27,995 nt of DNA from a virus. The notes beneath the pieces are model-generated. The model was given only the letters and a program-made list of their open reading frames with translations, made no database searches and was not told where the DNA came from. The position numbers and the translations under genes were made by a program. Position 1 is the first letter of the stretch, and every line of letters starts with the position of its first letter. This document shows, in pieces, positions 1 to 27,995 of the stretch. The stretch lies in IMG/VR virus record IMGVR_UViG_3300043449_001408, positions 1-27,995 of that record. One strand, 5' to 3'.

Positions 1-1
1 A

Positions 2-613
2 GAAATAGTATTAGACGACCTATCGCCTGAGCAAGCAAAGGAAAAAGAGGTAGAGTTTATTCAATTGTATGGTAGGGTAAGCAACGGCGGCACGCTTTGT
101 AACTTAACTGACGGTGGGGACGGTACAATAGGTTACAGGCACAGGCAAGATACTATCTTAAAACTTCAAAGACCACGAACGGAAGAAGAAAAACAAAAAT
201 TATCTAAAAGTAAAAAAGGGAAAAAACTTTCTGAGGAAACAAAGGCTAAAATGTCTGTTGCACATACAGGCAGGAAACAATCGGAGGCTTGTAAGGAAAA
301 ATTGAGAAACAGGGTATTCAGTGAAGAAACAAGGGCAAGAATGGGTGCTTGGCAAAAGGGCGTAAAAAAGAATGAAGAATCAACACGCAAAAGAGCAGAG
401 GCATTAAAGGGAAAGCCTTCTTGGAATAAAGGTATCTTAATGTCTGAAGAAACAAAGCAGAAATTAAAAAAACCAAAATCTATTGAGCATATTGAGGCGT
501 TAAAAAAGCCTAAAAAGCGTATTATTTGCCCAAACTGCTTACGAGAAGGCGGTAGCAACAATATGTATAGGTATCATTTTAAAAATTGTAAATATGAAAA
601 AGTTTCTGAATGA
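2..613 (+). CDS. GIY-YIG/NUMOD3 homing endonuclease, 5' truncated by window edge
   Basis: The reading frame is open from base 2, so the gene starts before the window. The visible N-terminal part (EQAKEKEVEFIQLYG, then NLTDGGDG) matches the second half of a GIY-YIG nuclease domain, including the likely catalytic glutamate. It is clearly the same family as the complete gene at 27372-27992 (EQACEKEREFIKLYG, then NWTDGGEG). Several NUMOD3-type DNA-binding repeats follow (SEETKAKMS, SEETRARMG, SEETKQKLK). The C-terminus has a probable zinc-binding module, CPNC then HFKNC. Such proteins cut DNA site-specifically and spread themselves between phage genomes. The gene overlaps the next one by 20 bases. 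Confidence 0.85.
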   Translation, partial: EIVLDDLSPEQAKEKEVEFIQLYGRVSNGGTLCNLTDGGDGTIGYRHRQDTILKLQRPRTEEEKQKLSKSKKGKKLSEETKAKMSVAHTGRKQSEACKEKLRNRVFSEETRARMGAWQKGVKKNEESTRKRAEALKGKPSWNKGILMSEETKQKLKKPKSIEHIEALKKPKKRIICPNCLREGGSNNMYRYHFKNCKYEKVSE

Positions 614-860
614 AATGTTTAGCGACACTTCGCATATCAACGCCAAAGTGGTAGTTGGTTTTATTGCTTTTATGGGTATGGTTATCTATTCTTTGGTAGA
701 CGTTGTAACAGGTGCATTAGGTAAGCCAATTGTGATAGAGCCCATAATTTTTGACGGCTTAAAAACCACGTCTTGGGTTTGCCTTGGTATAGGTGGCGTA
801 GAAGCGATTGTAGGAAATAAAAACTTAAAAAACACAAACAATGGGGAAGAATCTAATTAA
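594..860 (+). CDS. Small two-helix membrane protein, possible holin
   Basis: This 88-residue protein has two hydrophobic segments (about residues 19-40 and 58-72) separated by a short polar loop, with a charged, Asn-rich C-terminus. The N-terminus (KKFLNEMFSDTSHINAKVV) resembles small membrane proteins often found near lysis genes in Bacteroidota phages, which are usually called holin-like. It overlaps the end of the endonuclease by 20 bases and the next small membrane protein by 20 bases, so the genes are probably translationally coupled. No endolysin is visible in the window, so the lysis role rests on topology and neighbours only. Confidence 0.6.
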   Translation: MKKFLNEMFSDTSHINAKVVVGFIAFMGMVIYSLVDVVTGALGKPIVIEPIIFDGLKTTSWVCLGIGGVEAIVGNKNLKNTNNGEESN

Positions 861-1041
861 CTTTTTAGGCAGTATGCTGGTGCTACTGCTTTCTATTTTG
901 ATTTTTTTTACGCTTATGCAATCTGATATGCCTGAGAATAATAGGGAACTTTTAATTGCATTTATCTCAGTAATGTTTTCGGGTGTAGCACTTGGGATTA
1001 AAAATATTATGGGAAACAAAAATGAAGATGACAATGGATAA
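841..1041 (+). CDS. Small two-helix membrane protein, holin-like
   Basis: This 66-residue protein has a hydrophobic segment at about residues 7-25 and a second at about 38-55. They are joined by a short acidic loop (QSDMPENNREL), and the C-terminus is charged (GNKNEDDNG). The MPENNRE loop followed by a glycine-containing second helix is typical of small phage membrane proteins annotated as holins or holin-like. Together with the neighbours at 594 and 1022 it forms a run of overlapping membrane genes. The exact role (holin, antiholin or other) cannot be decided from sequence. Confidence 0.6.
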   Translation: MGKNLINFLGSMLVLLLSILIFFTLMQSDMPENNRELLIAFISVMFSGVALGIKNIMGNKNEDDNG

Positions 1042-1267
1042 TAAAGAATTAATCGTTGTAGGCAGTTGCTTCGGCTTAATTATTGCCCTTGCAATGTATA
1101 TGTTTGTCAGCCAGCAAAAGGAAACTGCAAGCGTAAAAAAATCGGCTGAAATTTGGGCGGTAGTCCTTGAGATGCAGAAAAAGGACGCTGAATTAGAGGC
1201 ACGCATTGACAGTTTAGAGGTACGCTTTAACGAGACAGACGCTAAGTACCACAAAGGTGCGGAGTAA
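1022..1267 (+). CDS. Single-pass membrane protein with coiled coil, i-spanin-like
   Basis: The protein has one N-terminal transmembrane helix (IVVGSCFGLIIALAMYMFV) followed by a charged helical segment (EMQKKDAELEARIDSLEVRF) that should form a coiled coil. That topology, after two holin-like genes, matches inner-membrane spanins (Rz-like), which help disrupt the outer membrane of Gram-negative hosts. The frame is open from an ATG at 992, but starts at 1022, 1028 or 1034 leave a short cytoplasmic tail before the helix and a shorter overlap with the previous gene. 1034 gives an ATGGATAA overlap. The stop touches the next start (TAATGA at 1265-1270). Confidence 0.55.
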   Translation: MKMTMDNKELIVVGSCFGLIIALAMYMFVSQQKETASVKKSAEIWAVVLEMQKKDAELEARIDSLEVRFNETDAKYHKGAE

Positions 1268-1833
1268 TGAAGTACGTTTATGTTTTTATTGCTGGGGTAA
1301 TTGTTGCTTTAATATGCAGTGACCTTGGTTGCACCTATATTAAGGGTAAGAAGGGCGATACTGTTTTTATTAAGGGCAAAGCCTATGAAGTCATAAAGAC
1401 GGAAATAGACACCCAATACCTCACAAAAACCACTGTGGTTGAGGGAAAGCCAGTAGTAAAGGACACGACTATTTACGTTTCTGTTCCTCAAAAAGTTGAT
1501 ACCCTTTCAATTCTGCGGGAGTTTTATGCTAAGAATGTGCTTTTAGATACGATCAAGTTGACGGATTCCCTTGGCTATGTTTACATACGAGACACGATAA
1601 GCCAGAATCAATTACAGTTTCGGAGTTTAAAGGCGGATGTTCGGGAACGTACAATTACCAAGGAAACGTTTTTAGCCCCTTTAAGGCGCAATACGCTGCT
1701 TTTAGGTGTTGGTCTTACCCAAAACCAAACCCCAGAAGTTTCTGCCATCTATGGTCTTAAAAATAGGCTTGCCGTTAAGGTAGGGTACACGCAACAGGGT
1801 GCTACTTTTGGCGCTTATTACAAGATAAAGTAA
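1267..1833 (+). CDS. Signal-anchored, beta-rich periplasmic protein in the lysis cluster
   Basis: This 188-residue protein begins with an export signal or membrane anchor (YVYVFIAGVIVALICSDLGC). LICSDLGC contains cysteines, but no clean lipobox is evident. The rest is rich in beta-type Thr/Val segments (TVVEGKPVVKDTTIYVSVP, then KVDTLSILREFYAKNV). The C-terminal 45 residues alternate like outer-membrane beta-hairpins (LLLGVGLTQNQ...GYTQQGATFGAYYKIK). Similar Thr/Val-rich proteins with the DTVxIKGKxYEV pattern occur in Bacteroidota phages without a known function. Its place right after an i-spanin-like gene makes an envelope or outer-membrane role (an o-spanin counterpart) plausible but unproven. 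Confidence 0.5.
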   Translation: MKYVYVFIAGVIVALICSDLGCTYIKGKKGDTVFIKGKAYEVIKTEIDTQYLTKTTVVEGKPVVKDTTIYVSVPQKVDTLSILREFYAKNVLLDTIKLTDSLGYVYIRDTISQNQLQFRSLKADVRERTITKETFLAPLRRNTLLLGVGLTQNQTPEVSAIYGLKNRLAVKVGYTQQGATFGAYYKIK

Positions 1834-1848
1834 GCCTACCTTTGAGGA

Positions 1849-1992
1849 ATGGGAGAATTGGGAAAGTGGGAAACCCCAAAGGTTATTGAAATAAACGTCA
1901 GCGCAGTTAAGCAGCAGGAAGAAGAACTATTGTATCAGTTGCTTGTGAATGAGAAAGGTTTTAAATTGCTGACAGGCTCCCTCCCCTCATAA
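1849..1992 (+). CDS. Small ORF of 47 residues, unknown
   Basis: An ATG at 1849 opens 47 codons ending in TAA at 1990-1992. It starts 15 bases after the previous stop and ends about 80 bases before a strong terminator, which fits the last gene of the operon. The predicted protein is MGELGKWETPKVIEINVSAV followed by a Gln/Glu-rich helical stretch (KQQEEELLYQLLVNEKGF) and the end LLTGSLPS. The KWETPKVIEINV opening resembles leader segments of some ribosomally made peptides, but no modifying enzyme is nearby. No function is assigned. Confidence 0.45.
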   Translation: MGELGKWETPKVIEINVSAVKQQEEELLYQLLVNEKGFKLLTGSLPS

Positions 1993-2070
1993 CAAGTGTG
2001 TGGATAACAATAGGCAGATAAATTAAATTTTTATTTACCTTCGTATAGGATAGTTGGTTAATTGTTGTTT

Positions 2071-2106
2071 TTAGGGCGGTTAATGGTTTCCGCCCTAATT
2101 TTTTTT
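2071..2106 (+). terminator. Rho-independent terminator ending the lysis-side operon
   Basis: A perfect 9-bp stem (TTAGGGCGG at 2071-2079 with CCGCCCTAA at 2090-2098) has a 10-base loop and is followed directly by eight T (2099-2106). It separates the left transcription unit from the small-RNA unit that starts about 45 bases downstream. Confidence 0.9.
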
Positions 2107-2115
2107 AAAAATATT

Positions 2116-2147
2116 TTTGGAAATAAATTTTAGTTCCTTATCTTTAC
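2116..2147 (+). promoter_or_regulatory. Promoter for the small structured RNA
   Basis: TTTG at 2116-2119, 19 bases, then TATCTTTAC at 2139-2147. This is the Bacteroidota -33/-7 architecture with the C-ending -7 box used elsewhere in this window. The expected transcription start is near 2151, exactly where the first RNA hairpin begins. The identical TATCTTTAC occurs at 2850. Confidence 0.7.
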
Positions 2148-2150
2148 ACC

Positions 2151-2246
2151 GTAAATCCAATTCTTTAGAGGAGTATTGAATTGGGTTTGATAACGCAAAC
2201 CCCTGCGAATATTAAGCCCACGCAACTCCTCTTGTGTGGGTTTTTT
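2151..2246 (+). ncRNA. Structured small RNA with intrinsic terminator (candidate)
   Basis: About 95 nt run from the predicted start to a T6 tract, with no plausible ORF. Hairpin 1 pairs 2153-2163 with 2178-2188 (11 bp, one G-U) and has a 14-base loop holding AGAGGAGT (2167-2174). A competing hairpin pairs GGGTTTG (2183-2189) with CAAACCC (2196-2202) and shares bases with the 3' arm of hairpin 1. The terminator pairs CCCACGCAA (2217-2225) with TTGTGTGGG (2232-2240), loop CTCCTC, then T6 (2241-2246). The hairpin 1 loop is complementary over 8 bases to ACTCCTCT (2225-2232), which spans the terminator loop. This could be a kissing-loop RNA, an attenuator or a regulatory sRNA. Confidence 0.7.
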
Positions 2247-2258
2247 ATTTGCAAGTAG

Positions 2259-2325
2259 TCGCCTACCTCTCAAAGTCCAGAGTCCAATGGGGTGCTTTGC
2301 ACGAATACTGTTAAATGATAGGCGA
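2259..2325 (+). other. Foldable element with three-way-junction potential
   Basis: TCGCCTA (2259-2265) pairs with TAGGCGA (2319-2325), enclosing two small hairpins: CTCT/AGAG at 2267-2282 and GTGC-TTT-GCAC at 2292-2302. It lies just downstream of the small-RNA terminator in the gene-poor region 1993-2631. No tRNA could be fitted to it. It may be structured RNA or a DNA site, but the pairing is short and could be chance. Confidence 0.3.
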
Positions 2326-2381
2326 GGATGTAACTTTTTCCCTTATCAGCCGCTTTCCGAAAACTAATGCGACGGAGAAAT

Positions 2382-2434
2382 GGTCGGAGGTTACCACCTC
2401 TTTTGGGGGGAGGGGGGGTAACTTTTGACTGACC
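2382..2434 (+). other. G-rich foldable segment (possible G-quadruplex or structured site)
   Basis: The segment holds G6-A-G7 at 2405-2418, flanked by complementary blocks GTTACC (2390-2395) and GGTAAC (2417-2422) and by GGTC (2382-2385) and GACC (2431-2434). An alternative local hairpin is GAGGT-TACC-ACCTC (2387-2400). A 37-residue ORF (2315-2428) crosses it but looks non-coding. Possible roles are a replication-associated site or an RNA structure. Confidence 0.35.
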
Positions 2435-2448
2435 GCAATCCTCAAATC

Positions 2449-2479
2449 TTTGCTCTGGAGAATATTAGTTGTATGTTAG
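2449..2479 (+). promoter_or_regulatory. Possible promoter, near-consensus Bacteroidota type
   Basis: TTTG at 2449-2452, 19 bases, then TATGTTAG at 2472-2479 (one mismatch to TAnnTTTG). Transcription from it would cover the small ORF at 2498 and both repeated hairpins, and read into 2632-2814. Confidence 0.4.
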
Positions 2480-2497
2480 TATGATAGTAGTAATGGT

Positions 2498-2602
2498 ATG
2501 AAAGAGGGGAGTGTAGAAACACCCCCCGAACCAAACTTCACTGCTAATGAGAAAACTGAAAATAAAGTTACAACATTAATTCAAAAAAAAGGGGCGGCGT
2601 AG
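2498..2602 (+). CDS. Possible 34-residue peptide
   Basis: An ATG at 2498 opens 34 codons to TAG at 2600-2602. The peptide is MKEGSVETPPEPNFTANEKT followed by ENKVTTLIQKKGAA. It is hydrophilic with no cysteine, and follows a near-consensus promoter. The repeated hairpin at 2506-2532 lies inside it, and the stop codon falls inside the second copy. The repeat may therefore be the real functional unit and the ORF incidental. Confidence 0.25.
   Translation: MKEGSVETPPEPNFTANEKTENKVTTLIQKKGAA
2506..2532 (+). repeat. Hairpin repeat, copy 1
   Basis: GGGG-A-GTGT / AGAA loop / ACAC-C-CCCC, followed by GAAC. A 4-bp inner stem and a 4-bp GC outer stem are separated by one A-C mismatch. Copy 2 at 2591-2617 keeps the outer GGGG/CCCC, the TAGAAAC loop context and the trailing CCCCGAAC, while the inner stem base pair changes (GTGT/ACAC to GCGT/ACGC). 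Confidence 0.65.
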
Positions 2603-2617
2603 AAACGCACCCCGAAC
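2591..2617 (+). repeat. Hairpin repeat, copy 2, just upstream of the 2632 gene
   Basis: GGGG-CG-GCGT / AGAA loop / ACGC-A-CCCC, followed by GAAC. It is 85 bases from copy 1 and ends about 14 bases before the ATG at 2632. Retained pairing with a changed inner base pair suggests selection on RNA structure, such as a translational operator or protein-binding hairpin. Confidence 0.65.
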
Positions 2618-2631
2618 GATTGCTTTGCCAT

Positions 2632-2814
2632 ATGAGGAAATACGAAGTTACTTACGAAGTTCCGCCTTACAAAAATGATTTTTGGGATAAGTTGCATTAC
2701 TGGTTTGTAATGGTGGTTATGCCGATCCCGTGTTTGCTTTTGTACTTTATTTTGTGCATTGGATTTTTATTTTATAGCCTACTCAAGACAATAAAAAGAA
2801 GAATAAAAAAATAA
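2632..2814 (+). CDS. Small membrane protein, unknown
   Basis: The 60-residue protein starts at the ATG at 2632; a TTG at 2620 would add four residues. A polar N-terminus (MRKYEVTYEVPPYKNDFWDK) precedes a long hydrophobic stretch at about residues 24-50 (WFVMVVMPIPCLLLYFILCI, then GFLFYSLL), enough for one long or two short membrane helices. The tail is strongly basic (KTIKRRIKK), giving a cytoplasmic C-terminus. The gene sits between the second hairpin repeat and the early promoter at 2824-2858. Function is unknown. Confidence 0.5.
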   Translation: MRKYEVTYEVPPYKNDFWDKLHYWFVMVVMPIPCLLLYFILCIGFLFYSLLKTIKRRIKK

Positions 2815-2823
2815 TTGAAAATA

Positions 2824-2858
2824 AATTTTTATTTTTCACAAATGTTCATTATCTTTAC
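2824..2858 (+). promoter_or_regulatory. Early promoter for the recombination/replication operon
   Basis: AATTTTTATT at 2824-2833 and TATCTTTAC at 2850-2858. The -33-like block starts exactly 26 bases before the -7 box, as at 7517/7543, 9433/9459 and 14941/14967. The ATG at 2862 is only three bases beyond the box, so the mRNA is probably leaderless or nearly so. Confidence 0.75.
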
Positions 2859-2861
2859 AGT

Positions 2862-3152
2862 ATGACTAAAAAAGGAACTGTATTAAGATACAATTTGGAC
2901 ACCAAGTCCATTTATTGCTTAGTGTCTAATTATGTAGGTATGGAAACTGTTGTTATTGACCGCAAACGGTTTGAACAATGGTTGCGTGCTGAAGATAGAT
3001 TATCTTGGAGTATTAGTATGCTTGACGAGGATGGAACCGACAGACCTTTAGTTTTTGAAGGCAATTTGTCTGACTATTGGGGGCAGGGCAATATTGCTAT
3101 TATTACCGACTTAGAGCATTATCTCTACACAATAACCACTGAATTAAATTAA
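2862..3152 (+). CDS. Unknown early protein
   Basis: This 96-residue soluble protein is the first gene after the early promoter. No recognised domain was found. It is acidic and aromatic (ERRF-like segment RKRFEQWLRAEDRLSWSIS; later DYWGQGNIAIITDLEHYLY), with predicted mixed alpha/beta character and no membrane segment. It is followed after 7 bases by the ERF gene, so it probably belongs to the same transcript. First genes of early operons are often host-takeover or regulatory proteins, but nothing here shows that directly. Confidence 0.55.
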   Translation: MTKKGTVLRYNLDTKSIYCLVSNYVGMETVVIDRKRFEQWLRAEDRLSWSISMLDEDGTDRPLVFEGNLSDYWGQGNIAIITDLEHYLYTITTELN

Positions 3153-3159
3153 AACCACT

Positions 3160-3720
3160 ATGGAAGAATTAGTCAAAATCCAATCCGACCTTAACGCACC
3201 TAAAAATTTAGTCAACAAGTTTGGTAATTATCGTTATCGTTCTTGTGAGTCAATCGTAGAAGCCTTAAAGCCTTTGTTGGCAAAGCACAAGTGCTATTTG
3301 CTATTGAATGATGAAATAACCCTAATCGGAGATAGGTATTACATTAAGGCTACGGCAACTCTTGTCAACGCAAATGGAGTACAAGTATCAACCACTGCTT
3401 TCGCAAGAGAGGAAGAATCTAAAAAGAGTATGGACTCAAGCCAATTAACTGGTGCAACGTCAAGTTATGCTCGTAAATATGCTTTGAATGGCTTGTTTGC
3501 AATTGATGATACAAAAGATGCGGATGCAACCAACACCCACGACAAAGATGAATCCCCTACAATCAGTAAAGAGGATTTGCAAGTTTGGGTTGACCAATTA
3601 AAGTTGATAAAAACCACGGAAGAATTACTTGTTATGTACGAACAAAACAAGGATGCCGTTAATGAATTTGTTGAAATAAAAAACCTTTTTTCTAAACGCA
3701 AAAAACAATTATCCAAATGA
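3160..3720 (+). CDS. erf: ERF-family single-strand annealing protein
   Basis: This 186-residue protein anneals complementary single strands during phage recombination. The N-terminal ERF domain spans about residues 1-125. It shows the typical opening (LVKIQSDLNAPKNLVNKFGNY), a SCESIVEALKPLLAKH helix, and the signature SSYARKYALNGLFAIDDTKD with a following DAD (about residues 100-125). The C-terminal third is a charged helical tail, which in this family often mediates partner binding. The stop overlaps the start of the exonuclease gene by four bases (ATGA), the usual pairing of annealing protein and 5'-3' exonuclease as a two-component recombinase. The start follows an AAAACCACT context without a Shine-Dalgarno sequence. 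Confidence 0.88.
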   Translation: MEELVKIQSDLNAPKNLVNKFGNYRYRSCESIVEALKPLLAKHKCYLLLNDEITLIGDRYYIKATATLVNANGVQVSTTAFAREEESKKSMDSSQLTGATSSYARKYALNGLFAIDDTKDADATNTHDKDESPTISKEDLQVWVDQLKLIKTTEELLVMYEQNKDAVNEFVEIKNLFSKRKKQLSK

Positions 3721-4427
3721 GTACAGAGACGCTATCCGATTGGCAAAAAGCAAGAGTTGGTTGCTTTACCGCCTCAGAAATTTACAAGTTGATGACAGAA
3801 CCAAGGACCAAGGATGCAAAGGAAAAGGGTTGGTTGTCTGACACCGCTCAATCTTATATCCTTGAAAAGGCGGTTGAATCCATTACAGGCTATCGTAAGC
3901 AATATAGTAGTAGTGCTATGGAACACGGAGTTGTGAACGAGTATGAAGCCTTTGAAACCTTCTGCGAAATTACTGGACTTGATTTTACGTTGACAAGTTC
4001 GCAGTTTTATAGTATTAACGAATACGCTGGAGCATCTCCAGACGGTGTTTTGTATGCAGATTTGGATATCATCGCAGTACTTGATGTTAAGTGTCCTTAT
4101 ACTCCAGCATCATTTTTTGAGCAAAAGAAAATGGCTGTTGAATCAAGCAGTAAGGAGTTCCAAAATGTGCCTAAAAATTATTTTTATCAGATGCAGATGC
4201 AAATGATGGCTACGGGTGCTAAGAAGGGTTATTTAGCAAGGTACTTGACCAGTAGTTATACTGATGACTATGGTAACAAGTTTGAGTTTGATATACCAGT
4301 TGATGTGAGGATGTTTTACAGTGAGATTAAGGAGGACTTGGCGGTGCAAAACCAAATAAGGAGCAAAATAGAAATGGCTGAAAAACTAAAGCAAGATTAT
4401 ATTCAATTACTACTTAAAAAAATCTAA
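3717..4427 (+). CDS. YqaJ/lambda-exonuclease-type viral recombinase
   Basis: The protein has 236 residues, a normal length for the family. Motifs are W9-x3-R13-G15 then TAS (18-20); H70-G with E75 and E77; GASPDG (105-110) with D109; the metal-binding D123-V-K125 (D/E-x-K motif); and the QMQMQMM segment (about 158-164) that corresponds to the family's glutamine motif. It should degrade one strand from a double-strand end to produce the single strand that the ERF protein coats and anneals. It is translationally coupled to ERF by ATGA at 3717-3720. Confidence 0.88.
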   Translation: MSTETLSDWQKARVGCFTASEIYKLMTEPRTKDAKEKGWLSDTAQSYILEKAVESITGYRKQYSSSAMEHGVVNEYEAFETFCEITGLDFTLTSSQFYSINEYAGASPDGVLYADLDIIAVLDVKCPYTPASFFEQKKMAVESSSKEFQNVPKNYFYQMQMQMMATGAKKGYLARYLTSSYTDDYGNKFEFDIPVDVRMFYSEIKEDLAVQNQIRSKIEMAEKLKQDYIQLLLKKI

Positions 4428-4428
4428 A

Positions 4429-4659
4429 ATGGCAGACAAAAAATTTGTAGGAATCGTTAAGACGATTGAAACCAAGTTCGGAACACTTGAAAAAATTAGT
4501 ATCTCAAGAAAGGACTTTGAGGACAATGAAAAAAACGGTTGGTTAAACTGTATTTACAAAACTGGTAAAAGCGGTAAGAAGTATCTTGAATTAGACACTT
4601 GGGAGCCTAAACCAAAGGGCGACCAGCCGTATGAACCAAAAGACGATATGCCATTTTAA
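4429..4659 (+). CDS. Small protein with SSB-like C-terminal tip (DDMPF)
   Basis: The 76-residue protein starts one base after the exonuclease stop. The body (KFVGIVKTIETKFGTLEKIS, then CIYKTGKSGKKYLELDTW) looks beta-rich and basic. The C-terminus is a proline-rich linker (PKPKGDQPYEPK) ending in DDMPF. That terminus resembles the acidic tip of bacterial SSB (consensus ending DDIPF), which docks many replication and repair proteins. It is too short to be a standard SSB, but could be a compact single-strand-binding or recruiting factor for the recombinase. No OB-fold could be proven by eye. Confidence 0.55.
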   Translation: MADKKFVGIVKTIETKFGTLEKISISRKDFEDNEKNGWLNCIYKTGKSGKKYLELDTWEPKPKGDQPYEPKDDMPF

Positions 4660-4678
4660 AACCAATAAAACAACAATT

Positions 4679-4855
4679 ATGTCCAGAGAAAAGTTAGTTA
4701 ATGCAATTATTGAGTATTATGGTTCGGAAGTGTCCGAGTTTACTAAGCAGGATTTTATAGATCTTGCCAAGGAGAGCGAAGACCAATTACTTGACCGTCT
4801 AATAGGTATTTTAGAATGGTATCACAACGAAGTCACTGAATTAAACGAACAATAA
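4679..4855 (+). CDS. Small acidic helical protein, unknown
   Basis: The protein has 58 residues from the ATG at 4679; an upstream ATG at 4631 lies inside the previous gene and is less likely. The sequence is acidic and helical (SREKLVNAIIEYYGSEVSEF, then LLDRLIGILEWYHNEV), with no recognised motif. It lies in the middle of the recombination/replication operon. Short helical proteins in such positions can be adaptors, but no function is assigned. Confidence 0.5.
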   Translation: MSREKLVNAIIEYYGSEVSEFTKQDFIDLAKESEDQLLDRLIGILEWYHNEVTELNEQ

Positions 4856-4873
4856 ACCCCAAAAAAAACCACA

Positions 4874-5083
4874 ATGAAAACTGACGCACAACTCACCTCC
4901 ATTTGCAAACATTTGCAAACCAAAGGCTTTATTACCCCTCTTGAGGCGCTTAAAAAATTCGGTTGCTTTAGATTAGCCGCCAGGATTTTTGACCTTCGGG
5001 ATAAAGGCTTCATTATTGAAACTAAAATAGTTGAGGAAAAGGGAGGAAAACGATATGCAAAATATGTTTATAAAGGGAGATAA
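4874..5083 (+). CDS. Helix-turn-helix protein
   Basis: The 69-residue protein is almost entirely one winged-helix/HTH domain. The stretch TPLEALKKFGCFRLAARIFD then LRDKGFII (residues 22-48) fits the phage HTH_39 type (pattern T..EA....G..RLAARI..LR..G..I). A basic C-terminal wing follows (EEKGGKRYAKYVYKGR). Start context is A-rich with ACCACA directly before ATG. It could be a DNA-binding regulator of the early operon or a replication-site binder. It sits directly upstream of the DnaA-like gene, with one base between stop and start. Confidence 0.7.
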   Translation: MKTDAQLTSICKHLQTKGFITPLEALKKFGCFRLAARIFDLRDKGFIIETKIVEEKGGKRYAKYVYKGR

Positions 5084-5084
5084 T

Positions 5085-5483
5085 ATGATAATTTACAAGG
5101 GATTCGTTTACAAGAAACACAAGCCAGTCCAAGCCACACCAGATATGATTATTGATGCTTGTTGCAAGTACTATGGTTGTACGAGAGACCAAATTAGTAG
5201 TAGTTTGCAATATAGGGAGAACGGCATCATACCGGCAAGACACTTGGCGATGTATATGATTAGAAAAATCAACGGATTGTCCTTGATTGAAATTGCAAAC
5301 CTATTTAGTAAAAAGGACCACAGTACAGCATTCAACGCAATTAAAAAAATAGAGACACAAATGGATTTGTATGACGACCTTCGGATTGCGTTTGATACTG
5401 TTCTAAAAACCATTAATGATGAAATTCAAAAAACCAACGGAGGAGGAGATGATATTGTTTTTCAAAGAGAAGGGAGTAGATAA
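5085..5483 (+). CDS. Orphan DnaA domain IV (origin-binding domain) protein
   Basis: The protein has 132 residues from the ATG at 5085, chosen because it follows the previous stop by one base and has an AGGGAG purine block about 5 bases upstream. Starts at 5031, 5055 or 5064 would overlap the HTH gene. Residues 51-86 match the DnaA C-terminal DNA-binding domain: ARHLAMYMIRKINGLSLIEI, then ANLFSKKDHSTAFNAI, including the KKDHST signature that contacts DnaA boxes. There is no AAA+ ATPase domain. It may bind the phage origin or host DnaA boxes, recruiting or competing with host DnaA. Downstream genes are primosome and helicase genes. Confidence 0.8.
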   Translation: MIIYKGFVYKKHKPVQATPDMIIDACCKYYGCTRDQISSSLQYRENGIIPARHLAMYMIRKINGLSLIEIANLFSKKDHSTAFNAIKKIETQMDLYDDLRIAFDTVLKTINDEIQKTNGGGDDIVFQREGSR

Positions 5484-5694
5484 TGTTGCCCTTGCGAAAA
5501 ACTGTTATGAATATTATGAAGTAGGAGATTGGCACGATAGAAATGGAGTTCCGATTAAAAATTGGAAGCAGAAAGTATTGATGAATTGGATAGTTAAGGA
5601 GAGAGAGAAGCAAAAAAAGGTCCCTGTAGTTAAGTTAAAGAGCGTTGATGAAATTCTAAAGGCAAGGGAGGGCGCTCGTAATGGAACAAATTGA
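5419..5694 (+). CDS. Probable primosome/helicase-loader-like accessory protein
   Basis: This 91-residue protein overlaps the DnaA-like gene by 65 bases. It opens with KKPTEEEMILFFKEKG and contains AKNCYEYYEVGDWHDRNG, then PIKNWKQKVLMNWI. This KPT-EE...FY-YY...W...NG-P-KNWK-V-NW layout is common in small proteins or C-terminal domains beside phage DnaB genes, often joined to DnaD-like replisome proteins. A later ATG at 5449 has a GGAGGAG block just upstream but would cut off the conserved KPTEEE start, so 5419 is preferred. A DnaB recruitment role is inferred from position. Confidence 0.6.
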   Translation: MKFKKPTEEEMILFFKEKGVDNVALAKNCYEYYEVGDWHDRNGVPIKNWKQKVLMNWIVKEREKQKKVPVVKLKSVDEILKAREGARNGTN

Positions 5695-7036
5695 AATAGC
5701 GAGGGAAAAGGCGCAGTTTATCAACGAATTGGAAAATGCCGTTATTGGAGTGTGTTTGTTGGAAGGCGAAGCAGTAGGCAGAATCTACGGGATTATTGCT
5801 CCAGAAATGTTTTACCACGAAAGGAATCGCAATATTTTTCAAGCCATTCTTGACCTTTGGCAGGATGGTGTTCCTGTAGATCTGTTAACCGTTCACGATA
5901 AGTTGATAAAAGACGGTAAGTCGGTGTTATTCGGAGAAAGTAGTGCTTTGTTGTTAACAAGAGCAACCAATAATGTAGTTTCTTCGGCACATTTGGAAAC
6001 CCACTCTAAAATCCTCAAGGATTTGTACGTTGAGAGAGAGACAGAACGACTCACTAAGAGCGGAATCAGTAAAGAAGGAGATATTTACGAGGAAGTCGGT
6101 AGGCTGCAATCCACACTTAATAAGTTAATGGAGGTAAAGGCTGGTAATGATTTTAGGAGTATTGATAATGGTATTGTGAATGTTTATCGGCATATGGAGG
6201 CGGCTTCTAAAGGTGGATTGATTGGTATTAGCACTGGAATAAAGGCTTTGGATAAGTTAAGTGGAGGTTTTCGTAATGGTGGAATGTATATCCTTGCCGC
6301 TCGTCCTTCTGTTGGAAAATCTGCTATGATGGGTAGAATGGTGTTAGGGGCGGCTTTGGCTGGCAAAAAGGTGGCAATTATCTCACTTGAAATGGATGAA
6401 GTTCAGTTAACCTCCCGTTTGTCGTCTTTGATGACCAATATTCCTTATTGGAAAATTGATAAGGGATTAATTGCGGAGGAATACGAACGTAAGAAGTTTT
6501 ATGACACCGTAAACCGAAGATTAGCAAATTTGCCTATCTACATATCGGAAAAGTTAAGTGTCAACCTTGCGGAAATAAGGGCGAAAGCAAGCAAGATGCA
6601 CAAACTTGGGAGAATGGACATACTTTTTATTGACTATATCGGATTGATTGATGAAGGTGGATTAAGGGGGCAAAGTAGGGAGCAAATAGTCAGCAATATT
6701 TCAAGGGGACTCAAGTTGTTGGCTATGGAGTTGTCAATCCCTATAGTTGTATTGTGTCAGTTGAATCGTATGTCTGAAACCACGGGAGATAAGAAGCCTA
6801 AATTGTACCATTTGAGGGAATCTGGCTCACTTGAGCAGGATGCCGATGGCGTTATGTTGTTGCACCGAGATTGGATGTCTGGCATACAAAGTGATGCTAA
6901 TGGTAACTCTACGGAGAATAACGCAGATTTGATTATTGCAAAATGGCGGAACGGTAGTATAGGCGAGTTAAAACTTGGTTGGGATGGAGAAAAAATGAAG
7001 TTTTTTGAATTAGATAATCCGTTGTCAGAAATATGA
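5681..7036 (+). CDS. dnaB: Replicative DNA helicase, DnaB family
   Basis: The length (451 residues) is normal for DnaB. The N-terminal domain (residues 12-110) includes NELENAVIGVCLLEGE. The RecA-like domain has Walker A ARPSVGKSA (207-215), a Walker B strand with IDYIGLI (near 315), IVVLCQLNR as motif H3/sensor region, and LRESGSLEQDADGVMLLHRD as motif H4 with the arginine region. It should form the hexamer that unwinds the phage fork. There is no intein and no primase domain, so priming must come from elsewhere. It overlaps the previous gene by 14 bases and the next by four (ATGA). Confidence 0.95.
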   Translation: MEQIEIAREKAQFINELENAVIGVCLLEGEAVGRIYGIIAPEMFYHERNRNIFQAILDLWQDGVPVDLLTVHDKLIKDGKSVLFGESSALLLTRATNNVVSSAHLETHSKILKDLYVERETERLTKSGISKEGDIYEEVGRLQSTLNKLMEVKAGNDFRSIDNGIVNVYRHMEAASKGGLIGISTGIKALDKLSGGFRNGGMYILAARPSVGKSAMMGRMVLGAALAGKKVAIISLEMDEVQLTSRLSSLMTNIPYWKIDKGLIAEEYERKKFYDTVNRRLANLPIYISEKLSVNLAEIRAKASKMHKLGRMDILFIDYIGLIDEGGLRGQSREQIVSNISRGLKLLAMELSIPIVVLCQLNRMSETTGDKKPKLYHLRESGSLEQDADGVMLLHRDWMSGIQSDANGNSTENNADLIIAKWRNGSIGELKLGWDGEKMKFFELDNPLSEI

Positions 7037-7422
7037 GCAAAGAGCCTTTAGAAAAAGACGTTCATAGGATGTTGTGTAAGTGGTTAAAATTTCAGTTTCC
7101 TAATGTAATTTATAGGACTGATTTTGCAGCAGGGATGAGGCTATCAATAGGGCAAGCAAGATTGCAGAAGGAATTGCAACATAGTAGGGCGTACCCAGAT
7201 TTGCACATAGTTGAACCGAGGGGGGAGTATTGTGGTTTGTTTCTGGAAATTAAAAGAAGCAGGGATCAAGTTTACAAAAAAGACGGTTCCCTCAAGAATG
7301 ATGAGCATATTAAGGAGCAACACGAAATGCTAATTAAGTTGCGAGAAAAGGGATATAAAGCAGAATTTGGTCTTGGTCTTGAGGATTGTATGAGCATTAT
7401 TTACGCTTACCTAAAGTCATAG
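7033..7422 (+). CDS. VRR-NUC-like nuclease
   Basis: The 129-residue protein has a PD-(D/E)xK arrangement of the VRR-NUC type: an N-terminal helix (EKDVHRMLCKWLKFQFPNVI), YRTDFAAGMRL, then P-D (AYPDLHIVEP, acidic residue near 52), and L-E-I-K (FLEIKRSRD) as catalytic E-x-K. The helix HIKEQHEMLIKLREKG and ending YKAEFGLGLEDC match the family. Such proteins act on branched or resected DNA. It is coupled to dnaB (ATGA at 7033-7036) and ends the early operon before the promoter at 7517. Confidence 0.8.
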   Translation: MSKEPLEKDVHRMLCKWLKFQFPNVIYRTDFAAGMRLSIGQARLQKELQHSRAYPDLHIVEPRGEYCGLFLEIKRSRDQVYKKDGSLKNDEHIKEQHEMLIKLREKGYKAEFGLGLEDCMSIIYAYLKS

Positions 7423-7516
7423 GTAAAAAATTTTCAAATTTTTTTTTAGTCATAAAACGCACACTCCTAATTCACTATGGAGAGAGGCAAAAATATTTTA
7501 AAAATATATTGACTAA

Positions 7517-7551
7517 AATTTTATTTTTCACTTATGATGCCCTATATTTAC
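7517..7551 (+). promoter_or_regulatory. Promoter for the small-gene cluster
   Basis: AATTTTATTT at 7517-7526 and TATATTTAC at 7543-7551, the same 26-base offset as the promoters at 2824, 9433 and 14941. The ATG at 7565 is 14 bases downstream. The 142-base gap 7423-7564 otherwise contains an A/T-only hairpin (7425-7448). Confidence 0.75.
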
Positions 7552-7564
7552 AAGACAAAACACA

Positions 7565-7894
7565 ATGAACACCAACCAAACCACCAACCTTAACCTTCAA
7601 GAAGTTTTGGTACTTGCAAAAAAATTTTCTAAAAATGCTTTAATATCAACTGGAGAAGTTAAGTTTTCAATTGAGGCTAAGCACACTACAAGAAAAACTG
7701 CCATTCTTATCAACCCCTACTCTAATACTATTTGGATTCAAGGTGAGGGTGGTTTTCCTTACAATGATGTTAAGGAGTTGTCCAAAATTTTAAAGGATTC
7801 AATTAAGAAAATTAAAGAAGGGCATTTTGGTTCATTTGCCAAGGCTCAAGAAGTGCTTTTTGCTCAAGATTTAACTCAAGATATTTTAAGATAA
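7565..7894 (+). CDS. Unknown soluble protein
   Basis: This 109-residue protein is the first gene after its own promoter. Predicted beta strands (GEVKFSIEAKHTTRKTAILI, NTIWIQGEGGF) are followed by a lysine-rich helix (DVKELSKILKDSIKKIKEG) and a C-terminal repeat-like segment (AQEVLFAQDLTQDILR). There is no catalytic motif, membrane segment or metal-binding cluster. The N-terminus is Asn/Thr-rich. Function is unknown; high expression is suggested by the consensus promoter and short leader. Confidence 0.55.
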   Translation: MNTNQTTNLNLQEVLVLAKKFSKNALISTGEVKFSIEAKHTTRKTAILINPYSNTIWIQGEGGFPYNDVKELSKILKDSIKKIKEGHFGSFAKAQEVLFAQDLTQDILR

Positions 7895-7904
7895 AAAAAA
7901 AGAT

Positions 7905-8126
7905 ATGAAAAACCTTACTAAGACCTCAAGAATCAAGCCTACAATCATTACAGGAGATTATGTATGGGCAATGGGTAAGAAGCCAAGTGGATTTGGATGG
8001 TGGGCATTTACTATAAGCACCCCAAAGGGTGTTGTGCAAAATGTAATGCTTTCTGGAAATTACTCAGATTGTTTGAAGAAGTTGGTCAAGGAGTATAAGG
8101 CTTTTGTAATTAGAGTTCTCGCTTAA
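7905..8126 (+). CDS. Small aromatic-rich protein, unknown
   Basis: The 73-residue protein starts 10 bases after the previous stop. It has a basic N-terminus (KNLTKTSRIKPT), then a Trp/Gly-rich core (YVWAMGKKPSGFGWWAFTIS) and a helical end (YSDCLKKLVKEYKAFVIRVL). The pattern suggests a small beta-sheet domain packed on one helix. No family was recognised. It belongs to the transcript starting at 7543. Confidence 0.5.
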   Translation: MKNLTKTSRIKPTIITGDYVWAMGKKPSGFGWWAFTISTPKGVVQNVMLSGNYSDCLKKLVKEYKAFVIRVLA

Positions 8127-8151
8127 AGTTGTCAAACCAAAAACACCAAAT

Positions 8152-8361
8152 ATGAAAACCGCAATTTTTAAGATTCTCAACGGAGACGAAGTAATCAAGG
8201 ATTACACTATGGAGTACAGTTCTATGAAAGAACTTAACAAGTTGTTTCACGAAGCCCGCAAGGTATGGTCGGAGTACCAAGTTGAAGTTGATTTCGGTAT
8301 TGGCGAATTAAGTTATTCGCATACCTACAAAGAGCAAGTTTTGCAAGAGTTAGCAAAATAA
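8152..8361 (+). CDS. Small protein, unknown
   Basis: The 69-residue protein starts with MKTAIFKILNGDEVIKDYTM, has a central helix (SSMKELNKLFHEARKVWSEY) and a beta-type end (EVDFGIGELSYSHTYKEQV). The layout beta-beta-helix-beta-beta-helix is plausible for a small single-domain protein. There is no recognised motif. The start context is A-rich (ACACCAAAT before ATG), like its neighbours. Confidence 0.5.
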   Translation: MKTAIFKILNGDEVIKDYTMEYSSMKELNKLFHEARKVWSEYQVEVDFGIGELSYSHTYKEQVLQELAK

Positions 8362-8403
8362 GAATTTAACGACAAGGCAAGTCGTAAAAACGCCAGACAC
8401 ACG

Positions 8404-8733
8404 ATGAAACGGAAAACACACTTTTTAATCTTGGCGGTAAGCAAGAATACGATTCTGCTTAGTTGCCGAAAAGGTAAAATCGGAAAAAGTTACGGCAATC
8501 TTGGATGTGATGAGCAGTTCAAGATTAAGTACGAAATTCCTGTTCCCGAAAAATACGGGAAGGACTTATGCCTTGCCGCAAGACACGCTTTTAAGGATTT
8601 TACTACCAAGTCGCCTAAGTGCAATAAGGACGGCGAAGCATTGATAAAGAACAATTACAATTGTTTCTGCAATGTTCCGTTGATTTATAAGCACTTTCAG
8701 TATGTATGTCGTTTAGCCAAAAAATTAAAGTAA
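8404..8733 (+). CDS. Unknown protein, probable distant paralogue of the next two genes
   Basis: The 109-residue basic protein contains FLILAVSKNTILLSCRKGKI, then a Tyr/Gly turn (GKSYGNLG), a strand ending in IPVP, and a helix (CLAARHAFKDFTTKS). The order (A-x-SKN strand, glycine turn, second strand ending IP, then helix) matches the proteins at 8735 and 9057 at low identity. It has five cysteines. It ends one base before the 8735 gene. Function is unknown. Confidence 0.5.
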   Translation: MKRKTHFLILAVSKNTILLSCRKGKIGKSYGNLGCDEQFKIKYEIPVPEKYGKDLCLAARHAFKDFTTKSPKCNKDGEALIKNNYNCFCNVPLIYKHFQYVCRLAKKLK

Positions 8734-8734
8734 T

Positions 8735-9046
8735 ATGAGAGATTTAAAAATAGCAAGTTCCAGCCACTACGTTTACGTAGGCGTAGGAAGTAGCCTATGG
8801 AAGGTTGAAGATGCCGTTGGTCAAAAGTTTAAATTGCTCGGCGCATTTGAATTGCCAGATCCGTATGCTGGTTTGTTAAAGGAGATTATTTGGCTTAGCC
8901 TTTCGGAGTACCATTTACCAAATGGTTTTGAATGGGAGGAAGACATTAGTTACAGGAGTAATCTGCTTGTAAAAACCCCAAGGCTTATGAAAAAAATTAA
9001 GAGTACAATGAGATTGTTAACCAAGGCTACACCAGTTGTAGCGTAA
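8735..9046 (+). CDS. Unknown protein, tandem paralogue A
   Basis: The 103-residue protein starts MRDLKIASSSHYVYVGVGSS. It is followed by LWKVEDAVGQKFKLLGAFEL, a DPYAGLLKEIIWLSLSEYHL helix and a basic C-terminal helix. The next protein (9057) starts MRELIYAASKNYVYVGFCLP and has the parallel segment TGRLVKRAIWLSLKQFVLSP, so the two arose by duplication. The shared IWLSL...F/Y-x-L helix is the best conserved part. There is no catalytic motif. The role may be regulatory or host-directed, but nothing shows this directly. Confidence 0.55.
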   Translation: MRDLKIASSSHYVYVGVGSSLWKVEDAVGQKFKLLGAFELPDPYAGLLKEIIWLSLSEYHLPNGFEWEEDISYRSNLLVKTPRLMKKIKSTMRLLTKATPVVA

Positions 9047-9056
9047 AATTTAAAGT

Positions 9057-9377
9057 ATGAGAGAATTAATTTATGCAGCCAGCAAGAATTACGTTTATGT
9101 AGGATTTTGTCTGCCAGGTAGCCTGGCGAAAGTGTCCTATAATGTCAAAGAAGAACTTGTAGTTCAGTCGTCTATTCCGTTGGATGATTTAACAGGAAGA
9201 TTGGTCAAGAGAGCAATTTGGCTATCCTTAAAGCAGTTTGTTCTAAGTCCATCGTTTCAGTACGAAAACGGTATGGAAGGCTATACAATGTGTATTTACT
9301 ACAAGACGGGATACGTTACTACGGCTATTCAAAGTTTTATGAGGTACGCACACCGTATAAGTCCTCAATACGCTTAA
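9057..9377 (+). CDS. Unknown protein, tandem paralogue B
   Basis: The 106-residue protein starts 10 bases after paralogue A. It shares the N-terminal strand (AASKNYVYVG), the internal helix (RAIWLSLKQF) and a late aromatic/basic helix (TAIQSFMRYAHRIS). Divergence from paralogue A is large for a tandem copy, which suggests either old duplication or fast evolution. It is the last gene before the promoter at 9433. No function is assigned. Confidence 0.55.
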   Translation: MRELIYAASKNYVYVGFCLPGSLAKVSYNVKEELVVQSSIPLDDLTGRLVKRAIWLSLKQFVLSPSFQYENGMEGYTMCIYYKTGYVTTAIQSFMRYAHRISPQYA

Positions 9378-9432
9378 CGTAAAAATAGATGCGCTCATCT
9401 CTTAGTTGCTTTAACAAAATTTTAACAACTAA

Positions 9433-9467
9433 AATTTTATTCATTCAATAAGGTGTCGTAGTTTTAC
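9433..9467 (+). promoter_or_regulatory. Promoter for the amidoligase operon
   Basis: AATTTTATTC at 9433-9442 and TAGTTTTAC at 9459-9467 with the 26-base offset common to this phage. The ATG at 9491 lies 24 bases beyond, after an A/C-rich leader. Confidence 0.7.
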
Positions 9468-9490
9468 AATTCAAACCAAAAAACCAAAAA

Positions 9491-10648
9491 ATGTCACAAC
9501 TATCTAAGCACCCAAATTGCTCTTACCAAAACCCCACCCTTGAGGCTTGGGATTTTACAGTAACCGCAAAGTCCCCTATTCTATGTGATGATGATGCCCC
9601 CACTATTGAGGTTATCACTCAGCACTTTAGTCAAACTGGAGAAATTGTCAAGGTTAACCACATTCACTTTTCTGAATGTTACAATGTAATGGCTGCAAAA
9701 CAAAGAATTGCCAAACTTCCTAACCACCCAGTTTTTCCTATTGAAATAAGGGGAAAATATGTAACCAAAAAGATTGCCAATAACTATGGTTACTTTTTCA
9801 CAGGAAGGGATTGGGAGTCGGAAGACCAGATTGATTTTGATGGTCCAAGAACTTGCCGCTATCATTCTTCGGACTCCATTGATTTAACTACTTATGAGGA
9901 TGTTTGGAGATTCGGTATTGAGGTTGAAAAGGTGGATTCATTTGCAAGGGATTTAGAATCTGCCAGAAGTATCCAAGTTAAGACCAATTGGAGAAAAGAG
10001 GAGGATGGTTCTCTTAGTGAAGGTGGTTACGAGATGGTGTCTCCAATTATGCCTTTGTATGATGATAAGGTGATTCTTGAAAATCTCCAAGATGATGGTG
10101 TTGGCAACTTGCTCAACGGAGATATTAACGAAACTTGCGGAGGTCATATTACTTTGTCTCATAAGCATTTGTCCTCAACCCTAATCCTTCGGAGGCTTAA
10201 ATTCTTTGCTCCTATTCTTTATGCAATGTATCACAAAAGAGTAACCAACAGATTTTGCCAAGCAAAGCCTTGGAGGGTTTATTTCCGTGGCAGAAACAAG
10301 TACCAAGCATTTTATTTGAAAACCGATAGATTGTTAGAGATAAGGATTCCCACTGCTTATGACAATGTAAAGCAAGCAAAATGGAGAATCGGTCTTATGC
10401 GGATTATGTTAAGTGATTCTCACGCAAGAATGGGTTTTGTTTCCATTGTTAAAAAAATCACTGACGGAAAATCGCCCTTATCTCGGCATTTCCTACAAGT
10501 TTACACATTCCCAGACCTTATTAAGATGCTTTTAAGATCTTGTCAATATTCCATACAGTTTATGCCAATTGCTCCCAATGATGTTAGGAGAATGGAGGAA
10601 TACCTACTCCAATTGCAGGAGCAAAATGAGGCACTCCCTGTAGCATAG
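9491..10648 (+). CDS. Amidoligase-family enzyme (glutamine-synthetase-like fold)
   Basis: The protein has 385 residues. Motifs of the amidoligase family (carboxylate-amine ligases of the GS-like fold) are visible in order: FGIEVEKVD (141-149) as first metal/ATP strand, EDGSL...GGYEMVSP (171-185), CGGHITLS (216-223) with the conserved histidine, then FYLKTDRLLEIRIPTAYD (274-291) with the R-x-x-EIR motif. The first 140 residues are a separate N-terminal region of unknown fold. Such enzymes form amide bonds using ATP. The next gene is a class II glutamine amidotransferase, a pairing known for this family and suggesting that ammonia from glutamine, or an isopeptide substrate, is involved. The substrate (peptide, cell-wall or protein) is unknown. 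Confidence 0.8.
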   Translation: MSQLSKHPNCSYQNPTLEAWDFTVTAKSPILCDDDAPTIEVITQHFSQTGEIVKVNHIHFSECYNVMAAKQRIAKLPNHPVFPIEIRGKYVTKKIANNYGYFFTGRDWESEDQIDFDGPRTCRYHSSDSIDLTTYEDVWRFGIEVEKVDSFARDLESARSIQVKTNWRKEEDGSLSEGGYEMVSPIMPLYDDKVILENLQDDGVGNLLNGDINETCGGHITLSHKHLSSTLILRRLKFFAPILYAMYHKRVTNRFCQAKPWRVYFRGRNKYQAFYLKTDRLLEIRIPTAYDNVKQAKWRIGLMRIMLSDSHARMGFVSIVKKITDGKSPLSRHFLQVYTFPDLIKMLLRSCQYSIQFMPIAPNDVRRMEEYLLQLQEQNEALPVA

Positions 10649-10654
10649 GTTTTG

Positions 10655-10721
10655 GTTTGGTTTGCTCTCGCCTTATGGCGGGGGCATCCAACCTACCCAC
10701 TGAATAAATTTTTAACCAAAC
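10655..10721 (+). promoter_or_regulatory. Intercistronic hairpin between amidoligase and amidotransferase
   Basis: An outer stem GTTTGGTT (10655-10662) with AACCAAAC (10714-10721) encloses a strong hairpin GCTCTCGCC (10664-10672), loop TTAT, GGCGGGGGC (10677-10685; 9 bp with two G-U). No T tract follows, so it is not a terminator. It could protect mRNA or set the ratio of the two proteins. Confidence 0.45.
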
Positions 10722-10735
10722 AAAAAAAACCAAGT

Positions 10736-11521
10736 ATGTGTATCGCAATTATCAACACCGCAGAAGGTGAAGCAATCAGTAAACGCAAATTCCAGCAATG
10801 TTGGGAGAACAATACCCACGGAGGTGGATTAGCAGCAGTAATTAATGGTAAGTTAACCGTAGAGAAGGAGTTAAAGGATTGGACTCGGCTATGGAAGGTT
10901 TATCGCAAATGGAGAAACGATAAGGAGTTGAACATTATGTTGCATTTTAGGATTTCAACTCACGGTTCTCGGAGTTATGACAATTGTCATCCATTTATGG
11001 TAAACAAGGATTTAGCATTTTGCCATAACGGTATTATCAGCAAGGTTGATACCAGCAATGACAGATCGGACACGGTTGCATTCAATGATGAGTATTTGAA
11101 GCATTTGCCAAGAGGTTTTGCATTCAACCAAGCAATCAAGCAGTTGCTTTTAGACCGCATCGGCTACTCCAAGTTGGTGTTCTTAACTTCGGATAACAAG
11201 TATTCAATCGTTGGCGAAAAACGAGGTTTATGGGATGGAGGTAATTGGTTTTCCAATGATTCTTACTTGCCAAGCAAATGGATTGATTATGGAGGAATCA
11301 AGGTTGCCAAGTCTGCAGCCAAGGGTGTGCAAAAAGAGATTTTTGATGATACCCCAATAGAGAGTCCTTACAAGTATGATGATTGGATGGGTTTTGATAA
11401 GGACTTAACTAAACCTAAAGAGGTCTGCTACGATTGTCAGAAGGAACTGTCTGGCAGAATGGAGCATCATTACGGTTATTGCACCTCTTGTCTAAAACAG
11501 TACGAAATCTACTCCATTTAA
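10736..11521 (+). CDS. Class II glutamine amidotransferase-like protein with C-terminal zinc ribbon
   Basis: The protein has 262 residues from the ATG at 10736. This start is required because the next residue, Cys2, becomes the N-terminal nucleophile of the Ntn-hydrolase fold (MCIAIINTAEG); a start at 10652 would add 28 residues of non-coding leader. Family motifs are HFRISTHGS (70-78), NCHPF (83-87), FCHNGII (95-101) and SDT (111-113), matching class II glutaminase sites. The C-terminus adds CYDC...CTSC, a probable zinc ribbon. It should release ammonia from glutamine or a related amide, most likely together with the upstream amidoligase. Confidence 0.8.
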   Translation: MCIAIINTAEGEAISKRKFQQCWENNTHGGGLAAVINGKLTVEKELKDWTRLWKVYRKWRNDKELNIMLHFRISTHGSRSYDNCHPFMVNKDLAFCHNGIISKVDTSNDRSDTVAFNDEYLKHLPRGFAFNQAIKQLLLDRIGYSKLVFLTSDNKYSIVGEKRGLWDGGNWFSNDSYLPSKWIDYGGIKVAKSAAKGVQKEIFDDTPIESPYKYDDWMGFDKDLTKPKEVCYDCQKELSGRMEHHYGYCTSCLKQYEIYSI

Positions 11522-11593
11522 CGGAGAACACTATTTACCAACCCTAAAATAAAAATGTAAAACAGTCGTTTAAAACGGCGCAAATTAAAAATT

Positions 11594-12049
11594 ATGAAAC
11601 GGAATAAAGAAGAAACGCTCGCTTTTACGCTTGAGCAGATGAACAAAGCACACGAATTTGTTAAGAATCATCCAACCGCTACCGCCCAGTCGGCGTTTTC
11701 GTACTTGAAATCTCATTACGACAACAAGTTTTATTACACAATCGTAAGGGATATGGTTGAGTGCGGATTTTTTAAAGTAAGGAGAAATTCAAGTTTGAAG
11801 GTTATTTCAAGACGTCCATTCCGCCCGACTGATGCAGCAATTGTTAACGCATTTCAAGTATCAAGGGCAAAGAAAGTTTCGGAAGCCAAAAAAGTGGGCG
11901 CTCCAAGAAAATACAGAAAAATTAAGGACGTACTCGTTGCCCAGCCTAACTTATTCTTATTACCTACAAATGACGAAATAAGCAAGGCAATAGAACTCCT
12001 AAAGGCAAACGGTTACAAGATTCAGAAGCAAGATTGGATAACAGTTTAA
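11594..12049 (+). CDS. Probable DNA-binding protein, unknown
   Basis: The 151-residue very basic protein has an N-terminal helical region (EETLAFTLEQMNKAHEFVKN, then ATAQSAFSYLKSHYDNKFYY) that reads like a winged-helix layout ending in a strand (GFFKVRRNSSLKVISRRPF). A lysine-rich central linker (RAKKVSEAKKVGAPRKYRKI) and a C-terminal helix pair (NDEISKAIELLKANGYKIQK) follow. No family was recognised. High positive charge and the HTH-like spacing make nucleic-acid binding likely. Confidence 0.5.
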   Translation: MKRNKEETLAFTLEQMNKAHEFVKNHPTATAQSAFSYLKSHYDNKFYYTIVRDMVECGFFKVRRNSSLKVISRRPFRPTDAAIVNAFQVSRAKKVSEAKKVGAPRKYRKIKDVLVAQPNLFLLPTNDEISKAIELLKANGYKIQKQDWITV

Positions 12050-12058
12050 AACAATTTT

Positions 12059-12247
12059 ATGGCAAAGTTTATGGATTTGACGCCACCCGATCGGCATCAG
12101 TTGATTGGTAAATTGATTGATGCTATGGTGTATGATGATGATGCTTTGAAACAAGTTCAACAGTTGGTTGAAATGTTTGAAGCAGAAGGTAAAGTCCGAT
12201 CAAAATTTTTTCCTAACGACCTAAATTTAGAAGATGAAAACAGTTAA
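12059..12247 (+). CDS. Small acidic helical protein, unknown
   Basis: The 62-residue protein is largely alpha-helical (RHQLIGKLIDAMVYDDDALK, then QVQQLVEMFEAEGKVRSKFF) with an acidic end (NDLNLEDENS). It overlaps the next gene by 14 bases. No motif was recognised. Confidence 0.5.
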   Translation: MAKFMDLTPPDRHQLIGKLIDAMVYDDDALKQVQQLVEMFEAEGKVRSKFFPNDLNLEDENS

Positions 12248-12593
12248 AGTTTTAGTGATTGATGCTAAAAACCGTGAGGTGACTGAGCGTGAGATAGAAA
12301 ACAAGTTGCATAGTTTTTACGGTGTAATTGGTTGTGAATTAGTAGAAGCGGTTTATCTCAGAGACGGAAAGCATTTTATGTATGTTGATGAAGAAGGACT
12401 GATGAAGATGCCTCAAGATTTTTTCCTTTACGAAGGCGCTCATCAGCCTATAGCAGGAAATGCTATTGTACTTACAGAAGGCAGAAACGGAGACAATGCT
12501 AATGTCAAACTTACCGCAAAGGAGGTAGAGTCAAAATTGACTTGGATGACTCTTGATGAAGTCAGGCGGTGGGCGCAAGGTGTTAAGCAGTAG
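12234..12593 (+). CDS. DUF3846-like protein
   Basis: The 119-residue protein has the layout of the DUF3846 group found in phages and plasmids: an N-terminal strand (VKVLVIDAKNREV), Y-G-VIG-CELVEAVYL, then MYVDEEGLMKMPQDFFLYEG (the conserved DEEG/NEEG segment), and a final IAGNAIVLTE strand. The C-terminal helix ends WMTLDEVRRWAQ. The function of this family is unknown. It is the last gene before the terminator at 12611-12640. Confidence 0.6.
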   Translation: MKTVKVLVIDAKNREVTEREIENKLHSFYGVIGCELVEAVYLRDGKHFMYVDEEGLMKMPQDFFLYEGAHQPIAGNAIVLTEGRNGDNANVKLTAKEVESKLTWMTLDEVRRWAQGVKQ

Positions 12594-12610
12594 TTACCTT
12601 CTCCTGCTTT

Positions 12611-12640
12611 AATGCCCTCCAAAAAAGGGCATTTTTTTTT
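12611..12640 (+). terminator. Rho-independent terminator ending the amidoligase operon
   Basis: AATGCCC (12611-12617) pairs with GGGCATT (12627-12633) around a 9-base loop, followed by a continuous T run to 12640. It ends the transcript that began at the 9433 promoter. Confidence 0.9.
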
Positions 12641-12702
12641 GCTATGGCTAATAAAAAGTTAGTCAATGGTATGATTGTGATAAAAATTAAGTCGTAATTA
12701 AT

Positions 12703-12720
12703 AACTTAAATTTAAGTTTG
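12703..12720 (+). promoter_or_regulatory. Palindromic operator overlapping a -7 box
   Basis: AACTTAAATTTAAGTT (12703-12718) is a perfect 16-base palindrome. It overlaps TAAGTTTG (12713-12720), an exact match to the Bacteroidota -7 consensus TAnnTTTG. No good -33 element is seen at the usual spacing. The ATG at 12734 lies 13 bases beyond. A dimeric repressor bound here would block the 12734-14941 operon; the repressor is not identified. Confidence 0.5.
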
Positions 12721-12733
12721 TAAAAAATTATTT

Positions 12734-12970
12734 ATGGAGCCAGTTAGTCCGCCTATTAAGGTAAGGGTAAAATCGCCACTTTTTGAGTGCTTGAGTAAAA
12801 TGACGGTAGGTCAATTCGTTGACGTTGAATGTGATGACGACCACAGAATTATTGGGAATCTGTTGTCAGCCAAGATAAGTATTTGGAAAAAGGAGAACAA
12901 GTTGGAAGGTACTTATACTCGTAAGGTAAATGCCGACAAAACCCTCGTAAGGGTTACAAGAATTGATTAG
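12734..12970 (+). CDS. Small unknown phage protein
   Basis: The 78-residue protein contains VKSPLFECLSKMTVGQFVDV then a central helix with S/A-K (LLSAKISIWKKENK) and an end TYTRKVNADKTLVRVTRID. The order (P-L/F-x4-M-x-VG strand, helix, T-R-K-V strand, R-V-x-R-I end) resembles a common type of small phage protein whose N-terminus reads P-F-E-K-M-x-VGDSF, of unknown function. It is the first gene after the palindromic operator. Confidence 0.5.
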   Translation: MEPVSPPIKVRVKSPLFECLSKMTVGQFVDVECDDDHRIIGNLLSAKISIWKKENKLEGTYTRKVNADKTLVRVTRID

Positions 12971-13001
12971 TTGAATATTTTTTTAAGCAACAAAAACATC
13001 A

Positions 13002-13619
13002 ATGGAAGCAAAATTGGTAAAAATTTCGGCTATAAGACCGAATCCAGAGAACCCAAGAACTATCAAAAATAGCAAGTTCTACAAGTTGGTCAATTCAATA
13101 AAGCAGTTCCCTCAAATGATGGAATTAAGACCGATCGTTGTCAATAGCAATATGGTGGTGCTTGGCGGTAATATGCGGTTAAAGGCTTGTAAAGAGGCTG
13201 GTATGACTGAGGTTCCTGTGGTTGTAGCGGAGAATTTGACTCCAGAGCAACAGCAGGAGTTTATTATCAAAGACAATGTAAGTTTCGGTGATTGGGATGC
13301 AGAAATGCTCGCCAACGAATGGGATTTAAATAAACTTTTAGATTGGGGACTTGGTGCTACCGATTTGGCTATCAAGGAGATAGAGGAGATGCGGGATGAG
13401 GAGGAAGATGATGAGGATTGTATTTATCCGATTGCTCCAAGAATGTCGGAAAAGCACGATTACGTTATGATAGTTGCAGATAATGAAATAGAATACTCCT
13501 ACCTAAAAACTTTTTTCGGATTGTCAGACCAGAAGGATTACAAAAGCACCAAAGTAGGTCAAGGAAGGGTGGTAACATTTGAGGAGTTCAAAAAAATTGT
13601 AGATGAAAGAAATAGTTAA
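13002..13619 (+). CDS. ParB/Srx-fold N-terminal domain protein
   Basis: The 205-residue protein has a ParB-like domain in the first 95 residues: VKISAIRPNPENPRTIKNSK, then LRPIVVNSNMVVLGGNMRLK with the GGNMR motif (G-x-x-R) and ACKEAGMTEVPVVVAENLTP. An acidic linker (EEMRDEEEDDEDC) separates a C-terminal domain (HDYVMIVADNEIEYSYLKTF...GQGRVVTFEEFKKI). There is no methyltransferase domain, although phage ParB domains are often fused to one. It overlaps a glycosyltransferase-like gene by 17 bases, so a role in DNA modification or nucleotide handling is more likely than partitioning. Confidence 0.75.
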   Translation: MEAKLVKISAIRPNPENPRTIKNSKFYKLVNSIKQFPQMMELRPIVVNSNMVVLGGNMRLKACKEAGMTEVPVVVAENLTPEQQQEFIIKDNVSFGDWDAEMLANEWDLNKLLDWGLGATDLAIKEIEEMRDEEEDDEDCIYPIAPRMSEKHDYVMIVADNEIEYSYLKTFFGLSDQKDYKSTKVGQGRVVTFEEFKKIVDERNS

Positions 13620-14358
13620 ACTAATTATTTTGTCGCATAAGAGAGCGAACAAGGTGGACACCCTTGAAACTATCAGCAATTGCTCTTTATGTATTCCAGA
13701 GAGTCAAGTTGCTGATTACGAAAAATACAATCAAGGTGTTGAGATGATAGTTCATCCCGATACGATTAAGGGGTTAAGTGCTAAGATGAGGTGGGTACAC
13801 GAAAGATATCCTAATTGTGTAATGCTTGATGACGACTTGAATAGAATGAGCAGAACTTTTGTGGATAAGGAGTTTGATGAAAAGGTAAAGGTGGATAGGG
13901 ATACTGCTTATGATGTAATACAGAGTACCGCTTTTACTGCGAGGGAGGCAGGATGTAAAATGTTTGGATTTAGCAATTCAGCAAGACCAGTGGACTATAC
14001 CCCTATGAAGCCTTACAAACTTACTGGATTTGCAATTGGAGGCAGTATGGGTTTTTTTGAAGGCTTTAAAATGCTTTTGCCAGATGAGTGCGTATCTGCT
14101 TGTGATTTTTTCGTTTCTGGCTTGTGCGCTCATTTTCACAGACGGTGTTTCATAAATACGAGATATGCCTTTACCAGCAAGGAGGGTACGTTTGTATCAA
14201 CTGGGGGTATGTCGGAGCATAGAACTATGGAAACAGAGAAAAGGGATTACTACCTTCTGAAGGAGTATTTTGGTTCTGTAATAAAAAGAAAAAAGTCAAC
14301 AAGTATGAGGAAGACGTTGGCTAATGAATATGAACGAATTTTAAGCATACCGTTTTAA
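13603..14358 (+). CDS. GT-A-fold glycosyltransferase-like protein
   Basis: The protein has 251 residues. The N-terminus reads like a nucleotide-sugar-binding Rossmann strand (KLIILSHKRANKVDTLETI), followed by CIPESQVADYEKYN, IKGLSAKMRWVHERYPNCV and the probable metal-binding motif LDDDLN (75-80), the equivalent of D-x-D. A central GGSMGFFEGFKMLLP and late HRRCF...STGGMSEHRTM probably form the acceptor site. This layout resembles glycosyltransferases that accompany phage DNA base modification (TAGT type), but family membership is by eye only. Neighbours (ParB-like, methyltransferase, PIG-L, WbqC) support a sugar-building pathway. Confidence 0.65.
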   Translation: MKEIVKLIILSHKRANKVDTLETISNCSLCIPESQVADYEKYNQGVEMIVHPDTIKGLSAKMRWVHERYPNCVMLDDDLNRMSRTFVDKEFDEKVKVDRDTAYDVIQSTAFTAREAGCKMFGFSNSARPVDYTPMKPYKLTGFAIGGSMGFFEGFKMLLPDECVSACDFFVSGLCAHFHRRCFINTRYAFTSKEGTFVSTGGMSEHRTMETEKRDYYLLKEYFGSVIKRKKSTSMRKTLANEYERILSIPF

Positions 14359-14359
14359 T

Positions 14360-14941
14360 ATGAATAGCAAGCAATTTTATCAAAATAAGTTAGAAACTGA
14401 GACAAGTTCTATAAAGCAAGTTGGTTGGGATAACGTAGAAAAAGCCGTTAAAAGATACGAGGCTATTGCTGGTATGTTAGATCCGTCTTCTAAAGTAATC
14501 GTTGATTATGGATGTGGCAATGGTGTTTTTTCGGAGTACGTATATCCTCAACACAACTATATTGGATTGGATAGGTATGATGAATATATCCAGAAGGCTA
14601 AAAAGAATTACCCAATTATTAAGGACAGTTTTGATGTAACTGAAGGGACTGGTGTTATCCCAAAGTGTGATGAAGCGGTAGTTATAGGTGTTTGGACTTT
14701 GAGAGAGGAAGAAAATGATGCTATGTATTGGAGTGATGTAATGCTTCAGTTGACCTGTATGTTGCCATCAGTTAGTAAGGGAATTATCGTAAATGGATTT
14801 CATAACCAAGTAGGCTACAAGGACGGCAAGTTATTTTACCACGACTTGAATGCTTGGATTAAGTTCTTGAATTGGCTGAATGTAGGTGTTGAAATAAAGA
14901 TTTTTGAGAAGCACGAATTTATGATTAAAATCTTGAAATAA
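14360..14941 (+). CDS. SAM-dependent methyltransferase, class I
   Basis: The 193-residue protein has motif I VIVDYGCGNGVF (46-57), the SAM-binding strand-loop, followed by YIGLDRYDEYIQKAKKNYP (acidic residue binding the SAM ribose at D-R) and an AVVIGVWTLREEEND strand at motif IV. There is no DPPY/NPPY amino-methyltransferase motif and no PCQ cytosine-methyltransferase motif, so a DNA base is not the obvious target. A small molecule, sugar or protein is more likely. It starts one base after the glycosyltransferase-like stop. Confidence 0.75.
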   Translation: MNSKQFYQNKLETETSSIKQVGWDNVEKAVKRYEAIAGMLDPSSKVIVDYGCGNGVFSEYVYPQHNYIGLDRYDEYIQKAKKNYPIIKDSFDVTEGTGVIPKCDEAVVIGVWTLREEENDAMYWSDVMLQLTCMLPSVSKGIIVNGFHNQVGYKDGKLFYHDLNAWIKFLNWLNVGVEIKIFEKHEFMIKILK

Positions 14942-14975
14942 ATTTTTATTAATCAATATTATTTGGTATATTTAC
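14941..14975 (+). promoter_or_regulatory. Promoter for the late (deacetylase to tail) operon
   Basis: AATTTTTATT at 14941-14950 and TATATTTAC at 14967-14975, the same offset and nearly the same bases as the early promoter at 2824. It begins on the last base of the methyltransferase stop codon. The ATG at 14999 is 24 bases beyond. Confidence 0.75.
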
Positions 14976-14998
14976 AAGAACAACAAAATACCAAATTT

Positions 14999-15619
14999 AT
15001 GAGCAATTACAATCTGCAAACAGTTGGAGGACACAGTTTTTACACGGTAGCCAGTGCTATCCAAAAATATGTTAGGCGAGGGGATGAGCATAAGGCTTTG
15101 TATTGGTTTAGTGAGTTGTTTATCAGTGGTTTTGATGCTTATGCTTGGAAACGGATCAAGGTGATGGTGTCTGAGGATATTGGTTTGGCTAACCCAGATT
15201 TGCCAGCACAAATTCATTCACTCCACCAAACTTATTTGGAGATGAAAAAGGAAAAAAACAAGCATTCTCCAGAAAAACTACCCTTCATTCACGCGGTTTT
15301 GTTACTTGTTCGGAGTCCAAAATCAAGAATTGTTGACAATTTACTTTGCCAGTATTTTGACCTGCGGGAAAATTTAGAGGTCCCAGCCTTTGATGATTAT
15401 GTTTATTGTCTTCACACCATTGAGGGCAAGAAAAAGGGCAGAGGTAATCGGCATTTTTACGAGGATGCAGCCAAAATAACAAACGATATTATGCCAGAGG
15501 AGTATGAAGTTCGGGATAGGGTTGCATCTCAATATTACAAGCGTGATGCAGACAAGAAAAGTAGCCAGCAGGAACCCATACAGCAGAAACCACCAAAAGC
15601 AGCAGAATTATTTGATTGA
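14999..15619 (+). CDS. Orphan RarA/MgsA C-terminal-domain protein without ATPase
   Basis: The protein has 206 residues from the ATG at 14999; an upstream ATG at 14963 would read through the promoter box. Residues 14-80 match the C-terminal tetramerisation region of the RarA/MgsA AAA+ family: SAIQKYVRRGDEHKALYWFS, then KRIKVMVSEDIGLANPDLPA, with the diagnostic SEDIGLANP (58-66). No Walker A or B motif is present. The second half carries CLHTIEGKKKGRGNRHFYED and a Gln/Lys-rich tail ending AAELFD, which loosely resembles a clamp-binding peptide. It could poison or replace the oligomerisation part of host RarA, or act with phage DNA ends. Confidence 0.75.
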   Translation: MSNYNLQTVGGHSFYTVASAIQKYVRRGDEHKALYWFSELFISGFDAYAWKRIKVMVSEDIGLANPDLPAQIHSLHQTYLEMKKEKNKHSPEKLPFIHAVLLLVRSPKSRIVDNLLCQYFDLRENLEVPAFDDYVYCLHTIEGKKKGRGNRHFYEDAAKITNDIMPEEYEVRDRVASQYYKRDADKKSSQQEPIQQKPPKAAELFD

Positions 15620-16278
15620 TGCGAAATAAGGAAAAACTTTTAGTCGTCATTGCTCATCCAGACGATGAAGTACTTGGTTGTGCTGGATTACTCTTGCACA
15701 ATCATTTTATTGGGGGCGAAAATTACGTCCTGTATTTAAACAATGGTTGTCATTATAGGAGGGATTTTGAAGAATCTGTAATTAGGGAGCAGATAGATGA
15801 AGTAAGTAAGTTGCTCCATTTCAAACCGATAGTAGAAAAATTCAAGACGGGAGAATTTGATACTTACCCTCAAAGGGTTGTAAATGATATAGTTAAAAGT
15901 CACATATTGGACATAAAGCCGACAACAGTAGTAACCCACATATCCAACGACTTGCATAAGGACCATAGAATCGTAAATGACGCAGTAAAAGTGGCTTGCA
16001 GATTTGTTTCAAAATCACCTGTACGGAATTTTTATGAAATGCCCGTAATAAGCAGTAGTGAAATTAATCCGAACTTCAATTTTAGTCCTAATTTGTTTTT
16101 GGATATAACCCCCTACATAGAGAAGAAGATGGAGGCTATGGAAAAATATGTCTTTGAGGTAGAGAGTATGGAGGAGTTGAGGGGTGCAAAGGGGATAGAG
16201 GGTTGGGCAATATTTTATGGTATGCACATAGGCGTTAAGTACGCAGAAGCCTTTAAAGTAATAAGGGGTGTGATATGA
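15619..16278 (+). CDS. PIG-L/LmbE-family deacetylase
   Basis: The 219-residue protein starts at the ATG overlapping the previous stop (TGATG; a TTG three bases earlier is less likely). The zinc motif is AHPDDE (12-17) near the N-terminus, and a later THISNDLHKDHR supplies the third zinc ligand and catalytic histidine region. The family removes N-acetyl groups from GlcNAc-type sugars or sugar conjugates. A secreted form is unlikely because no signal peptide is present. Isoleucine is mostly coded by ATA, unlike most genes in the window. It overlaps the WbqC-like gene by four bases (ATGA), so the two products should work together. Confidence 0.88.
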   Translation: MRNKEKLLVVIAHPDDEVLGCAGLLLHNHFIGGENYVLYLNNGCHYRRDFEESVIREQIDEVSKLLHFKPIVEKFKTGEFDTYPQRVVNDIVKSHILDIKPTTVVTHISNDLHKDHRIVNDAVKVACRFVSKSPVRNFYEMPVISSSEINPNFNFSPNLFLDITPYIEKKMEAMEKYVFEVESMEELRGAKGIEGWAIFYGMHIGVKYAEAFKVIRGVI

Positions 16279-16913
16279 GAGTAATGATAAGCCAACCAAG
16301 GTATTTGCCAAGCGTAAGTTATTTGGAGAGGATAGCCAAAGCAGACATATTTATTGTTTTTGATACCGTTCAGCGAGTTCAAAGGGGTTACGAAAACAGA
16401 AATAAAATAAAAAATAAGGCAAACGGACAGGAGAAGTGGCTTACTATACCGATAAAGTCAGACAACAGATGCTTGATCAAAGACACGGTAATAGACGGTA
16501 TGGAGTGGCAGGATATACACAGAAACGCAGTAAGTCAATACTATCGGTGTAAGAATATAGACCATTACTACTCTACCTACCTGGCGAATATGCAAACCTT
16601 AGCGTACTCAAATGCCCTAACAGACGGACTAAAGTACCTGCTAACCCTATTCCATATCAAAACAGAAGTAGTATTAGCCAGCCAACTTACAGATATACCC
16701 AACGGAGGAAAAGAACAGTTAATAAACTTGACTAAAAAAGTAGGTGGAACTTCGTATCTTAGCGGTCCAACCTGTTTAGATTACGGACTAACGCACTCAT
16801 TCGTACAAGAGTATGGATTACAGTTAGAAATAGACGAGAATAAAAATTACGTCAATTGGCTTGAAATGATTAATGTTTTATTGAATAAAAATTACACTAT
16901 AAAAAATGGCTAA
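16275..16913 (+). CDS. WbqC-like family protein
   Basis: The 212-residue protein shows the WbqC pattern: SQPRYLPSVSYLERIAKADI (N-terminal Q-x-x-YLP and aromatic helix), FIVFDTVQRVQRGYENRNKI (D-x-x-Q...W/Y-x-NR), EKWLTIPIKSDN (WLT-x-P), and later GGTSYLSGPTCLDYG (YLSG-x-G-like segment). WbqC-like proteins occur in O-antigen and sugar gene clusters and probably act on activated amino-sugars; the precise reaction is not established. ATA codons dominate for isoleucine, as in the adjacent PIG-L gene. It overlaps the small terminase gene by eight bases. Confidence 0.85.
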   Translation: MRVMISQPRYLPSVSYLERIAKADIFIVFDTVQRVQRGYENRNKIKNKANGQEKWLTIPIKSDNRCLIKDTVIDGMEWQDIHRNAVSQYYRCKNIDHYYSTYLANMQTLAYSNALTDGLKYLLTLFHIKTEVVLASQLTDIPNGGKEQLINLTKKVGGTSYLSGPTCLDYGLTHSFVQEYGLQLEIDENKNYVNWLEMINVLLNKNYTIKNG

Positions 16914-17274
16914 AAAATCAGTCCACCGTTCCGTAGAAGTAAGACGGGAAAATAGAGAGAAAAGGAAGAAGGAGTTTTTAGAGGTGTTTAGCACAAAGGC
17001 AAACAACGTCCACCTAACTTGTAAGGCAATCGGCATTGAAAGAAATACCTATTACTGCTGGATGAGGGAGGATGAAAAGTTTAGAGAGCAAGTGGAAGCA
17101 ATGGAGGAGTCGGACATAGATGCGGCAGAAACTGCTTTGAAACGCCAGATATTAGACGGGAACACTACTGCTATCATATTTTACCTAAAGACGAAGGGAA
17201 AGTCAAGAGGTTATGTAGAGCGGCAGGAAGTTACTGGTAAGGATGGTCTTGAAATAGTAATTAAGGAAATTTGA
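16906..17274 (+). CDS. terS: Terminase small subunit
   Basis: The 122-residue protein has a basic N-terminus, then a HTH (VHLTCKAIGIERNTYYCWMR: A-x-x-xGI-R-x-T-x-Y-W, residues about 36-55), then E-KFREQVEAMEESDIDAAETA and LKRQILDGNTTAIIFYLKTK, ending GYVERQEVTGKDGLEIVIKE. This order is standard for phage small terminase subunits that bind the packaging site. It is followed directly by an HNH gene and the large terminase. Confidence 0.85.
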   Translation: MAKKSVHRSVEVRRENREKRKKEFLEVFSTKANNVHLTCKAIGIERNTYYCWMREDEKFREQVEAMEESDIDAAETALKRQILDGNTTAIIFYLKTKGKSRGYVERQEVTGKDGLEIVIKEI

Positions 17275-17531
17275 AAAAGCATACTAAAATTTATCTCAAG
17301 TGGTTTGGCTACGGACCAGAGGACTGGATTCCCTGCGAAATATGTGAAAGGAAATGCGTTGACATTCATCATATAGATGCAAGAGGTATGGGTGGTAGCA
17401 AGGAAAAGGACACGATAGAAAACTTAATGGGATTGTGTAGGGAGTGCCACGAATTGTACGGTGATGTGAAAGAGGCTAAAGAAGATCTGAAAAAAATACA
17501 CTCCCTAAGGATGGAGATTAGGAAAAGATGA
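17271..17531 (+). CDS. HNH endonuclease of the packaging module
   Basis: The 86-residue protein contains CEICERKCVDIHHIDARGMG, then GS-KEKDTIENLMGLCRECHE with LYG. This gives two C-x-x-C zinc knuckles and the HH...N...H catalytic core (HNH). The start is a TTG that overlaps the stop of the small terminase (TTGA at 17271-17274), so reinitiation is expected. HNH proteins next to terminases are known to take part in cleavage at cos-type packaging sites in some phages. It overlaps the large terminase by four bases (ATGA). Confidence 0.85.
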   Translation: MKKHTKIYLKWFGYGPEDWIPCEICERKCVDIHHIDARGMGGSKEKDTIENLMGLCRECHELYGDVKEAKEDLKKIHSLRMEIRKR

Positions 17532-18811
17532 GGGAAGTCATTGAAATAGAAGTACCTAAATACCATTCCTCTCAGCAGGACATTGTCCGCAACTGCAAAA
17601 GATTTAATGTGGTCGCCTGTGGTCGTAGGTTCGGAAAGACCGAAATGGCTAAAAGATTATTGCTTAACGACAAGGGCGATAATGGTGCATTGAAAGGGTA
17701 TCCCGTTGCTTATTTCGCACCGACCTATAAAATGCTAATGGAGGTATGGAGAGGTGTAAACGATAGTTATTACAAGGTAATAAAAGATAAGTCAGAGCAA
17801 GAAAAAAGGGTGCAACTGGTTACAGGAGGGAGTATTGAGTTTTGGTCTTTTGATTCTATTGATAGTGTAAGGGGACGTAAGTATAAAAGGGTAGTATTAG
17901 ACGAGTGCGCTATTGTTGGCTCCGATAAACTAAAAGACGGATGGGAGCAATCCATACGGGCATTACTTACCGACTATAAGGGAGACGCTTGGTTTCTATC
18001 CACCCCAAAGGGTAAGAAGCACTACTTCAAAACCCTATTTGATATGCCAGAAAAGGATGCCGATAATTGGGCGTCTTTTAAAATGCCTACGGTTTCTAAT
18101 CCCTTTATTGATCCAGTTGAGGTTGACGATGCCAAATCCTTGCTTCCATCGGTGGTTTATGCCCAAGAATATTTAGCCGAGTTTACAGATATGAAATCTG
18201 GCAACTTATTCGTGTATGCTTTTGATAGGTCTAAGCACGTGCCAGAGGTTCCCTATGGAATGGATAAAAGATACCCACTAATTATCTCATTTGACTTCAA
18301 CGTAAACCCAATGACGGCTATCGTCTGTCAACACGACTTACATTTTAGGTGGATTAGGATAATAGGGGAGTATAGGATGTTGAATAGTGATATTTATGCT
18401 TTGTGTGATAGGATCAAGTCGGATTGGGACACACGGCAGATATTGGTAACGGGGGATGCGGCAGGATGGGCAAGAAATGCAAGTTCACGCGGGCATCAGT
18501 CAATGTTTGATATCATTTCGGCTGAATTGAAACTGAATTGGTCCCAAATCAAAACACCGCGAGGAAAACCCCCTGGCTATGTATCCGAGAAAAGGAATTT
18601 AACTAATGCTTTGTTCGCTCGGCATCCCGACTTCACGCTTAGTAATTGCCCGTACTTAATAGAGGACATTGAGAACGTAGAAGATGACGGAACGGGGCAT
18701 ATGAATAAGACAAAAGATGGAACCAAATCACACTTGTTGGACTGCCTGTGCGATTACCTCTATTCTATGTGTAGGGATAGTGTTAAGATAAACTCTAAAC
18801 TGTTTGGCTAA
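17528..18811 (+). CDS. terL: Terminase large subunit
   Basis: The 427-residue protein is the ATP-driven DNA packaging motor and nuclease. The ATPase domain has Walker A GRRFGKT (32-38), Walker B VVLDE (D125, E126) and the coupling motif LSTPKGKKHYF. The C-terminal RNase H-like nuclease has candidate metal-binding aspartates D256 (ISFDFNVNP), D310 (VTGDAAGW) and D405 (HLLDCLCDYLYS). The overlap with the HNH gene (ATGA) and the 8-base overlap with the next gene show a compact packaging operon. Portal and capsid genes, which usually follow, are not here. Confidence 0.95.
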   Translation: MREVIEIEVPKYHSSQQDIVRNCKRFNVVACGRRFGKTEMAKRLLLNDKGDNGALKGYPVAYFAPTYKMLMEVWRGVNDSYYKVIKDKSEQEKRVQLVTGGSIEFWSFDSIDSVRGRKYKRVVLDECAIVGSDKLKDGWEQSIRALLTDYKGDAWFLSTPKGKKHYFKTLFDMPEKDADNWASFKMPTVSNPFIDPVEVDDAKSLLPSVVYAQEYLAEFTDMKSGNLFVYAFDRSKHVPEVPYGMDKRYPLIISFDFNVNPMTAIVCQHDLHFRWIRIIGEYRMLNSDIYALCDRIKSDWDTRQILVTGDAAGWARNASSRGHQSMFDIISAELKLNWSQIKTPRGKPPGYVSEKRNLTNALFARHPDFTLSNCPYLIEDIENVEDDGTGHMNKTKDGTKSHLLDCLCDYLYSMCRDSVKINSKLFG

Positions 18812-19070
18812 GAATACTTACATAGTACGAGTTTATTTGGAAAATGGCTTAAAGAGGTATTTCAACACAATCGTTGTATTAGGAGAAAGGCAGTGTAGTT
18901 TATCCTCTGACAGAAAGGAATGTATGAAATACACAGAAAAGGAAATAGATGAGGTCAAGCGAGTTATTGAAGAACGTAGAAAAGTGCTGAAGATAGTTGG
19001 CTTTGAGGTACAAGGGAAGTATGAGAAGTATAGCGATGAATGGTATTGGAATCAATTAATGGGTAAATAA
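18804..19070 (+). CDS. Small protein between terminase and tail genes, unknown
   Basis: The 88-residue protein starts with a TTG (18804) inside the end of the large terminase gene; the encoded start MAKNTYIVRVYLENGLKRYF looks like a natural N-terminus. It is basic in the middle (ERRKVLKIVGFEVQGKYEKY) with an aromatic end (SDEWYWNQLMGK). No family was recognised. It is placed where a head-tail connector gene is common, but it is too short to say more. Confidence 0.55.
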   Translation: MAKNTYIVRVYLENGLKRYFNTIVVLGERQCSLSSDRKECMKYTEKEIDEVKRVIEERRKVLKIVGFEVQGKYEKYSDEWYWNQLMGK

Positions 19071-19071
19071 T

Positions 19072-19629
19072 ATGTGGAAACTAAAAGAAAAAACGGAGGA
19101 AGCCTTGGTGTACGAGAACACCAATACAGGCGAGCAGGTAAGGTGCGGTCGCATTTACACGCACAACGAACTCGGTGTGTTCTATGCCTTTGACAACATT
19201 CTCCAGATGCCCTTTCAACGCAAGTTTCTCTTTGACCTTGCCCAACAAATGGAGAAGATAGGTATTGAGAAAGAGGAACTTATAGACAGAATGGGTAAAA
19301 TTCAAGAACTCTGTAAGGACAAAAAGGAGGGGTTTGAATTAGATATTTACGCTATTGCCAAGGGTGTAGAGCAGACGGCTAAAGACCACTGGGACTTTGA
19401 GAAAACTGCTTTATTGGTTACAACCCTTGTAGTGATACAAGAAGGGGAGTCAATTGGTTACTTTGACCAAGCACAGTCGGTACGCAAGTTAGACCTTTGG
19501 AAAAAAGATAAAGATATGCTCGGTTTTTTTTTGAGCGTGGTTTCCAACTTGTGCAGTCCGTTGAGCAAGTCCTTCGGAGCATTTACCCAAATGTCTTCTC
19601 CGAACCAACTCCCACGCAAGGAAAACTGA
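19072..19629 (+). CDS. Tail assembly chaperone, short form (gpG-like)
   Basis: The 185-residue soluble helical protein (LFDLAQQMEKIGIEKEELID; DIYAIAKGVEQTAKDHWDFE) lies directly upstream of the tape measure, the standard place of tail assembly chaperones. Near its end it contains GGT TTT TTT TTG (19522-19533), a -1 slippery sequence. The zero-frame end after that point (residues 154-185) is Ser/Pro-rich, with no evident fold. The -1 frame continues open to 19802, giving a 243-residue fusion. In siphophages the ratio of short to fused form guides tail-tube assembly on the tape measure. Confidence 0.75.
   Translation: MWKLKEKTEEALVYENTNTGEQVRCGRIYTHNELGVFYAFDNILQMPFQRKFLFDLAQQMEKIGIEKEELIDRMGKIQELCKDKKEGFELDIYAIAKGVEQTAKDHWDFEKTALLVTTLVVIQEGESIGYFDQAQSVRKLDLWKKDKDMLGFFLSVVSNLCSPLSKSFGAFTQMSSPNQLPRKEN
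19524..19533 (+). promoter_or_regulatory. Programmed -1 ribosomal frameshift site
   Basis: Nine consecutive T (19524-19532) read as GGT TTT TTT TTG in the chaperone frame. T-TTT-TTT is an ideal X-XXY-YYZ heptamer, and T-TTT-TTG is a second. A hairpin TTCGGAG (19573-19579) with CTCCGAA (19598-19604), containing an inner CATTT/AAATG stem, lies about 40 bases downstream. That is farther than usual for a stimulator. Confidence 0.7.
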
Positions 19630-19802
19630 CCGTGGAAACCACTTTCAAGTTAATCAATCTTAATAACGACAGGCTTCAAATGTTTATGAAGCAAGTCAGT
19701 AATAACTCGCTGATTGAGCGAGACCGACTGCTGGAGTACTCCGTAGGTTCGTTCTTTAATGAATTGTCTATCTTTTTGAAGCAGAGCAAAGAAAAACGCT
19801 AA
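19530..19802 (+). CDS. Tail assembly chaperone -1 frame extension (T part of G-T fusion)
   Basis: After the slip the -1 frame reads FERGFQLVQSVEQVLRSIYP and continues for 90 codons to TAA at 19800. The frame is open back to 19512. A separate start at GTG 19551 would give 83 residues but lacks a ribosome-binding site, so a fusion product is more likely. The segment is helical (LTVETTFKLINLNNDRLQMF; LLEYSVGSFFNELSIFLKQS) and basic at its end. It ends 21 bases before the tape measure start. Confidence 0.7.
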   Translation, partial: FERGFQLVQSVEQVLRSIYPNVFSEPTPTQGKLTVETTFKLINLNNDRLQMFMKQVSNNSLIERDRLLEYSVGSFFNELSIFLKQSKEKR

Positions 19803-19823
19803 CTTTGATAGAAATGTCGTATA

Positions 19824-22800
19824 ATGGCAGAAAGTACGGAAAACGTCTTTGGGATAAACTTTGATTCAAGTAAGTTTATTTCCTCTGTTGAGGATGCCCT
19901 TAGTGCGCTGAAAAAATTTGAAGGCGAGGGCGAACAGTTTGAACTTGCTTTTAAGTTATTAGCCAAGCAAGTAGATAGTGTCTCATTTACAAAGCCAGTC
20001 ACAGAAATAGATAAGTTACGTAAGGTAATGGCTCAATTCAAACAAGAAGGGGGCAAGTTAGACCTAAAGCAATTTGATAAGGCGGTCAATGAAATGATGA
20101 AAGACCTCCCAAAAGTGCAGGCTTTTATCAAGCAACTAAAGGCAGAGATGAAGGGAATGGATCAATCCAGTGACGCCTTTAAAGAACTTAATGCCTATGT
20201 AAATAACCTTGAAGTAAGTATTTCGTCTTTAAAAGACGAGGTAAAGGATACGGATACCAATGGGTTTGTTCCCCTCCGCAAGCGGTTGAAGGATTTGAAG
20301 ATTGCAATGCAGGAATTAGAAGATGCTGGACAGGAAAACACCCAACAGTATCAAGTAATGCAAAGGGAGGCTGCTAAGTTAACCGACCAACTCGGAGACC
20401 AAGCAGAAGCCGTACAACGTCTTGCTTCAGACACCTTTGCCCTGGACGCGGCTGTTGATACTATGCAAAATCTTACGGCTGCTTTTCAAGTGTACGAAGG
20501 AGTAATGGCTTTAACAGGGGAGAGCAACGAAGATTTACAACGGTCAATGCAAAAGTTAATGGCGTTAATGAATGTCGCTAACGGTCTGCAACAAATCAAT
20601 AACTTTCTCACAGGGCAATCTGCGGCGAAGTTGGCGATTACAACTACTTGGAATAAACTGTATGCGGTATCGTTACGTTTGACTGCAACTTCTACTGCAA
20701 CGGCAACTTTGGCAACGCGGGCATTCTCGGCAGCACTGGCAGCAATTCCTATCGTGGCTATTGTAGCAGGATTGGGGTTATTGATTAACTACTTTATGAA
20801 TATGGGTAGTGCGGCAGAAGAAGCGGCAAAAGATATTGATCGTTTGAACACAGGATTTGCTGACTTAAAGGAAAGCCAAGAAAGATACCTCCGTAGTGTA
20901 GAACGGGAAGGAGAGGCTGCTTTATCAACTCTTGAAGCACAAGGGGCTTCGGAGGCTGAATTAGCGGCTCAGAGGCAGAAAAACGCAAAGCAACAAATAT
21001 TGGCTACAAAGGAGGTGCAAGCAGCAACAATCGCTTATTACAACTCCTCAAAAGATGCGGAGATAGCCTCCATACAATCCCGTGCTGATGCCTTTGCAGT
21101 ATTGGCTAAAGCACAGAACGCAGCCAATAAGAAAAATGTTAGTGATGCTGAGAAGCAAGTATTTGACGGTAGAATCAAGGCGGCTAATGCTATTATTGAA
21201 ACCTACGATAGAGTAGGCGAGGCGGAGGTAAGATTAACAGAGGAAACCAACAAGGAGACGGCAAGGCGTTTGCAATTACAGCGTGATTACTTTGATGAAC
21301 TTCAGAAGTTAAGGAATAGGGCGCAAGATTTATTAGATGAAGCAGGTCCTCAGTCCGATCAAAAAATTAAGGATAAATACGCAAGGGATTTTAAAATTGA
21401 GGAAAAGGAATTACGGAAGAAGTATAAAGATTTAGGGAAGGCTCAAGTAGATGCTATTGTAAAGCAGGCTAAACAGATTAGTGACTTAGAGAGAGATGCA
21501 GCAAGAAAAGAGTTTGGTGAGCAACAAAAAGCGGCAGCCTTACAAGCAGCAAGAGAAACTCAAGACCTACAGGAACAGATAGTTGACGCTAACATTGCTC
21601 TCATTAAAGATGAGAACGAAAGGGAACTTGAGGCAATAAGAAATGCCGAGGCTGATAAACTTCGTGAGTTGGAGAGGTTAGCAGAGGATAGGAAAAAGGC
21701 TTTAAAGGAGCAGAGGGATAGTGGTTTAATTAGCGAGGAGCAGTATCAGAATGAACTTGCTAAACTGGAACAGTATGGTACTGACCGTCGTGCGCAAATA
21801 CGCAAAGAAACAGACGATGCACAATTAAAACAAGCCGAAACCCGTGCTAATAGATTAGTTGCCCTTGCTGAACAGATTGGCAACCTTACAAACAGTGCGT
21901 TTAGTGAGGCAGAAAGCGAGGCTATTAAGAAGCAAAGTGAATTGCTGGCACAGGGTAAGATTAACTACACTCAATACACCGAGGCTGTTGCCAAAATACA
22001 ACGGGACTCAAACAAGAAGTTATTGCGTGCGCAGTTAAAGGATTTGGAAACTTTGTTGATTGCCCAGCAACAGGCGGTTACTGAGGCTACGACTGAATCT
22101 GGAAAAAACCAAGCACAGATTTCGGTTAATAAAACAAGAGAGGATATCAACAAGATTAAAGCCTTAATAAACGAGGAGGGTAGAAAACTTGAAGGAATTG
22201 ATAACTTTATTGCAAAGGCACTTGGTGTTGACTCAGACGATCCGCAGGCACAATCAAGAATAAATAAATTTAAAGCGGCGGTTAGTGAGGCTATTGGGGA
22301 GATTACAAGCCTTGCTCAGCAAACTGCGGCAAGACAAGTAGAGGCGGCAGATGAGGCGGTAGAATCTCAGCAGAGAAGGGTTGATGCGGCAGTTAAAATA
22401 GCAGAAGAAGGTAATGCTGAATACCTCAGACAAGAGGAAGATAGATTGCGTGAATTAGAAATTAAGCGTGAACAGGCTGCAAGAAAACAGTTAGCATTAG
22501 ATGCGGCAGTACAAGCCTCACAGATATTGGTCGCCATTGCGGCTGCTGCGGCAGATGCCTTCAAAAGCAATCAAGGTAAGATTGGTGTAGCCACAAACAT
22601 AGCAACTATCGTTGCGGCCCTTGCTTCGGGTGCGGCACTCGTTAAGTCATTACAGAGTTCTGCCCCAAGATTAGCAGAAGGTACCGACTATGTTTCACGT
22701 GGAACAAATCCTGTCGGTCGGGATACAATCCCTGCAATGCTTGATGAGGGCGAGGCGGTAATATCTGCTCGGACAAACAAGAAGTACGGACCTACAATTC

Positions 22801-23081
22801 GTGCAATAAGGAGAGGCTTGCTTCCAGAGGACGTATTAAATGGTTTTGTAAAAGATTACACTAAAGGAGTGGCTTACAATCAGTTAGGTGAGGCGGTTAA
22901 AAATAATGGTGTATCACATTTTATTGAAATGAATGGACGTCTGCAAAGATTAGAAAATGTTATGGCTGTAACCGCAGAGGCAATACAAGGGTTAGGAGTA
23001 AATGTAAAACTTGACCAAGACGGTTTTGCGGCTTCAATCAACACGCACCTAAGTCGTAGAAACAAAATATTTAAAGCCTAA
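19824..23081 (+). CDS. Tail tape measure protein
   Basis: At 1085 residues this is the longest gene in the window. Long coiled-coil stretches rich in Ala, Glu, Lys and Gln occupy most of the protein. A hydrophobic segment at about 300-325 (AALAAIPIVAIVAGLGLLIN) and another near 890-945 (ILVAIAAAAADAF; TIVAALASGAALV) are typical membrane-insertion parts. The C-terminus has RLAEGTDYVSRGTNPVGRDT then IPAMLDEGEAVIS, a motif common at tape measure ends in Bacteroidota phages. By the usual rule of about 1.5 angstrom per residue, the tail would be about 160 nm. No peptidase or lysozyme domain was recognised. Stop and next start overlap by one base (TAATG). Confidence 0.93.
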   Translation: MAESTENVFGINFDSSKFISSVEDALSALKKFEGEGEQFELAFKLLAKQVDSVSFTKPVTEIDKLRKVMAQFKQEGGKLDLKQFDKAVNEMMKDLPKVQAFIKQLKAEMKGMDQSSDAFKELNAYVNNLEVSISSLKDEVKDTDTNGFVPLRKRLKDLKIAMQELEDAGQENTQQYQVMQREAAKLTDQLGDQAEAVQRLASDTFALDAAVDTMQNLTAAFQVYEGVMALTGESNEDLQRSMQKLMALMNVANGLQQINNFLTGQSAAKLAITTTWNKLYAVSLRLTATSTATATLATRAFSAALAAIPIVAIVAGLGLLINYFMNMGSAAEEAAKDIDRLNTGFADLKESQERYLRSVEREGEAALSTLEAQGASEAELAAQRQKNAKQQILATKEVQAATIAYYNSSKDAEIASIQSRADAFAVLAKAQNAANKKNVSDAEKQVFDGRIKAANAIIETYDRVGEAEVRLTEETNKETARRLQLQRDYFDELQKLRNRAQDLLDEAGPQSDQKIKDKYARDFKIEEKELRKKYKDLGKAQVDAIVKQAKQISDLERDAARKEFGEQQKAAALQAARETQDLQEQIVDANIALIKDENERELEAIRNAEADKLRELERLAEDRKKALKEQRDSGLISEEQYQNELAKLEQYGTDRRAQIRKETDDAQLKQAETRANRLVALAEQIGNLTNSAFSEAESEAIKKQSELLAQGKINYTQYTEAVAKIQRDSNKKLLRAQLKDLETLLIAQQQAVTEATTESGKNQAQISVNKTREDINKIKALINEEGRKLEGIDNFIAKALGVDSDDPQAQSRINKFKAAVSEAIGEITSLAQQTAARQVEAADEAVESQQRRVDAAVKIAEEGNAEYLRQEEDRLRELEIKREQAARKQLALDAAVQASQILVAIAAAAADAFKSNQGKIGVATNIATIVAALASGAALVKSLQSSAPRLAEGTDYVSRGTNPVGRDTIPAMLDEGEAVISARTNKKYGPTIRAIRRGLLPEDVLNGFVKDYTKGVAYNQLGEAVKNNGVSHFIEMNGRLQRLENVMAVTAEAIQGLGVNVKLDQDGFAASINTHLSRRNKIFKA

Positions 23082-25006
23082 TGTCCTTACAAATTAGAAT
23101 ACGGCGGCATCAGTTTCTGAACAAAGACGGGCAGAACGTAATACTAAACTGCACAGGCAATAACGTAGCCGAGTGGGTGTTGGGTAGCGTGGATAGCACT
23201 TGGTATGATGTAACGGATCAAGTTGAGGGATTAGATGATTTTGAGGTTGTATTTAGGCAAGAACAAGGAACAGAAAAGGGAAGCGAAAGCGGAGTCAGTT
23301 TACAAATAACTTTTAGTGCGGGTGCAGGAGCATTAATAAAGGAATGGTTGCTTGATACGCCTTGTTCCTACATTAACTACTTTGATGTTGAAATAACCGA
23401 TACTGTCTGTCAATTGACTTACAAAGGCTACGAATTAAAGCCAGACAATATGGAGTTCTGTGAGGATGACGGTTGTTACTTTACTTTGGCTTTAAAGGAG
23501 GGAGAGGATAAGTATAGGGAGTTAAAGAAACTATCCATTCACGATAACTGGCAGAAATGGTTTAGCGAGGACGGACCAAAAAACCACCCCACTTTTCAAG
23601 TTGTTATTCAGCAAGAGCCTACCGCTATCGGTATGAAGGCAGGTCCCTTATTGTTTCTTATTTCAATTCCAGGTATTGGTTTGATATTCAATGAGTTGCT
23701 ACAAGCACGCGAGGACTTTAAAAGGATGCTTGGCTTTGGTCGGTATCACGCCGCACCAAAGGTGTACGATATTCTGCTTAACGCTTGCTTGAAAATTGGA
23801 TTGTCAATGGATACCCCATTTGATCCAGCAAGGGAGTTGCATAACGATTGTCTGTTTATTCCTTATTCGGGATATTATCACGAAAACTTTAGCGACAATC
23901 CGCCTTACCAAGCCTCCCCCTCTACTAAACATATTTGGAATAACCGATACATTTGGCAGGTTACTGATTTCCTTGACGAACTGTGCAAGTTGTACAATAT
24001 GAAGTGGGATATCGTCAACGGTGTGCTGAAGGTTGAGTTTATGAAGGATATCGTTAATAGCACCGAGGAGTTTGAAATAGGGGAGTACGACAACTTGTGC
24101 TACGAATTTGACCTTACGAAGAAGCCTGCTTATGGGCGTTATGAATACTCAACGGACGCAGGAGATTCTGCCAGCAACCAAGTGCAAGTCCTTTACAATG
24201 ATATCGTAGATTATGACGGAGTAGCACAGAACCCAATGTTAGAAGGCGGAATACAAAAGAGAGTACAGTTTGCGAGTACAGGTTTTTACTGTGACGGCTT
24301 TGGCTTTGATTATATGCAGCAAGTATCTCGTAGTATGAAGTACGCAGGTCTTGCTATTCTTGCTACTTTGATTTTGTCAATTGCAAGTTTTGCGGCACAG
24401 TTGAATCCTGCACCCCTAATTATTATCATTTCGGTAATTACTGCACAAGCAGTAACCATTATTGCCCGTGCAAACGCTGAACGCAATAGATACGCTTGTA
24501 GTACGTCCTTTGCAGGAATAATTAGGGTATGGGGTAGCGGAGTAGTATCTGTTCCACGCATTATCCGTTGGGATACTTCAACGCCAATGAACAATGCCAA
24601 GGCGGTTATGAATATGACGGGCGCAATCCTTCCAAACACCCGATACAATAATGATCCGTTGCAATATTACCAAGATTTTTATAGCGGATCTGGTACATAC
24701 AAGCAGATTGATAAGGTTTGGAACTACCCTCTTTATTTTGATAGTATGTTCTACGGCAACCTCTACGACACCTATCACGAAGTTGTGGATAATCCGTTAA
24801 TAGTAAACTTCGGACACCAGCAAGTAACTGTTTCTATTCCTCTTTGTTGCGATAACATTAATGCCGTTGGTGCGGAGATGACAGGGGAGACGATTGTAGG
24901 TAGGATTGTTAAGGTAAAGGATGATGTTTTTATGTACGTTACTGAGGCAACGATAAGTTACAATACAAGGAGTATTAAACTGAAAGGTAAAATAGTTAGA
25001 CGATGA
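23081..25006 (+). CDS. Large tail protein, probable distal-tail or tail-tip component
   Basis: The 641-residue protein follows the tape measure, where distal tail and baseplate-hub proteins are normally coded. The first 180 residues look like a beta-sandwich (LQIRIRRHQFLNKDGQNVIL; SGVSLQITFSAGAGALIKEW). The middle includes a hydrophobic loop near 195-205 (LLFLISIPGIGLIF). At about 425-465 two hydrophobic segments follow each other (AGLAILATLILSIASFAAQL; LIIIISVITAQAVTIIA), which is unusual for a soluble virion protein and suggests membrane insertion. The final third is beta-rich. About 13 cysteines are present. No enzymatic motif was seen. Confidence 0.65.
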   Translation: MSLQIRIRRHQFLNKDGQNVILNCTGNNVAEWVLGSVDSTWYDVTDQVEGLDDFEVVFRQEQGTEKGSESGVSLQITFSAGAGALIKEWLLDTPCSYINYFDVEITDTVCQLTYKGYELKPDNMEFCEDDGCYFTLALKEGEDKYRELKKLSIHDNWQKWFSEDGPKNHPTFQVVIQQEPTAIGMKAGPLLFLISIPGIGLIFNELLQAREDFKRMLGFGRYHAAPKVYDILLNACLKIGLSMDTPFDPARELHNDCLFIPYSGYYHENFSDNPPYQASPSTKHIWNNRYIWQVTDFLDELCKLYNMKWDIVNGVLKVEFMKDIVNSTEEFEIGEYDNLCYEFDLTKKPAYGRYEYSTDAGDSASNQVQVLYNDIVDYDGVAQNPMLEGGIQKRVQFASTGFYCDGFGFDYMQQVSRSMKYAGLAILATLILSIASFAAQLNPAPLIIIISVITAQAVTIIARANAERNRYACSTSFAGIIRVWGSGVVSVPRIIRWDTSTPMNNAKAVMNMTGAILPNTRYNNDPLQYYQDFYSGSGTYKQIDKVWNYPLYFDSMFYGNLYDTYHEVVDNPLIVNFGHQQVTVSIPLCCDNINAVGAEMTGETIVGRIVKVKDDVFMYVTEATISYNTRSIKLKGKIVRR

Positions 25007-25965
25007 AATTACAAGCCTATCCAACTCCAGATTTGGGGTTAGACGAGATACTTGCCTTACACCCAACAGGCTACAATGCTAACTGTTGGTATGGCAAAAG
25101 GTGTAAGCCATACACTATTCCAATTACGGTTGAGTCATTAGAGGATTTGTATTGGTATGTGCCTGCTTCTGATAAGATAGAAAGTGCTACCTATTGGGCA
25201 GTTGATTGTGAAGGAAACAAGGAGGCTATTGCTCCTACTTTTCATATTGCAGGTGAGGACAGTGGCGGTAACCATTACCTTGCGTGGAATGGCTTGCAGG
25301 CTTTCCCTACCTATGATATTTTTCAGATTTGGGTAGAGTTAGAATACGAAAATGGTGAAAAGCAAACATTTTTTACCGAGCAGTACGAGGTTGAAGAATG
25401 TGTAGGGAATGATATTATCTATGCCTGCTATTCAAAGGATGATAATGGTGGCTATGATAGTAACGGTACTTGGGTAGGAAACGCTATTAACCCATACGGT
25501 TTAGACAGTACGGCCCACGTGGAACTTAGGTATTACAATAACTATGTAGTAAGGGATTTGAAGGTTTTGTACACGGGTACAACGCTTGAATATACTGCCT
25601 TCAACTCTCGTCCTGTAAAGACAGGAAGGACAAAGACCTATACCGTTTATGCAGAAGTCCTGCCTTATTGGTATGAGGAAAGCGTATCTGCTGCTTTTGC
25701 CAAGGGCGTAGTGCAGGTTGCAGGTAAGCAGTATTACTTAACAAGTTATTCGTCAACTACTGTTGGCGATCCTTGTTGTGAGCGGATTACCATTAATGCT
25801 ACTGCACAGGAGAATGTTACAATAGGTATGTCTTGCTCAATAGATGAGTGCAACCAATTAGAGGTAATTGTTCTGCCCGATTGTTCATTAGGTAGGCTTA
25901 TTGCAGAACCTACGACTGCAACAGAGTGCGAACTTGGTACGTTAACTTATTCAATCTTACTATAA
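25003..25965 (+). CDS. Cysteine-rich tail/structural protein, unknown
   Basis: The 320-residue beta-rich protein overlaps the previous gene by four bases (ATGA). The N-terminal two thirds contain repeated strand-turn units (YTIPITVESLEDLYWYVPAS; THVELRYY-type segments such as AHVELRYYNNYVVRDLKVLY). The end has paired cysteines (DPCCERI, SCSIDECNQ, DCS, ECE). Eleven cysteines in total, mostly in the C-terminal half, suggest disulfides or metal clamping in the mature virion. The YWYVPASDKIESATYWAVDC segment looks like an Ig/FN3-like domain. A tail-tip or receptor-contact role is inferred from order. Confidence 0.5.
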   Translation: MKLQAYPTPDLGLDEILALHPTGYNANCWYGKRCKPYTIPITVESLEDLYWYVPASDKIESATYWAVDCEGNKEAIAPTFHIAGEDSGGNHYLAWNGLQAFPTYDIFQIWVELEYENGEKQTFFTEQYEVEECVGNDIIYACYSKDDNGGYDSNGTWVGNAINPYGLDSTAHVELRYYNNYVVRDLKVLYTGTTLEYTAFNSRPVKTGRTKTYTVYAEVLPYWYEESVSAAFAKGVVQVAGKQYYLTSYSSTTVGDPCCERITINATAQENVTIGMSCSIDECNQLEVIVLPDCSLGRLIAEPTTATECELGTLTYSILL

Positions 25966-25975
25966 ATAAAACAGT

Positions 25976-26608
25976 ATGCCAGACGTTCTTTTACAGATTA
26001 GTTCAGCAGGTCTTGATACAGGACCTTTTGATATTACGGATAACCTTGGGAACACCCTTGCCACTGGGGTAAGTCGTGAAGATTTACTTGCAGGGATAAC
26101 TTTATTCAATGTCAACAGTGCCGTTACTCAGATAACTGCCACAAGCACAGGAGTTTGTAAGACCTCAAAGAGTGCGTTGGTTGACTTCGGTGGGGGCGGA
26201 GGCGGTGTTACCTGTTCGTTTGTCAAGTTCTCAATCATTCCGCCCGAAACAGGCTCTTGCCGTATCTACCAATTATCTGCTGCGGAAGGCACAGGAAGTT
26301 GTACGTTTAATGTTCGCGTCTGCGGAGACGATTCCTTTAATAACCTAACCGTAAACGAGGGTAATAACTTACAAGGTTGCTATCAGCAAGCGCCTACAAT
26401 CGTAGCGGGAACTGGTACGGTAGTGGCAGGGGCAATATGCGGCACAAGTGCGGGTACTGACTACCTCGTTAGTTACACGCTTTGCGATGGAACCAGCACT
26501 TATGCTACTTTGAATAACTTTTTGACGGAGGTTACGGTCTGCATCCAGGACGGATCGGCGACTTTCCCCTCCGAAATCCAAATGCAAACTTTAGGAACTT
26601 GTCAATAA
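25976..26608 (+). CDS. Cysteine-rich tail-fibre-like protein
   Basis: The 210-residue protein opens with a domain (LLQISSAGLDTGPFDITDNL, then GVSREDLLAGITLFNVNS) that matches a repeated module in Bacteroidota phage tail proteins (S-x-G-x-DTGPFxIxxN...GVSKxDLLAG). A glycine hinge (six Gly, about 72-77) leads to a second domain with ten cysteines spread at roughly regular spacing (TCSF, SCR, SCT, VCG, GCY, ICG, LCD, VCI). No membrane segment. Host recognition or tail-tip decoration is likely. Confidence 0.55.
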   Translation: MPDVLLQISSAGLDTGPFDITDNLGNTLATGVSREDLLAGITLFNVNSAVTQITATSTGVCKTSKSALVDFGGGGGGVTCSFVKFSIIPPETGSCRIYQLSAAEGTGSCTFNVRVCGDDSFNNLTVNEGNNLQGCYQQAPTIVAGTGTVVAGAICGTSAGTDYLVSYTLCDGTSTYATLNNFLTEVTVCIQDGSATFPSEIQMQTLGTCQ

Positions 26609-26611
26609 AAA

Positions 26612-26643
26612 TTTGTTTGATTAAAAAGTTTTGCTAATTTTAC
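26612..26643 (+). promoter_or_regulatory. Promoter for the major tail protein candidate
   Basis: TTTG at 26612-26615, 19 bases, then TAATTTTAC at 26635-26643. This is the best match in the window to the TTTG-N19-TAnnTTT spacing. A 57-base leader to the ATG at 26701 contains a 12-base palindrome ATTGTTAACAAT (26672-26683). Confidence 0.7.
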
Positions 26644-26700
26644 CCTAAGTGTATAGCGGTACATTCGGGCGATTGTTAACAATTTTAAAATCAAAATCGT

Positions 26701-27303
26701 ATGCCAGTAAACTACGGTAATATGATAACAGGGTGCGAGTGTACAGTACTCACACTCCCTTCCAAGACAAGCAACACCTGCGAGTGTACAACTTGGAGCG
26801 GTCGCTTGAATGACCTCTATTTTATTGAGTGTTCCGAAACAATCAATGAAACAAACCTGCTTGATACTGCTTGGTGGCAAGCATTAGTTGACAACAACAA
26901 AATCTTCAACCTCGGAATCGGTATCGGTTCTTATGGACAAAAGAACATCACTACTTTTGATAAAGGTGGTTGCGGTTCTGCGTCTGTTGAGCAGATTGAG
27001 TGGGCGTTGTCTTATCAAGTTTTCTGTATTGACAAGTCCACACAGTATTGGAATCACGAATTTGCTGAGACAATCGTTAAAGGTGCGTTGAAGCATTACA
27101 ACGTCGTGGCAAGATACTGCGATGGAACAGACGTTATCCTTCCAATCGGTAAGGTAGATTTGAGTTCTTTCAACAATGAACTTCCTGCATCTACTGAAGA
27201 ATTTATGAGTTTTCAATATGAGTTTTCGTGGAAAGGTTTAACTGTTCCAACACCATTAACAGTAACAGGATTAAGTTCAGTTCTTCCTAAAGCAGTAGGT
27301 TAA
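26701..27303 (+). CDS. Probable major tail (tube) protein
   Basis: The 200-residue protein has its own promoter upstream and a terminator directly downstream, as expected for a highly made structural protein. It is beta-rich with a cysteine-rich N-terminus (TGCECTVLT; NTCECTTWS), a central region (NKIFNLGIGIGSYGQKNITT) and an aromatic end (EEFMSFQYEFSWKGLTVPTP). The size and the final domain are compatible with a tail-tube subunit or other abundant virion protein. An alternative is a decoration or structural protein of the tail tip, because it lies after the tip genes and not before the tape measure. Confidence 0.5.
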   Translation: MPVNYGNMITGCECTVLTLPSKTSNTCECTTWSGRLNDLYFIECSETINETNLLDTAWWQALVDNNKIFNLGIGIGSYGQKNITTFDKGGCGSASVEQIEWALSYQVFCIDKSTQYWNHEFAETIVKGALKHYNVVARYCDGTDVILPIGKVDLSSFNNELPASTEEFMSFQYEFSWKGLTVPTPLTVTGLSSVLPKAVG

Positions 27304-27324
27304 TTTAGATATGGGTTAGTAAAA

Positions 27325-27352
27325 GGGGCGGTCTATTGGCCGCTTCCTTTTT
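27325..27352 (+). terminator. Rho-independent terminator after the tail protein gene
   Basis: GCGGTC (27328-27333) pairs with GGCCGC (27338-27343; one T-G) around a TATT loop, extended outward by GGG with TTCC, and followed by five T (27348-27352). It begins 21 bases after the 27303 stop and ends only six bases before the next -7 box. Confidence 0.8.
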
Positions 27353-27358
27353 AACTTG

Positions 27359-27367
27359 TATATTTAC
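27359..27367 (+). promoter_or_regulatory. -7 box for the homing endonuclease gene
   Basis: TATATTTAC, identical to the boxes at 7543 and 14967, placed just four bases before the ATG at 27372. The -33 element (around TTG at 27336-27338) lies inside the preceding terminator hairpin. The transcript would be leaderless or nearly so. Confidence 0.6.
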
Positions 27368-27371
27368 AACA

Positions 27372-27992
27372 ATGGCAATAGTTTATCGGCATATTAGGTT
27401 GGATAAAACTCAGCCTTTTTACATTGGTATTGGTGCTGACGAAGAAAGAGCATATTGTAAGAAGCAAAGAAATGCTCATTGGCACAATATCGCAAAGGCT
27501 GGTTACGAGGTAGAAATTTTATTTACCGATTTGAATTGGGAACAAGCCTGTGAGAAGGAGAGAGAGTTTATTAAGTTGTATGGCAGACGTGACTTAGGAA
27601 CAGGTACGCTTGTCAATTGGACTGACGGCGGCGAAGGGAAAACCAATCCTGTTGTAAGTGAAGAAACAAGAAGGCGTTTGTCTGTTGCATTAAAAGGCAA
27701 AGCCGTGCCTGAGGAAAGGAAAATCAGGTTATCGCATACGCACAAGAATTTGCCAAAAGAAGTTAGGGATAGAATGAATGCGGCGTTAATTAGAGGAGAA
27801 TCTCATCATTGGACAGGCAAGAATAAAGGTGCTGATAACGCAAACGCTAAGATTGTTTTAGATACTGCAACGGGCATATATTACGAAACTGCTAAAGAGG
27901 CTGTAAATGCTTCAAGATACAATGCTTATAGCCATTTTACAATGATGTTAAAAGGAGTAAGACCAAACACAAGCACATTTATTTATGTCTGA
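27372..27992 (+). CDS. GIY-YIG/NUMOD homing endonuclease
   Basis: The protein has 206 residues from the ATG at 27372; an upstream ATG at 27336 would translate the terminator and promoter. The N-terminal GIY-YIG nuclease is recognised by IVYRH (3-7, replacing GIY), FYIGIG (16-21, YIG), R-A-Y...QRN as catalytic arginine region, and EREFIKLYG with the metal-binding glutamate. NWTDGGEGK follows, then NUMOD3 repeats (SEETRRRLSVALKGK; EERKIRLS) and a C-terminal NUMOD1/IENR1-like segment (TGIYYETAKEAVNASRYNAY). It shares the family of the truncated gene at window start. It is inserted after the tail protein gene as a complete transcription unit and probably cuts related phage genomes. Confidence 0.88.
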   Translation: MAIVYRHIRLDKTQPFYIGIGADEERAYCKKQRNAHWHNIAKAGYEVEILFTDLNWEQACEKEREFIKLYGRRDLGTGTLVNWTDGGEGKTNPVVSEETRRRLSVALKGKAVPEERKIRLSHTHKNLPKEVRDRMNAALIRGESHHWTGKNKGADNANAKIVLDTATGIYYETAKEAVNASRYNAYSHFTMMLKGVRPNTSTFIYV

Positions 27993-27995
27993 TAC

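Follow-up and report, generated by a model that had tools for sequence, protein, structure and literature searches.

A candidate phage RNA family with exactly matched, variable hairpin loops ahead of exchangeable large noncoding RNAs

In ColE1 RNA I/RNA II and similar plasmid antisense systems, the hairpin loops, about 7 nt long and complementary throughout, diversify while the two partners stay matched. The P4 CI RNA and the C4 antisense immunity leaders follow another arrangement, in which a small RNA derived from a leader may pair with its own leader and steer termination. In packaging RNAs (pRNAs) of the phi29 type, the loops are about 4 nt long. A phi29-type pRNA is one phage RNA carrying two loops complementary to each other; from phage to phage, their sequences change and the structure is kept (PMC5340915). 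ROOL and GOLLD are large structured phage RNAs found near tRNAs, and they form kissing loops between molecules (PMC12286853). A further set of candidate RNAs from the human microbiome lies outside Rfam (PMC8040213).

Here, we describe a ~95-nt RNA module in a virus record of 27,995 bases, the whole of which is referred to below as the window. The module stands ahead of a large noncoding RNA, here called the cassette. With novelty judged against Rfam, it almost certainly represents a new RNA family whose loop-loop helix is real. Its matched loops and its constant place ahead of a large RNA, in many Bacteroidota-type phages, suggest a phage RNA system that has not been described before. Coordinates of the predicted features are collected in Table 1.

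Table 1. Predicted features of the RNA locus in the window
Feature	Position	Strand	Details
Promoter, Bacteroidota type	2116..2146	+	TTTG 2116-2119, 19-nt spacer, TATCTTTA 2139-2146
~95-nt RNA module	2151..2246	+	fold z -5.45; 63 homologous loci
H1, 5' hairpin	2153..2188	+	AAATCCAATTC 2153-2163 with GAATTGGGTTT 2178-2188, loop 2164-2177; stem covaries in relatives
Loop L	2167..2174	+	AGAGGAGT; exact complement of L' in 63/63 loci
H2, middle hairpin	2183..2219	+	GGGTTTGAT 2183-2191 with ATTAAGCCC 2211-2219, around CGCA/TGCG 2194-2207; inner-stem covariation
H3, terminator hairpin and T-tract	2213..2246	+	terminator scan; T-tract; stem 98.8% paired
Loop L'	2225..2232	+	ACTCCTCT; complementary to L, covaries in relatives
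Large structured RNA cassette, type i	2251..2466	+	68% identical to L040 over module and cassette; covarying helices; 36 loci

The module is predicted to begin at G2151 and to end within the T-tract. Its 96 nt have a folding energy of -34.7 kcal/mol, equalled by none of 200 shuffles, and the opposite strand folds less well (z = -2.6). The H1 stem consists of 11 pairs, one of them G-U, and encloses the 14-nt loop TTTAGAGGAGTATT. A second hairpin pairs GGGTTTG (2183-2189) with CAAACCC and has 2183-2188 in common with the first, and the terminator hairpin spans 2213-2244. An earlier note on this DNA had given the same coordinates, promoter, 11-bp first hairpin and second hairpin competing for 2183-2188, and all of these hold in the sequence.

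One relative, contig L040, was reached via its Erf-like protein; the alignment (68%) starts upstream of the promoter and continues for about 130 bases beyond the terminator, and the L040 loops are unlike those of the window, yet complementary to each other. Further relatives came from pattern scans of IMG/VR using parts of the element other than the loops, and loop pairing thus played no part in the selection; the true pattern gap in relatives is 17-21 nt. The homologous loci in IMG/VR phage contigs number 63, with 54 distinct sequences and 22 loop types, and 23 phage records have one module copy each when weak opposite-strand matches at the same place are left out. The first pattern match, L002, was rejected as a chance 19-mer. 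When the element region and three related loci were compared with annotated phages by BLAST, there were no matches, and a covariance-model search of 395 Bacteroidota genomes, run without a positive control and with only ten candidates scored per genome, found none.

The promoter, 5' hairpin, middle hairpin, terminator stem and T-tract are kept across the relatives, and the stems covary. TAnnTTTG, the known Bacteroidota -7 element and a motif in use in the Bacteroides literature, is exact in 45 of the 54 distinct copies and a close variant in the rest, at a fixed spacing to the element. In the window, TTTG and TATCTTTA, 19 nt apart, are of the Bacteroidota type and not sigma-70. The 9-bp outer form of H2 is 94-100% paired, and the T-tract has 6-7 T of 8 in every distinct copy (54/54). 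Because the promoter and T-tract are conserved and the stems hold G-U rather than A-C pairs, the RNA is assigned to the + strand. An inverted repeat acting at the DNA level was set aside, given the many G-U pairs in the + strand stems and the conserved promoter and T-tract. The identification of 2151-2246 as a real structured + strand RNA with its own promoter and terminator is supported.

The loops of the first hairpin and of the terminator are exact Watson-Crick complements at every locus, extending to the relatives what the earlier note had observed in the window for the terminator loop (2225-2232). The loops are 6, 7 or 8 nt long, and their length changes in step on both sides. By chance, two such loops would match exactly over 8 nt with a probability of ~2e-4, and the match at 63 of 63 loci in relatives is far beyond chance. 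Besides the window's own, 21 loop sequences occur among the relatives (e.g. GTTGCGG, GATGCAA and GTCTCAG). When covariation was tested on an alignment of 32 sequences, seven of seven loop-loop pairs had changed on both sides, and the covariation score was matched by none of 500 shuffles. Across the structure as a whole, pairing holds for 96.5% of cells and drops to 34-43% when the partner strand is shifted by one, two or three columns; by inspection, gap placement in copies with 6-nt loops accounts for the few loop cells left unpaired. G-U pairs are absent from the loop helix, as against 136 in the three stems, and the loop match is therefore kept exact. The variability of the loops is no greater than that of unconstrained spacers and parts of H2. 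The loop-loop pairing suggested in the earlier note is supported by these compensatory changes, and the uncompensated drift that it had named as contrary evidence was not seen. Self-pairing of the loops, over 6-8 bp, is very probably real.

Where the downstream RNA is at least 97% identical, the loops differ in 98 of 109 phage pairs, and loop type is independent of cassette type. Since the loops differ among close relatives and are untied to cassette type, their conserved partner is each other. Covariation is blind to whether such pairing occurs within one molecule or between molecules. That the loops are diversified yet exactly matched suggests recognition between copies; neutral compensatory drift or recombinational loop exchange could also have produced the diversity. 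Within 450 nt on the downstream side, L recurs at 12 loci and L' at 9, versus 7.6 and 5.7 expected, and such a third copy is not clearly supported.

The strands of the module can be arranged in more than one way. The conserved strands allow three arrangements: a row of three hairpins that includes the terminator, a rod, or a four-way junction in which two arms kiss. Pair counts and covariation do not discriminate among them. The minimum-free-energy fold of the window is a long rod with the loops paired as an internal helix, which is neither of the two states that the earlier note had described. The rod is the computed energy minimum in 22 of 54 copies and near the minimum in others, and the three-hairpin form has the lowest mean energy of the three on the alignment, kissing terms excluded. 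The four strands of the lower stems hardly vary and are pairable in two ways, and this invariance fits either a double pairing role of the strands or a tertiary contact. The alternative antiterminator strands are 97-100% able to pair, but they are almost invariant, so the alternative pairing has no covariation support. The proposed two-state switch may exist, but a static four-way junction explains the double pairing of the lower strands equally well.

Directly 3' of the module, a predicted large noncoding RNA is present at all 63 loci, so the module is not a small-RNA gene standing alone. The earlier note had missed the cassette. By sequence, the cassettes fall into five types (i, 36 loci; iiia, 6; iiib, 12; ii, 3; iv, 6), and a count of four or five classes is fair because iiia and iiib have a 5' motif in common. 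Type i contains helices that covary, and type iv folds into a stable consensus structure that shows a few compensatory changes. Scans seeded with types ii and iii found the module present at 3/3 and 6/6 loci. The type i scan yielded no testable locus without a module, the exceptions being, by inspection, a chance match (L109) and a contig edge (L105); L089 was placed from a separate comparison. Types i, iiib and iv share a single slot within one phage lineage, flanked by TerL on the upstream side and by a constant gene on the downstream side, and this is read as cassette exchange. A promoter-like TAnnTTTG lies between the terminator and the large RNA in about one third of loci, and the large RNA may therefore be transcribed alone, with read-through unneeded. 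On the best reading of these sequences, the ~95-nt RNA would be the 5' module of a two-part locus with exchangeable large noncoding RNAs.

Several other observations were made on the cassettes. Type i contains a short direct repeat, both copies of which change in step; in the window, the copies are GACGGAGAA near 2371 and TCTGGAGAA near 2453, and elsewhere the repeat reads GGAGTAG, GGTGCAG or GGACTGT (among L084, L088, L103, L107, L115, L123 and L126). The segment between the copies is able to pair with either one. At least three further unrelated large noncoding types occur behind the module (L133-L153, L114-L124, L135, L141, L146, L149), and among those compared, none matched Rfam at threshold. 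In L084, L089 and L152, tRNA-like sequences adjoin the module or sit between it and the large RNA; their acceptor and T-arm are present, their middle is unusual, and they are not called by ARAGORN. HNH endonuclease-like frames were noted beside the large RNA, on the downstream side of the cassette, in L107 (from a motif) and in L135 and L149 (from reading the sequence).

The genes of the window, as assigned with PHROGs, include an Erf-like annealing protein, an exonuclease, a DnaB-like helicase, a terminase large subunit, a tape measure protein and homing endonucleases; Pfam searches on ten window proteins added only NUMOD3, and the genes immediately upstream of the element had no family match. 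In other phages, the element is near TerL, a deoxynucleoside monophosphate kinase, or Erf, and TerL adjoins the module in only part of the family. A role as a timing regulator between lysis and replication, suggested in the earlier note, does not generalize, as the neighbours differ between phages. Judged by these neighbourhoods, the conserved unit is the RNA pair of module and large RNA, not a protein operon. Two similar hairpins, GGGGAGTGTAGAAACACCCCCCGAACC (2506-2532) and GGGGCGGCGTAGAAACGCACCCCGAACG (2591-2618), precede the window gene at 2632, and a second promoter-like TATCTTTACAG (2827-2862), which resembles the one at 2139, lies just before the gene at 2862.

In the mechanism that we propose, the ~95-nt RNA would be made from its own Bacteroidota-type promoter and would end at its intrinsic terminator. 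The paired loops would form a phage-specific recognition pair through which the RNA recognises copies of itself. Released 95-mers could then engage, via the loops, the nascent leader from a phage of their own type, and this contact would shift the balance between the terminator and the alternative pairing; the shifted balance would set the amount of downstream large RNA made. Trans recognition and read-through control are hypothesized here, and the statement as a whole (new RNA family, two-part locus, self-recognition and read-through control) is put forward tentatively, as quite possible. It overlaps with oligomer formation, a static fold and attenuation in cis, and these are not mutually exclusive. 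In one static fold, the H1 and H3 loops would kiss within one molecule to give a compact RNA for protein binding or 5'-end protection, which is possible but on the unlikely side. Its form would probably be a four-way junction, in which AATCC pairs with the 3' GGGTT and GGGTTTGAT with ATTARACCC, and the side arms are upper H1 and upper H3 with their loops kissing, a topology like that of the tRNA D-loop/T-loop. The cloverleaf pairs are 96.5% formed, their covariation support equals that of the three-hairpin model, and every invariant strand is used with no switch required. However, the junction lies ~5 kcal/mol above three hairpins by nearest-neighbour energies without kissing, fully paired 7-nt loops would normally be near-coaxial, judging from known kissing complexes, and hard to close in a molecule this small, and the different loops of close relatives are left unexplained.

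Pairing of L and L' between molecules would instead give dimers, rings or chains, with the fast-changing loops separating the assemblies of different phages. Two fully complementary loops of 6-8 nt on one RNA are a self-assembling layout, phi29-type pRNAs likewise keep their structure while their loop sequences differ (PMC5340915), and ROOL and GOLLD, phage RNAs by tRNA islands, use intermolecular kissing loops (PMC12286853); the large RNAs behind the module and the tRNA-like sequences in three loci are in keeping with this. Such homo-oligomers nevertheless have a limited probability, considering that pRNA, ROOL and GOLLD gave no Rfam match at threshold, that neither a three-way junction nor a packaging link was seen, and that TerL is adjacent in part of the family only. 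Attenuation in cis, with no trans partner, would have the terminator compete with a rod in which both terminator arms are engaged elsewhere and the loops are paired as an internal helix, so setting read-through into the large RNA. The energy of the rod (minimal in 22/54 copies and near minimum in others), the compatibility of the four lower strands with both states, and the constant linkage of module and large RNA argue for it, but H1 forms before the terminator emerges and would have to be displaced by the rod in time, and the large RNA possibly has a separate promoter; we consider this fairly unlikely. The earlier note had raised pairing of the CUCCUC loop with purine-rich mRNA sites; on this view, the module would be a free antisense small RNA directed at ribosome-binding sites. 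The window loop does resemble an anti-Shine-Dalgarno sequence, and GGAGGAGGAG is present at 5439-5448. This targeting fails, however, because the loop sequence is not conserved: it differs in nearly all relatives, which carry the 21 other sequences, and a third L/L' copy is not clear within the 450 nt that follow. It is highly improbable.

On a wider reading, as a phage self-recognition RNA system, a constant 95-nt scaffold with hypervariable, self-matched loops might serve as an RNA identity tag that marks RNA from the same phage type, controlling or assembling the exchangeable cassette; this fuller proposal is more doubtful than plausible at present. A system of this kind would serve competition, exclusion or particle assembly in mixed infection. 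The locus is a compact, easily mutated system for asking why phages carry large structured RNAs and whether they use RNA loops as identity tags toward one another.

Searches of the window and ten related loci against Rfam 15, including ROOL, GOLLD, pRNA and C4, gave no match at the gathering threshold. The near-matches trpB, Hrs10 and LhrC were rejected as far below threshold; the best of them, the trpB ncRNA motif RF04312 (30.3 bits versus a threshold of 59), is alike in outline, with a long 5' hairpin, a spacer and a terminator. Compared with P4 CI RNA/C4, which the module does not match in Rfam, the module has its complementary parts in the two loops of a single 95-nt RNA. Loop pairs that change fast yet stay matched are a signature of RNA-RNA recognition known in plasmid copy control and packaging RNA. 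ColE1 RNA I/RNA II share with the module fully complementary hairpin loops of ~7 nt, matched here at every locus, but their loops lie on opposite-strand RNAs, whereas both loops of the module are on one transcript. The likeness to phi29-type pRNA is in the matched, phage-specific loops, of which the module has 22 types, all matched; size and fold differ, the loops of the module are 7 nt long, it lacks an Rfam match, and it is not constantly linked to packaging genes. ROOL and GOLLD match neither module nor cassettes in Rfam, and the present cassettes are shorter (~200-400 nt), with several unrelated types behind one constant module. What is new relative to these systems is such a loop pair inside one phage RNA, ahead of unrelated large RNAs that appear to swap in one slot.
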